A stretch of DNA of 64,000 bases from an uncultured Verrucomicrobiota bacterium (GTDB taxonomy: Bacteria > Verrucomicrobiota > Verrucomicrobiia > Limisphaerales > UBA1412): positions 1-64,000 of the forward strand of contig CALXMK010000004.1 of the NCBI GenBank assembly GCA_944389455.1, given 5' to 3'. Each line of letters begins with the position of its first letter. Within the stretch, counting starts at the first letter, position 1. This document shows, one piece after another, positions 1 to 64,000 of this stretch. Below the pieces are notes generated by a model that did no database searches, was not told where the DNA came from, and was given only the letters and a program-made list of their open reading frames with translations. The position numbers and the translations under genes are program-made.

Positions 1-783
1 AAATGGTATGATGGGTATCATTTCTGCGAGAATAGCGAGGGAGTTTATAATCCATTTAGCCTGCTCAATGCATTTGATTCACAAAAATTTAATGATTATT
101 GGTTTGAGACAGGGACGCCATCATTTCTGGTAAAGCTATTAAAGGAGAGTGATTATGAGCTGAATGATCTGCAGAATACGGTTTCAGATTCGTACGGATT
201 AAAGGATGTAGATAAGATTTATTCAGATCCGACACCGCTTCTATATCAGAGCGGATATTTGACGATAAAAGGATATGATCCAGTAATGAGAAGTTATTCG
301 TTGGGATATCCGAATCAGGAGGTGGAGAGGAGTTTTACTCGATATCTGGCGCCCTTCTATACCACGTTAAATAACCGCACTTCTTCGGGTTTTCTCAATG
401 GATTTATCCGGGAGATCAATTCAGGGAAACCGGAAGAGTTTCTATTAAGACTGCAGACGATGCTAGCTGATAATGATTATCGGGTAGCAGGGAAGAAGGA
501 GCTGTATTTCCAGAATGTGATCTATGTAGTCTTTAAGCTTCTGGGATTTTATGCAGAGGTGGAGAGAGCAACAAGCCGAGGGAGGATAGATATCACGATA
601 CAGACCCAAGATTATATTTATATCATGGAGCTGAAATTGGATCAGACGGCAGAGGAAGCGTTGAGGCAGATCAAAGAAAAGGGCTATGCTCAACCCTTCC
701 AAAGAGATTCTCGAAAATTATTCCTAATAGGAATCAATTTTTCCTCCGAGACCCGCACCCTTGGAGAGTGGGTGATTGAGTAA
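1..783 (+). CDS. AAA-ATPase-like / PD-(D/E)XK nuclease family protein (5' truncated)
   Basis: The reading frame is open from the first base, so the gene starts left of the window. The internal TTG at 259 is not a credible start because the homologous sequence continues upstream of it. The visible part begins with a KWYDGYHF motif followed by a Phe/Asn-rich stretch, as in the middle of the AAA-ATPase_like family (PF09820). The C-terminal third has a PD-(D/E)XK-type core, with an Asp in GRIDI and then MELKL giving the E-x-K pair (PDDEXK_9). The family is abundant in gut Bacteroidota and PVC bacteria and its role is not established. The next gene follows after about 50 bases but looks unrelated. 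Confidence 0.8.
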   Translation, partial: KWYDGYHFCENSEGVYNPFSLLNAFDSQKFNDYWFETGTPSFLVKLLKESDYELNDLQNTVSDSYGLKDVDKIYSDPTPLLYQSGYLTIKGYDPVMRSYSLGYPNQEVERSFTRYLAPFYTTLNNRTSSGFLNGFIREINSGKPEEFLLRLQTMLADNDYRVAGKKELYFQNVIYVVFKLLGFYAEVERATSRGRIDITIQTQDYIYIMELKLDQTAEEALRQIKEKGYAQPFQRDSRKLFLIGINFSSETRTLGEWVIE

Positions 784-834
784 GAGTTATAGAAATTACC
801 GATCGGAGTTGGTAGTGTAGGGAATTTAAAAGAA

Positions 835-2268
835 ATGCCTGGATCATTAAAACAAAAAACCGTAAAAGGCGTAATCTGGAGTTGTGTTGAGCGATTTTCC
901 GTGCAGGGGATACAGTTCCTTATCATGATAATCATGGCAAGGTTGCTCTCTCCAGAGGAGTATGGTCTGATTGGCATGGTGGCTATTTTCTTGGCAATAT
1001 CTCAATCGTTAATAGATAGCGGATTTTCTCAAGCATTGATCCGAAAGCTGGATCGAACGGATGTAGATAATTCAACGGTATTTTATTTTAATATTGTAGT
1101 CAGTGCTATACTGTATTTAATACTATTTTTGGCTGCACCATTTGTCGCTGAATTTTATAATCAACCCGAATTGAAAAGTGTCATGCGTGTTATATGCTTA
1201 GGGGTGATTTTTAATTCTCTGGCTGTTGTGCAGCGTGCATTATTTACTGCAAAAATAGATTTTAAATCCCAGGCTAAAGCTTCATTATCCGCTGCGATAT
1301 TTTCTGGTGTTGTAGGTATAGTGATGGCCTATGGGGGATATGGAGTATGGGCTTTAGTAGCTCAACAACTACTCAATTTATTTATCAACACGCTTTTATT
1401 ATGGATTTTTTCCAGTTGGAGGCCGTTGGCTGCCTTCTCATGGCAATCTTTTCATGAATTGTTTTCATTTGGCTCCAAGATGTTGGCATCAGGTCTCTTG
1501 GACACCTTATATAGGAATATTTATCCAATTGTAATAGGGAAGCTGTTCAGCGCTTCAAGTTTGGGACACTATACTCGAGCTCATCAATTTTCAGAGTTCC
1601 CTTCACAGAATATTAATGGAATTATACAAAGAGTGACATATCCTATTCTTTGTGAAATACAGCATGATGATAAACGGCTGGAAAATATATATCGCAGATT
1701 TCTGAAGTTATCAGCGTTTATAGTATTTCCGATGATGGTAGGTCTTTCATCTGTATCTCATCCGTTTATAAATGTAGTACTGGGAACTCAATGGGAATTT
1801 TGCGGACAATTGCTTCAGATCATCTGTTTTTCCATGATGTGGTATCCTATACATTCCATCAATTTGAATCTTTTGCAGGTAAAAGGCCGTTCAGATTTAT
1901 TCTTACGTCTTGAGATTATAAAAAAAATATTAGGAGTGAGTATGTTATGTGCAACAGCTCCTTTTGGTTTAGTGGTTATGTGTTATGGACAAATATTCAA
2001 TTCACTAATCGCCTTAATTATTAATACCTATTATACGGGTAAATTGATCAATGTAGGCTTCTTCCGGCAAATGCGCGATTTATTCCCTATTATTTTTCTT
2101 TCATTGACAATGTTTGCCGTGGTATTGCTCCTCAACCATTTGATTACTGATGACATTATCCGGCTTATTGTTGGAGTTCTTGTGGGAGCTATTATATATT
2201 CAGGAGGAAGCTATATTTTTAAATTTAAAGAATTGAACGAGCTCATCTCCTTAATAAGGAGAAAATAA
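835..2268 (+). CDS. Wzx-type oligosaccharide flippase (MOP superfamily)
   Basis: This 477-residue integral membrane protein has about 12 to 14 hydrophobic segments. Its N-terminus contains the LLSPEEYGLIGM and F-x-Q-A-L-I-R patterns typical of Polysacc_synt_3/Wzx flippases. It should move lipid-linked repeat units across the inner membrane for capsule or O-antigen assembly. It is the first gene of a tightly packed + strand series, with 15 bases to the next start. The ATG at 835 has no Shine-Dalgarno sequence, like most genes of this locus. The family call is secure; the substrate cannot be read from sequence. Confidence 0.88.
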   Translation: MPGSLKQKTVKGVIWSCVERFSVQGIQFLIMIIMARLLSPEEYGLIGMVAIFLAISQSLIDSGFSQALIRKLDRTDVDNSTVFYFNIVVSAILYLILFLAAPFVAEFYNQPELKSVMRVICLGVIFNSLAVVQRALFTAKIDFKSQAKASLSAAIFSGVVGIVMAYGGYGVWALVAQQLLNLFINTLLLWIFSSWRPLAAFSWQSFHELFSFGSKMLASGLLDTLYRNIYPIVIGKLFSASSLGHYTRAHQFSEFPSQNINGIIQRVTYPILCEIQHDDKRLENIYRRFLKLSAFIVFPMMVGLSSVSHPFINVVLGTQWEFCGQLLQIICFSMMWYPIHSINLNLLQVKGRSDLFLRLEIIKKILGVSMLCATAPFGLVVMCYGQIFNSLIALIINTYYTGKLINVGFFRQMRDLFPIIFLSLTMFAVVLLLNHLITDDIIRLIVGVLVGAIIYSGGSYIFKFKELNELISLIRRK

Positions 2269-2283
2269 TAAATAACATCAAAT

Positions 2284-3393
2284 ATGGAAAATAAATTAAT
2301 TACAGTGACGTCTCCGTTACTGCCAAATCTTGATGAATTTAATGAAATGCTCAAACAGATATGGGAGAGCAAATGGATTACTAATAATGGTTCCTTCCAT
2401 AGACAGCTTGAAAAAGAGCTTACTGCCTATTTGAGGGTTCCGTTCATAAGCCTGTTTACCAATGGTACATTGCCTTTGATAACAGCTTTGCAGGCACTCA
2501 GAATAACAGGTGAGGTGATAACCACTCCTTACAGTTTTGTCGCTACGACCCATGCCCTTTGGTGGAACGGTATCAAACCGGTTTTTGTTGACGTTGATCC
2601 AGCGACCGGTAATCTGGATCCAGATAAAATAGAGGCAGCGATAACACCCAGAACGACAGCGATCATGCCTGTGCATGTATATGGAAATCCTTGTGATACA
2701 AAGCGTATTCAAGAGATTGCCGATAAATACGGATTAAAGATTATTTATGATGCGGCCCATGCCTTTGGGGTAGAGGTAAATGGCGAAAGTCTCTTGAATG
2801 CTGGAGATTTATCTACGCTCAGTTTTCATGCTACAAAAGTATTTAATACGATTGAAGGCGGGGCCCTGGTTATGAGGGATGAACAAACCAAAAAGCGTAT
2901 TGATTACTTAAAAAACTTTGGCTTTATAAACGAGGTTACAGTGGTAGGACCTGGAATTAATAGCAAAATGGATGAAATGCGTTCTGCTTACGGACTTCTG
3001 AATCTTAAACAAGCCGATGCTGCAATAGAGGCTCGCCATCAGGTTGCAATTAAATATCGCGAAGCACTGCGCAATGTGGAGGGGATTACCTTCTTCGACG
3101 ATATGCCGGGAGTAAAGCACAACTACTCATATTTCCCAATTTTTATAGATACAGAAAAATATGGGATGACACGAGATGAACTTTATTTCAAAATGAAAGA
3201 GCAGAATGTGTTGGGGCGCCGTTATTTTTATCCGTTGATCAGCACATTCAGCACCTATCGCGGTTTAGAAAGTGCAGCTCCTGAAAATTTGCCTAACGCT
3301 CATAAAATGGCGGATCAGGTAATTTGCTTGCCTATGCACCATGCGTTGAACGAAGAGGATATTAAGAGGATATTAGAGTTAATCATTGAGTAA
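2284..3393 (+). CDS. DegT/DnrJ/EryC1/StrS sugar aminotransferase
   Basis: This 369-residue PLP-dependent enzyme should transfer an amino group to a keto-sugar nucleotide. Near residue 190, SFHATKVFNTIEGG holds the Schiff-base lysine. DAAHAFG upstream and a TNGT stretch near residue 60 are also family features. The lysine argues against RfbH-type C-3 dehydrases, which have histidine there. It lies between the flippase and an ATP-grasp enzyme with gaps of 15 and 20 bases, so it probably makes the amino sugar that the following genes modify. No partner 4,6-dehydratase is adjacent; the CDP-glucose dehydratase 14 kb downstream, or one outside the window, could supply the substrate. Confidence 0.88.
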   Translation: MENKLITVTSPLLPNLDEFNEMLKQIWESKWITNNGSFHRQLEKELTAYLRVPFISLFTNGTLPLITALQALRITGEVITTPYSFVATTHALWWNGIKPVFVDVDPATGNLDPDKIEAAITPRTTAIMPVHVYGNPCDTKRIQEIADKYGLKIIYDAAHAFGVEVNGESLLNAGDLSTLSFHATKVFNTIEGGALVMRDEQTKKRIDYLKNFGFINEVTVVGPGINSKMDEMRSAYGLLNLKQADAAIEARHQVAIKYREALRNVEGITFFDDMPGVKHNYSYFPIFIDTEKYGMTRDELYFKMKEQNVLGRRYFYPLISTFSTYRGLESAAPENLPNAHKMADQVICLPMHHALNEEDIKRILELIIE

Positions 3394-3413
3394 TTATTTT
3401 TTTTGTTGCTAGA

Positions 3414-4616
3414 ATGAAAAATATATTGGTTTTACCTGGGACAATGTGGCAGTTAGCTCTAATAGATAAAATTCGAGAGATGGGGCATAAAGCTTTAGTG
3501 GTGAATCCGGCTGCAGATTCTATTGGTTTTTCACATGCAGATTCTTATCTTCAGTCAGATATATTTGATGTGGATAGAGTTGTTTCTTGGGGAAAAGAAA
3601 ATCATGTAAATGCGGTCATGTCTGATGAATGTGACATAGCGATGAATCTTATTGCTAAATTAGGTAAGATATTCAATGTACCGACTTTAGATGAAGAGAC
3701 AGCAAGTCTTTATACGGATAAGTTTCTTATGCGGGAATTCAGCAAAAAACTGGGACTTAAATATCCAGAGTATAAATATTGCAGAACTAAGAAAGATGCA
3801 ATAGAGCTGCTTCATAAAATCAATGGCCCGATTATTATCAAACCATTGGATAGCAATGCTAGTCATGGAGTTTTTAAAATAACGGCAGAGAGTGAACTTG
3901 AGAATAAGTTTGCAGAAAGTCTTTCTTTTTCAAGACACAGTAAATGCGTTTTAGCTGAGAGATTTATCAATGGGGTAGAATTTACGATAGACGGGATAAA
4001 GACTCCATCTAACCATTATACACTGGCTATTAGTGAAAAAAAGCATTTTAGGCATAATGAAAGTATAGCCAATGAATTGTACTTTACTCATTATAACGAT
4101 CAATTTGATTATGATGAAATTCGGAAGCTAAACGATACATTTGTAATGCATTCCAATCTGCTTTTTGGTTTTACACATGCCGAGTATAAGTATGAGGATG
4201 GTACCTATTATTTGATTGAAATTGCCGCACGTGGTGGTGGAAACATGATTTCATCAGTAATTACTCAGCATATGACCAATTATGATACCTATCGTTATCT
4301 AATCGAGTGCGCCACAGGTCATATTCATGAACAAAATTTTTCATTGCGTCCAGAATATAGGGATCGGGCAGCTGTACTTAAGTTTTTTTCTACACCGTCA
4401 GAAGGAGGAGTTGTAACAGAGATAAAAGGTTTAGATTATCTCAAATCCGAACCAGATATTGTGCAATATAAACTTAATTTTCAGGTTGGAGATAATATAG
4501 TACAAGCTGCTAATGATTCAGCTAGAATAGGTTTTTACATAGCATGTTCTGAAAATAAAGAAAAATTAAATAAAGTCATGCGCAATGTAGAAGAAAATTT
4601 TGAAATTATAATCTAA
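3414..4616 (+). CDS. ATP-grasp ligase (carbamoyl-phosphate-synthase-like)
   Basis: This 400-residue protein has a Rossmann-like pre-ATP-grasp N-terminus (ILVLPGTMWQ). It is followed by an ATP-grasp fold: the ATP-binding lysine lies in IIIKPLDSNASHGV near residue 145, and the Mg-binding acid and loop in LIEIAARGGGN near residue 280. Such enzymes form amide bonds through an acyl phosphate. Its position directly after a sugar aminotransferase suggests it joins a carboxylate or amino acid to an amino sugar. It ends one base before the next ATG, indicating translational coupling. The fold is clear; the substrate is an inference. Confidence 0.83.
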   Translation: MKNILVLPGTMWQLALIDKIREMGHKALVVNPAADSIGFSHADSYLQSDIFDVDRVVSWGKENHVNAVMSDECDIAMNLIAKLGKIFNVPTLDEETASLYTDKFLMREFSKKLGLKYPEYKYCRTKKDAIELLHKINGPIIIKPLDSNASHGVFKITAESELENKFAESLSFSRHSKCVLAERFINGVEFTIDGIKTPSNHYTLAISEKKHFRHNESIANELYFTHYNDQFDYDEIRKLNDTFVMHSNLLFGFTHAEYKYEDGTYYLIEIAARGGGNMISSVITQHMTNYDTYRYLIECATGHIHEQNFSLRPEYRDRAAVLKFFSTPSEGGVVTEIKGLDYLKSEPDIVQYKLNFQVGDNIVQAANDSARIGFYIACSENKEKLNKVMRNVEENFEIII

Positions 4617-5333
4617 ATGAAAGAGAATATTATGGAAAAATTGGTTGCGGAAGCCATTAACTTAATTGAGGCTAATAAAATCTCATCAACTGAAATTGGC
4701 GATGTTTTGGGAAAGACAGGGCAAATTGAAGGTGTATATGCTTTAAACAGAGGTCTGTTTAAAGTTGGAGAAGTTGTTTTCATTTATGCAATAAATAACA
4801 GTAATTATGAAGTACACCGTCAACTTGCAGAGAAAGACATTAAAGGAAAAATTCTTTTTGTACACAATATAAATTGTGATAGAGCAGTTTTTGGTGATCT
4901 TGTCACGAAGTATATCATGCTTTATAAGCAGGCAAAGGCAATTGTTATTAATGGAAAATTACGTGATGCTCATACTCTTATTAAAGAACAGTATCCAATA
5001 TGGCTTGAAGGGGTTAGCCCTATCGGTTGTGTTAATTGCCAAAATGGACAAGATTTAGACATTAACGACTATGAAGTTTTGAAGAGAAAATATGAAGGTT
5101 CTATTATGGTATGCGATGACAGCGGTGTGGTGATGATACCTAGGGAGAAGGTAAATGAGCAATTATTGAATAAACTCAATTTTATTGAATTTCAGGAAGA
5201 TATTTGGTTCTACTGTCTCGATACATTAAAAATGTCTACATTTGATATTGTTTGTAAGAAAAAATATTTAGAGGGTGAATTGTTAGATAAAAGACTTCTT
5301 GCTAAATTAGAAGAATTTCAAAAAAATATATAG
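4617..5333 (+). CDS. RraA-like / HMG-aldolase-fold protein
   Basis: This 238-residue protein matches the RraA/dimethylmenaquinone-methyltransferase-like family. AIVINGKLRDAHTL near residue 105 corresponds to the conserved G-x-x-R-D loop, in which Arg binds substrate and Asp binds metal in class II pyruvate aldolases. PIWLEGVSP follows, and DDSGVVMIP near residue 175 matches the family's D-x-x-GV-x-x-IP strand. Aldolase members cleave or form 4-hydroxy-4-methyl-2-oxoglutarate-type acids, while RraA itself inhibits RNase E. Here it abuts an ATP-grasp gene with no gap and precedes another by 22 bases, so making or trimming an acyl group for a glycan is more likely than RNase control. The G-x-x-R-D signature is intact. 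Confidence 0.7.
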   Translation: MKENIMEKLVAEAINLIEANKISSTEIGDVLGKTGQIEGVYALNRGLFKVGEVVFIYAINNSNYEVHRQLAEKDIKGKILFVHNINCDRAVFGDLVTKYIMLYKQAKAIVINGKLRDAHTLIKEQYPIWLEGVSPIGCVNCQNGQDLDINDYEVLKRKYEGSIMVCDDSGVVMIPREKVNEQLLNKLNFIEFQEDIWFYCLDTLKMSTFDIVCKKKYLEGELLDKRLLAKLEEFQKNI

Positions 5334-5355
5334 CTTTTATAAGTCAATTTGAAAT

Positions 5356-6540
5356 ATGAAACAAAATTTATCAGATATAAGCGATACCATCCCTTATATA
5401 GGCAAAGACAGCGGAAGAATAGAGGGGATATTCCAATCGAAAGGATTGCAAAAAGGAAGAGCAGTATATCTTACTACTTTATTAGAAGAAGATTGGAATA
5501 AATGTGATGAAGATGAAGAAAAAAAATTTTGGGCTTTAGAGCATGGTTTTTTGCCAGGTAGGATAAAATTATACAATCTAAATCAAACGAATTATTTAAA
5601 TTATTTATCCGATATGGATTATTTTCGATTGCATCCAATAAACAATCATTTTGCAATATGGATCAATGATAAATTGACCTTAAAATATGTGATTCCTTCT
5701 GTTTTTCTTACATTAGAGGGGAGAAAATTATCTATAATGCCGGAATATTATTTGTATATTGAAAACGACGGCAGATATTCATATTTGATGGATTCTCCAC
5801 AGTGGATATCACACAATAAAGATTATTTATTCAATCTTTTAAAACAAAAGGGGAAATTAGCTTTAAAGCCATCAAAAGGTGCCGGAGGTCATGGTTTCGT
5901 AATGTTGGAGTATATAGCTGGGGATTTGTACGTAAATTTTAAAAAATTAAATAAATCAGCGTTTGATGAATTCATAGAGAGTCTCAATGGATATCTAGTA
6001 ATGGAATATGTAGAACAACACAAAGCTTTAAATCCTATTTGGAGTAAAAGTGTTTGTACTCTTAGGGTGATTGCCTTAAAGAGGTGGGATAATAACTTTG
6101 ATAGTAAAGTAGATATAATAGTTTCATATGCACGATTTGGTACAAGTAAATCACATGGTGCCAGTAATTTATCTTCAGGTGGTGTGGCTATTCCTTTTGA
6201 TTTTAATACAGGTCGATTTGGTGAAAAATTTTATCAATATCAGAAATATGCGATAGGTGGTGAAATTAGTTTTATGAGACACCCTGATACCAATGTTTCA
6301 TTAACCGGTGAGATGTTGCCTAATTGGGAAATTATACGAGATACAGTTTTTTCTGTGTGCAATTATTTATCTTCTTTGGAGTATTTTGGATTTGATTTGA
6401 TGGTAACAAATGATGGTGTAAAGATGTGCGAAATAAATACACATCCTTCTTTGGATTATGAACAGATAATGTGTGGGCCTATAATGTTAAAAAAAGAGGC
6501 AAAAGAATTTTTTGAGATGAAATTACGACAAAAAATTTGA
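5356..6540 (+). CDS. Sugar-transfer-associated ATP-grasp protein
   Basis: This 394-residue protein resembles the ATPgrasp_ST family (PF14397). The ATP-grasp lysine is in LALKPSKGAGGHGF near residue 173. A long central stretch includes SHGASNLSSGGVAIPFD near residue 270, and the Mg-site end CEINTHPSLDYEQ is near residue 360. Members occur in capsule and exopolysaccharide loci and are presumed to attach an amino acid or other acid to a sugar. It is the second ATP-grasp gene of this five-gene module, and only 7 bases separate it from the GNAT gene. The AT-rich coding sequence matches its neighbours. Confidence 0.8.
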   Translation: MKQNLSDISDTIPYIGKDSGRIEGIFQSKGLQKGRAVYLTTLLEEDWNKCDEDEEKKFWALEHGFLPGRIKLYNLNQTNYLNYLSDMDYFRLHPINNHFAIWINDKLTLKYVIPSVFLTLEGRKLSIMPEYYLYIENDGRYSYLMDSPQWISHNKDYLFNLLKQKGKLALKPSKGAGGHGFVMLEYIAGDLYVNFKKLNKSAFDEFIESLNGYLVMEYVEQHKALNPIWSKSVCTLRVIALKRWDNNFDSKVDIIVSYARFGTSKSHGASNLSSGGVAIPFDFNTGRFGEKFYQYQKYAIGGEISFMRHPDTNVSLTGEMLPNWEIIRDTVFSVCNYLSSLEYFGFDLMVTNDGVKMCEINTHPSLDYEQIMCGPIMLKKEAKEFFEMKLRQKI

Positions 6541-6547
6541 TTAAAAG

Positions 6548-6970
6548 ATGGTCCTTGTAAATATAGAAAAAATAGATGAATTAGAGTTGTTGGAGTACTT
6601 GAAAAATACTCCATTAGCAAATAAAGTTGAAATAAAAGAATATACCCATAAAGTTTGTACCAATGCTACTATTTTTGTTGCGCGTGAAAATGAAAATATC
6701 ATTGGCGTGAATATTGTTTATTTTAACGATCGTATTTTAAAACGAGGGTATATAACACATATTCGAGTAAATGAAACGCATAGAAAACTTGGCATAGGTG
6801 GACTTTTGTTGAGCAAAGCTATGGACTATGCTCGTGAACATAATTTTACGTCTATTGCCTTAGAAGTGAGAAAAAATAATGAGATAGCTATGCATTTATA
6901 TACACGAAATGGTTTTACTATCTATCAGGAGACTGAAAATAGTTATTACATGAAAAAATCCATTATATAA
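6548..6970 (+). CDS. GNAT family N-acetyltransferase
   Basis: This 140-residue GNAT-fold protein carries the acetyl-CoA pyrophosphate loop RKLGIGGLLL (R-x-x-G-x-G) near residue 83. It also has the C-terminal V-R-x-x-N-x-x-A-x-x-L-Y-x-x-N-G-F signature around residues 110 to 127. It is the last gene of the tightly spaced group that starts at 2284; a gap of about 190 bases without a gene follows. It probably N-acetylates an amino sugar or the product of the preceding ATP-grasp enzymes. Protein acetylation cannot be excluded, but the context favours a sugar. Confidence 0.85.
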   Translation: MVLVNIEKIDELELLEYLKNTPLANKVEIKEYTHKVCTNATIFVARENENIIGVNIVYFNDRILKRGYITHIRVNETHRKLGIGGLLLSKAMDYAREHNFTSIALEVRKNNEIAMHLYTRNGFTIYQETENSYYMKKSII

Positions 6971-7156
6971 TTAAGGTTGCTGCAATAAAACTAAAAATCT
7001 CAAAATTTTCTATTCAGAAGTTCAACAATTATAACAGTAACATATAAAGATAGTTTTAATTATTTTGAAAATGTGAACGTCTAAATCAAAATATTAAGAT
7101 ACATATTTAAATGATAAAAACACTATTGATCTATTTATTTTTCTAGTATTACATAA

Positions 7157-8089
7157 ATGAAAGAAAATACTTCCCCTTTGATGGTGACAATCCGCTGTTT
7201 AGCATATAATCATGAACCCTATATTCGGCAATGTCTGGAAGGTTTTGTGATGCAAAAGACGAATTTTCGTTTTGAAGCGATAGTTCATGATGATGCCTCC
7301 ACGGATGGCACCGCAGCGATTATTAGAGAATACGCTAAGAAATATCCAGATATCATTAAACCGATTTTTGAAACAGAAAACCAGTATTCTAAAAAGGATG
7401 GTTCACTTAGAAGAATAATGGATGCTCATACACATGGTAAATATGTGGCTATATGCGAAGGTGATGATTATTGGATTGATCCATTGAAACTCCAAAAACA
7501 GGTAGATTTCTTGGAGAAGCATCCGGAGTGTGTTTATTCTTGTCACCGGTATTATATTTACAATGAGCTGACCAAAGAAAAATATCTGTCGTCTAACAAA
7601 TACTTTGACAATTCTCCTAGTGATACAGAATTTATATTTGATTTAGCATATCCTTTTTCTTGTGATTGGGTTACTAAGACATTGACTTGCCTTTTTAAAA
7701 AGGAAGTATATGAAAATTGTGTTATTGGAAATTTTAAGTATCGTAGAGATGTTCATTTAGTATATTATATATTATCTGCTGGTAAAGGAGTTTGCCATTC
7801 TTTTGTGGGGGGAGTATACAGGAAAAATTCAGGAGGAATATATGGAAGTTTATCAGATATTGATCAGCTAAAGACGAATTATAAAGTATTTGCAGAATTT
7901 TATTCAATGGCAAAAGACCCCTTTTTAAAGAAACTAGTAGTATCTAATTATGCTCAAATTCTTGTTAAAGAAAGAAAAATAAGAATTCCTCATAATTTAT
8001 TGGAATGTGAATTATTATTTATCCATATGCCACCTGTAGTCATAAGAAAAATTTTTAGAAAGTTATGTTTTTTTGTTAACAAAAAATAA
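7157..8089 (+). CDS. Glycosyltransferase family 2
   Basis: This 310-residue GT-A enzyme starts with VTIRCLAYNHEPYIRQCLEGF. It has the nucleotide-binding acidic pair in HDDASTDGT near residue 50 and a D-x-D-like CEGDDYWIDP near residue 105. The C-terminus is lysine-rich with one hydrophobic stretch that could peripherally anchor it at the inner membrane, where it would add a sugar to the lipid-linked repeat. Length and motifs are complete, in contrast to several glycosyltransferases downstream. Donor and acceptor are unknown. Confidence 0.85.
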   Translation: MKENTSPLMVTIRCLAYNHEPYIRQCLEGFVMQKTNFRFEAIVHDDASTDGTAAIIREYAKKYPDIIKPIFETENQYSKKDGSLRRIMDAHTHGKYVAICEGDDYWIDPLKLQKQVDFLEKHPECVYSCHRYYIYNELTKEKYLSSNKYFDNSPSDTEFIFDLAYPFSCDWVTKTLTCLFKKEVYENCVIGNFKYRRDVHLVYYILSAGKGVCHSFVGGVYRKNSGGIYGSLSDIDQLKTNYKVFAEFYSMAKDPFLKKLVVSNYAQILVKERKIRIPHNLLECELLFIHMPPVVIRKIFRKLCFFVNKK

Positions 8090-8409
8090 GTACTCAATTC
8101 CTAAGAAAGATAAAATTACTTGAAATAAAAGGTATAGAAGAAGATCATAGGATCTTATATGTTTAAGGAACTGTAACTTAAAAATAAATATACTAAAAGT
8201 ATGGTTAGTTAGCAAGTCTGTTTTTAGTGTCGAAAGATTTGTTAATCAGCAATATCTTTATAGTTTTTCATAGAAAACAATTATATATTGGTCTTGTGAC
8301 AAAAAACAGATATGACTGACAAAGAATAAAGGAGATACATGGGATTCTCTTTTTTATAATTATTTCAAATACAAGCGAGTATAGCGTAATATAATGTTAT
8401 TATTATTCT
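8090..8409 (+). other. AT-rich spacer with no gene recognised
   Basis: This stretch between two glycosyltransferase genes contains many stops in all frames and no terminator, tRNA or insertion-sequence end that I can see. Its last 60 to 70 bases resemble, at lower identity, the sequence upstream of the glycosyltransferase at 11157, so the duplication noted at 8410-8657 begins before the start codon. Confidence 0.5.
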
Positions 8410-8667
8410 ATGAATGGAAAGGATTTGGTTTCAGTAATAATTCCTACTTATCAGCGACCGGAAAATTTAATACGAGCTATTGAAAGTGTTTTGACTCAAA
8501 CATATAAAACTATTGAAATAATCGTAGTAGATGACAATGGAAAAGGAACGGAATGGCAGCTTACTACGGAAAAATTATTAAAAGATTATGTTGTTGAGGG
8601 GAAAATACAATATATTTGTCACAAGGAAAGTCTAAATGGTTCTGCTGCGCGAAATACAAGTGGCTAA
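8410..8667 (+). pseudogene. Glycosyltransferase family 2 N-terminal fragment (duplicate of the gene at 11157)
   Basis: Codons 1 to 83 repeat the start of the intact glycosyltransferase at 11157 with three base changes in 248 bases. The match ends abruptly after an arginine-asparagine pair, and two foreign codons and a TAA follow. Only the first half of the GT-A nucleotide-binding fold is present (VSVIIPTYQRPENLIRAIES and VVDDNGKG), so no transferase activity is expected. It is best read as a duplication remnant or a donor for gene conversion with the complete copy. Confidence 0.85.
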
Positions 8668-8836
8668 ATAAGAAATTATTATACTTAAGAAAATCAGAAT
8701 AGATATTGAAATCGAATCTTAATTTAGGATATATCTTTTACTGAAGGCTTTAGTGATATATAGGATTATTATGAATAGTTTTTTATCTGTTCTTATTAAA
8801 AAATCTTTTTAAGAGAAATAATAATAAATTTAAAAT

Positions 8837-9478
8837 ATGAAATTAGGCATTTGTGTAATAGCATATAATCGCATTAATTCTCTAAGGAGAGTTTTGAATT
8901 CTATATTGGAAGCTAATTATGAAAATGATGAAGTAGAATTGATTATTAGCATAGATAAAAGTAATGTCTTGGAGGTAGTTGAATATGCAAAGAAGTTTAA
9001 ATGGAAGGTTGGAAAGAAAACTGTAATAGAGCATCCTGTTAATCTTGGTTTACGTGCACACGTTCTGAAATGTGGGGATTTGTTGGAGTATTTTGATGGT
9101 TTAATTGTGCTAGAAGATGATTTGACTGTCTCTATGAGCTTTTATCTTTATGCTAAGCAGTGTGTTGAATGTTATTACAATGATGAAAAAATAGCCGGAA
9201 TTAGCCTCTATAGTTTTCCTGTTAATTATCATAATGGATTGCCTTTCGAACCGATTTTAACAGATAGCGACGTATATTTAATGCAGTGCGCACAATCATG
9301 GGGCCAAGTTTGGATGAAAAATCAGTGGAAATCTTTCAAACAGTGGTATGATGATAATTGCGAAGAGTTTTCAGATTTACCTCATTTACCTCAGTCTATT
9401 TGTAATTGGCCAAAAAGTTCATGGTTAAAATATCATACAAAATATTGTATAGAGCGAGATAGATACTTTGTTTTATAG
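8837..9478 (+). pseudogene. Glycosyltransferase (GT2-like), C-terminally truncated
   Basis: 213 residues begin LGICVIAYNRINSLRRVLNS and contain the acidic motif IVLEDDLTVS near residue 95 plus CAQSWGQVWMKNQW near residue 155. Related bacterial proteins are about 300 to 330 residues long and continue past the RYFV motif with a Y-P-x-x-S-L-x-T-N-F stretch. Here the frame ends right after RYFVL. The polymerase gene starts two bases after the stop, so the missing end looks replaced by the upstream edge of that gene, as at a recombination joint. It may be inactive; a shortened but active enzyme cannot be excluded. Confidence 0.6.
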
Positions 9479-9480
9479 TT

Positions 9481-10593
9481 ATGTTTCCATATATAGTAGT
9501 TTATATTTTTGCTTTGTTTTTGTATAATTTATCTAATAATCGAAAACCTTTATCTTGGATATACAGTTTACTGGCTCTGTTTTTGATTGCAGGATTAGCC
9601 GGCTTAAGAGATGGGGATGTAGGTACTGATACAAATCTTTATGTAATACCTGTATTTGAAGATGCTGTTTCCTTTCAAGATAATTTTTCAAATTTCTATT
9701 CATTATATGCTTTAGAAATGGGTATGGATTGGTTTTATTTATCATTTAATTATGTTATAGCCCTGTTTTCTAATAGTATTAATTTTTATCTTTTTATGTC
9801 TCATGTCCTAATAATTGGAATAACAATGCTAGGTATTAAAATTTCAAGAGTCAATGTAACACAAGCCATGTTTATTTTTTTATTTGCCTTTATGGCTTTT
9901 ACACTTAATGGGGCTCGCCAGTCGATGGCACTTTCTTTTTGTCTTTTGGCCTTTGCTATGTTAAGAGAGGGTTATAAGAAAAGGTGGGTGGGATTCATAA
10001 TGGTTATTGCTATTGGAGCACATTATTCCAGTATATTATTCATTGGGATACTTTTGATGTATAAGGCAATTGAGTTTAGAAAAGATTTCTTTAGTAGAAA
10101 TATAGTAAAAATAATTTCGATTTTAGGGATTATCTTGATTTTATTTTCTTTTAGCATGATTTTAATATACTTGATTGATTTTGGAATTATAAAAGAATTT
10201 TATATAGAGCGCTATGGAAGTGAAGACATGTATGGAACTAATATCCCAATTAGTATAATCGCTCTTACAGGATTTAATCTGATTTTATTTTATTATTGCA
10301 AATATAAATCTCATAAAATCAAAGATACTGTATTTTTGGTTTTTTCAGAATACATTTTATTTTTATCTGTATTGCTTTGTGGTAGTGCGTTAATTTCTAC
10401 TTATGCTGTTCGAATAAATTATTATTTTATATATCTTTCCATCATTATTATTCCGTATTTTTTATCTTATGCTGGCAATAAAATTTTGATTACAATTTTT
10501 ATTTTATTTTATTTATTTTATTGGATATTAACTGTAGTTGTGGCAAACTTAAGTAATACATTTCCTTATAAATCAAATATATTAGGAATATGA
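9481..10593 (+). CDS. EpsG-family / Wzy-like polysaccharide polymerase
   Basis: This 370-residue membrane protein has about ten hydrophobic segments. It shows EpsG-family features: an early LAGLRDGDVGTDTNLY motif near residue 38, a mid-protein GARQSMALS segment near residue 140, and GAHYSS near residue 178, where His-Tyr is conserved. Such proteins polymerise exported repeat units at the periplasmic face of the inner membrane. The gene is extremely AT-rich (12 G/C in the 60 bases of 10081-10140, counted). It starts two bases after a truncated glycosyltransferase. Confidence 0.78.
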   Translation: MFPYIVVYIFALFLYNLSNNRKPLSWIYSLLALFLIAGLAGLRDGDVGTDTNLYVIPVFEDAVSFQDNFSNFYSLYALEMGMDWFYLSFNYVIALFSNSINFYLFMSHVLIIGITMLGIKISRVNVTQAMFIFLFAFMAFTLNGARQSMALSFCLLAFAMLREGYKKRWVGFIMVIAIGAHYSSILFIGILLMYKAIEFRKDFFSRNIVKIISILGIILILFSFSMILIYLIDFGIIKEFYIERYGSEDMYGTNIPISIIALTGFNLILFYYCKYKSHKIKDTVFLVFSEYILFLSVLLCGSALISTYAVRINYYFIYLSIIIIPYFLSYAGNKILITIFILFYLFYWILTVVVANLSNTFPYKSNILGI

Positions 10594-11156
10594 AACTCAA
10601 GCTTTAATATAATTACATGAGATAAATTTTATAGATTGCTCTATATATAGTAAATGCGTGTTTTAAATTGGCTTTGTGAGTTCAGAAGAATAGGGATATA
10701 AAATGATTTTTTAAAGAAATTTACTAACTTTTGAATTGCAATGATTAAAATCCTAAACAGATCTATAAAAAGGGCGAATATATCGATTTTTGAGCTCATG
10801 AGAATCTATCACTTTTTCGATATGCTTCCTAACTATGTTTTTACTCTTAATTGCGCTCTTAATGAAGTTATATTTGAATATAAAATGATTAAAACAAATA
10901 AAAACTATCTTTAATATAGTATTTAAATGCAGAAAATCCTATATAGATCTAAATTTAAATATATTCGATAAGAGTAAAGATGTATGAAATTGTCTTTTGT
11001 TTAATAATCTTGCGATCTAATAAAAAATTAAAATATGAATAAAATTCTATTGAGTTTAATAGAAGTTTATTATAAATTACATAATAGAGTGAGTGGAAAT
11101 TTTTTTGTGACTATTCTAAATATAAGCAAAAGCTAATATAATTTTATTATTATTTT
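10594..11156 (+). other. AT-rich region without an identifiable gene
   Basis: About 560 bases with no long reading frame on either strand and only short ATG-initiated peptides, the longest a 33-codon frame at about 11035. I recognise no family in them. The last 60 bases upstream of 11157 resemble those upstream of 8410. The region is most simply decayed coding sequence, but no parent gene can be named. Confidence 0.45.
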
Positions 11157-12077
11157 ATGAATGGAAAGGATTTGGTTTCAGTAATAATTCCTACTTATCA
11201 GCGACCGGAAAATTTAATACGAGCTATTGAAAGTGTTTTGACTCAAACATATAAAACTATTGAAATAATCGTAGTAGATGACAATGGAAAAGGAACGGAA
11301 TGGCAGCTTACTACGGAAAAATTATTAAAAGATTATATTGTTGAAGGGAAAATACAATATATTTGTCACAAGGAAAATCTAAATGGTTCTGCTGCGCGAA
11401 ATACTGGATTTAAGGCTTCAAAGGGAGAATATATTAATTTTCTTGATGATGATGATGTTTTTTCTCCCGAGAAGATAGAAAAACAACTATTTTGTCTTAA
11501 GAACTATTCCGAAGAATTTGGGGCATGTATCTGTAATACAGATTGCAAGTGGATTCGTAGATCTGTCATTACAAGTATTGGGGAAGAAGGGAATCTTATT
11601 GAAAAAGTGCTCGTTGGAGAAATAGATTTTAACACGTCAGTTGTTCTATTTCGAAGGAAAGCATTGGAAGAAATCAATGGATTTGATGAATCTTTTCGTA
11701 GACATCAGGATTGGGAATTATATGTTCGTTTTTTTCGTGCTTATAAGGTGTGTTTAGTAAAAGATATATTGTTAACCAGGTATCAGACCCCTAATATTCT
11801 TACAGATTTTCCTTTGAAAGCAATAGAATATAAAGAGAAATTTTTTAATACATTTAAAGAAGATTTTGAAAAAATGCTAAGACGAAATCAGGTATATAGA
11901 CATCAATATGAACTATTAGCAATTTTTCTATTATCTCATGGTTATAAGAGAGAAGGAATTAAATATGCTAAAAAAGCTTTTCATTATGGAATACCTCCAT
12001 TGGGAACGTTCATTAGATATATTTATCACCTATTTCACCTATTTCGTTTTAATCTGTTTTCTTTAAATAAAAAATAG
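11157..12077 (+). CDS. Glycosyltransferase family 2
   Basis: This complete 306-residue GT-A enzyme has VSVIIPTYQRPENLI at the start, IVVDDNGKG near residue 39, the D-x-D region NFLDDDDVFSPEKI near residue 100, and the catalytic-base region RRHQDWELYVRF near residue 180. Its first 83 codons exist a second time at 8410. It is the only complete gene between the polymerase at 9481 and the glycosyltransferase at 14832. It probably acts on the cytosolic lipid-linked repeat unit. Confidence 0.85.
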   Translation: MNGKDLVSVIIPTYQRPENLIRAIESVLTQTYKTIEIIVVDDNGKGTEWQLTTEKLLKDYIVEGKIQYICHKENLNGSAARNTGFKASKGEYINFLDDDDVFSPEKIEKQLFCLKNYSEEFGACICNTDCKWIRRSVITSIGEEGNLIEKVLVGEIDFNTSVVLFRRKALEEINGFDESFRRHQDWELYVRFFRAYKVCLVKDILLTRYQTPNILTDFPLKAIEYKEKFFNTFKEDFEKMLRRNQVYRHQYELLAIFLLSHGYKREGIKYAKKAFHYGIPPLGTFIRYIYHLFHLFRFNLFSLNKK

Positions 12078-12489
12078 ATAATGGAGAAATAATAAGGAAA
12101 TCTGTGAAAAATGAAAAGTATATACATTGCCAATTATCGTTTTACTTATTTCCTTTACAGGATTGGATTATATAACTGCAGGCTTTATTTCTCTAAATGC
12201 AGAATTGAGGGATTGGTTTATACAAATATTTCTTAAATAATTTATTATATATCAAAGTTTTCTGTTTATTATTGCATACTTTCTATAATAATAGTAGGAC
12301 TTATTACAATATTCAAAGTCTATGGATCTTTCTTTTCTCGTTTTTATTCTTCTATAAGGTTTCACACATACTTTACGAGTAGGAGTTTTTATTGTAATTT
12401 TACATTGTTTATTTGCAATATAGGATCTATAATTTCTTAAAATTTTGAATATATAATAACAAGCAAAAAAAGATCTCCAATTCTACCTT
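12078..12489 (+). other. AT-rich spacer, probable gene debris
   Basis: About 410 bases broken by stops in all frames between a glycosyltransferase and an acetyltransferase pseudogene. Short open stretches exist but none gives a recognisable motif. No terminator, repeat or insertion-sequence end is visible. Confidence 0.4.
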
Positions 12490-13068
12490 ATGGCAGATAG
12501 GATTATGCAAAGATATTCCCAGAAAGAAGGTTTAAAAAATAAAATATTACATTTTTTAAATTTAGGTGGTATCATAAATTGTTATATTAAGTCTCTTAGA
12601 TATGTTGCCTACTACCAGAATATAGGGGGACGTAGTTCTTTAGCTTATTTCTATTGATATTACAAATATCGCAATCTTGGCATCAAATTGGGGTTTTCTA
12701 TAGGAGTGAATTCACTTGGATGAGGATGTGTAATACCTCATTATGGTACGATAGTTATTAATCGTGATTGTAGGGTTGGTAATTATGCAGTGATTCATAC
12801 TTGTAAGTGTATTGGTGGAGCTGGAAAAACAATTGGCAATGCACTTTATACTGGTTCTCAAATTATGAAACCTCTTACCTTAGGAGATAATGTAATGATT
12901 GCTTCCCATTCGTTAGTGAATTCAAGTTATTGATCAGGAGTATTACTTGCTGGGGTTCCAGCAAGTGTCAAAAGGATGAACTTGCTTCCATGGTATGATG
13001 AACAAAAAGGTGTTTATGGGGAAGGAGTAAGGCGTATTAAAACTCTTAGAAAAAAGTTTTTTAAATAA
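12490..13068 (+). pseudogene. Serine-acetyltransferase-like left-handed beta-helix acetyltransferase with three in-frame TGA codons
   Basis: Starting at ATG 12490 (MADRIMQRYSQKEG), one frame can be followed to TAA 13068, interrupted only by TGA codons near 12656, 12720 and 12931. The translation keeps the family landmarks: a YYKYRNLGIKLGFSI segment, PHYGTIVIN with the catalytic-type histidine, hexapeptide repeats (VGNYAVIHT, LGDNVMIASHSLV) and the terminal LAGVPAS. Related CysE/WcaB-type enzymes acetylate sugars in O-antigen loci. No frameshift is present, so inactivation is by point changes and is probably recent. Genes around it end in TGA, so recoding is unlikely. Confidence 0.8.
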
Positions 13069-13082
13069 AGAATTGAAGAAAA

Positions 13083-13854
13083 ATGCAAGAACAATCAAAA
13101 CAGCCTCTAATCTCGGTTATAACTATTTGCTATAACGCTGCGGCTGGTATAGAACGAACAATACAATCAGTGTTAGGTCAGACGTATAGGAATATTGAAT
13201 ACATTATTATTGATGGAGGCAGTTCTGATGGAACCGTTGATATTATAAAAAAATATGAGGATAGGTTTGAATATTGGGTGAGTGAGCCAGACAAGGGAAT
13301 TTACGATGCAATGAACAAAGGCATTAAACATGCTGAGGGAGAATGGTTGAACATGATGAATGCTGGAGATAACTTTGCTGATAAAGACGTTTTAAAGAAT
13401 ATTTTTATTGCTGAAATTCCTGAGGAGAAGGTTTTTATTTATTCTGATATGTTGAGTTGCTTAAAAAACGGTCAAACGTATATAAGTCAAATGTCTTTTG
13501 AGAAAGGTCATCTGATTCATCAATGTGTCATTTATAGAAAAAGATTACATGAAGAACACGGTTATTATATTGTGACTAAAAAGCTAATTATCTCTGATTA
13601 TTTATTTTCCTTCGTATTCCGGAAGAAGGAGTTATGAAAACAGATACCATAATTGCTTATTACGAAGGAGGAGGGGGGTCAGCTCAAGGTTTATGGGCAA
13701 GTCAGCAGCCTACTGTGCTAAAGTTGTATTTCAACGTTTAACCTTTTATGGAATGATACGAGCATATATTTGGAGAAGAATAAAAGAAATATTACCAGAA
13801 GATTTTAAGTATAAAATAAAGAAATTATTAGGAATTAAAGGATCAATAGGCTAA
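13083..13854 (+). pseudogene. Glycosyltransferase family 2, frameshifted
   Basis: The first frame encodes a GT-A domain (ISVITICYNAAAGIE, IIDGGSSDGT, GIYDAMNKGI near residue 80, NAGD) of the WcaA/colanic-type group, then stops at 13637. The expected C-terminus continues in the next frame from about 13615 (IPEEGVMKTDTIIAYYEGGG, then SAQGLWASQQ). After a second shift near 13710 it continues in the third frame (CAKVVFQRLTFYGMIRAYIW) to the TAA at 13852. Joined, the frames give a product of the normal length of about 255 residues. Two indels therefore inactivate the gene. The next glycosyltransferase ATG follows that TAA directly. Confidence 0.82.
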
Positions 13855-14803
13855 ATGGAAAAATATATCTTAAAAATTTCTATTATTATGCCCGTTTATA
13901 ATTCGGGAAAGTATCTTTCAACAGCTGTGGATAGTATTCTCAACCAGAGTTTTAAAGAGATAGAACTGATTTTGGTTGATGATGGAAGTACAGATGGCAG
14001 TTCAGAAAAATGTGATGAGTATGCGAGGAAAGATAGTCGTGTTGTGGTTATTCATCAAAAAAATGGAGGAATTTGTAATGCTCGCAATACCGCTCTTAAG
14101 ATGGCTAAAGGAGAATACATTGGGTTTTGTGACCATGATGATGAGTATCTCCCAGGGTATTTAGAAAAGGCATATCAAGTAGCAATGGAGTATTATGCAG
14201 ATTTTATAAAAGTCGGTAAAAAAGAATTGATAATAAGAGAGGGAACTGTTATCAGAACGAAAAAGAGTAATCTGCCTTTTTATGTATACAATCGAGAGGG
14301 AATTAAGAAGAATTATTTCAAATTAGTTAATAGTGATGAAATGGATTGTTTGTGGGATGCTTTATTCAAAAGAAGTATATTAGATAAATATGATATAAAA
14401 TTGAACGAGATATTCGAAAAGGTTTTTCCACATCATCGAAATTTGATATCATAAAGATAAAATCAAAAAGGAGTATTATTCTTGAAATGATTAAAACAAT
14501 GAGTACTTTAGGAATAGATTTAAATGAAAATCTATTTGATTATACTTATTTATTGATTCGCCAATATATAGGCTCCATATGTGCATTATATACAGACTCT
14601 AATTATACCATTCCCTATATAAGAAGAAGAATAAAATTGCACCAATTAAACAGGAACCATTTTATTTACCTTTATGTGATCAGCAAAGTGTTTTACATAT
14701 GTTGAAACTATCTAAAAAATATGGAATCCTTTATTTCTTATTTAAGACTAATTTCTTTGCGGTTATAATAAAACTATATGCTGTCCGAAATAAGTGGATT
14801 TAA
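13855..14803 (+). pseudogene. Glycosyltransferase family 2, decayed (deletion plus frameshift)
   Basis: The GT-A half is intact to about 14400 (ISIIMPVYNSGKYL, ILVDDGSTDGS, CDHDDEYL). The frame then moves to the third reading frame, which runs STSSKFDIIK and later FDYTYLLIRQYIGSI. It moves again near 14620, giving EPFYLPLCDQQSV and LSKKYGILYFLFK up to the TAA at 14801. The G-E-D catalytic-base segment normally found near residue 190 is missing at the first junction, pointing to a small deletion there. Inactive. The reconstruction of the C-terminus is by eye from hydrophobic and motif continuity. Confidence 0.72.
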
Positions 14804-14831
14804 AATTCATTTTTCAGAATAGAAAACACCT

Positions 14832-15812
14832 ATGAATAATCCTTTAATTAGTATTATTGTTCCTTGTTATAATGTAGAGAAATATTTGCCAAAGTGCGTG
14901 GAAAGTATTATCAATCAAACTTATCGCAATTTGGAAATTATTTTAGTAGATGATGGTTCTCCTGATAATTGTGGGCAAATGTGTGATGAGTATGCCAGAA
15001 AGGATTCCAGGATAAGAGTTCTTCATAAAGAGAATGGGGGCCTGAGTGATGCAAGAAATGTGGCTATTGATGTTGCAAAGGGTGATTATTTTCTCTTTAT
15101 AGATAGTGATGATTATGTATCACTTGACCATGTGGAGCAACTTTTCCAAATGATGATGAGTGATGAGGATATAGATATCGCCATAACAGATTTAAAGATA
15201 TTTATTGAAGGAACATCTCCTACAATTGATAGAAGTGAGGATAAAAGGAAAATATTGATGAATGCTGATGAAACATTGATTAATATGTTTTATCAAAAAG
15301 ATTTTGATACAAATGCTTGTGGAAAGTTGTACAAACGTATTTTGTTCAAAAATATTAGATATCCTAAAGGTTGGCTATTTGAGGATTTAGCAACAACATA
15401 TAAGTTGATACAATCATGCAAAAAAATAGCCTTTTCAAATTATAAAAGCTACTATTATTTATTCCGAAATTCAAGTATAGAAGGAGCTCCTTTCAAACCA
15501 CTAAAATATGAGTGCTGCATTAAGATTATTGATCAATTGGAGAAGGATAAAGCGTTAATGTCACCAGAAGTGCAGAAAGCATTGAATTGTCGTATAGTAA
15601 GTTTTACGTTCCATATTTTGTTAGAAGTTCCAAAGGAACAAAGGATGATGAGATCGCATCTTATGGTGGCAATTAAAAATAAGCGCTGGGGAGTATTAAT
15701 GGATAAACATGCTCGCAGAAAAGCTCGCGTGGCTTGTTTGTTGTCATTTGTTGGTTTTGGACTAGTTGGTTTATTTGCTAAATATGGAAAATCGAGGCTG
15801 TTGGGTCATTAA
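14832..15812 (+). CDS. Glycosyltransferase family 2 (EpsJ-like)
   Basis: This complete 326-residue enzyme has LISIIVPCYNVEKYLPKCVES at the N-terminus, the nucleotide site ILVDDGSPDNCG near residue 37, ENGGLSDARN near residue 67, the D-x-D-type FIDSDDYVS near residue 93, and FEDLATTYKL, carrying the acidic catalytic-base region, near residue 180. A weakly hydrophobic C-terminal tail could contact the membrane. It is intact although three neighbouring genes upstream are not. The sugar donor is not predictable. Confidence 0.87.
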   Translation: MNNPLISIIVPCYNVEKYLPKCVESIINQTYRNLEIILVDDGSPDNCGQMCDEYARKDSRIRVLHKENGGLSDARNVAIDVAKGDYFLFIDSDDYVSLDHVEQLFQMMMSDEDIDIAITDLKIFIEGTSPTIDRSEDKRKILMNADETLINMFYQKDFDTNACGKLYKRILFKNIRYPKGWLFEDLATTYKLIQSCKKIAFSNYKSYYYLFRNSSIEGAPFKPLKYECCIKIIDQLEKDKALMSPEVQKALNCRIVSFTFHILLEVPKEQRMMRSHLMVAIKNKRWGVLMDKHARRKARVACLLSFVGFGLVGLFAKYGKSRLLGH

Positions 15813-15934
15813 TATTCTTTAATTTAAAAAATATAACATTTTGTATTTTTGATAGTTAAAAATATCTTTTGGAATGCTCTATTTTAGAATTTATGTTTAG
15901 AATTTATTAGTAGTAAACTGATATGTATTAAAAT

Positions 15935-16714
15935 ATGAAAGCAATAATTTTTGCGGGAGGGAAGGGAACTCGCTTTAGCGAAAAAACACAATATTTACCT
16001 AAACCCATGATAGAGATAGGAGGAAAACCTATTTTATGGCATATTATGAAGATATATGCAGCGAGCGGAATAAATGAGTTTATTGTATGTTGTGGTTATA
16101 AAGGATATGTTATCAAGGAATATTTTCTAAATTATTTCTTGCATAATACGGATGTCAGTGTGGATTTATTAAATAATACGATTAAATTGCTTGAAAATCA
16201 TTCTGAAAATTGGAAGGTTACTCTTGTCGACACAGGATTGAATACCATGACCGCAGGAAGGTTAAAAAGAGTTCACAAATATGTTGAAGGAGAACAATTT
16301 TGTTTAACATATGGTGATGGTGTATGTGATTTGGACATTCAAGATACTATTAGTGCTCACAACGAGAGTGGAAAAGCTTTATCGATGACGGTATATAAGC
16401 CTTCAGGCAGATTTGGTTCAGTACATATTGATCCAAAAACAAATACAGTTCAATCCTTTGAAGAAAAACCTGATGGGGAGGGAAATTGGATTAATGCAGG
16501 TTTTTTTGTTTGTGAACCAGAAGTCTTTGATTATTTGCCAGAGGATTCAGATCCTGTTATGTTTGAGAGGGAGCCTTTGGCAAGCATAGCGGCTGCAGGC
16601 GAGATGCATGCTTACAAGCATTATGGTTTCTGGAAACCAATGGACATGTTAAAAGACAACATGGAATTGGAAAAGATGTGGAACGAGAATAAAGCACCTT
16701 GGAAAATATGGTAG
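15935..16714 (+). CDS. rfbF: Glucose-1-phosphate cytidylyltransferase
   Basis: This 259-residue nucleotidyltransferase makes CDP-glucose from CTP and glucose 1-phosphate. The N-terminal signature FAGGKGTRFSEKT is followed by LPKPMIEIGGKPILWHIMK near residue 25. TYGDGVCDLD near residue 125 is the metal-binding acidic motif. EEKPDGEGNWINAGFFV near residue 182 is typical of RfbF. It overlaps the next gene by seven bases, so the two are translationally coupled. It is more conserved than the flanking glycosyltransferases and appears fully functional. Confidence 0.95.
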   Translation: MKAIIFAGGKGTRFSEKTQYLPKPMIEIGGKPILWHIMKIYAASGINEFIVCCGYKGYVIKEYFLNYFLHNTDVSVDLLNNTIKLLENHSENWKVTLVDTGLNTMTAGRLKRVHKYVEGEQFCLTYGDGVCDLDIQDTISAHNESGKALSMTVYKPSGRFGSVHIDPKTNTVQSFEEKPDGEGNWINAGFFVCEPEVFDYLPEDSDPVMFEREPLASIAAAGEMHAYKHYGFWKPMDMLKDNMELEKMWNENKAPWKIW

Positions 16715-17781
16715 ACATATTTAATAATTTTTATCGGGGGAAGCGAGTATTGCTGACCGGACATACCGGTTTTAAAGGTAGCTGGCTTTCCATTTGGCTT
16801 TACGAACTTGGAGCTGAAGTTATCGGAATAGGTTTAGATCCTTATTCTGAGAAGGATAATTTCGTATTGTCGGGTATCGGCAAGAAGATAAAAGCAGATA
16901 TTAAGGCAGATATCAGGGATGGTAAGAAAATGAAGGAAATCTTCACAGAATACCAGCCTGATGTAGTATTTCACCTTGCTGCACAACCTCTGGTAAGGTT
17001 GAGCTACGAGATTCCTGTGGAGACATATGAGACTAATGTGATGGGAACCATTAATGTATTGGAATCTATCCGTGAGACAGCAAGCGTAAAAGTTGGAATT
17101 ATGATTACGACGGACAAATGCTATGAAAATAAAGAACAAATTTGGGGATATCGGGAAGATGAACCGATGGGAGGCTACGATCCCTATTCTTCTTCTAAAG
17201 GTGCAGCAGAGATTGCTATCAGTTCATGGCGTAGGAGTTTCTTTAATCCTAATGTATACGAGAAACATGGTAAAAGTATTGCGAGCGTGAGAGCTGGTAA
17301 TGTGATTGGTGGTGGAGATTGGTCACTAGACCGTATTATTCCTGATTGTATACGCGCATTGGAGACAGGTAGAACAATAGATATCCGTAGTCCTAGAGCT
17401 ATTAGACCGTGGCAGCATGTACTGGAGCCCCTTAGAGGATATATGTTGCTTGCACGGAAAATGTGGGAAGAACCAACTGTTTATTGTGAGAGTTGGAACT
17501 TCGGGCCTCAAGCGGAGAGTATTGCTGATGTATGGAGTGTGGCTGAAAAGCTTATTAAGAATTATGGCTACGGAACATTGAGAGATGTTTCTGACCCCGA
17601 TGGCTTGCATGAAGCAAAATTGTTGATGCTTGATATCAGTAAGGCGAGGTTTAAACTTGGATGGGAACCATGGCTAAATCTTGATCAATGTATATCATTG
17701 GTTGCGGATTGGTATATGCAGTATCAGAAGATGGATGTTTATGATCTTTGTATAAATCAGATAGAGAAATATATTAAATAG
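16708..17781 (+). CDS. rfbG: CDP-glucose 4,6-dehydratase
   Basis: This extended SDR enzyme converts CDP-glucose to CDP-4-keto-6-deoxyglucose. The NAD-binding loop is GHTGFKGSWLSIWL near residue 15, TTDKCYEN near residue 132 supplies the T/D/K residues, and the catalytic Y-x-x-x-K lies in YDPYSSSKGAAE near residue 157. RAGNVIGGGDWS and RPWQHVLEP are further RfbG landmarks. I choose ATG 16708, within the end of rfbF (overlap ATGGTAG), over the upstream TTG at 16699. It forms one unit with rfbF; rfbH, the usual next gene for 3,6-dideoxyhexoses, is absent. Confidence 0.95.
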   Translation: MVDIFNNFYRGKRVLLTGHTGFKGSWLSIWLYELGAEVIGIGLDPYSEKDNFVLSGIGKKIKADIKADIRDGKKMKEIFTEYQPDVVFHLAAQPLVRLSYEIPVETYETNVMGTINVLESIRETASVKVGIMITTDKCYENKEQIWGYREDEPMGGYDPYSSSKGAAEIAISSWRRSFFNPNVYEKHGKSIASVRAGNVIGGGDWSLDRIIPDCIRALETGRTIDIRSPRAIRPWQHVLEPLRGYMLLARKMWEEPTVYCESWNFGPQAESIADVWSVAEKLIKNYGYGTLRDVSDPDGLHEAKLLMLDISKARFKLGWEPWLNLDQCISLVADWYMQYQKMDVYDLCINQIEKYIK

Positions 17782-17793
17782 TTATAAAATATA

Positions 17794-17824
17794 AAAATTT
17801 ATTATTATTATAGTAATAAATTTT
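17794..17824 (+). terminator. Possible A/T-only hairpin after rfbG
   Basis: An 11-bp perfect inverted repeat made only of A and T (17794-17804 with 17814-17824) follows the rfbG stop. Its stability is low and the T tract afterwards is short, so it is a weak candidate for termination or attenuation between rfbG and the reductase gene. Confidence 0.25.
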
Positions 17825-17866
17825 GTTTCAAACTATAGATATTATATTGTTTTAGAATTATAGATT

Positions 17867-18778
17867 GTGAAAAAAGTAATTGTTACGGGAGCTAATGGAT
17901 TTCTAGGGTATAACTTATGTAAGGAGTTAACAGCAAGGGGAATAAGTGTTATTGCGTTGGTGGCTAAGGATTTTAATTATAAATATATTCAACAACTTCA
18001 TCATACTATCTGTATAGAATTTGATCTTGATAAAATATTCGAAGTGGAACAATGTCATTGCATAAAAGATATAGATGTGTTGTTTCACATGGCATGGGCT
18101 GGGGTAAATTCAGCTTGTAAAAACAATTCTGAAACCCAGGTTTCTAACATTATGTATGGATTACATGTAATGGAGTTTGCGGAACATATGGGGATTAAGA
18201 GAGTTGTAGTTCCAGGCTCTGCTTCAGAATATGCTTGTGGACAAGGGGTAATAGATGGACATGGAATGCCAGCTCCTTCAGATATGTATAGCGCTGCAAA
18301 AGTGGCTATGCGTTATGTGTGTCAAACATTTGCTAAGCAACATGGAATAGATTTAATATGGACTGCCATTACTAGCATCTATGGGCCTGGACGTAAAGAT
18401 AATAATCTAATAACTTATACTATTAGAACTCTTCTTGAGGGAGAGAAACCATGCTTCACTGGTTTAGAGCAACAGTGGGATTACTTATATGTGGACGATT
18501 TGATAAATGCATTGGTTGAGCTTGGAGAAAAGGGAATAGGAGGGAAAATATATCCAATCGGTAGTGGTAAATATCGATATTTGTCTGATTATGTAAGGAT
18601 TATTCGAGATAAGATTAATCCTTCTTTGCCTTTAGGAATAGGAGAAATACCTTATAAAAATGCGATTTTAGATAACCAAGTATTAGATATAAAAGAACTT
18701 GTTATAGATACCGGATTTGTTCCAAATTACGATTTTGAAAAAGGCATTGAGCTGACAATTAATTCATTTAGACGGTAA
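17867..18778 (+). CDS. NAD(P)-dependent sugar-nucleotide epimerase/reductase (extended SDR)
   Basis: This 303-residue protein begins at GTG with a G-x-x-G-x-x-G cofactor loop (TGANGFLGYN). It has FHMAWAG near residue 73, a serine-containing PGSASEY segment near residue 117, the catalytic YSAAK near residue 142, and SIYGPGRKD near residue 174. Next to rfbF and rfbG, it most likely reduces the 4-keto group of CDP-4-keto-6-deoxyglucose, giving a CDP-6-deoxyhexose. It could instead act as a paratose/abequose-type reductase if an rfbH lies elsewhere. The stereochemistry of the product cannot be inferred. Confidence 0.78.
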   Translation: MKKVIVTGANGFLGYNLCKELTARGISVIALVAKDFNYKYIQQLHHTICIEFDLDKIFEVEQCHCIKDIDVLFHMAWAGVNSACKNNSETQVSNIMYGLHVMEFAEHMGIKRVVVPGSASEYACGQGVIDGHGMPAPSDMYSAAKVAMRYVCQTFAKQHGIDLIWTAITSIYGPGRKDNNLITYTIRTLLEGEKPCFTGLEQQWDYLYVDDLINALVELGEKGIGGKIYPIGSGKYRYLSDYVRIIRDKINPSLPLGIGEIPYKNAILDNQVLDIKELVIDTGFVPNYDFEKGIELTINSFRR

Positions 18779-18784
18779 AATATT

Positions 18785-19855
18785 ATGAAAACAATTCTTC
18801 ATATCGCAGAGGCTTTTGGTGGTGGGATTTTGACGTTTGTTGCTAATTTAGCAAACGAGCAGTCAAGTAAATATAATGTAGTGGTAGCACATGGTATGCG
18901 ATATGAAACACATAAGGATTATAAGAGATTTTTTAAAGAGAATATCAAACTAGTCCGAGTAGAAAATTTTGATTATTTTGATCAAAAAATCAGTATTAGG
19001 AAGGAATTTGCTGCTTTAAAAGAATTACGCAGTGTAATATGCAAGGTTAAACCTGATATTATACATATGCATTCATCTCAATCAGGAGTGTTAGGAAAGC
19101 TGGCAAGTTGGAATTATAAGGTCCCAAAAGTTTATTCTCCACATGGATTTGCGTTTTTAAAGCAAGACACTGCTAAATGGAAAAAATGGGTTTACAAACT
19201 TATTGAAAAAGTATTTGCAATGGGTAATTGTACATTAGTTGCCAGTAGTAAAACAGAATTTGAAGAGGCAAGAAAGATAACACGAAAAGCCGTATTGATT
19301 AAGAATGGGATCAATACGGTAGTATTGAATCCTTATAGAGAGATTGCTATAGAGAAAAAGAGTACTGGAGTTGTTGGTATGGTTGGTAGAGCTCTTCCGC
19401 AAAAGAATCCTTCTTTTTTTAATCGTATAGCGGAAATGATGCCTCATGTGCATTTTGAGTGGATTGGGGATGGAAAATTAAGAGATGAATTGAAATCACC
19501 TAATATTCATGTGGTTGGTTGGGGACCTCGAGAAGAGGCTTTAGAATATGTTGCAAAATCAGATGTATACATCATGACATCATTATGGGAAGGAATGCCA
19601 CTTTCATTATTAGAAGCGATGTATATGGGAAAACCTTGTGTTGTGACTAATGTTGTAGGAAATCGTGATGTAATTGAAGATGGTAAAAATGGATTTATTT
19701 GTGAAACAGAAGAACAATTTGTAGAAAAAATAAATTATCTTTTAAATAATCCGACAGAGAGTGAAAAGATTGGAAAACAAGCTCAAAAGGACGTATTAGA
19801 GAAATATAATATTGAAATAATGTCAGAAGAATATAGCCGTATCTATAATTGTTGA
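18785..19855 (+). CDS. Glycosyltransferase family 4
   Basis: This 356-residue GT-B enzyme has an acceptor-side N-terminus with FGGGILTFVANLA near residue 12 and HMHSSQSGVLGKLA near residue 95. The donor-side half has GMVGRALPQKNP near residue 200, a GDG loop near residue 228, and the GT4 E-x7-E motif in WEGMPLSLLEAMYMGKP near residue 265. It lies six bases after the CDP-sugar reductase, so it may transfer that deoxysugar. It is cytosolic or peripheral at the inner membrane. Confidence 0.88.
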   Translation: MKTILHIAEAFGGGILTFVANLANEQSSKYNVVVAHGMRYETHKDYKRFFKENIKLVRVENFDYFDQKISIRKEFAALKELRSVICKVKPDIIHMHSSQSGVLGKLASWNYKVPKVYSPHGFAFLKQDTAKWKKWVYKLIEKVFAMGNCTLVASSKTEFEEARKITRKAVLIKNGINTVVLNPYREIAIEKKSTGVVGMVGRALPQKNPSFFNRIAEMMPHVHFEWIGDGKLRDELKSPNIHVVGWGPREEALEYVAKSDVYIMTSLWEGMPLSLLEAMYMGKPCVVTNVVGNRDVIEDGKNGFICETEEQFVEKINYLLNNPTESEKIGKQAQKDVLEKYNIEIMSEEYSRIYNC

Positions 19856-20038
19856 TGTGGATTTATAATTGCTTCTGTGTAGAAGAGTTGATTTTATTTA
19901 TAACCGACTAAGAAAAATAAGTTTTGTTTTAGTTGATTTAAGTATATGTAAACTGAAAATATGTTTTTATGAGAGCTTATACTAGCAGTAGAATTTTTAA
20001 GCAAATGATATCTATTCTTAAATTTTTATAACAAACAC

Positions 20039-21133
20039 ATGGAAAGAAAAGTTGCGTTGATTACCGGGGTGACCGGACAAGATGGTTCTTATTTGTCGGA
20101 ACTTTTGCTCGAAAAGGGCTATGAGGTGCATGGAACGATTAGACGTTCTTCGGTGGATTTTAGGGAGCGTATTGCTCATTTAGAGGGACATCCCGATTTT
20201 CATTTGCATTATGCCGATTTGGGGGATTCAATGAGCATCATTCAGGTGGTTGGGAAAGTTAAACCTACCGAAATTTACAATTTGGCCGCACAGAGTCACG
20301 TGTAAGTCAGTTTTGATTCACCTGAGTTTACCGCTGATGTGGATGCCACTGGGGTCCTTCGTGTTTTAGAGGCAGTGCGTCAATGTGGTTTAGCAGATAG
20401 CTGCCGCATTTATCAGGCTTCTACCTCCGAATTGTATGGCAAGGTCGAGGCGGTTCCTCAAAGTGAAACGACTCCGTTTCATCCGTATAGTCCCTATGCC
20501 GTGGCAAAACTTTATGGTTTCTGGATTATCAAGGAGTATAGGGAGGCTTATAATATGTTCTGTTGTTCAGGAATTCTCTTTAACCATGAAAGTGAGCGCC
20601 GAGGCGAAACCTTTGTTACCCGTAAGATTACGTTAGCCGCGGCTCGGATCGCACAAGGCAAACAGGAGAAACTTTATTTAGGTAATCTTTCTTCTTTGCG
20701 TGATTGGGGGTATGCCAAGGATTATGTGGAGTGTATGTGGCTTATTCTTCAGCATAAGATTCCAGAAGATTTTGTGATCGCTACCGGGGAACAGCATTCG
20801 GTGCGGGAGTTCTGTCAGTTGGCTTTTCATTACGCGGGGATTGAGCTGCGTTTTGAAGGGGATGGGGAGCATGAAAAAGGAATTGATGTTAAGACGGGGA
20901 GAGTTTTGGTGGAAGTTTCACCTGATTTTTATCGTCCGACCGACGTGGTGAACTTGTTGGGTGATCCTACCAAGGCTAAGCGCGAGTTGGGCTGGAATCC
21001 GCAGAAGACCAGCTTCGAGCAATTGGTTAAAATTATGGTTGATGCCGATATGGCTAAGGTTGCGGTAGAACGTGCGGGCGAGCGGGTGAAGTTGAATTTG
21101 GCTGAGTATCTTGAGAAGGGTGTTGTGAAGTAG
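20039..21133 (+). pseudogene. gmd: GDP-mannose 4,6-dehydratase, interrupted by one in-frame TAA
   Basis: The translation follows Gmd end to end: [22 protein letters not shown] at the NADP site, AAQSHV near residue 85, TSELYGK near residue 130, the catalytic [13 protein letters not shown] near residue 154, [10 protein letters not shown], and a C-terminus ending at 21133. The only defect is TAA at 20303-20305, where Gmd normally has the lysine of the HVKVSF motif; a single AAA-to-TAA change explains it. The same frame continues immediately. Unless read through or restarted at the GTG at 20339, no functional enzyme is made, so GDP-fucose synthesis would need another gmd. The base composition is clearly less AT-rich than the preceding 15 kb. 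Confidence 0.88.
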
Positions 21134-21138
21134 AGGGT

Positions 21139-22257
21139 ATGGCGGATATGTTGGAGCGCTCAGCTAAAATTTATGTGGCCGGTCATCGGGGATTGGTTGG
21201 ATCGGCTATCTGGAATAATCTCCTTTCCAGAGGATATCAGAATCTGGTAGGGAGAACTCATCAGGAGCTGGATTTGCTGGATGGGGGAGCGGTTAGAGAG
21301 TTCTTTGACCGTGAGAAGCCTCAGGCCGTTATTCTGGCAGCCGCTCATGTGGGCGGAATCATGGCTAATCTGACTTATCGGGCGGATTTTATTTATCAGA
21401 ATCTTCAAATCCAGCAGAATGTCATCGGGGAGAGCTGGCGTCATGGGGTTAAGAGGCTTCTTTTCCTTGGTTCGACCTGCATTTATCCTCGGGATGCCGA
21501 GCAGCCGATGCGGGAGGATTGTTTGCTGACTTCGCCTCTGGAGTATACCAATGAGCCGTATGCCATCGCCAAGATAGCCGGTCTGAAGATGTGCGAGAGT
21601 TTTAATCTGCAATATGGTACAAACTATATCGCCGTGATGCCGACTAACCTATACGGACCGAACGATAATTTCCATTTAGAGAAGAGTCATGTCCTCCCGG
21701 CTATGCTGAGGAAGTTTTATCTGGCTCGCTGCTTGAGTGATGGAGATTGGAAGGCGATCTGCCGGGATCTTGATTTGCGTCCGGTGGAGTGGGTGAATGG
21801 GAGTGCCACAAAAGAGGAGATTGAGCATAAGTTGGCCAAGTTCGGCATCCGTTCCGAGTCGGTAACCTTGTGGGGAACCGGTGCTCCTATGCGCGAGTTT
21901 CTCTGGAGTGAGGAGATGGCCGACGCCAGCGTGCATGTGCTGCTGAATGTGGATTTCGGCTCTACCTATGCAGATGCCGGAGTGAATGCGGATGGAATTC
22001 GAGAGGTTCGCAATTGTCATATCAATGTCGGAACGGGAAAAGAGATCTCGATTCGTGAATTGGCGGAGAAAATCCGTAATCAAGTCGGTTTTAAAGGAGA
22101 GATTCTCTGGGATAGCTCCAAGCCGGATGGCACTCTGCGTAAGCTGACGGATGTGAGCAAGCTGCATCAGCTGGGCTGGCATCATAAGATAGAGGTCGAT
22201 GAGGGAATCCACCGTTTGTACGAGTGGTATCTGAAAGAGGGTGCCAAAGTGGACTGA
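21139..22257 (+). CDS. fcl: GDP-L-fucose synthase
   Basis: This 372-residue epimerase/reductase converts GDP-4-keto-6-deoxymannose to GDP-L-fucose. It has the NADP loop AGHRGLVGSAI, AAAHVGGI near residue 69, FLGSTCIYP with the catalytic serine and cysteine near residue 110, Y-x-x-x-K in EPYAIAKIAGLK near residue 140, and GPNDNFHLEKSHVLPAM. It is longer than the usual 320 residues because of an insert around residues 200 to 240 (DGDWKAICRDL), as in some Bacteroidota and PVC homologues. It lies six bases after gmd with an AGAGGG-like Shine-Dalgarno. Its last 95 coding bases are repeated at 24099-24193. Confidence 0.93.
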   Translation: MADMLERSAKIYVAGHRGLVGSAIWNNLLSRGYQNLVGRTHQELDLLDGGAVREFFDREKPQAVILAAAHVGGIMANLTYRADFIYQNLQIQQNVIGESWRHGVKRLLFLGSTCIYPRDAEQPMREDCLLTSPLEYTNEPYAIAKIAGLKMCESFNLQYGTNYIAVMPTNLYGPNDNFHLEKSHVLPAMLRKFYLARCLSDGDWKAICRDLDLRPVEWVNGSATKEEIEHKLAKFGIRSESVTLWGTGAPMREFLWSEEMADASVHVLLNVDFGSTYADAGVNADGIREVRNCHINVGTGKEISIRELAEKIRNQVGFKGEILWDSSKPDGTLRKLTDVSKLHQLGWHHKIEVDEGIHRLYEWYLKEGAKVD

Positions 22258-22263
22258 GATTGC
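22163..22263 (+). repeat. 101-bp direct repeat, left copy (3' end of fcl)
   Basis: This stretch covers the last 31 codons of fcl, its TGA stop and six further bases. It is identical over 101 bases to 24099-24199. The two copies bound a 1.8-kb segment holding one DUF4062/AlbA-type gene. Restoring the end of a target gene is what an insertion by homologous or site-specific recombination at a gene 3' end would leave, but no integrase is present. Confidence 0.93.
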
Positions 22264-22366
22264 CGCTCTCCTGAGTCCGAGTAAATCTGTTTTATTATTT
22301 TTAGCGTAGGATCAGCATCGAATGATCTCATCAGAATGGCAATGCAAAAAATGATATTCAAACTTT

Positions 22367-24079
22367 TTGAGTGAGTTGGGTATTATTGATTGGCTAAGAT
22401 ATTTGCAGAGAATAGTAATCAGGGATAAAGATGTGTATGGAATAAAACGGATTAAAATATTCATAAGCAGCGTTCAGAGTGAGTTTGCTGAGGAACGGGC
22501 GATGCTTTGCCAGTATATTCGAACAGATGTATTGTTGGGTAAGTTCTTTGAGCCGTTTATCTTTGAAGAAGTTCCGGCAAATGGCTTCCCAGTCAATCAT
22601 GTGTATCTGAGAGAGGTTGAAGCTTGCGATATCTATTTGGGGTTATATTGAAACCTGTACGGATATGAAGATGAGGAGGGAATATCTCCTACAGAACGCG
22701 AATATGATTTGGCGGCAAAGTTGCACAAAAGTCGATTGATCTTTATAAAAAGTATTGATGAGGATAATCGCCATCCCAAAGAGAAGGCTCTGATAAGAAA
22801 AGTCGAACAGGATATTGTCCGCAAAACATTTGTGGATATGGATGGATTACGCACTTCGGTCTATGCTTCTCTTGTCCGGTATTTGGAAGAGAAAAAGAGA
22901 AAGAATATATCAGATGGAAACCGTTTGATGCGGCCTGCGATAATGGAGCGACATTGGAGGATTTGGATGAAGGCAAAATGAAGAATTTCATTCATATGGC
23001 CCGCTCAAAGAGAAATTTTCCTCTTTCGGTAGAAACTCCCCCCGTTTCATTGCTTACACATCTAAATTTAATTGATGATCATGGCAGAATAGCGAATGCC
23101 GCATTGCTTTTATTCGGGAAGAAACCGCAGAAGTATTTTATCTCATCCGAAATAAAGTGCGTCCAATTCTATGGGAATGTGGTTGAAAAACCGATGCCTG
23201 CTTATCAGATATACAAAGGGGATGTGTTTGAGTTGGTAGATCAGGCCACAAGTTTTGTGATGAGCCGTATAGATAACTGGGTAGGGACTCGTACAAAAGG
23301 AGAAAATGCTTCTATCCCAACCCATCCGGAATTGCCGATAGATGCGGTAAAAGAAGCTATTGTCAATGCAGTATGCCACAGGGATTATACAAGTAATGCC
23401 AGTGTACAGATTATGCTGTTTCGTAATCGGTTGGAAGTATGGAATCCAGGTACATTGCCGTATGGTCTTACTGTCCAAAAACTTCATGGACCTCATAAAT
23501 CGTTGCCTGCTAATCCATTGCTTGCTGATCCCATGTATTGGAATGGGTATATCGAAAAAGTCGGTACAGGCACAGAGGATATTATCAATAAATGCAAGGA
23601 GTATGGACTGAAGACTCCTAAATTCTGTCAGGAAGAAGATTTCAAAGTTGTTATTTGGAGAGCAAGAAATATTCAGGATAAATCGAAGCGATCCAAATCT
23701 GATCCAAATCTGATCCAAAGTGATCCAAAGTGATCCAAATAAATCAGAAGTTGCTTTGGGTGAAGGAGAAATTCAGGATAATGCAAAGCGATCCAAATCT
23801 GATCCAAATCTGATCCAAAGTGATCCAAATAAATCAGAAGTCACTTTGGGTGAAGGAGAAATTCAGGATAAGTCGGAGCGATCCAAGATTGATCCAAATG
23901 AAATAGAGGCCCTGATGAAATTAGTAAAGAAGAGTCCTTCTATTTCCAGAGCTGAACTGGCCAAGCAGCTTCATCTCAGTGAACGTCAAGTCCGCAGGAT
24001 TATAGAGCGATTGAGAGGAGAAGAGAGATTGATACGGAGGGGAGGTACAAGAGGAGAATGGATTATTCCGGAGAATTGA
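22367..24079 (+). pseudogene. DUF4062 / AlbA-type HATPase_c_4 / winged-helix protein, broken
   Basis: Reassembled, this is one protein. A DUF4062 domain opens with RIKIFISSVQSEFAEER and contains EACDIYLGLY and GISPTEREYDLA. The middle and HATPase_c_4 region of AlbA/RecG-related regulators follows (NAALLLFGKKPQKYF, LPIDAVKEAIVNAVCHRDY, WNPGTLPYGL). Then come a repetitive linker and a winged helix (SRAELAKQLHLSERQVRRIIERL). Lesions are TGA at 22649-22651, a frameshift near 22895, and a 10-bp duplication at 23711-23730 that ends the third segment at 23733. The start is uncertain (TTG 22367 or GTG 22433). Such proteins are suspected regulators or defence components. Confidence 0.8.
23671..23870 (+). 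repeat. Linker repeat: 100-bp and 90-bp units built from GATCCAAA motifs
   Basis: ATTCAGGATA recurs at 23671, 23771 and 23861, marking units of 100 and 90 bases that are otherwise nearly identical. The 90-base unit preserves frame. The first unit is longer by exactly one extra TGATCCAAAG (23711-23720 and 23721-23730 are identical), which shifts the frame. Each unit contains several GATCCAAA cores, so slippage could add or remove copies. Confidence 0.9.
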
Positions 24080-24098
24080 TTAAAAGCGCCAAGTTCTT

Positions 24099-24199
24099 TG
24101 CATCAGCTGGGCTGGCATCATAAGATAGAGGTCGATGAGGGAATCCACCGTTTGTACGAGTGGTATCTGAAAGAGGGTGCCAAAGTGGACTGAGATTGC
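24099..24199 (+). repeat. 101-bp direct repeat, right copy
   Basis: Identical to 22163-22263, including the fcl stop codon. It lies just upstream of a strong terminator at 24255, so this copy probably keeps the original downstream context of fcl while the left copy completes the present gene. Confidence 0.93.
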
Positions 24200-24254
24200 T
24201 CTTCTGATAAAATTTCAGCTAGGTTGATTCAATTTTAGATTAAAATATAGGAGG

Positions 24255-24290
24255 ATCGGGACTTCCGTTTGGAGGTTCCGATTTTTTATT
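24255..24290 (+). terminator. Rho-independent terminator of the polysaccharide locus
   Basis: A 12-bp stem (24255-24266 with 24271-24282, including two G-T pairs) and a GTTT loop are followed by a run of T. It points along + and probably ended the transcript containing fcl before the insertion. Confidence 0.8.
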
Positions 24291-24380
24291 TCTCTTTCGG
24301 TAATACCATCGCCGGCAGGCCGGTAGGGAAGCGACAGAATCTACGTTTATGCGTGAGGTGAAGGTAGTAAATATCCTTAA

Positions 24381-24493
24381 GTGCGGAAAAATGTAGCCGG
24401 TTGCACGCAATAGGTGCGGAAAAATGTGGTCTAAGTTTAAAAATAAGTGTCGAAAAATGTTGAAGAGAGGCCAAAATATATGCTAAAAAATGT
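24381..24493 (+). repeat. Four-copy 14-bp motif with exact 33-bp spacing upstream of the DUF4143 gene
   Basis: GTGCGGAAAAATGT occurs at 24381 and 24414, GTGTCGAAAAATGT at 24447, and a weaker ATGCTAAAAAATGT at 24480, always 33 bases apart, with unrelated sequence between. The last copy contains the likely start codon of the ATPase. Equal spacing of about three helical turns suggests an operator or a translated 11-residue repeat. On the - strand the array is open and reads HFS every 11 residues. Confidence 0.8.
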
Positions 24494-25793
24494 GATGGGT
24501 TCAATGAAACGAACAGTATTGCAAGAACTTATATCTTGGCGAAGCTCAGCGGACCGCAAACCTCTTATTCTGAATGGGGCTCGGCAAGTGGGCAAGACAT
24601 GGCTGCTACAGGAATTGGCCCGTACCGGTTATGCTAAAGAGGCCTATGTGATGTGTAGACACAATGCCTCGGCTGAGAGAATTTTTAAGCAGGATTATGA
24701 TGCCAAACGAATGATCCGTGCTTTAAGTGCTTTGACAGGTATTGATATTACCCCCGGAGATACTCTTATCATACTCGATGAAGTTCAGGAAATACCAGAG
24801 GCGATAGAAGCATTGAAATATTTTTGTGAGAACGTGCCGGAATATCATATCGCTGCAGCAGGTTCACTATTGGGAATTTCAATACATCAAGGAATTTCAT
24901 TTCCGGTGGGAAAAGTCAATATTGTTAATCTATATCCCATGAGCTTTGAGGAATTCCTCTTGGCAAAAGGAGAAGATCAGATGCAGATTCTTCTGAGGGA
25001 AAGCGATTATTCTGTTATCAACACCCTTCATGAAAAGTATATAGAGCTTCTGAAGCAATATTATTATACCGGGGGAATGCCTGAAGCTGTTGCAAAATTT
25101 GTTCAGACAGGGGAGCTTCAGAAGGTCAGACATATTCAGTTGAATATCCTCAAAGGCTATGAAAGCGATTTTTCAAAACATGTTCCTAAAGAACAATTAT
25201 CCCGAATACGAATGGTCTGGAAATCGATTCCTTCACAGCTATTTAAGGAGAACAAAAAATTTGTCTATGGAGCTTTGAGGAAGGGAGCGAGAGCTACTGA
25301 TTTTGAGATCTCTTTACAATGGTTGGCAGATGCCGGGCTAGTATATAAAATTCCCAGATGTTCTAAGCCGGCATTGCCTTTAGCAATCTACGAGGATTTA
25401 AAGGCGTTTAAACTTTATCTGTTCGATGTGGGATTGTTGGGAGCGATGGCAGATGTCAGTCCGGCCCAAGTGTTAATTGGAGAGAGTATTTTTAGCGAAT
25501 ACAAAGGGGGGATGAGCGAGCAATATGTGATGCAGCAGCTGATTAGCCATGGGAAGCCCCATATCTATTACTATAAAACGGATGATTCTCGCCTGGAGAT
25601 AGATTTTCTGATTCAAAAAGAGAACCGTTTGCTGCCTATAGAGGTGAAGGCTTCCGGAAACGTGCGATCCAACTCGCTAAGTCGTATGCTGAGAGAAAAT
25701 TCCGATTTAAGAGCGGTAAGATATTCCATACTGCCCTATAAAGAACAGGGGCAAATGACAAATGTTCCGCTTTACGCGGCTGGGTTTGCGTAG
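24480..25793 (+). CDS. AAA+ ATPase with C-terminal DUF4143
   Basis: This protein has about 437 residues. The P-loop is in LILNGARQVGKTWLLQEL near residue 30, Walker B in LIILDEVQEIPEAIEAL near residue 95, and a sensor-like AAAGSLLGIS near residue 125. The DUF4143 half ends in a PD-(D/E)XK-like IDFLIQKENRLLPIEVKASG near residue 395. Such orphan ATPases are common in gut anaerobes; their function is unknown. I prefer ATG 24480; ATG 24504 (MKRTVLQEL) fits the family start equally well, and GTG 24447 is less likely. Three copies of a 14-bp motif precede it and the fourth overlaps the start. Confidence 0.83.
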   Translation: MLKNVMGSMKRTVLQELISWRSSADRKPLILNGARQVGKTWLLQELARTGYAKEAYVMCRHNASAERIFKQDYDAKRMIRALSALTGIDITPGDTLIILDEVQEIPEAIEALKYFCENVPEYHIAAAGSLLGISIHQGISFPVGKVNIVNLYPMSFEEFLLAKGEDQMQILLRESDYSVINTLHEKYIELLKQYYYTGGMPEAVAKFVQTGELQKVRHIQLNILKGYESDFSKHVPKEQLSRIRMVWKSIPSQLFKENKKFVYGALRKGARATDFEISLQWLADAGLVYKIPRCSKPALPLAIYEDLKAFKLYLFDVGLLGAMADVSPAQVLIGESIFSEYKGGMSEQYVMQQLISHGKPHIYYYKTDDSRLEIDFLIQKENRLLPIEVKASGNVRSNSLSRMLRENSDLRAVRYSILPYKEQGQMTNVPLYAAGFA

Positions 25794-25904
25794 ATAATAT
25801 ATTTATTATGCTTTTAAAACATTATGTTTTGGAATCATAATAATGTCCCGGATGCGATTTATTGATAGAACAGATGCGATTGCGCGGCTAAAGGAAGTTT
25901 TAAG

Positions 25905-26561
25905 ATGGACTATTTTCTCTATGGAGATCAGGAAACGGAGTATCTTAAAAGAAAAGATAAGCGCTTGGGAGAAGTAATCGAGAAAGTCGGTTTTATTGAG
26001 AGAAAGATAGAACCGAATCTCTTCTCTTCCGTAGTGCATAATATTGTTGGCCAACAGATATCTTCCAAGGCACTGGCCACGGTGTGGAAGCGATTGAATG
26101 ATTCTCTGGGGCAAATCAATGCTGAAACGCTTGTATCTGTCGGGAGTGAAAAACTTCAATCGATGGGGATGAGCCTTAGAAAGGCAGAGTATATTGCGGA
26201 TTTTGCCCGAAAAGTACAAAAAGGGGAGTTTGATCTTCAATCTGTGGAGCGGATGTCTGACGCAGAGGCTATTGCGGCGCTTACTTCTCTAAAGGGAATC
26301 GGTGTCTGGACCGCGGAAATGATTTTATTATTCTGTTTACAGAGGGCGGATATATTCAGCTTTGACGACTTGGGGATTCAGAGAGGACTGCGTATGGTCT
26401 ATCATCACCGCACAATTGATCGAAAATTATTTGAGAAATATCGCAGACGCTACAGCCCCTATGGCAGTGTAGCGAGTCTCTATCTCTGGGCGGTGGCTGG
26501 TGGAGCAATCCCGGAGATGAAGGACTATGCACCCGCCAAGAAATTATCCAGAAAACCGTAA
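25905..26561 (+). CDS. DNA-3-methyladenine glycosylase (AlkA-like, HhH-GPD)
   Basis: This 218-residue base-excision enzyme removes alkylated bases such as 3-methyladenine. The helix-hairpin-helix is LTSLKGIGVWTAEMILLF near residue 127, and the catalytic aspartate is in FSFDDLGIQRGLRM near residue 150. VGQQISSKALATVWKRL near residue 48 is the usual substrate-pocket helix. It has a plausible AAGGAA ribosome-binding site. It ends five bases before ogt, so the two form an alkylation-repair operon. Confidence 0.9.
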   Translation: MDYFLYGDQETEYLKRKDKRLGEVIEKVGFIERKIEPNLFSSVVHNIVGQQISSKALATVWKRLNDSLGQINAETLVSVGSEKLQSMGMSLRKAEYIADFARKVQKGEFDLQSVERMSDAEAIAALTSLKGIGVWTAEMILLFCLQRADIFSFDDLGIQRGLRMVYHHRTIDRKLFEKYRRRYSPYGSVASLYLWAVAGGAIPEMKDYAPAKKLSRKP

Positions 26562-26566
26562 CTTAT

Positions 26567-27106
26567 ATGCAGTATAAATCATATTATCAATCGCCTTTAG
26601 GAGAGATTCTGCTTGCGGCGGATGAGCTTGGATTGAGTGGGTTATGGTTTGTAGGACAAAAATACTTTGCGAGTCGGCTGCGATCGGATTCTCAGGAGCA
26701 AGAATTGCCTATTTTTGAGCAGACAAAGGATTGGCTTGATCTCTATTTTTCCGGAAAAGAACCGGATTTTACTCCAACACTTCATCCCGAGGGATCCGAT
26801 TTTCAGCTTAAGGTTTGGGAATTACTGCGGAAAGTTCCTTATGGCAGCATAATTACCTATGGAGAAATCGCCGCTCAAGCAACAACAGGGTATCCCGGAG
26901 CCGGAAGAGGCTCTGCCCGAGCCGTTGGAGGAGCGGTAGGGCATAATCCGATTTCTATTCTTATTCCCTGTCATCGAGTCATAGGGGTAAATGGCTCCTT
27001 AACCGGCTACGCAGGAGGAATAGAGAGGAAGAAGGCCCTTTTAAAACTGGAAAGGGGCGATATAGAGCCTCTCCTTATTTCCAAGAAGAGCTCTTCCTCA
27101 GATTAG
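26567..27106 (+). CDS. ogt: Methylated-DNA-[protein]-cysteine S-methyltransferase
   Basis: This 179-residue suicide enzyme repairs O6-alkylguanine by transferring the alkyl group to its own cysteine, in ILIPCHRVIG near residue 140. It also shows VPYGSIITYGEIA, with the helix-turn-helix that follows, near residue 98, RAVGGAVGHNP, and SLTGYAGGIERKKALL. It has the single-domain Ogt layout without an Ada regulatory domain. It is coupled to the upstream AlkA-like glycosylase. Confidence 0.94.
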   Translation: MQYKSYYQSPLGEILLAADELGLSGLWFVGQKYFASRLRSDSQEQELPIFEQTKDWLDLYFSGKEPDFTPTLHPEGSDFQLKVWELLRKVPYGSIITYGEIAAQATTGYPGAGRGSARAVGGAVGHNPISILIPCHRVIGVNGSLTGYAGGIERKKALLKLERGDIEPLLISKKSSSSD

Positions 27107-27188
27107 CAGATTGACTCATTTGTTGGGTAGAGTTACTCTGAATCTGCACGTTCAGTGCAAAAGCCATTGAGAAATTGAAGGAGCACTT

Positions 27189-27569
27189 ATGAATTTATCG
27201 GTTATTCATCATGTGGCGATCATTGTATCTAATTACAAAGAGTCCAGGAATTTTTATGTAAACCAATTGGGGTTTGAAGTGATTCGGGAGAATTACCGCC
27301 CCGAACGGCAAGACTGGAAGTTGGATTTGAAATGCGGTGGTATAGAACTGGAAATCTTTGGAGTTCTCAATCCTCCTCGGAGAGTAAACTATCCGGAGGC
27401 ATGCGGTTTGCGGCATTTGGCTTTTAAAGTAGAAAATATTGAAAATACTGTTAAAGAGTTGGAAGAAAAAGGTATTTTCTGCGAACCCATCAGAGAAGAT
27501 GTGTTTACAGCCAAAAAGATGACCTTTTTCCACGATCCGGATGGATTGCCCTTGGAATTACATGAGTAA
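27189..27569 (+). CDS. VOC family protein (glyoxalase I-like)
   Basis: This 126-residue single-domain vicinal-oxygen-chelate protein has metal ligands expected at His in SVIHHVAII near the start, Glu in LELEIFGV near residue 53, His in LRHLAFKV near residue 77, and Glu in the terminal LPLELHE. It resembles the YaeR/SMU1112c subgroup of lactoylglutathione lyase-like proteins. A strong GAAGGAG ribosome-binding site precedes the ATG. The exact substrate is unknown; detoxification of a reactive carbonyl is only one possibility. Confidence 0.85.
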   Translation: MNLSVIHHVAIIVSNYKESRNFYVNQLGFEVIRENYRPERQDWKLDLKCGGIELEIFGVLNPPRRVNYPEACGLRHLAFKVENIENTVKELEEKGIFCEPIREDVFTAKKMTFFHDPDGLPLELHE

Positions 27570-27704
27570 ATAATATAAGTGGAAAAAATATTGAAAAATC
27601 TGCTTGTATGTTTAAATATGAGCTTATAATTTAAATCCGTCGTTTGTTCAAAATGAAGTATTTGTACGGATAAGATAAAAACTGAAATCGATTTAATAAA
27701 GAAA

Positions 27705-28088
27705 ATGCCGCTCAATATTGGAAGTTTACAACAATTGATGATTCAAAAGGAGCGAGGAATCATTACAGAGGAAGAGTATGAAGAGAAAAAACAACTTCTG
27801 ATGGAAGACTTCAAGCAGAAAGCGAAGGCTGATGCGAAAGTATTTTCGGAAGATTGGGTGGACTATCGTTCCAAAAGCCGAATTATCTATATGATTCTGG
27901 GAATATTTTTCATAGGGATGGGATTTCATAATTTCTATGCCGGATATTGGAAACGTGGATTGATTCAATTGATACTCTCTTGCGCTTCGTTATTTTTCCT
28001 GGTGCCGATCATATACGGTTGGACTCTGTATGAACTATGTGTGGTCAAAGAAGATGCTGATGGAGTTCCATTTGATCTTCCGCAGTAA
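27705..28088 (+). CDS. TM2 domain protein with N-terminal SHOCT-like segment
   Basis: 127 residues. The first 35 (LMIQKERGIITEEEYEEKKQLL) match the short SHOCT pattern of paired hydrophobic helices. Two transmembrane segments follow in a TM2 domain, with GMGFHNFYAGYWKRGLIQLIL matching the family consensus near residue 72. It is probably a small inner-membrane protein of unknown function. The ATG lacks a Shine-Dalgarno sequence. It is flanked by independent metabolic genes. Confidence 0.82.
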   Translation: MPLNIGSLQQLMIQKERGIITEEEYEEKKQLLMEDFKQKAKADAKVFSEDWVDYRSKSRIIYMILGIFFIGMGFHNFYAGYWKRGLIQLILSCASLFFLVPIIYGWTLYELCVVKEDADGVPFDLPQ

Positions 28089-28215
28089 TAAAATGATTGT
28101 GATACGGAAACTTTAATCTGATCAGGATTAGTTCTCTCTTTACGACATTGATTTTCAAATAAAATAAACAAAAATCGGATCAAAGAATTTTAGATATCGG
28201 ATATTGGTTATAAAT

Positions 28216-29007
28216 ATGATAAAAGCTATTTTTCTGGATGTTGACGGGACTCTGCTTAGTTTTAATACCCATCATATTCCTCAAACAGCTCTAGATGCCT
28301 TACGTCAAGCTTATCACTCCGGCTGTAAGCTTATCATTGCCACGGGGCGTTCCGCCGCAGATCTTCATGTAATAAGGGAAGTCCCCTACGAGGCCGTTAT
28401 CTCTCTGAACGGAGCAGAGTGTGTTTTGAGAGATTTTACTCCCATTTATAAAAAATTAATTCCAGCTGAAGATTTTCATAAGGCGCTTGAGCTTTCCAAA
28501 AAATATGATTTCCCCTTAGCTTTGGAAACCAATGAGGGCATTTTTGTTAATAAACTCAATCCCATCGTCATTGAGATAGCCCGATTGATCGATCATCCGG
28601 TACCAACGGTGATCGATATAGAAAAGAAATTTGCAGAGGAAGAATGTTCACAACTCTGTTTCTACTGCGATGAAGAGACGGAAAAGAAGGTAATAGCTCA
28701 GATTCCCAACCTTTTTGCTTCCAGATGGCATCCGATTTTCGCGGATGTAAATGTCAGAGGGGTCGATAAAGGAATGGGACTCGGCATATTAGCAGATTAC
28801 TATAAGATAGATATTTCTGAGACACTCGCTTTTGGAGACGGTGGGAATGATATACCCATGTTGCGCAAGGCGGGGACAGGAATTGCCATGGGCAGCGCTT
28901 CAGATGAAGTAAAGGCCGCAGCGGATTACGTTACGGATACTGTTGATAATCATGGCATTCGGAACGCGTTGATTCGCTTGGGAATAATCCGTCCAGGGGT
29001 TAGCTAA
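28216..29007 (+). CDS. HAD-superfamily Cof-type phosphatase
   Basis: This 263-residue protein has HAD motif I in FLDVDGTLLSF at the start, motif II in IIATGRSAADL near residue 40, the motif III lysine in VDKGMGLGIL near residue 190, and motif IV in FGDGGNDIPMLRKAG near residue 213. The intervening C2B cap is typical of Cof/YbiV sugar-phosphate or flavin-phosphate phosphatases. I choose ATG 28216 over the TTG 12 bases upstream. It appears to be an independent gene. Confidence 0.9.
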   Translation: MIKAIFLDVDGTLLSFNTHHIPQTALDALRQAYHSGCKLIIATGRSAADLHVIREVPYEAVISLNGAECVLRDFTPIYKKLIPAEDFHKALELSKKYDFPLALETNEGIFVNKLNPIVIEIARLIDHPVPTVIDIEKKFAEEECSQLCFYCDEETEKKVIAQIPNLFASRWHPIFADVNVRGVDKGMGLGILADYYKIDISETLAFGDGGNDIPMLRKAGTGIAMGSASDEVKAAADYVTDTVDNHGIRNALIRLGIIRPGVS

Positions 29008-29134
29008 AGGAGATATTCTTTTTGAGTGGAAGAAATTGATTCTGATATTGACTGAACAATAAAAAACAATATATCAAAAGAAACCTTGAGACAAACGGAG
29101 AATTTTAAAAAATATAAATTATAACAGATGAGAT

Positions 29135-30523
29135 ATGTCGGCAACGGAATCCCAAAATACAGAATTTAAAGAATCCTGGCGTGATGAGTATCTAAAATGG
29201 ATATGCAGCTTTGCTAACTCTCAGGGAGGCATTCTTTATATTGGGGTAAAGGATAATGGGGAAGTATGCGGTATATCGAACGCGAAAAAGTCGATGGAGG
29301 ATATTCCCAATAAAGTACGGGATATGTTGGGCATTTTGGTAGATGTTAATTTGAAGGAAAAAAATAAAAAGGAATATCTTGAAATTATTACTGAAGCCTA
29401 TCCCTATCCAATCAGCTTTCGAGGAAAGTATTACCAACGGAGTGGTTCAACTAATCAGGAATTGAAAGGTGCAGCACTTGACCTTTTTATGCTTCGTAAA
29501 CAGGGCAAAACATGGGATAGTGTTCCGGTCCCTTTTCTCAAAGCTGAAGATTTGGATCATTCAGCGTTTGATTTATTCCGTAAATATGCAAAACGAAGCG
29601 GACGGATGGAAGAAGAAGATCTAATGGATGCTAATCAGGGGGTATTGGAAAAACTCCGCTTGTATGAGGGTAAATTCCTGAAACGAGCAGCCATTTTGTT
29701 GTTTCATTCTGACCCAGAGCAGTATGTGTCCGGAGCCTATGTGAAAGTTGGATTTTTCCGTGAAGGAATGGATTTAGTATATCAGGATGAAATACATGGC
29801 AGCTTATTTTTACAAATAGCTAAACTGACGGATTTGCTATGTACCAAGTACCTGAAAGCTATCATTACCTACGATGGAATCCAACGCATCGAGACATTGC
29901 CGATACCAAAGGAAGCGTTGCGCGAAGCTCTTTTGAACGCTTTTATCAATAAGAATTATGCAAATTCTGCTCCTATACAGATACGTGTATATGAGGATCG
30001 ATTGGAAATCATAAATGTCGGTTTACTTCCTGAGGGGTGGACAGTTGATACATTGCTCTCTTCCCATGGAAGCCAGCCTTATAATCCCAGTATAGCCAAT
30101 ACCTTTTTTCGGGCAGGAGAGATAGAGGCATGGGGGCGTGGTATTGAACGTATTATCATAGCTTGCAAGAATGAAGGCTTTTCAACTCCGGAGTTCCGCT
30201 GTGACGAATCGGGAGTATGGACAATATTTAAATTTGAATATCCGGAAAGAGCGACCATACAAAGAGATCAAAAGACTGCCCAAAAGACTGCCCAAAAGAC
30301 TGCCCAAAAGACTGCCCAAAACCTGACAGAATTGCAGCGGGCAATTTTGTTGTTTCTCAAAAAGCGCCCAAAAGCAACTCGAAAAGAAATCAGTGAAAAC
30401 CTTTCCAATATTACGGAAGGGGGAGTGAAATATAACCTATCACGTCTTCAAGAACTGAAGTTATTGAAGCGTGTAGGCGGCAGAAAACAAGGCCATTGGC
30501 AGATAATGCTTCCGCCCGAATAG
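29135..30523 (+). CDS. AlbA/Schlafen-like ATP-binding transcriptional regulator
   Basis: This 462-residue protein has an AlbA_2 (Schlafen-type) domain at the N-terminus (ESQNTEFKESW, then FANSQGGILYIGVKDNG near residue 35). A central HATPase_c_4 region has IPKEALREALLNAFINKNY near residue 250 and EIINVGLLPEGW, and WGRGIERI near residue 330. A Lys-Thr-Ala-Gln repeat linker (residues 380 to 395) precedes a winged helix (TRKEISENLSNITEGGVKYNLSRL cut by variable positions). It is usually annotated as RecG-related or a divergent AAA-4 protein. It is the intact counterpart of the broken protein at 22367, which has DUF4062 in place of AlbA_2. Confidence 0.85.
   Translation: MSATESQNTEFKESWRDEYLKWICSFANSQGGILYIGVKDNGEVCGISNAKKSMEDIPNKVRDMLGILVDVNLKEKNKKEYLEIITEAYPYPISFRGKYYQRSGSTNQELKGAALDLFMLRKQGKTWDSVPVPFLKAEDLDHSAFDLFRKYAKRSGRMEEEDLMDANQGVLEKLRLYEGKFLKRAAILLFHSDPEQYVSGAYVKVGFFREGMDLVYQDEIHGSLFLQIAKLTDLLCTKYLKAIITYDGIQRIETLPIPKEALREALLNAFINKNYANSAPIQIRVYEDRLEIINVGLLPEGWTVDTLLSSHGSQPYNPSIANTFFRAGEIEAWGRGIERIIIACKNEGFSTPEFRCDESGVWTIFKFEYPERATIQRDQKTAQKTAQKTAQKTAQNLTELQRAILLFLKKRPKATRKEISENLSNITEGGVKYNLSRLQELKLLKRVGGRKQGHWQIMLPPE
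30272..30319 (+). repeat. Four perfect tandem copies of a 12-bp unit
   Basis: AAGACTGCCCAA is repeated four times without change, encoding Lys-Thr-Ala-Gln four times in the linker between the ATPase-like part and the winged helix. Because the unit is 12 bases, copy-number change would alter linker length without breaking the frame. Confidence 0.95.
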
Positions 30524-30581
30524 AAAGAAAAATCTATCCGGAATAAAATTTTCCCCCAGTATTTAAATGAAGCACTGAATG

Positions 30582-31370
30582 CTATTCTGCTGACGACTTA
30601 GTCTCCGGGAATTGGAATTCGGGGAATCCATATGCTGCTGCAAACCGTTTGTATGGAGCTGTGATGCAGATTTGTTTTTTCTGGAAAGGATCTCGATAGG
30701 AGATCTGTAACGCTCTAAGGGCCAGAGTGGCTCCTTTTTTCCCATAGAGAGTGTCTCCCACGATGGGAAAAGAGCTTTCGGCTAAATGAACACGAATCTG
30801 GTGAGTGCGGCCGGTGAGAGGATGAGCCTCTATAAGAGCTCGTTTTCCGTTTTGAGCCAGAAGTCTAAATTGAGTCAGAGCCGGTTTCCCGTTTTGGGGA
30901 TCAACATAGGCACGAACTTTGGAGGCTTCAAAAGTTTTGACACCTTCTTTGCCAGGACGGGGTTTATGACTAGGAACTTTTTCAGCCAAGGGAAGTGCGC
31001 ATTCCCATTCCGTTTGGTTCGGAATTCCTTCGATGACAGCCAGATAATGTTTATCTACTCTCCGTTCCTCAAAGAGCTTGCTCAATACCGCCAGAACAGC
31101 CGGATTTTTAGCCATCAGGAGGATACCAGAAGCATCAGCGTCCAAACGGTGAATATAACGAATGAACTTGAGGTTTCGAGAACGAGCCCAGAAATCTCCG
31201 CCCATTAAAGAGGATTCCAGAGCCAGCTGCAAGTTGCGTGAGGTATGCACCCATGTATTAGGAGCGAGCATCCATCCGCTGGGTTTATCCAGAGCAAGTA
31301 CATTCCGATCCTCATAAAGGATAGGAATTACGCTCCCGTCGCAGAGATCGATCTGTTTAGGTTTAGGCAT
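30582..31370 (-). CDS. RluA-family pseudouridine synthase
   Basis: This 262-residue enzyme isomerises uridine to pseudouridine in rRNA or tRNA. The catalytic aspartate lies in YIHRLDADASGILLMAKN (H-R-L-D) near residue 70. YLAVIEGIP near residue 107 and HPLTGRTHQIRVHLAESSFPIVGD near residue 178 are further RluA landmarks. No S4 domain is present, which favours an RluA/TruC-like form. It lies eight bases downstream of dxr on the same strand. Confidence 0.88.
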   Translation of the reverse strand: MPKPKQIDLCDGSVIPILYEDRNVLALDKPSGWMLAPNTWVHTSRNLQLALESSLMGGDFWARSRNLKFIRYIHRLDADASGILLMAKNPAVLAVLSKLFEERRVDKHYLAVIEGIPNQTEWECALPLAEKVPSHKPRPGKEGVKTFEASKVRAYVDPQNGKPALTQFRLLAQNGKRALIEAHPLTGRTHQIRVHLAESSFPIVGDTLYGKKGATLALRALQISYRDPFQKKQICITAPYKRFAAAYGFPEFQFPETKSSAE

Positions 31371-31378
31371 GGAGTTGA

Positions 31379-32530
31379 TTATCCACGAGCAACTCGGGAA
31401 CGGGATTCCTCACGAGCCCAACGATCTGCTTCCAAAAGTTCTTCAAGAGTTGGTTGCTCAACACGGGCATGAGCAGACATGACTTTTTCAACCAAGATGC
31501 TGATTTGATCAAAGCGAATTTTACCTTGAACAAAAGACTCTACGGCGATTTCATTAGCGGCATTAAGGACAGCGGGGAGTGTGCCGCCTCTGAGACCTGC
31601 TTCACGCGCGAGTTTAAGAGCCGGGAAACGGTCTTCATCCGGTTCTTCAAAAGTAAGGGTTCCAATAGAGGCAAAATTGGTTTTAACCCGTTGACTGGCG
31701 ACACGTTCCGGCCAGGTGAGAGCATATTGAATCGGCAGGCACATATCGGGAGTACTCATTTGGGCTAGAATAGAGCCGTCGACAAACTCAACCATGGAGT
31801 GAACAATACTCTGGGGGTGAACAAGAACGGAGACTTTTTCCATTCCTACATTAAAGAGCCAACGCGCCTCAATCATTTCCAATCCTTTATTGAAGAGGGT
31901 AGCAGAGTCGATAGTGATTTTACGTCCCATGACCCAGCTGGGATGTTTCAAGGCTTTCTCCAACGTAATGGAGAGGAATTCCGATTTAGGGGTTTTGCGG
32001 AAGGGCCCTCCGGAGGCAGTTAGGATAAGACGGCGGATACTTTCCGGAGGACGTCCCTCCAAACATTGGAAAATAGCGGAGTGCTCACTGTCTACGGTTA
32101 AAACATTTACGCCGTATTTACGGGCTTCACTCATTACAATAGAACCTGCGACGACAAGAACTTCTTTGCTGGCCAGGGCGATATCTTTTCCAGCACGAAT
32201 AGCGGCTAAGGCTGGTTTTAACCCGGCAGTGCCTACGATTGAAATAAGGACAATATCGGCTTGAGGAAGGGTTGCGAGACGAATAAGCCCCTCTTCCCCA
32301 CAGAAGACTTCCGTTTCCGAAGGAAGGTTTTTGCGAAGCTGTTCCGCGTGTTCAGGGGAGTTGATGCTAACGGCCGCGGGATGAAGACTGCGAGCTTGCT
32401 GCTCCAGAAGATTGACATTAGCGCCGGCGGCTAATCCTATTACCTTGAGACGGTCCGAAAGATCTTGAATAACTTTTACGCTGTTAGTTCCGATGGAACC
32501 GGTACAGCCCAGCAAAACGACGTTTTTCAT
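31379..32530 (-). CDS. dxr: 1-deoxy-D-xylulose 5-phosphate reductoisomerase
   Basis: This 383-residue enzyme performs the second step of the MEP isoprenoid pathway. The NADPH loop is LLGCTGSIGTNSVKVI at the start. LASKEVLVVAG near residue 118 and VDSEHSAIFQCLEG near residue 145 hold the metal-binding acids, KITIDSATLFNKGLEMIEA near residue 200 is the substrate site, and HPQSIVHSMVEF near residue 235 contributes a histidine. Length is normal. It is likely cotranscribed with cdsA upstream and the pseudouridine synthase downstream. Confidence 0.97.
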   Translation of the reverse strand: MKNVVLLGCTGSIGTNSVKVIQDLSDRLKVIGLAAGANVNLLEQQARSLHPAAVSINSPEHAEQLRKNLPSETEVFCGEEGLIRLATLPQADIVLISIVGTAGLKPALAAIRAGKDIALASKEVLVVAGSIVMSEARKYGVNVLTVDSEHSAIFQCLEGRPPESIRRLILTASGGPFRKTPKSEFLSITLEKALKHPSWVMGRKITIDSATLFNKGLEMIEARWLFNVGMEKVSVLVHPQSIVHSMVEFVDGSILAQMSTPDMCLPIQYALTWPERVASQRVKTNFASIGTLTFEEPDEDRFPALKLAREAGLRGGTLPAVLNAANEIAVESFVQGKIRFDQISILVEKVMSAHARVEQPTLEELLEADRWAREESRSRVARG

Positions 32531-32568
32531 AGTTTCAAAAGCTTGAAGTTTTTAACAGAGCAAATCTT

Positions 32569-33486
32569 TTAGTGGATAATATGTCTTAAATAGAGATACA
32601 TCAGCGGAGCATTAAAGAGAATACTGTCCAGCAGATCCAGAATACCTCCGATCCCGGGGAAAACTCCGCCGGAGTCTTTTAATCCGCTTTCACGCTTAAA
32701 TAGAGATTCAATTAAGTCTCCGATGACAGCTGAGATACTCAGAATAGCTCCTAAAATTAATGAATTAATTAATGTCATCCCTTGTAGATGATTGCCAATT
32801 AGGTAAAAACAGAGGATGCTGATACCTACTGAAAAGATGACGGCCCCAGCGAGTCCCTCCCAGGTTTTACCGGGACTGATGCGGGGAATAACTTTATGTT
32901 TTCCAATGAGCGAACCGGTGAGATAGGCTCCCATATCACTGAATTTAGTAACGATAATAAAATAAAAAACGTAGAAGAAACCTGAAATTCCGGTGAAAAA
33001 ATAGATTTTTTGGATAAAATTGAGCAGCCATGGAATATACATCAATCCGAAGAGTGTGATGGCAATGCTGTTGAGACCACTATTAGGAATTCGTGAGAAA
33101 AGTTGTCTCAGGCAGAGTCCTAAAACGAATAAAACCAGGATGCCGCATTCAAAATCACTGGCTCGAGAAGGAGCTGCGCTGCGTCCCCAGTGCTCGGTAA
33201 GGTAAAAAAAGGTGCTTGTCAGCAGAATAATTCCAAAAGAAATAGCCATTCCTCGATAAGAATGCAGCCCTTTGCGCTCTGCCATCCGATAAAATTCCAT
33301 GAGTCCCAAAGTAGAGAGGAGGATCATGAGTAGAAGAAAGATATAATCTCCTAACGGATGGGGATGCAAAAAGCCCGGAGAGAGGACAATTCCCCACAGA
33401 AGAACAGTACTGAGACTTCTTCTTAAGAAGACCTTCCATTTAGAAGGTTTCTCAGAGAGCTGATTATCTTTAAGCGTCTCATTCAT
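32569..33486 (-). CDS. cdsA: Phosphatidate cytidylyltransferase
   Basis: This 305-residue integral membrane enzyme makes CDP-diacylglycerol for phospholipid synthesis, with about eight transmembrane segments. ISPGKTWEGLAGAV near residue 200 and the CDS signature SLFKRESGLKDSGGVFPGIGG near residue 265, with its two aspartates and lysines, are both intact. The cdsA-dxr order is common in bacteria; uppS, often upstream, is not here. Confidence 0.94.
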   Translation of the reverse strand: MNETLKDNQLSEKPSKWKVFLRRSLSTVLLWGIVLSPGFLHPHPLGDYIFLLLMILLSTLGLMEFYRMAERKGLHSYRGMAISFGIILLTSTFFYLTEHWGRSAAPSRASDFECGILVLFVLGLCLRQLFSRIPNSGLNSIAITLFGLMYIPWLLNFIQKIYFFTGISGFFYVFYFIIVTKFSDMGAYLTGSLIGKHKVIPRISPGKTWEGLAGAVIFSVGISILCFYLIGNHLQGMTLINSLILGAILSISAVIGDLIESLFKRESGLKDSGGVFPGIGGILDLLDSILFNAPLMYLYLRHIIH

Positions 33487-33600
33487 TTTAAATTGTGCAA
33501 GCTCTGCTCTCCTTTAGAGTATCCTGTTGTGGCCTATTTGTCCAGCTATGAAATATTCTTTGCCGGAGAAAATATTTCCGGCAATGTTGACTGACAGATT

Positions 33601-34467
33601 TTATCGGCAGTGTCCTGTCAAAGTTTCAAGGAATCCTGCTGCAGAGGAGAGCTGCCCATCCTCTACTTTTTCGATTGCGCCCTTATCACAGGCAAGCGAA
33701 AGCTTTGGATCAATTGGCAGACGGCCCAGGATACTGATTTTGTGCAATTTGGAGATTTCCTCCAGATGGCTTTCTCCAAATATCTTATATTCCTTGCCGT
33801 TGTCAGGACATTTGAAATAGGACATATTTTCAATGATGCCCAAGATAGGTATTTGCATCAATTCTGCCATATTGACAGCCTTGCTGACGATCATCGAGAC
33901 GAGTTCCTGAGGAGAGGTAACGATGATAATTCCATCCAGAGGCAGCGATTGGAATACCGTCAGGGGAATATCACCTGTTCCGGGAGGCATGTCAACGAAC
34001 ATGTAGTCGATAGGACCCCAAATAACATCTTTCCAAAATTGTTTAACCGTATTGGCGAGAATGGGACCGCGCCAGACGACAGCATCCGTTTCACGGGGTA
34101 GGATTAGATTGACAGACATAATTTGAATTCCTCCTTCAGTGGTGGATGGGAAGATTCCGGATTCTGTCTGACGAATCTTTTCTGTAACGCCAAAGGCCTT
34201 GGGAATAGAGGGGCCAGTGATGTCTGCGTCGAGGATAGCAGTATGGAAGCCACGTTTACTCATAGCGATCGCCAGAAGGGAGGTGACCATTGATTTGCCG
34301 ACACCCCCTTTACCGCTGACAATACCGATTACCTTGCGGATCTGACTCATTTCATGAGGTTTTTCCATGAAATCACTTTTGCTTTTCTTTTCGGAACAAT
34401 TGCTGCAGCTCTGGCCGCATTGTTCTGGATTTTGATCGCAATGATGTTCGCAGCTTTCTTTACTCAT
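33601..34467 (-). CDS. Mrp/NBP35-type iron-sulfur cluster carrier ATPase
   Basis: This 288-residue P-loop ATPase loads Fe-S clusters onto apoproteins. It has the deviant Walker A GIVSGKGGVGKSMVTSLLA near residue 48, switch region DADITGPSIP near residue 78, and DMPPGTGD near residue 158. It lacks the usual N-terminal DUF59 domain and instead starts with a cysteine cluster (Cys at about 6, 10, 17, 21 and 24), as in NBP35-like proteins. The C-terminal C-x-x-C is replaced, with a single Cys visible in YFKCPDNGKEY near residue 210. I prefer ATG 34467 over the TTG at 34518, which overlaps the preceding stop. Confidence 0.88.
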   Translation of the reverse strand: MSKESCEHHCDQNPEQCGQSCSNCSEKKSKSDFMEKPHEMSQIRKVIGIVSGKGGVGKSMVTSLLAIAMSKRGFHTAILDADITGPSIPKAFGVTEKIRQTESGIFPSTTEGGIQIMSVNLILPRETDAVVWRGPILANTVKQFWKDVIWGPIDYMFVDMPPGTGDIPLTVFQSLPLDGIIIVTSPQELVSMIVSKAVNMAELMQIPILGIIENMSYFKCPDNGKEYKIFGESHLEEISKLHKISILGRLPIDPKLSLACDKGAIEKVEDGQLSSAAGFLETLTGHCR

Positions 34468-34514
34468 AGTTTTGAAATAATCTGTTAGAAACTCTTTTTG
34501 GAAATTTAGAGTTG

Positions 34515-35351
34515 TCAAATTTGGATACGGAGACCGGTACTCAGAGGGCGTAATCTTTTACCCATTTTTGCTTGAAGTTTACCGAAGGCTTCCGTCCCGG
34601 TGCAGTGACCAGTATAACAAATTCCACTGACCCGTTCAAGGAGCTTCCCTGCAAGAGCATTGAGAAAAGATTCAGGCTCACAGGTGCCTGCTGTCGGATT
34701 GGAAAGATGAAATCCGCCTAAAACAAAATCCGGGTAACGGCCTGCTAATTCAGCGGCGCGTTCCAAAATATTGAGAATTCCCCGATGAGCACAACCAGTG
34801 ATGAGAATAAGCTTGGACTCTTCACGCAACAGCAGATTTTGCTCGTGAATGAAATCATCCTCCATTTCTATTCCACCTTTCACCATGCGTAGAACGTGGT
34901 TGGAGGAGGCTGAAGCTTCTTTCCCCTGAATGCCGGAAAAAAGCAATCCCCATTTGCCCAAAGGGTATATCGCTGAGGTATATTGAAGTCTCGGATGAGC
35001 CAGCAGTTCGGATGGAATGCCGATGTAATCCAATTTACCGGAAGAACGTAAAGCGTAATGAGGCAAAACGGCTTCAGGATGCAGCAGAATAGGGGCTGTG
35101 GCATTCCTCTGTATTACTTCCGTAAGACCGCCCGCATGATCGTAATGGCCATGAGAGAGTATAATATATTCAGCCTCACTTAAGTTTATTCCAAGCTGCT
35201 CGGAGTTTGCTCTCAGCAGGGCACTTTTGCCGGTATCAAATAAGAGAGTATGAGGTTCGAGACCTTCCATCTGAATCCACAGGCTTAACCCGTGTTCACT
35301 AGCAAATTGGGGTGTGGAGGCGGTATCCTCCATTAAAACAGAGATAAGCAT
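34515..35351 (-). CDS. MBL-fold metallo-hydrolase
   Basis: This 278-residue metallo-beta-lactamase-fold protein has the zinc motif LSHGHYDHAGGL (H-x-H-x-D-H) near residue 65. Later ligands are in LITGCAHRGILNI near residue 180 and GGFHLSNPTA near residue 215, and GHCTGTEAF is near the end. The C-A-H-x-G-I-x-N arrangement is typical of the group annotated as 7,8-dihydropterin-6-methyl-4-aminobenzene-phosphate-synthase-like. It directly precedes the Mrp gene on the same strand and is probably cotranscribed. Substrate unknown. Confidence 0.85.
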   Translation of the reverse strand: MLISVLMEDTASTPQFASEHGLSLWIQMEGLEPHTLLFDTGKSALLRANSEQLGINLSEAEYIILSHGHYDHAGGLTEVIQRNATAPILLHPEAVLPHYALRSSGKLDYIGIPSELLAHPRLQYTSAIYPLGKWGLLFSGIQGKEASASSNHVLRMVKGGIEMEDDFIHEQNLLLREESKLILITGCAHRGILNILERAAELAGRYPDFVLGGFHLSNPTAGTCEPESFLNALAGKLLERVSGICYTGHCTGTEAFGKLQAKMGKRLRPLSTGLRIQI

Positions 35352-35369
35352 CGATTAAGAAATTATTAA

Positions 35370-36614
35370 TTATTTTGCGGCAGAGTCTCGGACAGCCTGG
35401 AGATATTGCATACCATGTTTGCTATCGGGTTCCAAGTAGCTTCCTTCGGTCCATTCGTTCCAGCAATTGATATTAAAGATGCGTTGAGAAGCAGGACGTT
35501 CAGCCAGCTTTTGACGAGTTATTTCCAGAGCGGTGCGAAAGTTCTCCGGAGTGTTATTCTTGATGGAAGCCATGAAGGGATAACCCAAGTTTTCTAATTT
35601 ATCGCTTTGATGGGCACGAGGGGATGAATCCCATCCCATTGTGACATTAGGATAGTAGGGAACATGGAATTTTTCTTCAGCCTGTTCCCAGTATTCTAGA
35701 TAGCGGTCACGAACATAATTATATTCGGTTTGAGGGAAATCTTTGAGAGAGACATGATGAATCCATACATAGGAAGTGACGCTGTCAAAACCGAGTTGGC
35801 GGACAAGCTCAGAGGGATCGGCAGGGACATTTTCAGAAGGGAGAATGGCATTACCCCAGACGACTGCATTGATGTGCAATCCCTGAAATCCAGCTTGAAT
35901 CGTCTTCACGCGGAAACGATCAAGAGCTTCACGTGTTGCTGAAACGGAGCCAAAACAATCCATCAGTCGGGTTAAATCGTAAATGGAGAAATAAGGTTTT
36001 CCTCCCAGAAGCCAGTAGGAGGGGTGACTGAAGTAGAATTTGATAATATAGTCGGTCATTCTATCAAACGCTTCCGGAGAGAGTTTTCCAGGATAGAGCA
36101 GAGTTTGCGGTGTTCCTATCTTCCAGGGATGAATATCAAGCCAGTCATGATTGGCCCACATGAGGGCAAATTTGAGCCTATCCTTGTTTGGTGCCTTCAT
36201 AAAACCTTGTTCAAGAGCGCGTTCCAGAAAAAGACCGTCTTCATAGTAATACCAGTCAAAGATAAAAGCATCGATTCCAAAGTCGGCAGCGGCATCGATT
36301 TTTTGAGCCATCTGCAGAGGATCAGATTCATCCGTAAAACCCCAGGCGGGAATATTAGGCTGGGAATGACCTTCAAAACGAGGTTTCGCATTTTTGACCA
36401 ATTCCCATTCAGACCAGCCTTTACCTTTTAATTTTTCATTGCGTGGGTCATTGGGATGATAGTTGGGGAAATAGTAGCATGCGACAAAGCTCTCCGATTT
36501 TTCGGTTGAATCTGAAGAGGATGCAGAATCTTTAGCGGAGAGGGATTTGTTTGGGCAAAAACAGAGCAAAGAGGCTAAAATTAAAGAGTATACATAAGAT
36601 AGTTTAATCTTCAT
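35370..36614 (-). CDS. Secreted GH99-like (WbsX-type) protein
   Basis: 414 residues with a Sec signal peptide (about 26 residues ending near SLSA). The mature part starts CYYFPNYHPNDPRN, then has KGWSEWELVKNAKPRFEGH near residue 65 and DFGIDAFIFDWYYYEDG near residue 108, and closes with INCWNEWTEGSYLEPD near residue 385. These are the hallmarks of the glycosyltransferase-associated WbsX/GH99-like fold (PF14307). With a signal peptide and GH78 and beta-helix proteins nearby, a periplasmic glycan hydrolase is likely. The linkage cleaved is not predictable. Confidence 0.85.
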   Translation of the reverse strand: MKIKLSYVYSLILASLLCFCPNKSLSAKDSASSSDSTEKSESFVACYYFPNYHPNDPRNEKLKGKGWSEWELVKNAKPRFEGHSQPNIPAWGFTDESDPLQMAQKIDAAADFGIDAFIFDWYYYEDGLFLERALEQGFMKAPNKDRLKFALMWANHDWLDIHPWKIGTPQTLLYPGKLSPEAFDRMTDYIIKFYFSHPSYWLLGGKPYFSIYDLTRLMDCFGSVSATREALDRFRVKTIQAGFQGLHINAVVWGNAILPSENVPADPSELVRQLGFDSVTSYVWIHHVSLKDFPQTEYNYVRDRYLEYWEQAEEKFHVPYYPNVTMGWDSSPRAHQSDKLENLGYPFMASIKNNTPENFRTALEITRQKLAERPASQRIFNINCWNEWTEGSYLEPDSKHGMQYLQAVRDSAAK

Positions 36615-36779
36615 AACAGTAAATTCTAAAAACAGATTCTTAGTAATTCAAGTCCAAAGAGAGAAGTGATTCAAAGTGAAAATGAATAAAAAAATTCTTG
36701 AGTCGTCTAACAGATATACGGCTTGATGGAAAAGTTGTTCTGTCATGCTGAGATATAAAAGTAATAGAGGAAGGTATCT

Positions 36780-37142
36780 ATGAAAAAAATAATGAAACCC
36801 AGACTTGTTCTAACCGTTTTGATTGGCGGTTTGCTTACTCTGGGCAGTACTACAATACTGGAAGCGAAAGCTTCCTCTTTAGCATCTCAGAATCAAGATG
36901 AGATTGTGACACGAGGTCCAGGCCGAGGTGGTGGTCCTGGTTTTAGAGCTCCTGGTCGTCCCGGATGTCCGGGAGTACCTGGATATAGATATAATTGTCC
37001 ACGCCCTTGTGTTAATCCGGCTGTTGCACCCAATTGCCCTAGATTTGTACCGGGACCCCAACAACCTTCGGCTCCGCCGGATGGTTATCAGTGGAGACGC
37101 TGTCCTAATAGGGATGGTTGGGTGATGGTTCCTGTTGCGTAA
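36780..37142 (+). CDS. Small secreted Gly/Pro/Cys-rich protein
   Basis: 120 residues. A signal peptide of about 30 residues (LVLTVLIGGLLTLGSTTILEA) precedes a low-complexity mature part rich in Gly, Pro and Arg (GRGGGPGFRAPGRPGCPGVP). Cys-Pro pairs follow, and the end is DGYQWRRCPNRDGWVMVPVA. A strong GAGGAAGG ribosome-binding site precedes the ATG and a terminator follows at 37344, so it is a stand-alone, probably well-translated gene. I do not recognise a family; an envelope or surface role is a guess from the signal peptide. Confidence 0.72.
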   Translation: MKKIMKPRLVLTVLIGGLLTLGSTTILEAKASSLASQNQDEIVTRGPGRGGGPGFRAPGRPGCPGVPGYRYNCPRPCVNPAVAPNCPRFVPGPQQPSAPPDGYQWRRCPNRDGWVMVPVA

Positions 37143-37343
37143 TAATAGACGATTTTTATTTTTTCGTTTTATATTTCGAAATGAAAAATATCTATGACAA
37201 AATCATACCTCATTTCGAAGTATAAAGATCGAAAATGGTAAAAACGGATAAACTAAATTTCTCCGGAGTTTAAAAACGGAGAGATTGAAGTGATATGATC
37301 GACTATTATCTAAGCTAAAGCAACGCATATCATGCACAAAACG

Positions 37344-37383
37344 GGAGAGCTCTTACTAAAAGGCTCTCCTTTCTTATTATTTT
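37344..37383 (+). terminator. Rho-independent terminator
   Basis: GGAGAGC (37344-37350) pairs with GCTCTCC (37363-37369) and is followed by a T-rich tract. It is placed about 200 bases after the Gly/Pro-rich secreted protein, on its strand. Confidence 0.7.
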
Positions 37384-37416
37384 AAGCCACAATTTTTTTA
37401 GTGGTGAGGGAAAGTC

Positions 37417-37761
37417 TTATTCCATTTGATAGATCCGTTCCATAAGCTGCCATTTCTCTTTGGCAGAAGCGTCAGGAGAAGTCTTTTGGAAACGTGATAC
37501 ATAAGTTTCCCATTCAGCTTGACGAGGGAGATTGGCCAAGCGGCTCATAGCGGTATCATGATCAAAATCGGGTACCGTATCCATAATCATAAACAGAGTG
37601 TTCCCATGAAGATAGATTTCCATTCGCAAGATGCCGACCTCTTTCATGCCAGCAGAGATTTCAGGCCAGATGACTCCCGGAGAGTGAATCCTTTTATATT
37701 CAGCAATAAGAGAAGGATTTTCTTCCAGCTGTAATGTTTTGCAGTAACGTTTGAAGTGCAT
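37417..37761 (-). CDS. L-rhamnose mutarotase family protein
   Basis: This 114-residue ferredoxin-like-fold protein of the RhaM family interconverts alpha and beta anomers of L-rhamnose (some relatives act on L-fucose). RYCKTLQLEENPSLIAEYKRIHSPGVW-type sequence at the N-terminus supplies the Tyr and His, GILRMEIYLHGNTLFMIM lies near residue 45, and WQLMERIYQ closes the protein as is typical. It lies 24 bases downstream of a secreted beta-helix protein, and 8 kb from a GH78 rhamnosidase. Confidence 0.85.
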   Translation of the reverse strand: MHFKRYCKTLQLEENPSLIAEYKRIHSPGVIWPEISAGMKEVGILRMEIYLHGNTLFMIMDTVPDFDHDTAMSRLANLPRQAEWETYVSRFQKTSPDASAKEKWQLMERIYQME

Positions 37762-37785
37762 AAAAAGTTTAACTGGTAGAGAATT

Positions 37786-40485
37786 CTATTTCGAGGGAGC
37801 TGATATTTCTTCAGGAAGCAGATTTACCTGGAGATCATCCAAATAAAAAACAGAACTATTTTGTCCCAGGGCGCAAAATCCTATCCAGCGAGCACGGTTC
37901 CATTTGGGGTCACAGGGCAATGCGGTGAATTCCCGAGAAGACCCGTCGGGCAAGACAACTTTAAGATCCCATGTTCCGTTTGCCTTATCTCCGAGTGGTG
38001 CTGTAATTTGAATTTCCAGCCATTGATCAAGAGGAAGCTCCATCAATTTTTGTTTATTGATTTGCAATGTCTTGTGGTTGAAATAGATGCTTGGTCCAAT
38101 GAGATAGGGGTTGCCTTCACTGCGGATTTCATTGTGGGTGATTGTATTGGCTCCGAGCTTGATTTTATAGCTCATCCGCAGTGTGCCTTGAAGATAGTTG
38201 GGGTCGAAATAGAGATGAGGATTGTAGCTGTGCTCCAAATCTGGACTATCCGTAAACATGAGAGAGTGTTTCCCCGAAGCAGCGGTTTGATCGGTAAGAG
38301 AGATGAGTTCAGGGTGATTTTCATGTTGATAATAGACATAACTGTTGAAGAGGTTTAACGAGCTCTCTTCAAAGTCTTCATTCATTGTAAAAGGAGGAAT
38401 TTCTTCCGTAACAGCAAAGTCTGGCATGGGAATGGATTTAGCCAGTGCAATCCATTCTGGATTTCCTTGAACGCCTGCTTTAGAGGTATCAAACGGGACA
38501 AAGCCGATATCAAAAGCCGGAGAGCCTTTTTTAAGACGGAAATCTCGTTTGGCAGCGTCCTCAAATAGAGGGTCAGCGATTAAAGAGTGTTTATCATGTC
38601 CCATAGCTTGCCATTCTTCTAGGGTTTTTCCAATAAAGGTTACAGGTTGTCCGGCGGCATTCCAATAGAGGTTATGATCGATAACGACATTAGCGCCTGC
38701 GGCCCAGCCTCCATAGCCCAGTAAAGTGCCAGTATCGTAGATGACAATATTTTTCTCAAAAATAAAGGAGGTATGCTCTTCTTTACGAGTGACAGCAATT
38801 TGTCCTTCTTGGCTGAAAGCAAAGATATTATTGCGAACAATATTTTCTCGTCCATAATGCTGATGAAATCCACCATCTTTGGTATTATAAACAAGGTTAT
38901 CATCTAATAATAATCCTGTAGTGCCTTCGTCTGGATAAAGTCCCCAGCCCCCATAACTGCTGGAGTAGATATCGTGGATAACATTGCCACGGAGAATACT
39001 GCCAACTTGATTCCCCAGAGTATAGATTCCTCCCATATCGCTGAGAATGCGGTAGCCGATATGGTGAATGTGATTATAAGCTACCAGATTATGCTGTGCG
39101 GCACTTTCAGTGTATCCCCAAGTCCAGCCAATAGAGACTCCGGTGTAGAGAAAGTCAGAGATTTCATTGTTGGTTATGCGGTTGTTAGGACTTTGTCCGA
39201 TCCAGATACCTACCGCAGAAGGGTGAATACGTCCTCCGCTTTGGAGAATGCAGTTATTGATGGTAATAGAAGAGGTTCGGGTTTGTTCTGGTTTGATTTG
39301 AGTTTCGCCGATGCGGATTGCACTGGCTCCCAGATCGTAGAGTCTGGTGGTATCTACTGTACAATTGCGGCAGTTTTCTTTAAACCAAATCCCGACATTT
39401 CCGGTATGTTCGACGGCACAGTTGAGAAAGAAAATATCACGGGCATTATTGATCAGAATAGTTTCTTCCTGGCAAGCCATAGCAGCCTGCATAGGAGGAA
39501 CTCCTCCGGCGGGTATGTTGTATTCACTATAGCGGAACTTAATTCCTTCAAACTCAATATTGCGTACATATTGATGATTCCCTTTTCCCTGAATCTGAAT
39601 TAACCTATTAAGTTGTGGATAAATGACCTCTGCTTTTTGAATATCCTCATCCGGATAGGGATAATAATAGAGCCAGCCATCTTTGCTGAGAAACCACTCA
39701 CCGGGAGAGGTAAGCGCTTCTTTGTAATTTTCTAGGTAATAAAGACAGCCGCGAACCATTTTATTGTGTCCCTGCATTGGTTTGCCCTGTGTATAAATAA
39801 AATTCTTATCTGGGTCTATATTTTGGAGCCATTCACGGGTTGTATCCCATTTATGAAATACATGGATCTGAGCAGAATTCAGTTCTTCGGGAGTGATTTC
39901 ATGAAGAGTCTTCATGATATGATCCGCGACCTTGAATGTATGAATGATTTTTTCTTCTCCCGAAAGGGTTTTTTGACGCTCTTCGCTGACGTTATCCAGG
40001 CGAGCATAATGCCAGTAATCGGGGGTGCGTGCTCTGATAGCTCTCCGTCCGTTGACCCAGAGCTGTTCAAAGGGATGAATTCCCTCATCTGGAAGGCGTG
40101 TTTTCCAAACTCCTGGAAGGTTATCATCTCTAACCCATTCAGTGGTAAGACGTCTGCCTCCACTGACGATGACTTCTTCCCCTTGGGCCGCTACATAACG
40201 AACTGGAGCTCCTCCAGAGAAACCAGAGTCTCTGGTGTCAAAGAGGAGTGTTTGGGAAAGAGGATAAAAACCTCCTGCTAGGGTAACGGTAATGGCATCT
40301 CGAGGAGAAGCAGTTCGAGTTGCTCGGACTGCTTCTTGAGCCTTTTGTAAAGTTGCAAAAGGTTTTTCTTTTGTCCCAGGGTTGTTATCATTCCCTTGGG
40401 GAGAAAGATAGAAATTGGCGGAGTAAACATCTGTTAATCCCAGACTAATACAGGATAAGACGGCTGTGATAAAAAGCTTTTTCAT
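37786..40485 (-). CDS. Secreted right-handed parallel beta-helix protein
   Basis: This 899-residue protein has a signal peptide (about 22 residues ending YSA). The mature start FYLSPQGNDNNPGTKEKPFATLQKAQEAVR is the usual opening of exported beta-helix carbohydrate-active proteins. The middle (about 300 to 600) has repeated N-rich turns such as NNRITNNEISDF, NHIHHIGY and GNVIHDIY. The C-terminal 200 residues look like a jelly-roll/LamG-type module (FNSYVYYQHEN onward). It is probably a polysaccharide lyase or hydrolase; the family is too diverse to name a substrate. Confidence 0.83.
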   Translation of the reverse strand: MKKLFITAVLSCISLGLTDVYSANFYLSPQGNDNNPGTKEKPFATLQKAQEAVRATRTASPRDAITVTLAGGFYPLSQTLLFDTRDSGFSGGAPVRYVAAQGEEVIVSGGRRLTTEWVRDDNLPGVWKTRLPDEGIHPFEQLWVNGRRAIRARTPDYWHYARLDNVSEERQKTLSGEEKIIHTFKVADHIMKTLHEITPEELNSAQIHVFHKWDTTREWLQNIDPDKNFIYTQGKPMQGHNKMVRGCLYYLENYKEALTSPGEWFLSKDGWLYYYPYPDEDIQKAEVIYPQLNRLIQIQGKGNHQYVRNIEFEGIKFRYSEYNIPAGGVPPMQAAMACQEETILINNARDIFFLNCAVEHTGNVGIWFKENCRNCTVDTTRLYDLGASAIRIGETQIKPEQTRTSSITINNCILQSGGRIHPSAVGIWIGQSPNNRITNNEISDFLYTGVSIGWTWGYTESAAQHNLVAYNHIHHIGYRILSDMGGIYTLGNQVGSILRGNVIHDIYSSSYGGWGLYPDEGTTGLLLDDNLVYNTKDGGFHQHYGRENIVRNNIFAFSQEGQIAVTRKEEHTSFIFEKNIVIYDTGTLLGYGGWAAGANVVIDHNLYWNAAGQPVTFIGKTLEEWQAMGHDKHSLIADPLFEDAAKRDFRLKKGSPAFDIGFVPFDTSKAGVQGNPEWIALAKSIPMPDFAVTEEIPPFTMNEDFEESSLNLFNSYVYYQHENHPELISLTDQTAASGKHSLMFTDSPDLEHSYNPHLYFDPNYLQGTLRMSYKIKLGANTITHNEIRSEGNPYLIGPSIYFNHKTLQINKQKLMELPLDQWLEIQITAPLGDKANGTWDLKVVLPDGSSREFTALPCDPKWNRARWIGFCALGQNSSVFYLDDLQVNLLPEEISAPSK

Positions 40486-40538
40486 TTTATTATTTCCAAT
40501 AAATTACTCTTTCTACTCTATTGAGAAATGTTTTTTTG

Positions 40539-41402
40539 TCAAATATATTTTTTAAGGATAGGTCTAAGTTTTTCTATCAGCTTAGTTGGCCAGTAGGCTC
40601 TATCGGTGATGATTGCATTTTGAAGCGCATGGTGGCAGGGCCACTCAAGTTCCAAAGGAATTTTGGGAATAGTTTTGCGAATGATTTCCTTGGCCAATGA
40701 GATATTATGTTGAAGATTTTGGATGACCATTTCTACAGTTACATGTTCCTCTTCCTCATGCCAGCAATCGTAATCGGTAATCATAGCGATAGTAGCATAG
40801 GCAATTTCTGCTTCGCGGGCGCAACGGGCTTCACCCATATTAGTCATGCCGATAACGCTGTGACCTTCATGATGATTGCGAAGAGATTCCGCTCGGGTAC
40901 TGAAGGCGGGACCTTCCATATTGACATAAGTGCCCCCTTTGTGGATAGGAGCACCCAATTCAATTCCGGATTGGTAGATCAATTCGACCAGTTCGGGGCA
41001 AATCGGTTCAGCAAAGGATACATGTGCGACAATCCCGTTTCCAAAAAGAGTTTGATTGCGTGTCGTTCGGAGATGATCTAAAAATTGATCAGGCAGAACG
41101 ATATCTCTGGGCTTAAATTGTTTTTGCAAAGAACCGACAGCACTCACACTGAGAATCCATTCTACTCCCAATGTTTTAAGAGCGAAGATATTAGCGCGAT
41201 GATTTAGCTCAGAGGGCATAATCCGGTGACCGCGTCCATGTCGGGGGAGGAAAGCAACCTTTCTGCCCTCTAAGACTCCTGTTAAAATTTCATCGGAAGG
41301 TTCACCATAAGGAGTTTCTGCTTTAATCCATTCCTGCTGAGTTAGACCTTCGATAGCGTAAAGTCCGCTTCCGCCGATAATACCAATCCGTTTATCTGCC
41401 AT
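40539..41402 (-). CDS. mtnP: S-methyl-5'-thioadenosine phosphorylase
   Basis: This 287-residue enzyme phosphorolyses methylthioadenosine to adenine and methylthioribose 1-phosphate. It has GIIGGSGLYAIEGL at the start, FLPRHGRGHRIMPSELNHRANI near residue 50, the purine-binding ATIAMITDYDCWHEEEEHV near residue 210, and GMTNMGEARCAREAEI near residue 190. Length and motifs are complete. It is separated from the beta-helix gene by about 50 bases without a terminator. Confidence 0.95.
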   Translation of the reverse strand: MADKRIGIIGGSGLYAIEGLTQQEWIKAETPYGEPSDEILTGVLEGRKVAFLPRHGRGHRIMPSELNHRANIFALKTLGVEWILSVSAVGSLQKQFKPRDIVLPDQFLDHLRTTRNQTLFGNGIVAHVSFAEPICPELVELIYQSGIELGAPIHKGGTYVNMEGPAFSTRAESLRNHHEGHSVIGMTNMGEARCAREAEIAYATIAMITDYDCWHEEEEHVTVEMVIQNLQHNISLAKEIIRKTIPKIPLELEWPCHHALQNAIITDRAYWPTKLIEKLRPILKKYI

Positions 41403-42071
41403 GGCGGATATACTGGCTGTTTGATGGCAATTTTACAAGGTTAAAAGCGTTTCAATTTTGCCGTTTCCATAAGCTAAAAGGGGCTATCTCATTTCTATTA
41501 AGAGAGAAATAAGGCGATATTTTTCAGTTTATATTTTTAATAAAAAGCAGAAAGAGGCTCTTTTCTGGTGAAAAAGATAGCATTGAAGAAGGAAGTCAGA
41601 AGGGGGGAGATATTTTGACGAAGAGTTGGAGAAGCAGAGCTCGGTAAGAGGGTCTATTGAAGGGGAAGCTCATGTGAAAGGTATTTCTTTTGGCGTACCT
41701 GGAATTGACAAAAGACAATACATTGCTGCCGGAATATGAGTGTGTTAAAAGATATGCGGATTTTTATAGGATGCAGGATTTGGAGAAACAGCCGGAAATA
41801 ACTTACAATTATAGAGATAACATATGTCCGGAGAGACGCTTCAGAGAGATTACGGAGTTAAGGGAGGGATCTGGAATACAGCTGCGGCGATATACATAGA
41901 ATAAGGAGGTGAGTAAAACTAAAAGGGATGACGAATTGATTCTTCTTACATTGGTTTTCAAAGGCACGGAGCTGATATCCATGGAAGAGAGTTAGAATTA
42001 AGTTAATATGAAATAAGATCAGAGAAATTATTTCTTAACTTATCTTATTTTGTTTTGTTATCTTTTTCTCT
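41403..42071 (+). other. Long intergenic region, no supported gene
   Basis: About 670 bases lie between the start of mtnP and the end of the helicase gene. A 70-codon frame at 41690-41899 (TTG start, no family resemblance, no ribosome-binding site) is probably chance or debris. An AAGGAGGTG at about 41905 looks like a Shine-Dalgarno sequence but precedes only a 28-codon frame. I see no tRNA, repeat or strong terminator. Confidence 0.4.
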
Positions 42072-45000
42072 TCATTTAATAGGAATGATTTTATTAAGTT
42101 CCAGTGAGTAGAGATAACTGCGTGTTACCGGGAGATGGTAAATTTTTTCGAGGGCGATTTTATAGAGTTTGATTTGTGAGGAATATTTTTTGATTAATTT
42201 CTGTGGATCCATCTTTTTAGCAAGAGAGGATTTATAATCCAGTATCCATATCTCCTTTTTCCCTAACATCATGAGATCAATTACACCTTGAAGACAGAGA
42301 AAATCGTCCCCCATGCGTTGTGTCTGAGATTCTGGGAATCCGGCGGTGGTTAATTCATATTTGTTAATCATTGCGGCGAAAGAGGCTTCACGGAGAACAC
42401 AATCCCATTGGCTAAGAAATAGTTGTCCCACTTCAGATTTCCAGAAGTTGACGAAAATTTCCGGTTTATCAATCAATTCGTATTGTTCCTGGGTAAGAAA
42501 TCGTTTTTTCAGAATTTCTTCTATTTGTTTTTGATAGAATTCTACATCAGGGGGAGCTTGGTAGAGCGATTGATCCATCTTGAGGTGATCAAAAACAATG
42601 TGATAAGCAGTGCCTCGCTCACATGCCAGTTTTTTTTCCTGAAAAAGCTTAGAACGTTTCTCTTTATTTAGAGGAAAATAACTTTGCTCAGCGGGAGGAG
42701 TGAAGGCCTTTCTGATAGAGGAAATGCTATTCCGAGAAGGAATATTAACAACTCCGACATGTGGGTAGGAGTAATCGCTGATTGAAGCCAAAGATGCTGC
42801 CATAGCGGAAAGTTCATTTTCCAAAGGAAGGTTTTCTTTAGGGGATGGAGGGGGTAAGAGAGGAGTATCATTGAGATGAGCGAGGGATATCTGCAGCGTA
42901 AAATTGTCTTGTCCCTTGGTGGAAAAAGGGTCTGAGAGACATAATTTGCAATCGGATAAGTTGCACTTTGTATCCATAAGCAAAGAGCAGAGATTGGGAT
43001 TATTGATTTTTTCGGCCCATTTTTTGATGAAATCAAGGAAACTTTGCTCTTTTTTATTGATTTTGCGTGTTCCGCTGAGGATTAAACGGTCTCGCGCACG
43101 AGTCATGCCTACATAGAGTATTCTCAATTCCTCGGCAAGAGTGCGTTGTTCACGAAACTGTTTGCAAGCCGGCCAGAGAGAATTATTTTTTTGACTCGGA
43201 ATATGGAAGTTGTATTCAGTGTCGTAATCCTCATAAACCAGTGATGGAACAATGCCCAAATTTTTGTCGAGAAAGATTCGAGATGAATAATCAAAATTGA
43301 ATTTCTTTTCCAAGCAGAGCAGACAGACAATGGGGAATTCTAGCCCCTTGCTCTTGTGAATAGTCATCATTTGAACAGCAGAAGGATTATACCCGGAACT
43401 GCTGACATTGTCGCCGGAGTTAGATTCCTCCAAGTTTTTGATATATTCGAGAAAATTATGAACTCCTTGGCGCTTGAGCGGATCAAACCGCTCAATCATT
43501 CTCAGAAATCGATCAATATTCCGTAATTTCTGCTCTGCCAGAGGCTGAATCGAGATATAATCCTCGTAGGAGAAGTGTTCTAAGATTTTTTCTATCAAAT
43601 TAGAAAGAGAAAGTATTCTTAACATTTGCCGCCAGGATTTAATGCTCTCTACACATAGAATGAGTTTTGTTTTTACGGATCCTTCCGGCATTTGTTGAGA
43701 GCGGATTAGCTTTCTAATTCTGTCCCATAAGGAGGTATTATTTAGATATTGTTCGGATTCATTCTCCGATTTCCCTTGATCAAGAAGCATTTGATTTTCG
43801 ACTCGGCGCATTTCCAGAAATTCACTGCGAGTCATATTGAAGAAAGGTGAATAGAGTAGGCCTGCCAAGTGAAAATCTTGATGAGGATTTTCCAATAGGT
43901 GTATAATATTGAGTATATCTAAGATTTCCACGCATTGAGTCAAAGGAATTCCCGGTGCATTGATAGGGATTCCTCGTTTCTCAAATTCTTTTATAAAGGA
44001 GATCGCTGTTGACTGGAGGGTTCCTCGGCAGAACAGGGCGACGTCGCTCCATTCCATAGCTCGCAGTGTGCCGCTTGTTTTATCACGAACTTGGAATTGG
44101 GCTTTCTTCATTTTGAGAAGTTCTTGAGCCAGAAGAGCTGCTTCTTTTTCAATCCCGGAGTATTCATCTTCTAAGTTAGCAGAATCCGCATCTGACGATT
44201 TTCCGGTAGAAGCTGAAGTAAGCAAAATATGTATTGGAGGGAAAGAAGAGTTTTCATCTATCTGAGAGGGAATTTTAACTTGAGAACGGAGAGGATCAAA
44301 GCGGCAGTTCTTTTCTTCTTTCATCAGGATGTTAAAAAAGTGATTTATAAAAGAGATAATTTGGGGATGGCTGCGGTAGTTATCCATAAGCGGTGCATAG
44401 AACCAAGAATCAGTCTGATTTTCAGCCTTATGGATATAGTCCTCAAAAATTTGCGGTTCCGCATGTCGAAAGCTGTAGATACTCTGTTTAACATCACCAA
44501 CCAGGAAGAGGTTGTTCTGAGCAAAACATTGAATGATAGCATCTTGGATGGGATCTGTATCCTGAAATTCATCTACAAAAATTAATTTGTATCGTTTGCG
44601 GAGTATATCGGCAGCTTCTGATTGAGAAACGATTTTGAGAGTGAGCTGAAGCATGTCATCAAAGGTGATTCCTCCAAAATTGTATTTTTGCTGGGTAAAT
44701 TCAGCTTCGAATTCTTCTGTCAGTTCAAGCATCATTTGAATATGATGAGCCAGTTTAGGCCATTGTTCCTTCAGTAGTGGAAGTGAATGCTTTTCTTTCG
44801 AATCGGGATTTGGATATTGGGTGAAGAAATCTTCCCAGTTCTTAGGGAGAGTAGGACTTTGAAGAATAGATTTTTGTTTGGCAATCCATTCTTTTGGTTT
44901 GGGAAGAGATTGAATAAAGTCCGATATTTGACAGATATATTCCATCAATTCCGTTTCATTATTTTTGAGTTGAGTAATTAAAAACTGGATAATTGGATCG

Positions 45001-45569
45001 AAGTTATGAGGAGTTTGAGAAGAGAGCTCCGCTTTGTTATTTTTATAATGTTGGCGCAGGAGTTTCTTAAAAGCGTTTTTTTTCAGTCTGTAGATATGAC
45101 TCTCGTCAATGACTCTGCTGATGGGAGTTGGACCAAGTTCTGTATAGAGGAGATCAAAGAATTCATTGATCGTTCGCATGCAAAAGCCGTGAATGGTGGA
45201 GATAGAGGCTCTCTCCAGCAGGTTTTCCTGTTCCTGGAGATATTGGATGAGCAGTTCGCGTGAACCCAATGAATTTTGCAGCGAAAGCAGATTGGGAGAG
45301 AGTTCTTTTTGATAGGCTTGCTGACAGAGAGCTCTTAATTGTCCGCGGATTCGCTGCCGCATTTCGTCCGTGGCATCTAGGGTAAAGGTGATCATCAAAA
45401 TTTGATCGATCGAAACCCGTAGAAGAGGATCTGCATGAAGGATTCTATTTAAACAGCGCTCCACAACAACTCGGGTCTTACCGCTGCCGGCTCCGGCAGA
45501 GACGACAACATTTCGATTTGCATTGACGGCGTAGAGTTGTTCTTCGCTTAGTTGTATCGTGGAAGCCAT
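42072..45569 (-). CDS. addA: AddA-like UvrD/RecB-family helicase-nuclease
   Basis: This 1,165-residue protein has SF1 helicase motifs in order: QLSEEQLYAVNANRNVVVSAGAGSGKTRVV cut at the P-loop (GAGSGKT near residue 30), YKLIFVDEFQDTDPIQ near residue 330, GDVKQSIYSFRHA, MTIHKSKGLEFPIV near residue 750, and LYVGMTRARDRLILSG near residue 835. The C-terminus has a RecB-type nuclease core (LQGVIDLMML and ILDYKSSL near residue 1110). It should act in double-strand-break processing. The partner addB is not adjacent; genes on both sides are unrelated. Confidence 0.87.
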   Translation of the reverse strand: MASTIQLSEEQLYAVNANRNVVVSAGAGSGKTRVVVERCLNRILHADPLLRVSIDQILMITFTLDATDEMRQRIRGQLRALCQQAYQKELSPNLLSLQNSLGSRELLIQYLQEQENLLERASISTIHGFCMRTINEFFDLLYTELGPTPISRVIDESHIYRLKKNAFKKLLRQHYKNNKAELSSQTPHNFDPIIQFLITQLKNNETELMEYICQISDFIQSLPKPKEWIAKQKSILQSPTLPKNWEDFFTQYPNPDSKEKHSLPLLKEQWPKLAHHIQMMLELTEEFEAEFTQQKYNFGGITFDDMLQLTLKIVSQSEAADILRKRYKLIFVDEFQDTDPIQDAIIQCFAQNNLFLVGDVKQSIYSFRHAEPQIFEDYIHKAENQTDSWFYAPLMDNYRSHPQIISFINHFFNILMKEEKNCRFDPLRSQVKIPSQIDENSSFPPIHILLTSASTGKSSDADSANLEDEYSGIEKEAALLAQELLKMKKAQFQVRDKTSGTLRAMEWSDVALFCRGTLQSTAISFIKEFEKRGIPINAPGIPLTQCVEILDILNIIHLLENPHQDFHLAGLLYSPFFNMTRSEFLEMRRVENQMLLDQGKSENESEQYLNNTSLWDRIRKLIRSQQMPEGSVKTKLILCVESIKSWRQMLRILSLSNLIEKILEHFSYEDYISIQPLAEQKLRNIDRFLRMIERFDPLKRQGVHNFLEYIKNLEESNSGDNVSSSGYNPSAVQMMTIHKSKGLEFPIVCLLCLEKKFNFDYSSRIFLDKNLGIVPSLVYEDYDTEYNFHIPSQKNNSLWPACKQFREQRTLAEELRILYVGMTRARDRLILSGTRKINKKEQSFLDFIKKWAEKINNPNLCSLLMDTKCNLSDCKLCLSDPFSTKGQDNFTLQISLAHLNDTPLLPPPSPKENLPLENELSAMAASLASISDYSYPHVGVVNIPSRNSISSIRKAFTPPAEQSYFPLNKEKRSKLFQEKKLACERGTAYHIVFDHLKMDQSLYQAPPDVEFYQKQIEEILKKRFLTQEQYELIDKPEIFVNFWKSEVGQLFLSQWDCVLREASFAAMINKYELTTAGFPESQTQRMGDDFLCLQGVIDLMMLGKKEIWILDYKSSLAKKMDPQKLIKKYSSQIKLYKIALEKIYHLPVTRSYLYSLELNKIIPIK

Positions 45570-45581
45570 AAGTTAAAACGG

Positions 45582-45617
45582 AGAACAGGAATCCCTCGAA
45601 AGAGATTCCTGTTCTCA
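45582..45617 (-). terminator. Strong hairpin between the rhamnosidase and addA genes
   Basis: A 13-bp perfect inverted repeat (45582-45594 with 45605-45617) lies 12 bases beyond the rhamnosidase stop and is followed on the - strand by CGTTTT. It probably ends the rhamnosidase transcript and separates it from addA. Confidence 0.7.
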
Positions 45618-45629
45618 GAGAAGTTAAGT

Positions 45630-48596
45630 TTATTTAACTTTTTCCCCGTTGAGGGTAATTGATTCAAACTGTTCCAACTGAGGATTCATTTGGAACTTCA
45701 GTTGAGTAGATTTGGGAGTTTTGCAGGTAATTGTCAGGTTTTTATCCTGAATTTGCCAGCGGACATCGATAACTCCTTCATGTACGGCAACTCTGCCGTT
45801 AGCCCATTTTAGATCATAAGGTCTTGGACTCAGGGTGACTTCTGCTGCCGCTGGGGCTGTTGGGACGACTCCCAGAATGATTCTGGGCAGGAATAGGCAA
45901 GGAGCCGAAGACCATGCGTGACAGTGACTGCGGGTAGGGAACGCAGCCCCGCTGGTTCCGCCGGGGAAGCTTTCCCAAACGGTAGTTGAGCCGATTTCCA
46001 ACATTGGCATGTAATTCTCGTAGATTTGCTTAAGAATGGTATCTTGATTGCCTGTCTTTTCCAGAGCTTCATACATATAGAGAGCTGCGAAGGGGGAGCC
46101 CAGTTTGACCATGCCGGCAGGAGGATTGATGATGTTTGCAATCGCGGCTTCACGGTTCTGAGGTTCGATAATGTCGAAAATCAGAGAGAGAATACTGGTG
46201 TGTTGGCAGATACTGGGACTGATTTTCCCATTGCTATGGATAGCATCCGGATAAGATTTTTTATTCTCATCCCAAAGTTTGTTAATATTCTCTGCTAATT
46301 TTTCACGGGTTTCTTTCATCCACTCATCGTCCGGGGTTCCGCCGATGACGGCAGAGAGCCGGAGTGCGGCATCGATAGCGCCAATCATGAACATGCTGTT
46401 ATGAATAACTGTGTTATGTCCCTGATCTGCTCCGGACCAGTCGAACATATTCCAGAATGGTCCGCTGAAGAGTCCATCCTTCATATACTGTGCGGCACCG
46501 CGGATATTGCGGATGGCATAAGGAAGATATTCGCGGATGAAATCCTCGTCTCCTGTCTGCCAGTAATAGTCCCAGATGGAAAGTCCCCACATAAAGCTCC
46601 AGACGGGGATTAGGGTATCCCAACAGCTGGGAGTTTGGCTGCCGGCGAACGGATAGTGATCCAGTGATTTGGCTGTAATATCAATACAACGGCGGGCGAT
46701 ATCTTCCGCTCCGAAAACACCGTATGCAAAAAGGGATTCATTGCGCGCATCGCCAACCCAGTGAGTTTGTTCATAGAGAGGACAGTCGGTAAAGGTATCT
46801 TCCATGCAAAGTTTAAGAGTGCGTGCGGAGATATCCCAAATCTCGCTTAGACGTGTATCGCTGCATTGGAAATCGCCTTTATATTCTACAGGGTAGGTGG
46901 ATTCAATCACATGAAAATTCTGGATTTCCACCGGACCGGTCATTTCACGCAGGGTGAGGAAGATATAGCGGCCGCTGCGGCGTTTGATGGAGATCATTTC
47001 ATTGACTCCCTCTTTGGTGATGTAGCGCATCGTATTGCGATAATATCCGGTTCCTTGGATTTTGCCGTCGGGACGGATATATTCAATCTGGTTTATGTCC
47101 AAAATAGTGCCAGCGGGAGCTTTGAGTCGGAATGTGTAGTAGCCGCAGCTTTGGACACCGAGATCATAAAGCAGTTCCACATCTCCGCGAGAATCCGGGT
47201 AAATAGTTGTGGCTATTGCATTATCGTAAATCAGAGCTGAGGGGTTTTTAATCAAGTTTTCATCTGCTGGACCGATGACTTGCTTGTTGGCAAATTCCCA
47301 AAAGGAATCTTTGAGGAACATTTTCTGGGAAGGATAGTTCTTCAGTCGGTCACCGGCTATTTTCAAAAACTCATCCGGAGTTTTGATTTTAAGGAGTTCA
47401 TCCCGTTTTTGTGAGTAAATGGCGTTGCGTTCACCTACGATAGGGGAACGGCTGTAATCATTAGTCGCATAGTAGCACTCGGGGAAGTGAACATAACTCC
47501 AGGGGTTCTCATAGGAGCTTTCCAGCGGATTGATGAGTTTGAAGCTGTTAGTGTTATTGATAAAGCGAAGATTTTTTTCGCGCAGATGGTGAGAGGGATT
47601 GCGGGTAAAAGCGCAGAGAAGATGTTGGCCGGGCTCAAGCTTAATTTTGCCGACACCCTCTTTCCCGTCCAAAGAGACTTTTAGATCGAGATCCTGAAGA
47701 TGAATTTCGCAGGGTTCTTTATTTTCCAATATAGTGACAATGCCTCCCGCCATACTGGTGGCATTGTTGGCTTCAATCAAAGCTGGGAAGTTTAAGTCGG
47801 TCGGACGGAAGCAGTAATCTAGCCATTCTGCACGAACGATTTGGGCTCCCAAATAACGTTTAAAAAAGACGGGAACCCGGGTGAGCAGTCCTACATCACG
47901 AGGGTTAAGTCCCTGCCAGGGGCCTTCATGAGTGTCATAAAGTTCTACGGCGCAATTTACAGAGCCTGTTTGTTCCAATCGTGCGTCATACCACTCATTC
48001 CCCTCCATTTGAATATACATTTTGGGAGTATTAGGGATCCACTGAGGCATTTCAGCGGCAATCCAACTTCCGTCGGTTTTGAGAACGGTTTTACCATCCA
48101 GATCCAGTTGTCCTAATACTCCTGCCTGTTGAGGAAGAGTGTGAAATGTTCCTATGCCAAAATATTTAGCCGTGATACTGATCAGATTTTGGCTGTTAGG
48201 CTTGAGATAGGAGGAAACGTCTAAAACATCATACTGATAATGTTCAGGCCAAGCACGAGAGGGACCGTCTGCAACCCAGACGTCATTGACCTTAAGCCGA
48301 TACCAGCTGTCGGCTGAAATACGGAAAATAGCCTGAGTAAATTCACCCACGCTGAATTGACGGCTTAGACAGATCGTTTCATTGTATTCATGATAGGCTG
48401 GTGTTACGGAATCACTTCTGGGAGCCCAGATCCATTTGGCGGTGAGTGGAGTATCCGGCTCTGCAGGTGTGAATGCCGTATTTATTTCAGCATGAGTGGA
48501 AGGAGGAATTGATAGGAAAAGGCAGCCCGCTGCGGCGGAGGAAAAAACCTTAACCCAGTTTTTACCTTTTAAAAAAAATCCGTTTACGGTATTCAT
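45630..48596 (-). CDS. Secreted alpha-L-rhamnosidase (GH78)
   Basis: 988 residues with an N-terminal export signal (hydrophobic VFSSAAAGCLFLSIPPSTHA). A beta-sandwich carbohydrate-binding part follows (TAKWIWAPRSD near residue 55). The GH78 (alpha/alpha)6 barrel is identified by DTFTDCPLYEQTHWVGDARNE cut near residue 610, holding the expected general-acid region, then FMWGLSIWDYYWQTGDEDFI near residue 665 and TVWESFPGGTSGAAFP near residue 890. It releases L-rhamnose from glycans in the periplasm or outside. With the RhaM-like gene at 37417 it suggests use of rhamnose-containing polysaccharide. Confidence 0.9.
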   Translation of the reverse strand: MNTVNGFFLKGKNWVKVFSSAAAGCLFLSIPPSTHAEINTAFTPAEPDTPLTAKWIWAPRSDSVTPAYHEYNETICLSRQFSVGEFTQAIFRISADSWYRLKVNDVWVADGPSRAWPEHYQYDVLDVSSYLKPNSQNLISITAKYFGIGTFHTLPQQAGVLGQLDLDGKTVLKTDGSWIAAEMPQWIPNTPKMYIQMEGNEWYDARLEQTGSVNCAVELYDTHEGPWQGLNPRDVGLLTRVPVFFKRYLGAQIVRAEWLDYCFRPTDLNFPALIEANNATSMAGGIVTILENKEPCEIHLQDLDLKVSLDGKEGVGKIKLEPGQHLLCAFTRNPSHHLREKNLRFINNTNSFKLINPLESSYENPWSYVHFPECYYATNDYSRSPIVGERNAIYSQKRDELLKIKTPDEFLKIAGDRLKNYPSQKMFLKDSFWEFANKQVIGPADENLIKNPSALIYDNAIATTIYPDSRGDVELLYDLGVQSCGYYTFRLKAPAGTILDINQIEYIRPDGKIQGTGYYRNTMRYITKEGVNEMISIKRRSGRYIFLTLREMTGPVEIQNFHVIESTYPVEYKGDFQCSDTRLSEIWDISARTLKLCMEDTFTDCPLYEQTHWVGDARNESLFAYGVFGAEDIARRCIDITAKSLDHYPFAGSQTPSCWDTLIPVWSFMWGLSIWDYYWQTGDEDFIREYLPYAIRNIRGAAQYMKDGLFSGPFWNMFDWSGADQGHNTVIHNSMFMIGAIDAALRLSAVIGGTPDDEWMKETREKLAENINKLWDENKKSYPDAIHSNGKISPSICQHTSILSLIFDIIEPQNREAAIANIINPPAGMVKLGSPFAALYMYEALEKTGNQDTILKQIYENYMPMLEIGSTTVWESFPGGTSGAAFPTRSHCHAWSSAPCLFLPRIILGVVPTAPAAAEVTLSPRPYDLKWANGRVAVHEGVIDVRWQIQDKNLTITCKTPKSTQLKFQMNPQLEQFESITLNGEKVK

Positions 48597-48890
48597 ACAT
48601 GTATGATTATAAGCATTATCTTTGCTTTTCTCAATAAGATTTTTTTAAAGTCTCACGATGGATTTTCTATATAAAAAAAAAGCAGAGAGGAAAGGGGGGC
48701 TATTAAGCATTTTACAAAAGTTTATATTTTATGTTTTTTGAATTGTGTTTGAAGAGAAATAAATATGAAGAGGTTTTCAATATAGCCAGGATCTAAGGCA
48801 GAGATTATATTGGCAGCCAATTTGTTATTCTTGCGTTGAAAACAAAGAATTATTTGTGAAATGGATTAAGAGGAAGCAGCCTAAGAGGTA

Positions 48891-50366
48891 ATGTTTACTT
48901 TCAGACCTTATCAATTAAAAGTTTTTCAAGATCACAGTACAGGAATCCTGATTTTGCATTGGTCACGTCAGATTGGCAAAACCACAGTTTTGGCAGCGTG
49001 GGCCGTGGAACGAATACTCCGCTGTCGAGCTCATACGGTGACGGTCCTTTCCAATTCACTCAAAAATGGAGCGGAGTTCATCGCGCGGGCTTCGGCTTTC
49101 TGCGAGGAGAAATTATCTGGAGAGGAAGAGATCAAGTTTCATTTTTCACGTCATGAAATCCGATTGGAGCGAGGGAGGGATTTGAGCCGGATTCATGCCC
49201 TAGCCGCTAATCCCAGGACGGCCCGCGGGTTTTCAGGAGATCTTATTTTAGATGAGATTGCTTTCTACGAAGATCCGGAAGGAGTTTGGGAAGCGGCAGA
49301 ACCGATTTTAGCCGCCAGAGCGGATTTTCTTTGCCGAATAGCTTCTACTGGTAACGGTAAACGGAATCTTTTTTATCGTATGACACGAGATTCTCGTTTT
49401 GTCCTTTCTCGAGTAACCCGGACGGATGCTTGGAGAATGGGGGTTCCGATTTTTGATCCGCTGACCCGGCGTCCGATTACTCCGGATGAAGCCAGGGCTG
49501 CGGCTTTGGATAAGGAGGCTTATGACCAGAATTATGAATGTGCCTTTATCGGAGAAAATCGTTCTCTTTTAAATACAACGTTAATTGAAGCTGCTTGCTC
49601 CGATACAGGATATATCTGTTCTGGAGAGTGGAGCCCGGAAGCTTTGAAACTTTTTGAAGAGATTTCTTCCGGTGGGAAATGGCTTTTTGCGGGAGTGGAT
49701 GTGGGACGAAGCAGAGATAGAACGGTTGTTACAGTGATTACGGCGGAGAATGGAATTTACCGTGTATTGGGTTTTCTGCGTTTGGAGGAGATGAGATTGC
49801 CGGAGCAGCAAAAACGTTTAAATCCTCTTTTCCGAATACCGGGGATGAAGGGAATTGCTATTGATATAACGGGATTAGGTTTGGGACTTTATGAATATAT
49901 TCTTCAAATTTATGGCAGTCGTAAGGTTTATGGGATTAATTTTTCTTCTACAATGCCTGCCGTTTTAGAGCGACGAAGTTTGTCAAGAGCGGCTTCTGGG
50001 GAAGGGGCTCTTCCCCATGCCCGAGTGACGGAAGTCTTGGCGACAAATTTGGTGAGATTCTATGAGGAATCGCGTTTAAGTCATCCGTTGGATGAGATTT
50101 TGAGGGAGGATCTGTTACTGCCGCGGCGAACTTTAAACGCTGCGGGAAGAGTCTCAATCACAGCAGATCGTGATAACAGCGGTCAGGCCGGACATGCGGA
50201 TCACTTTTGGAGTTTGGCTCTGGCTTTAGAGGCTGCTCGACGGCAACCGGGCAGGATGGAGCGCCGACTTGTTTCTGGAGCTTCTCGCGCTGGGATTATG
50301 CAATCACAATCGGTCAGAAGAACAATACATTTGGAGCGGGATTTGGGTGGGGGAATATTTTTTTAG
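48891..50366 (+). CDS. Orphan phage-type terminase large subunit
   Basis: This 491-residue protein has terminase organisation. The ATPase has the variant Walker A WSRQIGKTTVLAAW near residue 24, TARGFSGDLILDEIAFYED (Walker B) near residue 110, and the coupling motif IASTGNGKRNLFY near residue 150. The RNase H-like nuclease has Asp in FAGVDVGRSRDRTV near residue 267, IAIDITGLGLG near residue 325 and GHADHFWSLALALEA near residue 432. All catalytic positions appear present. No portal, capsid or integrase gene lies nearby; neighbours are a rhamnosidase and a prepilin. It has its own terminator. A domesticated or relic role is likely. Confidence 0.82.
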   Translation: MFTFRPYQLKVFQDHSTGILILHWSRQIGKTTVLAAWAVERILRCRAHTVTVLSNSLKNGAEFIARASAFCEEKLSGEEEIKFHFSRHEIRLERGRDLSRIHALAANPRTARGFSGDLILDEIAFYEDPEGVWEAAEPILAARADFLCRIASTGNGKRNLFYRMTRDSRFVLSRVTRTDAWRMGVPIFDPLTRRPITPDEARAAALDKEAYDQNYECAFIGENRSLLNTTLIEAACSDTGYICSGEWSPEALKLFEEISSGGKWLFAGVDVGRSRDRTVVTVITAENGIYRVLGFLRLEEMRLPEQQKRLNPLFRIPGMKGIAIDITGLGLGLYEYILQIYGSRKVYGINFSSTMPAVLERRSLSRAASGEGALPHARVTEVLATNLVRFYEESRLSHPLDEILREDLLLPRRTLNAAGRVSITADRDNSGQAGHADHFWSLALALEAARRQPGRMERRLVSGASRAGIMQSQSVRRTIHLERDLGGGIFF

Positions 50367-50395
50367 CTGACGAAAGGTGTCTGAGAGAGGTGAAA

Positions 50396-50440
50396 AAATC
50401 CGCGCTGTTTCTGAGATAGAATCTGCGCGGATTTTCTTGA
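50396..50440. terminator. Bidirectional terminator between convergent genes
   Basis: A 10-bp perfect stem, AAATCCGCGC (50396-50405) with GCGCGGATTT (50425-50434), is flanked by T runs on both strands. It sits between the ends of the terminase (+) and prepilin (-) genes and can serve both. Confidence 0.8.
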
Positions 50441-50463
50441 AATATAATTAGAGGAATCGCTTT

Positions 50464-51315
50464 TTAGTTTTTGCCATCATCTCGATATTCAGGCTGATCC
50501 GTATCGGCCACCCAGTCTGGAACCGTCGGCGAGGTAGTTGTGTGAGGATCAAAGTCGTTATTCCAGCGCGCACGGCGGTGATCATCAGTGGGATCAACGG
50601 CAACTCGACGAGCCGTGGTTTCGGCATGTCCGTCTACAAAGACGAAGTTCGCATTACGGTTGTGACGTGCAGAAGGCCATTGTCCCGGCTCTGTTGGATC
50701 AAGGCTGCCGTCATATTCATAATCGGAACGGGAGTCTGCAATCATAATCATATTAGAGGGGTTGATCACTTTGGTGACGGCAACTTCACCGGAGCCAGTT
50801 GAAACGGTAATATCTCCTCCCAGCCCGTAATCTGGATTAGCTGTCCAAGATGCAGTGAAGAGTCCCCAATCATTATAGCCATAACTCATACCGGCACCAT
50901 TCTCACCTGCCGGGAAGCGAGTTTGTCCTTTTTCATCAACATAGACGTGGCGTTCAGTATAGTTGCGGCTAGAGTTGGTACCGCTGCCATTAATCCAATA
51001 ATAATCACGAGAGACAGATGGACAATTGAAAATGCCGATATTGGTACCGACTGCTTTACCTAAACGCCCCGGCCAGATATATTCATATGCTTCCGCGTCG
51101 ATACTGCCAGGAAACTTAGGATAATCGGTTGTGTAAATACCAATGGCAAGTCCCAATTGTTTCAAATTATTTTGGCAAGAGGTTTGTTGAGCTTTGGATT
51201 TCGCTTTTGCCAAAGCAGGGAGCAGCATTCCGGCCAGAATAGCGATAATAGCTATTACAACCAGGAGCTCTATCAGAGTAAAACCTTTGGACTGTTTAAG
51301 TATATTATTCCTCAT
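50464..51315 (-). CDS. Type II secretion/prepilin-like protein with H-X9-DG motif
   Basis: 283 residues. A class III signal, [24 protein letters not shown], gives prepilin-peptidase cleavage after Gly and an N-methylated Phe, followed by [23 protein letters not shown]. The C-terminus has [16 protein letters not shown], an exact H-X9-DG motif. This architecture is greatly expanded in Planctomycetes, Verrucomicrobia and Lentisphaerae, where its role (pseudopilin or surface protein) is unclear. It is a single gene with no pilus machinery adjacent. Confidence 0.92.
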
Positions 51316-51622
51316 AATTGCTTTTTATTGTTTAGATCTGGCCATGATATTTATAGGATTCATTCCAATTTAACAGCAAAAGGAAGCTTATAGAAAGATT
51401 CTATAAAATCATACACACCTATATATACACCGCTAAGTCGGCGAATACAAATTTTTTTTGTAAAAAACTTTTAGAGTGAGTGTATTTTTTATACTTAAAT
51501 AACTTAAAAAAAAGCAGAATGGAAAAATTTTTCTCGCATAATAATTTTTTAAATACTAAAATAATGCCCACTAGTGGTTTCTGTGTTTTTATTTTCTTCA
51601 CTAGAATCGGTGATAGAGAACT
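51316..51622 (+). other. AT-rich intergenic region
   Basis: This stretch lies between the prepilin start (- strand) and the left copy of the double-hairpin repeat. It contains no reading frame of note and presumably holds the prepilin promoter. It is followed by a terminator-like element with no + strand gene in front of it. Confidence 0.4.
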
Positions 51623-51704
51623 TAGAGCCGGTTTGAAGAAATCGGCTATTCGATAAGCTTCATAAATTGCCGCTTTCTTTACGAAGAGAGCGGCAATTTG
51701 TTTT
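51623..51704 (+). repeat. 82-bp double-hairpin repeat, left copy (orphan terminator)
   Basis: This stretch differs from 57762-57843 at one base, in a hairpin loop. It holds two inverted repeats, AGCCGGTTT/AAATCGGCT and TTGCCGCTTTCTT/AAGAGAGCGGCAA, the second followed by a T run, so it is a tandem + strand terminator. No + strand gene precedes it, which suggests that a gene once ended here. Confidence 0.92.
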
Positions 51705-51821
51705 TTGGTATTTGTTTGATTATTTTGGGGATGAAAATGTTGGTTTTTAATATAGGGAAATAAGAAGTTTTTATAGGTTTTATTAACTTAGAAGAAAAAG
51801 AGATAGAATAAGAAGTTTTTC

Positions 51822-51850
51822 TTGTATAGGGTGTTTTTAAGTAATATAAT
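51822..51850 (+). promoter_or_regulatory. Sigma-70-like promoter of the LamG gene
   Basis: TTGTAT at 51822-51827 and a perfect TATAAT at 51845-51850 are separated by 17 bases. Transcription would start near 51857, giving a leader of about 100 bases before the ATG at 51956. Confidence 0.55.
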
Positions 51851-51955
51851 TAAAAGCACTATGTCAGGGATTTTTATATCTTCTGTTGATGATTTTCATT
51901 GTCCTAATTAAGCAGAGAGAGAAGAAATCCAAAAATAGCAGTGTGGATTATAACT

Positions 51956-54900
51956 ATGAATAAAAAATATATAGCAGCAATAGCTGTAATTTTGGGTGTG
52001 AGTTCCGCATCCCAGATATACGGAGCAGAGCTGGTTCACAGGTATAGTTTTCCGGCAAATTCGGTTTGGTCCCCCGATGGATACTATATTCTGGAAGATA
52101 GTGTCGGTGATGCTGATGGGCGGACTTATGGAAGTGCCTATTGCTCGGATATCTATGATGAGTTTGGCAATGTCATAGGAAGCGGATTGTGTCTTGACGG
52201 CAAAGGGAATACCCGTTCGTTTACCGAAGGATCTTTTGCAGCGCTTCCGGCAAATCTTATTAGTGAATATGCATCATACTCTGTTGAAACATGGATAACA
52301 GGGTATGGGACCAACAATTGGCAGAGAGTCTTTGATTTTGGCAGTTGTGGCATAAATGAGGATGGCACCATTGGAGATGGCAAGGAATATCATACTCTTA
52401 TTTGGAGAAACAATGATGGAAATATGCGTGCCGATCAACGCTGCGAAGGAGTCAGTGATGGTCAAATAGGAGCTGGAGCAGCGCTCCCGGTCAATGATTT
52501 TGTCCTTCATCATGTAGTATATACATTGGATGGGGAAAACCATCGTCTTTGCATTTATGTAGATGGTGTTCTTAAGGGATCTGGTACCGCGACAAGTGAT
52601 TTGACGATGTTTGCCGGGGATATGCCGAATATGTGGATTGGCAAATCAAACTTTGGAGCGGATTCTTATTTTCACGGAGCCTATGATGAGTTTCGTATCT
52701 ACAAAGGTGCTTTGCCTTTTGAGAATGTAATAGCCAATTACGCCGCGGGAGCAGATACGATAGGGGATCCGGGCTCATTTAGCGATTTTGCATTATCCGT
52801 AGATAAGACGACACTTTATGTCAATGAACGTTTAGAGGTTGATCAAAGTGTTAAGTTCTCAAATGTAGAAGCTTTTGATCCATCTCTTTATTCAGTGGTG
52901 ACTTCCTCTGATCCGGAAGTGCTTTCAGTGATCAATAATAATTTAGTGCGTGCAGTGGCACCTGGTACGGCGACATTGACGGCGGAATACAATGGCCATA
53001 CAGCAACAGTGGAAATCACGGTTACCGATGAAGTTCCCGAGTTAAGATTGGATCATCGATATTCTTTTGATACCGATGCCAATGATAGCGTGGGAACCGC
53101 CCATGGAGAATTGCGTAACGGAGCGACTGTAGCCGATGGTAAACTGGTGCTCAATCCGGTCAGTAATGCTTCTGCAGATGCTCAATATGTGAAACTTCCT
53201 CCTGGAATGATGACACCTTATATGTCAGCAACTATTGAAATTTGGGCTCAGAGTGATAATCAAACTTCATCCTATAATTGGTCTCGTTTCTGGGAGTTTG
53301 GCAATTCTAATGGGGGTGAAGATGTCTTCGATGGAGGTACCCAGGTTTTCAATTGTACGCCTCGGGGTGATGTAATACTCTATAGCACGTTATCAACATT
53401 TTACGGAATGAGTTCAATTACGAGCTCCGGTCCTGTAGGAGGATTAAATCCGGCAGGCCGTTTAGTACGTGGACAGGAGTATCATATTGTAGTAGTTGCA
53501 GATGGTATCAATAAGACCTTATCGGTGTATTGCAATGGGGCCCTGATTAATACCGTTGCGGCTGACTTTGCACCGATGGATATAGGTTATACTTATAACA
53601 ACTTGATTGGTCGTTCAAATTGGGCTGCTGATCCGGGGTTGTATGGTAAGATTAATGAGATGCGTATCTGGAATGGAGCGATGTCTCAGGAAGATGTTTT
53701 TGCCAGTATGGCTTCCGGTCCGGATCAGGTAATAGATCCAACGGTTCCGGCCTTGGAGAATATTACGTTAACAGCGAATAAGACAACTCTGTATCTCAAT
53801 GAACGCCTGCCGATTAGTTTGCAGGGAGAGTATGCGGATTTGGGTTCCGTTGATATAATCAGTGTGGCGGAAGTTAGCACTTCTGATCCGAATGTCATTA
53901 CAGTCATTAAAAATGATCAAGTGCGTGCAGTAGGTGTTGGTACGGCAGTGATCACGGCAGAATACAATGGACAGAGTTCAACCTTAGAACTTACTGTAAC
54001 GGATGAGTTGCCGGAGCTGAGACTGGATCACCGTTATTCATTTGAGAGTGATGCCAATGACAGTGTGGGCACAGCTCATGGTGAATTGAGAAATGGAGCC
54101 ACGGTATCCGATGGCAAATTAGTATTGGCCCCGATAGATAAAACAACAGCAAATGCTCAATATGTGAAGCTGCCTCCTGGAATTATAGCTCCTTATATGT
54201 CAGCGACTATTGAGATGTGGGGGCAGATTGATAATCAAAGTCATGATTTCAATTACGCTCGTTTTTGGGATTTCTGCAGTTCCAATGAAGGAGAAGATGT
54301 TTTTGACGGAGAAACTCAGCGACTCTATTTAACTCCACGCGGCAGTACAACTCTCAATAGTGTCTATACTTCTCCCTATGGAGAGTGGAGTATTACGGCT
54401 CAAGGTACGATTGGCGGATTGGATCAAGGAGTTGAAAGTCACATTGTAGTAGTTGCCGATGGAGTCAATCAAACACTCTCAATGTATCGTGATGGTATTT
54501 TGATCGAAACAATTGAAGCCGAAGTAGCTCCGATGGATCTGGGTTATACTTGTAATAACTTATTGGGACGTTCCGGTTTTGGTCATGATCCGGGATTGTT
54601 TGGTAAGATCAATGAATTGCGTATCTGGAGCGGAGCGATGGATATCAATGATGTTCGCATCAACTTGGCTGCGGGACCGGATATGCTTCCAGACGCGATT
54701 GGAGAGCTCGAATCCATTACAATTGCTCTGGATGGAAACGTAACTTCCTTTGTGGAAGAAGGAGTCAAAGCAGTAACCGTTTATGCTAATTACGAAAATC
54801 TTGAAAATGTGATGCTGAATCTGGCCGATGTGGAGATCAGCAGCAGTGATGAAGAAGTTGTCGTCTATGATGCTGAAGGCGGATATCTGCGGGCTATGGG

Positions 54901-57748
54901 AGTTGGTACTGCGACTGTGACAGCCGTTTATGGGGAAATTACCGGTACGTTGGAGGTAACAATTACCGAACAAGAACCGGCGATTTTGACTCATCGATAC
55001 AGTTTTGATACGGATATAACCGATTCGGTGGCAGGAGCCAATGGAACACTCTATGGAGCGGCTTCCGTAGCGGACGGTAAATTGATTTTACCGGGAGATA
55101 CCCTCAACTCAGATTCGGATGAAGCTGCACATGTTCGTCTGCCCTCGAATTTAATCAGTGAATGTGAATCCGTAACGATCGAGACATGGATGACGATCGA
55201 TGAGCTGCAAGGTTGGGGCCGTGTATTTGATTTTGGCAACAAGGAAGGTACAGCCGGAACCAAGTATATGTTCTTTGCTCCATATAATATGACTGTAAAT
55301 TCCAGTTCAGCCAATTTTGTCGTATCAGGACAGGGAGGAGCTGAACAGTGTCTTTACAGAGAAGGTTACTATATTCCCACAGGGGAAGAGGTTCATATAG
55401 CCATTACCGTGTTGGCGGATGGAAACTTAGGCCGTATGTATGTCAATGGAATCATGGTGGCCGAATCACTGGAGATCAGCAATAATCCTGCCAAGATTGG
55501 CCCTATGGAGTATTGCTATTTGGGTCGTTCCATGTATGCTGGGGATCCCATTTTCAAAGGTGTTTTGAATGAATTCCGTACTTGGAATGGAGCGATAAGC
55601 CCCTTGGGGATTGCAGTCAATACGGCTGTTGGACCCGATTCTCTCTTCGAGGGTGAATTAGGAGAGCTTACAGATATCCGTATAGTGGTGGATAATGAAA
55701 ATCCGCTGCCAGGCGAGGAAGTTGGATATGTAGTATATGCCGACTTTGAGAATCTGAAGAATGTTCCCTTCAATACAATGGATGGAGTTGTTGTTACCTG
55801 CGATAATCCAAATATCGATTTAGGTCTCTGGTCTTATAGTTCTCCGTTTGTTTTGAGTGGCAATTTGACTGTTACTTATGGCGATAAGGTGGTAGAAAAA
55901 CCGATTGCTATTAAAGATACTACTGTAGAATTGATGCATCGTTATTCATTTGATGATGGCGCTTATACTAATCCAGTGGACAGTGTCGGAGGAATGAATG
56001 GAGTTAATTATGGACTGGATATTCAGGATGGAAACCTGATTATGACAACTAATATTTACATAGAGCTGCCGCAGGGAATTCTTTCTGGTACAGAGGATGG
56101 ATCTATTACCTTCGAGACTTGGCTAGACTTGGAGGCGACAACAGTAGGTAATTGGGGAAGCTTAAATATAACCTTTGTGAATCAGGCAGATACAACCAGC
56201 AAATTGGGCTATTCTCTAGGCTTCCAGCCGGGTAAAGATGGAAATAGTCGGAACAATTCCAGCTGGGCGGTAGTCGAGATTGCAGAGGGAGACGCCGGCA
56301 GCGCATATTACAAGACAGAGACCTTTGGCAATAAGGGACTTCCCGGCAATGGGCTCAGCCACGTGGTCTGGACGATCGATACGTATTCCGAAGTGATGAA
56401 GCTCTATATCAACGGTCGATTTGAGAATCAGGTTGCCTATACCTTGGGAGTAGATAGAACCAAAGCAGTCTTTGAGAATTATATCGGATATCTGGGGTGT
56501 TCACGCAATGCAGTGGGAGTGGCCGGTAAGATGGCGGAATTCCGTATCTGGAAGGGAGTGATGCCTTCGGATCAGGTTGCTGCCAATTATATAGCAGGAC
56601 CGGATGTATTGGTAGACAGTACAGCCGAGTCGATTACACTGGAGGCCCCAGCGACGGTGATTGCAGGAGCTGCGACATTGGCGAATGTAAAGGTAGACTT
56701 TACCGATGCGCCGGCAGCGCTTTGTACGGATTCGCCGAAGGTACAATTGATTTCTTCGGATGAATCAATTTTGACAATCGACAGCAAGAAGCGTCTGGTG
56801 GGTGTAGCCGCCGGCACAGCGACTCTGACAGCAATCTATAATGAAGAATTGGAGACTTCGGTAGAAGTAGAAGTATTGCCGGAACAGTTTGGATTGCTGC
56901 ATCGTTATAGCTTCACCGATGGAGTGAAAGACTCGGTGGGAGTAGCAGATGGTTGGCTGGTAGGTCCGGATGCTATAGTAGCGGATGGAGAGCTGCAGCT
57001 GAATATGGGTTGGACCAATTATGCGGCAGAGGTACAGCATGCCTATGCTCAAATTCCGAACGGAGTTATCAGCGGACTCAAGTCAATGACATGGGAAGTC
57101 TGGTTTACTCCGGGAACCTATTTTGCTGATTGGAACCGTTTACTGGACTTTGGTTCTTGCAACAGTAGTGGTGATTCCGATGAGTATGTCTTTATCTCAA
57201 TCTATACGGGAGGAGCTAATCATCGTGTGGCGAGCCGTATCAATGGCAATGAGAGATTCTATACGGTGACGATGCCAGATCTGACTCGGAATTATGAAGG
57301 TCAGCAGCTGCATATGATCTATACCTACGGAGAAAACGGGGAAGTAACGGCCTATCTGAATGGAGAGGCCTTGGCTTCCACTGGGAACAATTATCTCTTG
57401 GGAGAGATATCGGATAATAATAACTACATTGGACGATCTGCGTATCTGACAGATCCGCCTATCAGCTATAGTATGACGGAATTCCGTATCTGGAATGGAG
57501 TAATGGATGCAGCCACGGCAGCCGCGAGCTATGCGGCGGGGCCGGATGCTTTGCCGGAACCAGCACCGGAAGAAGTTCCATTGTACTGGAGGATTGAGGA
57601 CGGAGTCCTGATTCTGGATTGGGAAGGAGGCTCACTGGAAGTTGCTGAATCGGCAGAAGGGCCGTGGATGGCAATTAATGTAGCAGCGCCGCTGAGTATC
57701 CCTCTGGACGAAGTATCGGGGAGCAGCTTCTACCGTGTAATTCGTTAA
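51956..57748 (+). CDS. Giant secreted LamG/Big_2 repeat protein
   Basis: About 1,930 residues from ATG 51956 (the GTG at 51941 is less likely), with a signal peptide ending near QIYGAE. Six concanavalin-like LamG domains each open with an HRYSF motif, at about residues 28, 365, 690, 1012, 1327 and 1648. They are separated by Big_2-like modules (VEITVTDE, LELTVTDE and similar ends). The last 55 residues (WRIEDGVLILDWEGGSLEVA to SSFYRVIR) form a C-terminal module frequent in Verrucomicrobia exported proteins. It is probably a surface glycan-binding or adhesive protein. Domains 2 and 3 are nearly identical in protein but diverged in DNA. It is flanked by 82-bp direct repeats. Confidence 0.88.
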   Translation: MNKKYIAAIAVILGVSSASQIYGAELVHRYSFPANSVWSPDGYYILEDSVGDADGRTYGSAYCSDIYDEFGNVIGSGLCLDGKGNTRSFTEGSFAALPANLISEYASYSVETWITGYGTNNWQRVFDFGSCGINEDGTIGDGKEYHTLIWRNNDGNMRADQRCEGVSDGQIGAGAALPVNDFVLHHVVYTLDGENHRLCIYVDGVLKGSGTATSDLTMFAGDMPNMWIGKSNFGADSYFHGAYDEFRIYKGALPFENVIANYAAGADTIGDPGSFSDFALSVDKTTLYVNERLEVDQSVKFSNVEAFDPSLYSVVTSSDPEVLSVINNNLVRAVAPGTATLTAEYNGHTATVEITVTDEVPELRLDHRYSFDTDANDSVGTAHGELRNGATVADGKLVLNPVSNASADAQYVKLPPGMMTPYMSATIEIWAQSDNQTSSYNWSRFWEFGNSNGGEDVFDGGTQVFNCTPRGDVILYSTLSTFYGMSSITSSGPVGGLNPAGRLVRGQEYHIVVVADGINKTLSVYCNGALINTVAADFAPMDIGYTYNNLIGRSNWAADPGLYGKINEMRIWNGAMSQEDVFASMASGPDQVIDPTVPALENITLTANKTTLYLNERLPISLQGEYADLGSVDIISVAEVSTSDPNVITVIKNDQVRAVGVGTAVITAEYNGQSSTLELTVTDELPELRLDHRYSFESDANDSVGTAHGELRNGATVSDGKLVLAPIDKTTANAQYVKLPPGIIAPYMSATIEMWGQIDNQSHDFNYARFWDFCSSNEGEDVFDGETQRLYLTPRGSTTLNSVYTSPYGEWSITAQGTIGGLDQGVESHIVVVADGVNQTLSMYRDGILIETIEAEVAPMDLGYTCNNLLGRSGFGHDPGLFGKINELRIWSGAMDINDVRINLAAGPDMLPDAIGELESITIALDGNVTSFVEEGVKAVTVYANYENLENVMLNLADVEISSSDEEVVVYDAEGGYLRAMGVGTATVTAVYGEITGTLEVTITEQEPAILTHRYSFDTDITDSVAGANGTLYGAASVADGKLILPGDTLNSDSDEAAHVRLPSNLISECESVTIETWMTIDELQGWGRVFDFGNKEGTAGTKYMFFAPYNMTVNSSSANFVVSGQGGAEQCLYREGYYIPTGEEVHIAITVLADGNLGRMYVNGIMVAESLEISNNPAKIGPMEYCYLGRSMYAGDPIFKGVLNEFRTWNGAISPLGIAVNTAVGPDSLFEGELGELTDIRIVVDNENPLPGEEVGYVVYADFENLKNVPFNTMDGVVVTCDNPNIDLGLWSYSSPFVLSGNLTVTYGDKVVEKPIAIKDTTVELMHRYSFDDGAYTNPVDSVGGMNGVNYGLDIQDGNLIMTTNIYIELPQGILSGTEDGSITFETWLDLEATTVGNWGSLNITFVNQADTTSKLGYSLGFQPGKDGNSRNNSSWAVVEIAEGDAGSAYYKTETFGNKGLPGNGLSHVVWTIDTYSEVMKLYINGRFENQVAYTLGVDRTKAVFENYIGYLGCSRNAVGVAGKMAEFRIWKGVMPSDQVAANYIAGPDVLVDSTAESITLEAPATVIAGAATLANVKVDFTDAPAALCTDSPKVQLISSDESILTIDSKKRLVGVAAGTATLTAIYNEELETSVEVEVLPEQFGLLHRYSFTDGVKDSVGVADGWLVGPDAIVADGELQLNMGWTNYAAEVQHAYAQIPNGVISGLKSMTWEVWFTPGTYFADWNRLLDFGSCNSSGDSDEYVFISIYTGGANHRVASRINGNERFYTVTMPDLTRNYEGQQLHMIYTYGENGEVTAYLNGEALASTGNNYLLGEISDNNNYIGRSAYLTDPPISYSMTEFRIWNGVMDAATAAASYAAGPDALPEPAPEEVPLYWRIEDGVLILDWEGGSLEVAESAEGPWMAINVAAPLSIPLDEVSGSSFYRVIR

Positions 57749-57761
57749 ACAAAGCATCGAA

Positions 57762-57843
57762 TAGAGCCGGTTTGAAGAAATCGGCTATTCGATAAGCTTC
57801 ATAAATTGCCGCTTTCTTTCCGAAGAGAGCGGCAATTTGTTTT
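57762..57843 (+). repeat. 82-bp double-hairpin repeat, right copy (terminator of the LamG gene)
   Basis: It begins 14 bases after the LamG stop. It has the same two hairpins and T run as 51623-51704, with A changed to C in the second loop. Here it sits correctly as a rho-independent tandem terminator. Confidence 0.92.
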
Positions 57844-57918
57844 CTATCCTTGCCAGGAAAGGGAAAAGAGAGATTTTTCTTGCTCTTGGCGAAAAATGAG
57901 AGTATTTTTACAGATGCT

Positions 57919-59268
57919 ATGAATCTATCTCGTAGATCGTTTTTGAAAACGGTGGGCGTTGCCGCAATTACTGCGCCGTTTTTCACTCGGAATCTGCTCT
58001 CCGCTGCTCCCAGCGAAAGGGTTAGATTTGCCGCTTTTGGTTCAGCCAATATGGCGCGTGCCGATATTAACTCTATTATCAGTCACCCAAATGTTGATTT
58101 TGTAGCCGTAGCCGATGTAGATGCAGGCTATTTAGCTGGTATTAAGAAAGATATGGCTCAAAAATTCCCGGCTTTGCGAGTTTACAGAGATTATCGTGAG
58201 CTGTTGGAAAAAGAGGATGATTTGGATTGTGTTTCAGTTTCTACGCCTGATCATTGTCATGCTGTTATGACGATGGCTGCTATGCGCAAGGGCCTCCATG
58301 TCTATTGCCAGAAACCGTTGACGCATGATATCTATGAGTCAAGAAAGATTGCTGAATATGCTAAGAAGCATAATCTGGTCAGCCAAATGGGAATTCAAAT
58401 TCAATCCAATGACGTTTATCGTACCGCGGTCAATATGATCCAGAACGGTTTGATTGGCAAGATCAAAGAGACCTATTCCTGGTGCGGAAACCGTCATTGG
58501 GGCTCAAATGATCCCAAACCGACAGGCAGCGATCCGGTGCCAAGTACATTAGATTGGGATTTATGGCTGAATACAGCAGCTGAACGTCCATTTGTAAAGG
58601 ATATCTACCATCCTTCCAATTGGCGTAAGGTTCAGGATTTCGGAACTGGTATTTTTGGAGATATGGGGTGTCATATCTTCGATCCGGTATTCAATGCTCT
58701 GAAATTAACTGCTCCGCTACAAATTCGTTCTGAGGGACCGGCTCCAGGGGATTATTTCTGGGGATTGAAGACGGAAATGCATTATCTCTTCCCGGGTACG
58801 GAGTATACAGAAGGGGACACTATCAAGGTCTATTGGTATGATGGTCCCGGAGAACGTCCGCCTAAAGAAATTACGGATTTGGTGCCCAATGTGCCGACTC
58901 TTGGTTCTATCTTTATTGGTACCAAGGGATTGATGGTATTGCCTCACATCGGATATCCGGTTGTGTATATGAAGGAGGGAGATAAATATGTTGAGTTCGA
59001 GGATGATGATCTGCTCCAGAAACTTTCTCTGCCTTCACTTAATCACTGGCATCAATTTGTGGATGCGGTTCGCGGGGTAGATAAGACGACTGCTTCATTC
59101 GATTATTCTGGTCCTTTGACCGAAGCTGTATTGTTAGGCAGTGTGGCTTGCAAGTTCCCACAGACCACAATGGAATGGGATGCCAAGTCGATGAAGTTTG
59201 ACAATAAAGAGGCTAATAAGCTGGTTCGCCGTAAATATCGTAAAGGCTGGGATGTCAAAGGTCTTTAG
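57919..59268 (+). CDS. Tat-exported Gfo/Idh/MocA-family oxidoreductase
   Basis: About 450 residues. The ATG at 57919 gives an N-terminal twin-arginine signal (NLSRRSFLKTVGVAAITAPFF); the ATG-less upstream frame from 57850 is not needed. The NAD(P)-binding fold follows (VRFAAFGSANMARADI, FVAVADVDAGYLAGIKKDM), then STPDHCHAVMTMAAMRKGLHVYCQKPLTHD, with the E/D-K-P motif appearing as QKPLTHD near residue 120, and GDMGCHIFDPVFNAL near residue 245. Such enzymes act on sugars or glycosides, and exported ones are abundant in PVC bacteria. It is followed by its own terminator. Confidence 0.9.
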   Translation: MNLSRRSFLKTVGVAAITAPFFTRNLLSAAPSERVRFAAFGSANMARADINSIISHPNVDFVAVADVDAGYLAGIKKDMAQKFPALRVYRDYRELLEKEDDLDCVSVSTPDHCHAVMTMAAMRKGLHVYCQKPLTHDIYESRKIAEYAKKHNLVSQMGIQIQSNDVYRTAVNMIQNGLIGKIKETYSWCGNRHWGSNDPKPTGSDPVPSTLDWDLWLNTAAERPFVKDIYHPSNWRKVQDFGTGIFGDMGCHIFDPVFNALKLTAPLQIRSEGPAPGDYFWGLKTEMHYLFPGTEYTEGDTIKVYWYDGPGERPPKEITDLVPNVPTLGSIFIGTKGLMVLPHIGYPVVYMKEGDKYVEFEDDDLLQKLSLPSLNHWHQFVDAVRGVDKTTASFDYSGPLTEAVLLGSVACKFPQTTMEWDAKSMKFDNKEANKLVRRKYRKGWDVKGL

Positions 59269-59319
59269 CACAATTTTCTAAATAGAGAAATTGCGTAAAG
59301 CAGTAAGATGTTATTATTC

Positions 59320-59366
59320 AAAGAGCCGGTCTTATGTGAAAACAGTCAGATCGGCTCTTTCTATTC
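59320..59366 (+). terminator. Rho-independent terminator of the oxidoreductase gene
   Basis: AAAGAGCCG (59320-59328) pairs with CGGCTCTTT (59352-59360) and a T/C-rich tract follows, about 50 bases after the stop codon. Confidence 0.75.
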
Positions 59367-59431
59367 TCTGACTTGTGGGATGAAAAGAGGATTTTGCCAA
59401 AGGAAGGAATAAAAAATTTAAGATAAAGTGT

Positions 59432-60379
59432 ATGAACAACTATCTGGGAGCAATTGAGATAGGAGGAACAAAAATTCAGATCGTTCTTGCGGATAATGAA
59501 GGCAAGATTTTGTATCATTTCCGTTTTCATGTTCGGCGCGCATTAGGAGCAGAGGGAATCTGGGAGCAGGTGTGGACTATTTTGAGAGAGTGGCGTCGTT
59601 CACATATTCCTATAGCGGGAATCGGAATTGGTTTTGGCGGTCCCGTAGATACCAGCAGCGGCAGGATTATCTGTTCACATCAAATACAGGGATGGGAGAA
59701 GATTGATCTTAAGGAGAGAATATTATCTCAGTTTGGAGAGACTTTGATCTGTATCGAAAATGATGCTAATACGGCGGCACTGGGGGAGGCGGTACGCGGA
59801 GCAGGATGCGGATATGAGAATGTTTTCTATGTAACTCTGGGGAGCGGAGTAGGTGGGGGGGCTGTGCAGAATGGTGAAATTTATCATGGGGCGCTGCCAG
59901 GTGAGGCTGAAATTGGTCATTTGCGTCTGGATAAAGGCGGTCGTACGGTCGAATCATCCTGTTCTGGTTGGGCGGTAGACCGTAAAATTCAGGAATTTAT
60001 TAAGAAATATCCACAAAGCCGTTTAGCCAAGCTTGCAGCCGAAGTGGCTTCAGAGTACGCGGTTCTTTTAAAACCCGCGATTGAGGAGGGAGATGCTGAT
60101 GCATGTCGAATTTTGGATGAAACGGTGGATGATATCTCCTTTGCACTTTCACATGTAACACATCTTTTTCATCCGCAGGTGGTTGTTTTGGGGGGAGGGC
60201 TTTCGTTGATGGGAGAATTACTGAGCAGCCGAGTCCGTATTCGGTTACCTAAGTATTTAATGGATTCATTTCATCCTGGTCCCACAATTCTTATGGGAAA
60301 GCTGGGTGAATTTGTGGTCCCTATAGGGGCTCTGGAGCTCATTAAGCGCAAATTAGCGGAATCTGGGGAAGTAAGGTGA
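59432..60379 (+). CDS. ROK-family sugar kinase/regulator without the zinc motif
   Basis: This 315-residue actin-fold kinase has the phosphate-1 loop GAIEIGGTKIQIVLAD at the start, GIGFGGPVDTSSG near residue 70, ENDANTAALGEA with the catalytic aspartate near residue 108, and TLGSGVGGGAV near residue 133. The H-x9-C-x-C-G-x2-G-C zinc site of typical ROK proteins is reduced to a single Cys in ESSCSGWAVD near residue 173. There is no DNA-binding N-terminus, so a hexokinase role is favoured. It is convergent with cinA, with 19 bases between the genes. Confidence 0.87.
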   Translation: MNNYLGAIEIGGTKIQIVLADNEGKILYHFRFHVRRALGAEGIWEQVWTILREWRRSHIPIAGIGIGFGGPVDTSSGRIICSHQIQGWEKIDLKERILSQFGETLICIENDANTAALGEAVRGAGCGYENVFYVTLGSGVGGGAVQNGEIYHGALPGEAEIGHLRLDKGGRTVESSCSGWAVDRKIQEFIKKYPQSRLAKLAAEVASEYAVLLKPAIEEGDADACRILDETVDDISFALSHVTHLFHPQVVVLGGGLSLMGELLSSRVRIRLPKYLMDSFHPGPTILMGKLGEFVVPIGALELIKRKLAESGEVR

Positions 60380-60398
60380 TAGTTTTTACTTATTTCTC

Positions 60399-61703
60399 TT
60401 AAGGGTTTAAAGAGTGAATAATTGTGCGCCGAAGCCAATCCAGGGCAAATTGAGAGACGTAAAACTTAAAACTCTCCCGTTCATAAGGACAATAAAGTCT
60501 TTGTGAAAAGGTACCCTCAGGAGTTGCAAGCCCAATATAGACGGTGCCAACCGGTTTTTCAGGAGTCCCTCCGCCCGGTCCTGCGATTCCGGTGATGGAG
60601 AGTGCATAGTCGAGATTCATCCGAGTACGCATTCCAGAAGCCATTTCAATGGAAGTTTGTTCGCTGACAGCTCCCCATTTTTCCAGTGTTTCGCTTTGAA
60701 CACCCAAAAGTTGGCGTTTAAAATCGTTAGAGTAAGTTACGCAGCTGCCCATAAAGACAGCGGAAGCTCCGGGGACATTAGTAAGACGGTGTGCTAGAAA
60801 ACCTCCGGTGCAACTTTCAGCGGTTCCAAGGGTTTTGTGATGTTGTGTTAGAAGTTGTATGAGCACTTCTTCTAATTTTTGGGTGCCGGTGCCGAAGATG
60901 ATTTCTCCAAGTTTTTCACGGGCAATTTGTTCTGCCTGTTTCAGAATTTCATCTGCTTTTTGGCCGGAAGCTTCCAAACGGAAATCGACTTCACCGACGC
61001 GTGCGCAATAGCCAATTTGGAGTCCCTCTTTAACAAGGTACTGAAGATGAGGGGCTACTATTTTTTCAATAGAAGATTCTCCGGTGCAGGCAGTACGAAG
61101 GTTTAATAATTTGTGAGCTGAAGCGAAGGGAAATTTTTTACGCAACAGAGGAATCACAGAGTTACGGAACATTGGATAGAGTTCGCGGGGAGGTCCAGGA
61201 AGCAAAATAATAAATGATTTTTGCTGATTTTTACGGAAGAGATTAGGGAAGAACTCAATAGCTAGTCCTGGTGCTGTACCGTAGTCATTGGGGATAATGA
61301 GTGCTCCTTCAGGATATTGGGCTTGTATTTCGCAGTTAAAAGGAATAGGAGTTCCTCGGCGAGAGAACATGTTTTGAATTCGTTCAATAGTTCCTGAATC
61401 AACCAGAAGCCGGCGGCCGAGGAGCTGGGCGATATCGTTGCGTGTGAGATCATCCGAAGTTGGACCAAGTCCTCCGGTAACGATAATTAAATCGGCACGA
61501 GAGAGTGATTCACGGACGGCGCCTGTAATGGAGAGATTGTCATCATTGATACAGAGCTGTCGATCAATGGTATAACCGAGTTCGTCAAGTTGGAGAGCGA
61601 GCCATTGATGATGGGTGTTCAGAACCCGGCCAAGCATTAGTTCACTGCCGGTATTAATGATTTCAATATGAATATTTTTGTTGTCGTTAGGGAGCGTATT
61701 CAT
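60399..61703 (-). CDS. cinA: CinA-family nicotinamide-nucleotide amidase / ADP-ribose pyrophosphatase
   Basis: 434 residues in the full two-domain form. The N-terminal MoaB-like domain has IEIINTGSELMLGRVLNTHHQWLA cut near residue 12, VTGGLGPTSDDLTRND near residue 75, and LLPGPPREL near residue 165. The C-terminal deamidase domain has LGTAESCTGGFLAHRLT near residue 290 and SITGIAGPGGGTPEKPVGTVYIG near residue 370. It recycles NMN in pyridine-nucleotide salvage. The ATG at 61703 has no Shine-Dalgarno. Two structured RNAs lie upstream on the same strand. Confidence 0.94.
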   Translation of the reverse strand: MNTLPNDNKNIHIEIINTGSELMLGRVLNTHHQWLALQLDELGYTIDRQLCINDDNLSITGAVRESLSRADLIIVTGGLGPTSDDLTRNDIAQLLGRRLLVDSGTIERIQNMFSRRGTPIPFNCEIQAQYPEGALIIPNDYGTAPGLAIEFFPNLFRKNQQKSFIILLPGPPRELYPMFRNSVIPLLRKKFPFASAHKLLNLRTACTGESSIEKIVAPHLQYLVKEGLQIGYCARVGEVDFRLEASGQKADEILKQAEQIAREKLGEIIFGTGTQKLEEVLIQLLTQHHKTLGTAESCTGGFLAHRLTNVPGASAVFMGSCVTYSNDFKRQLLGVQSETLEKWGAVSEQTSIEMASGMRTRMNLDYALSITGIAGPGGGTPEKPVGTVYIGLATPEGTFSQRLYCPYERESFKFYVSQFALDWLRRTIIHSLNP

Positions 61704-61903
61704 GCGAGTTCTGCGAGTATTCTAAAGGATCCTTAATAATTTATTAGGAATGTACTTTTCCCAGAGTCTTTCCCTTTTTCTGTTTTTTGAGCAAAGAGTG
61801 CTCAAAGAAGCTAAAGTATTTTAGTATGTGAAGAGTTTCCTGACAAGAGGGTGCATATGTGGAGTTTTTAGAAAAAAATTATTTGATGAAGTGAATAAAA
61901 AAG

Positions 61904-62098
61904 AGAAAAAAACCGGGCTCCTTAGATTAGGGGATAACCCAGGAGCCCGGGGAACTTACGAATTAAAACACACTCTTGTAGATCTCCGATAGGAATCCTC
62001 TCTGGCCATAGTGTGACTGGCTGAGAGAAAATATAAAAAAGTACCGCATCCACCAACAACCTCTACTCGCTGTTGATATAGACCCTGCGGCCTCTACA
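61904..62098 (-). ncRNA. Predicted structured small RNA, copy 1 (cinA-proximal)
   Basis: Read on the - strand, a transcript of about 195 nt would begin near 62098. It starts with the block AGGCCGCAGGGTCTAT, then can form a CCGCA/TGCGG stem enclosing a CAACA/TGTTG stem. A second hairpin closed by CTCTC/GAGAG follows, then a block of about 90 bases (61903-61993) nearly identical to copy 2, and a 10-bp terminator stem with a T run. TGTAGA near the 5' end can pair with TCTACA in the conserved block. Promoter-like boxes lie just upstream. I do not recognise the family; it is neither tRNA nor tmRNA. Confidence 0.7.
61905..61950 (-). terminator. Terminator of small RNA copy 1
   Basis: On the - strand CCGGGCTCCT pairs with AGGAGCCCGG around an 18-base loop and is followed by TTTTTTT. 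The same stem and loop recur in copy 2. Confidence 0.85.
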
Positions 62099-62105
62099 CA
62101 AAAAG

Positions 62106-62132
62106 GTTATACTTTTCTTTTGGAGAGTGCAA
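62106..62132 (-). promoter_or_regulatory. Promoter-like boxes of small RNA copy 1
   Basis: On the - strand TTGCAC (62132-62127) is followed after 15 bases by TATAAC (62111-62106). The heptamer ATTGCAC occurs at the same relative place upstream of copy 2, although the sequence around it differs. Confidence 0.5.
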
Positions 62133-62229
62133 TCTTTTTTTTAAATTTAATCTATTCATTATCTTTTATCTTAATTCCCTAAGCTTAGATGAATTATTTT
62201 TGTTTATAATAATTACAGAGGAAATAAAG

Positions 62230-62418
62230 AGAAAAAACCGGGCTCCTTAGATTAGGGGATAACCCAGGAGCCCGGGGAACTTACGAATTAAAACACACTT
62301 TTGTGGATTTCCGATAGGTCAACCTCGAACCGTTATGTGCCCCGACCCGAGGAAATTCTAAAACCGGTATCATATACAGCTCCACATTCTGTTAATGATA
62401 GACCTCCGGCCTTCATCC
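62230..62418 (-). ncRNA. Predicted structured small RNA, copy 2 (cinA-distal)
   Basis: This is the same layout as copy 1, displaced by about 325 bases. It begins with AGGCCGGAGGTCTAT. A CCGG/CCGG stem encloses ATCAT/ATGAT and ACAG/CTGT helices; a hairpin closed by CCTCG/CGAGG follows; then come the shared 3' block (62228-62318) and an identical terminator stem. Several helices differ in sequence from copy 1 yet remain paired, which supports selection on structure. There is no coding potential of note. The closing GGAT/ATCC pairing is weaker than in copy 1. Confidence 0.7.
62231..62275 (-). terminator. Terminator of small RNA copy 2
   Basis: The 10-bp stem and 18-base loop are identical to those of copy 1, followed on the - strand by TTTTTT. 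Confidence 0.85.
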
Positions 62419-62424
62419 GAGATA

Positions 62425-62452
62425 AGAATAACAGATTTTAGATTTGGTGCAA
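62425..62452 (-). promoter_or_regulatory. Promoter-like boxes of small RNA copy 2
   Basis: On the - strand TTGCAC (62452-62447) is followed after 16 bases by TATTCT (62430-62425). The -35-like ATTGCAC is shared with copy 1. Confidence 0.45.
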
Positions 62453-62587
62453 TACTTTTTTTTGTTTTTTGTGAAATTTTTTTAACTATGAATGGTTTTG
62501 CACAGGGAAGAGAGGAAATATGAAGTATATTGTGGCTTTAAGTTGACAAAGAAGAGAGTTTTTTTTTCAATAAGAAAGCAGTTATAG

Positions 62588-63532
62588 ATGGACTCGCATG
62601 AAATAGAAAACTTGAAATCGGAGTCTAAGGCAGCCTTTTTGCCGTTTGGTTTTAGAGGAATTGCGAGATTTGGTTACGCTCGGAATGTTTTTTTATTTTC
62701 GATAGAGTTGGCCGTAGTTTTGTTCTTTTCATTATGTGTCCTTTGGTTTGTGTGTGGTAATTGGTTTCCGGTTATTAGTGATGCTGTGACAAAGCTGCCG
62801 GATGCTCCGGTGAGAATTGCCAATGGACAGTTGGAATGGGATGAAAAGGATGGAGTACTGGCACAAACTTCTAAGTTAGCAATTGTGGTAAACGCCTATG
62901 GAAATCGTCGCCAGGGGAGAGAATCGGATATGGCGTTGGAACTGGCGGAAAATAGCTTGAATATTTATACTTGTGGAAGATATTTGAACTTAAATTATAA
63001 GGAGAATCTTATATTTAATTTGGATCGTATGAGTGCCGTTTCATGGTGGTATGCTTGGCGTGGAGCGGTAGTATTCTGGATCTGTTTTATTCCGTTCTTC
63101 TTTTTATTTATTGTATTTCAATTATTATCACTGATTTATATGCCGTTTGTCCGGGGAATTGCGGCGCTTTTTAGAAGGAATTGCTCCTGGGTAGGAGCGT
63201 ATATGCTTTCGGGGGCGACTTTGGCAATTCCGGGCATTATTTTAGGATTAGGAGTTATAGGATACAGTGGGGGGTGTTATGGAGTGTCAGGTTTAGGTGT
63301 GATAGTTCTTTTAGCATTAAGCGTTTCATGGATTTTTTTATTGGGAGCTCCCTTGCTTTTGCCTAGGAAAGATAGAAAAATAAATCCTTCCAAGAAACGA
63401 TTTCGTAAAAAAGGCTTGTTTTCTGCGGAAGTAGAAGAGAAAGGTGGAACAGAAGAAGTTATTCCTTATGGTTTTACACAGAAAACAGAGGGGAACCGTT
63501 CCATACACAAGGCTTTTAAGCCTAAACAATAA
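62588..63532 (+). CDS. Multi-spanning membrane protein of unknown function (DUF1189-like)
   Basis: 314 residues. One transmembrane segment lies near residues 33 to 57 (VFLFSIELAVVLFFSLCVLWF). A soluble region of about 100 residues follows (LPDAPVRIANGQLEWDEKDGVL), then three or four more hydrophobic segments (FWICFIPFFFLFIVFQLL near residue 160, AIPGIILGLGVIGYSGG near residue 212, GVIVLLALSVSWIFLLGAPLLL near residue 235), and a basic cytoplasmic tail. The arrangement recalls DUF1189 proteins but I cannot confirm that. It precedes lpxA by about 70 bases on the same strand. Confidence 0.7.
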   Translation: MDSHEIENLKSESKAAFLPFGFRGIARFGYARNVFLFSIELAVVLFFSLCVLWFVCGNWFPVISDAVTKLPDAPVRIANGQLEWDEKDGVLAQTSKLAIVVNAYGNRRQGRESDMALELAENSLNIYTCGRYLNLNYKENLIFNLDRMSAVSWWYAWRGAVVFWICFIPFFFLFIVFQLLSLIYMPFVRGIAALFRRNCSWVGAYMLSGATLAIPGIILGLGVIGYSGGCYGVSGLGVIVLLALSVSWIFLLGAPLLLPRKDRKINPSKKRFRKKGLFSAEVEEKGGTEEVIPYGFTQKTEGNRSIHKAFKPKQ

Positions 63533-63602
63533 AAGATCTTAGAAATCGAAGATGAGATAGTCGGTTGATTTCAATGAGCAATTTATTATAGAAGGATAGT
63601 TT

Positions 63603-64000
63603 ATGATTTGTTCTACAGCGATGGTTCATCCTAATGCCAAGATACATCCTACTGTCAAAGTAGGACCGTATGCCGTGATTGGTGAGTTTGTTGAGCTTGG
63701 TGCAGGATGCGAAGTTGGTGCCCATGCCTGTTTAATGGGACATACCTATGCGGGAGAGAAGAATATCTTTTGGGCAGGATCGATGATTGGCGGAGCTCCG
63801 CAGGACATTAAATATAAAGGGGAGCCTACTCGATTGATTATCGGTAATGGGAATGTTTTCAGGGAAATGGCTACGGTTCATGTTTCTAATTGTTTAGATG
63901 AGGAAACTCGAATAGGGGATGAGGGACTCTTTATGATTAACTCTCATATAGGTCATAATGCTGTGATTGGTAATCGTGTGATTATAGCTAATGGAGCTTT
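63603..64000 (+). CDS. lpxA: UDP-N-acetylglucosamine acyltransferase (3' end beyond window)
   Basis: 132 codons are visible from ATG 63603, preceded by a GAAGGA ribosome-binding site. The frame is open to the window end. It is a left-handed beta-helix of hexapeptide repeats (VHPNAKIHPTVKVGPYAVIG and onward). The LpxA signature GGAPQDIKYKGEPTRLIIGN near residue 65 and a FREMATVHVSN strand follow, with the catalytic-type histidine region at NSHIGHNAVIGN near residue 115. It starts lipid A synthesis, showing that the organism makes LPS. Confidence 0.93.
   Translation, partial: MICSTAMVHPNAKIHPTVKVGPYAVIGEFVELGAGCEVGAHACLMGHTYAGEKNIFWAGSMIGGAPQDIKYKGEPTRLIIGNGNVFREMATVHVSNCLDEETRIGDEGLFMINSHIGHNAVIGNRVIIANGA

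Follow-up and report, generated by a model that had tools for sequence, protein, structure and literature searches.

A pseudoknotted RNA with a C-rich terminator loop, predicted across the order Limisphaerales and duplicated in tandem in the genome of the window

Introduction

The small RNA RepG (HPnc5490) of Helicobacter pylori uses the C/U-rich loop of its terminator as a targeting element, which pairs with a G-repeat (PMC8295292). In Xanthomonas, sX13 acts independently of Hfq via C-rich loops, and the mRNAs that it represses carry G-rich motifs (PMC3771888). A further point of reference is boxA of the rRNA and suhB leaders. Its gammaproteobacterial consensus is GYTCTTTAANA, and the survey of boxA targets left out non-coding RNAs (PMC5725501).

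The window analyzed here, a stretch of 64,000 nucleotides from an uncultured member of the order Limisphaerales (Limisphaerales/Pedosphaera, Verrucomicrobia subdivision 3), carries on its minus strand two tandem members, copies A and B, of a family of stand-alone RNAs of about 175 to 200 nt. Like RepG, the new RNA has a C/U-rich terminator loop, but here the loop is a strict YCCYC that sits atop a second tier of the helix, the pseudoknotted body has boxA in most cases, and no shared sequence is known. A C-rich loop is also the feature held in common with sX13, which acts without Hfq, while the action of the new RNA is inferred only. sX13 consists of three simple stem-loops in 115 nt as opposed to the single C-rich terminator loop and pseudoknotted core described here, and Hfq (PF17209) is absent from all 20 tested genomes, that of the window included. 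The boxA motif, G[CT]TCTTTGA, is the one present in the 16S leaders of the order itself; unlike the rRNA and suhB leaders, the new RNA is short, ends in its own terminator and has no downstream gene. With 6S RNA (RF00013) it shares its stand-alone nature, a length of about 180 nt and a wide distribution within its group, but not the fold, and a canonical 6S RNA is encoded separately in the genome. By analogy, the new RNA would work most like RepG and sX13; homology to either was not found, nor was it expected.

Two RNA units in tandem

Copy A, the upstream unit, is predicted to yield a transcript of about 188 nt (62231-62418, minus strand) and copy B, the downstream unit, one of about 195 nt (61906-62100, minus strand), both starts being inferred from the -10 sites. 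As the original prediction had it, the two minus-strand units share a 5' block (GAAGGCCGGAGGTCTAT in copy A, AGAGGCCGCAGGGTCTAT in copy B), a 3' block and an identical terminator stem at a distance of about 325 nt. The 3' block, the most conserved part of the RNA, is an 87-nt direct repeat with 97% identity and a spacing of 325 nt. All stems that had been listed were found again, namely CCGCA/TGCGG, CAACA/TGTTG and CTCTC/GAGAG in copy B and CCGG/CCGG, ATCAT/ATGAT, ACAG/CTGT and CCTCG/CGAGG in copy A. The same is true for ATTGCAC, which precedes an A/T-rich -10 site by 15 to 16 nt in both units. The promoters can be read directly as TTGCAC-16 nt-TATTCT for copy A (62425-62452, minus strand), with equivalents in the congeners, and as TTGCAC-15 nt-TATAAC for copy B (62106-62132, minus strand).

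A generic consensus scan of the window flagged neither the promoters nor the terminators of the two units. It is blind to these signals, TTGCAC falling short of the consensus and the terminator stem being built in two tiers. When the copies were folded singly, the energy stood out for B (z = -3.7) but not for A (z = -1.4). With convincing folding for copy B only and neither promoters nor terminators flagged by the generic scan, the question could not be decided from the window by itself, and it is the homologues that provide decisive support for structured RNAs. Their comparison also bears out the proposal of two independent RNAs of about 190 nt (predicted), each with its own promoter and terminator. 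It adds the pseudoknots, the boxA of the family and the C-rich terminator loop, none of which figured in the original prediction.

Distribution of the RNA family

When 58 relatives were searched at the DNA level, each of the five congeners proved to have the 3' part, and weak matches appeared in other families of the order. A first covariance model (R1), restricted to 83 positions at the 3' end, found matches in 240 of 320 Limisphaerales genomes. For the second model (R2), to which the central hairpin was added, only genomes of at least 85% completeness were counted (n=217). Matches were obtained in 192 of these 217 genomes, in 138 of the 154 high-quality ones and in 83 of 93 genera. In the window, R2 matches copy A at 62231-62360 (73.5 bits, E 7e-16) and copy B at 61906-62035 (80.8 bits, E 1e-17). 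Genomes nearly always contain a single copy, with two or three in several cases. The search for copies elsewhere that had been suggested showed that the window's own genome holds two in total, arranged in tandem. Genome G133 contains another such pair, and judged from these matches duplication appears unusual for the family. In one genome, a diverged paralogue (L144, G046:C24:5838-5960) lies 15 kb from a normal copy.

A draw of 388 genomes across the phylum returned the genome of the window, one other member of the order and one marginal match to the terminator only; as far as these matches tell, the RNA is found essentially nowhere else in the phylum. The match outside the order, in genome G331, was rejected as a true homologue. 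What was matched is a terminator whose loop looks similar, and a match of this kind is no more than chance would give in 388 genomes.

Rfam 15 gave no match above the gathering threshold in the window, and no convincing sub-threshold match to the RNAs was seen there or in eight homologous loci. A new family had been considered possible, and this stands. Near the RNA of a congener (L003:2099-2146) there is a sub-threshold match to the Acido-Lenti-1 RNA (25.7 bits, gathering 37). A literature search, which did not cover subscription papers, revealed no paper describing such an RNA, which apparently is undescribed. The other possibility that had been raised, a pair of 6S RNAs, draws on similar length, copy number and a stand-alone promoter and did not hold up. 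The same genome carries a canonical RF00013 match above the cut-off elsewhere (72.9 bits, G000:C6:60443-60623, L013), neither unit matches RF00013 at the gathering score or up to E = 10, and the fold consists of a hairpin, a pseudoknot and a terminator rather than a long rod with a central bubble. We regard this explanation as practically ruled out.

A conserved pseudoknotted fold

The claim of structured RNAs with compensatory change was assessed in an alignment of 84 homologous sequences (A4), in which 35 pairs were scored, and it was upheld. Paired cells amount to 86.9% compared with 77.6 +/- 0.4% in shuffles, two-sided changes occur in 26 of the 35 pairs, and the covariation score is 0.355 versus 0.191 +/- 0.006; none of 500 shuffles reached any of the observed values. 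When the partner was slid by one column, pairing dropped to 43-49%. Compensatory change is strong in a hairpin, in a pseudoknot that its loop forms with a strand further downstream, and in the two-tier terminator.

The hairpin, P1 (CCTCGGGTCG / CGGTTCGAGG in copy A, 62323-62352; 61998-62027 in copy B; minus strand), has two-sided changes in all ten pairs across the 84 homologues. CACA in its loop (62336-62339, minus strand, in copy A; CACAC at 62011-62015 in copy B) pairs with TGTG (62294-62297, minus strand; GTGTG at 61969-61973 in copy B). In this pseudoknot, 90.6% of the cells are paired and five of six pairs show two-sided change, the pairings seen being GUAC:GUAC, AUAC:GUAU, GUUC:GAAC, GUGC:GCAC and CACA:UGUG. 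Judged from the alignment, this contact between the P1 loop and a strand that follows P3 stands out as the cleanest of the new elements. P3 itself joins the 5' end of the transcript to the strand following P1. In copy A, GGAU (62415-62418, minus strand) pairs with AUCC (62305-62308), and the counterpart in copy B is UGUAGA:UCUACA (62098-62093 with 61982-61977, minus strand). Among homologues the helix takes such different forms as GGAUUACG:CGUAAUCC, GGUUUACG:CGUAGACC and GCUUACGA:UCGUAAGC, and the own pairs beat all permutations (0 of 5000; z -3.6 in an energy-based version). For P2 (AUUU/AAAU), 83.8% of the cells are paired, but the register shifts between sequences and the predicted pairing is tentative and weakly supported. 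The core furthermore contains a near-invariant linker, AAUUCGAAAAUUCC.

The crossing order P3, P2, P1, P3', P2' resembles the nested double pseudoknot of an HDV-like ribozyme. This candidate was rejected because the promoter immediately precedes the RNA, leaving no sequence to be cleaved off. The fold also bears on the idea that the units represent only a strongly conserved terminator repeat, i.e., a mobile or repeated element and not a functional RNA. While the 3' block is indeed the most conserved part, most genomes have one copy with a promoter at a fixed place, and the covarying P1, pseudoknot and P3 upstream contradict a mere terminator, so that this idea is hardly credible.

Promoters and genomic neighborhood

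In most homologues the promoter reads TTGACA, 17 nt and a -10 site, with the 17-nt spacer present in 73 of 87. Comparison thus points to a strong sigma-70-type promoter in most homologues. In the absence of expression data, we can only say that the RNA is probably highly transcribed and constitutive. Predicted transcripts of the homologues have a median length of 179 nt. Of 65 well-aligned promoters, 32 have an element resembling TAATACTT exactly 11-12 nt before the -35 site, e.g., at L048, L067 and L077, compared with a mean of 1.0 and a maximum of 5 in shuffles, though it was not seen in the genus of the window. Possibly, this is where an UP element or a dedicated activator would bind.

The downstream neighbor in the window is cinA (60399-61703, minus strand, from the list of open reading frames), which is not part of the RNA. 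In the window's genome and in those congeners for which the downstream side is available, the RNA lies upstream of cinA, and one might take it for a cinA leader or riboswitch. The original prediction had argued against this, and rightly so. Intrinsic terminators end both units, and cinA follows only within this genus. Other families have a different gene next to the RNA, in many cases on the opposite strand. A divergent P-II gene (glnB) followed by glnA adjoins the RNA in several families (e.g., L027, L029, L039 and L040), divergent dnaA is near it in about 13 loci and other genes are found elsewhere; gene names were assigned by reading translations without a family search. These differing neighbors are a strong argument against a leader. 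A promoter-like site between copy B and cinA (TTGTCA-17-TAAAAT, 61818-61846, minus strand), downstream of both RNA units, is compatible with a separate cinA promoter but only suggestive (scan count 1 versus 2.1 expected in shuffles). Taken together, a role as cinA leader is very improbable.

boxA

A boxA-like motif, G[ACT]TCTTT, is present in 79 of 87 homologues about 30-50 nt from the predicted start. It is located between P3 and P1, where the homologues read TTGTTCTTTG(A), and resembles the gammaproteobacterial consensus (PMC5725501). In 14 of 17 16S leaders of the order, G[ACT]TCTTTGA occurs 111-151 nt before the 16S gene. The boxA of the homologues matches this leader boxA, as membership of the family among boxA-bearing RNAs would demand. 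The comparison excludes the genome of the window, since the 16S gene is absent from its assembly. In the predicted fold, the unpaired fraction of boxA is 0.54 compared with 0.42 for the rest of the RNA. Across the window's genome, GYTCTTTGA was counted 114 times versus 55 in reversed controls. In the 16S leaders (L145-L161), boxA (G[CT]TCTTTGA) is followed by a sequence resembling AA[AG]TTGAATTGTG and preceded by a hairpin that often starts with ATTT[TC].GG; a similar ATTTCGGGC precedes boxA in the small RNA. A function of boxA in the RNA, i.e., NusB-S10 binding and Rho resistance, is inferred from the motif.

The same data invite a protein-sequestering role akin to the logic of 6S RNA with a different partner. 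The RNA would bind NusB-S10 in trans via boxA, compete with nascent pre-rRNA and thereby adjust rRNA output. The frequency of boxA, its match to the rRNA leaders of the same order, its tendency to be unpaired and the strong promoters would all fit, and non-coding RNAs fell outside the scope of the boxA target survey (PMC5725501). On the other hand, a decoy needs neither a pseudoknot nor a pyrimidine loop. Moreover, congeners of the window's genome keep GTTCTTT, while copy A lacks boxA, copy B has the mismatched GTACTTT and a few other homologues are likewise without boxA or mismatched, yet the 3' domain persists. We therefore consider a decoy rather unlikely.

The two copies of the window are informative in this respect. 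Their 3' domains are nearly identical. By contrast, drift with compensating changes has set the 5' domains apart, and boxA is missing from A and mismatched in B. As boxA could be lost or mismatched while the 3' domain stayed nearly the same, what is essential in the RNA is probably this domain. The sequences suggest that it carries the core function, with boxA as an auxiliary. Relative to the five congeners, both copies have derived changes in common, GTTA/TAAT for GTCA/TGAT and AAGTTCC for AAATTCC. The 5' halves differ widely despite the shared derived changes at the 3' end. This pattern suggests either that the duplication followed the split from the congeners or that the 3' block underwent gene conversion.

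The terminator and its pyrimidine loop

The RNA ends in a two-tier intrinsic terminator, found in every copy examined (copy A, 62232-62275, minus strand, apical loop TCCCC at 62255-62259; copy B, identical, 61906-61950, minus strand, loop at 61930-61934). In the 84 sequences, 92.7% of the cells of the inner helix are paired. The helix under the loop varies by compensation, and the closing pair even changes from A-U to U-A in three sequences. The apical loop reads YCCYC in all but three of the 84 sequences, without a purine at any of 420 positions. The single purine seen is in the loop TACTC of one congener outside the alignment (L007/L019, G005). Among control terminators in the same loci, only one of 21 has a comparable loop. 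The C-rich loop is thus under sequence constraint, as would be expected of a RepG- or sX13-like RNA, and the exclusive exchange of C and U is consistent with pairing to G. It must be noted that the loop also occurs as CCCCC and UCCUC, not all of these variants being perfect anti-Shine-Dalgarno sequences, which counts against an antisense reading, and that a loop made up of pyrimidines alone might just as well be bound by a protein. We also considered pairing between the RNA and 16S rRNA and rejected it; there were only matches of 10-11 nt and no consistent site in conserved unpaired parts.

A protein site is what one would expect if the RNA were a structural or housekeeping component of a ribonucleoprotein, a scaffold for an unknown protein that is conserved for its fold. 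Near-universal occurrence in the order, mostly in single copy, and the elaborate pseudoknotted core with its near-invariant linker AAUUCGAAAAUUCC speak for this. Restriction to one order, tolerance of duplicates and the high variability of the 5' half do not fit well. We judge this explanation unlikely, if slightly less so than the decoy.

Discussion

We propose a regulatory RNA of Hfq-less bacteria, in which a pseudoknotted body presents the C-rich terminator loop to G-rich mRNA sites and boxA aids synthesis. Without expression data or an identified target, we are evenly divided as to whether this reading is correct. According to it, NusB-S10 would bind boxA on the nascent RNA and help RNA polymerase to finish an untranslated, structured transcript without Rho termination. 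The pseudoknotted body would then serve as a stable scaffold that keeps the terminator loop exposed, and the loop may pair, independently of Hfq, with G-rich (Shine-Dalgarno-like) mRNA sites, resulting in altered translation or stability. In the genome of the window, the RNA has been duplicated, with the 3' domain held nearly identical and the 5' domains drifting.

A more far-reaching and clearly speculative version of this regulatory reading, which we think will probably not hold, is that a stand-alone boxA RNA couples NusB-S10 to translational control. Either the amount of free NusB-S10 would set completion of the RNA, or the RNA would titrate NusB-S10, and the C-rich loop would tune ribosome binding of G-rich mRNAs. 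If true, ribosome supply and demand would be regulated throughout the order by an RNA that works without Hfq.

In any case, the RNA is near-universal in a large, mostly uncultured order and combines a strongly supported pseudoknotted fold with two functional modules that can be read from the sequence. Two questions could be tested concretely on it, namely whether the boxA/Nus system of rRNA serves non-coding RNAs and how bacteria without Hfq run small-RNA control. Near-ubiquity in the order, together with the long-kept folded shape and the exposed C-rich loop, makes it probable that the RNA has a basic part in the gene control of the Limisphaerales.
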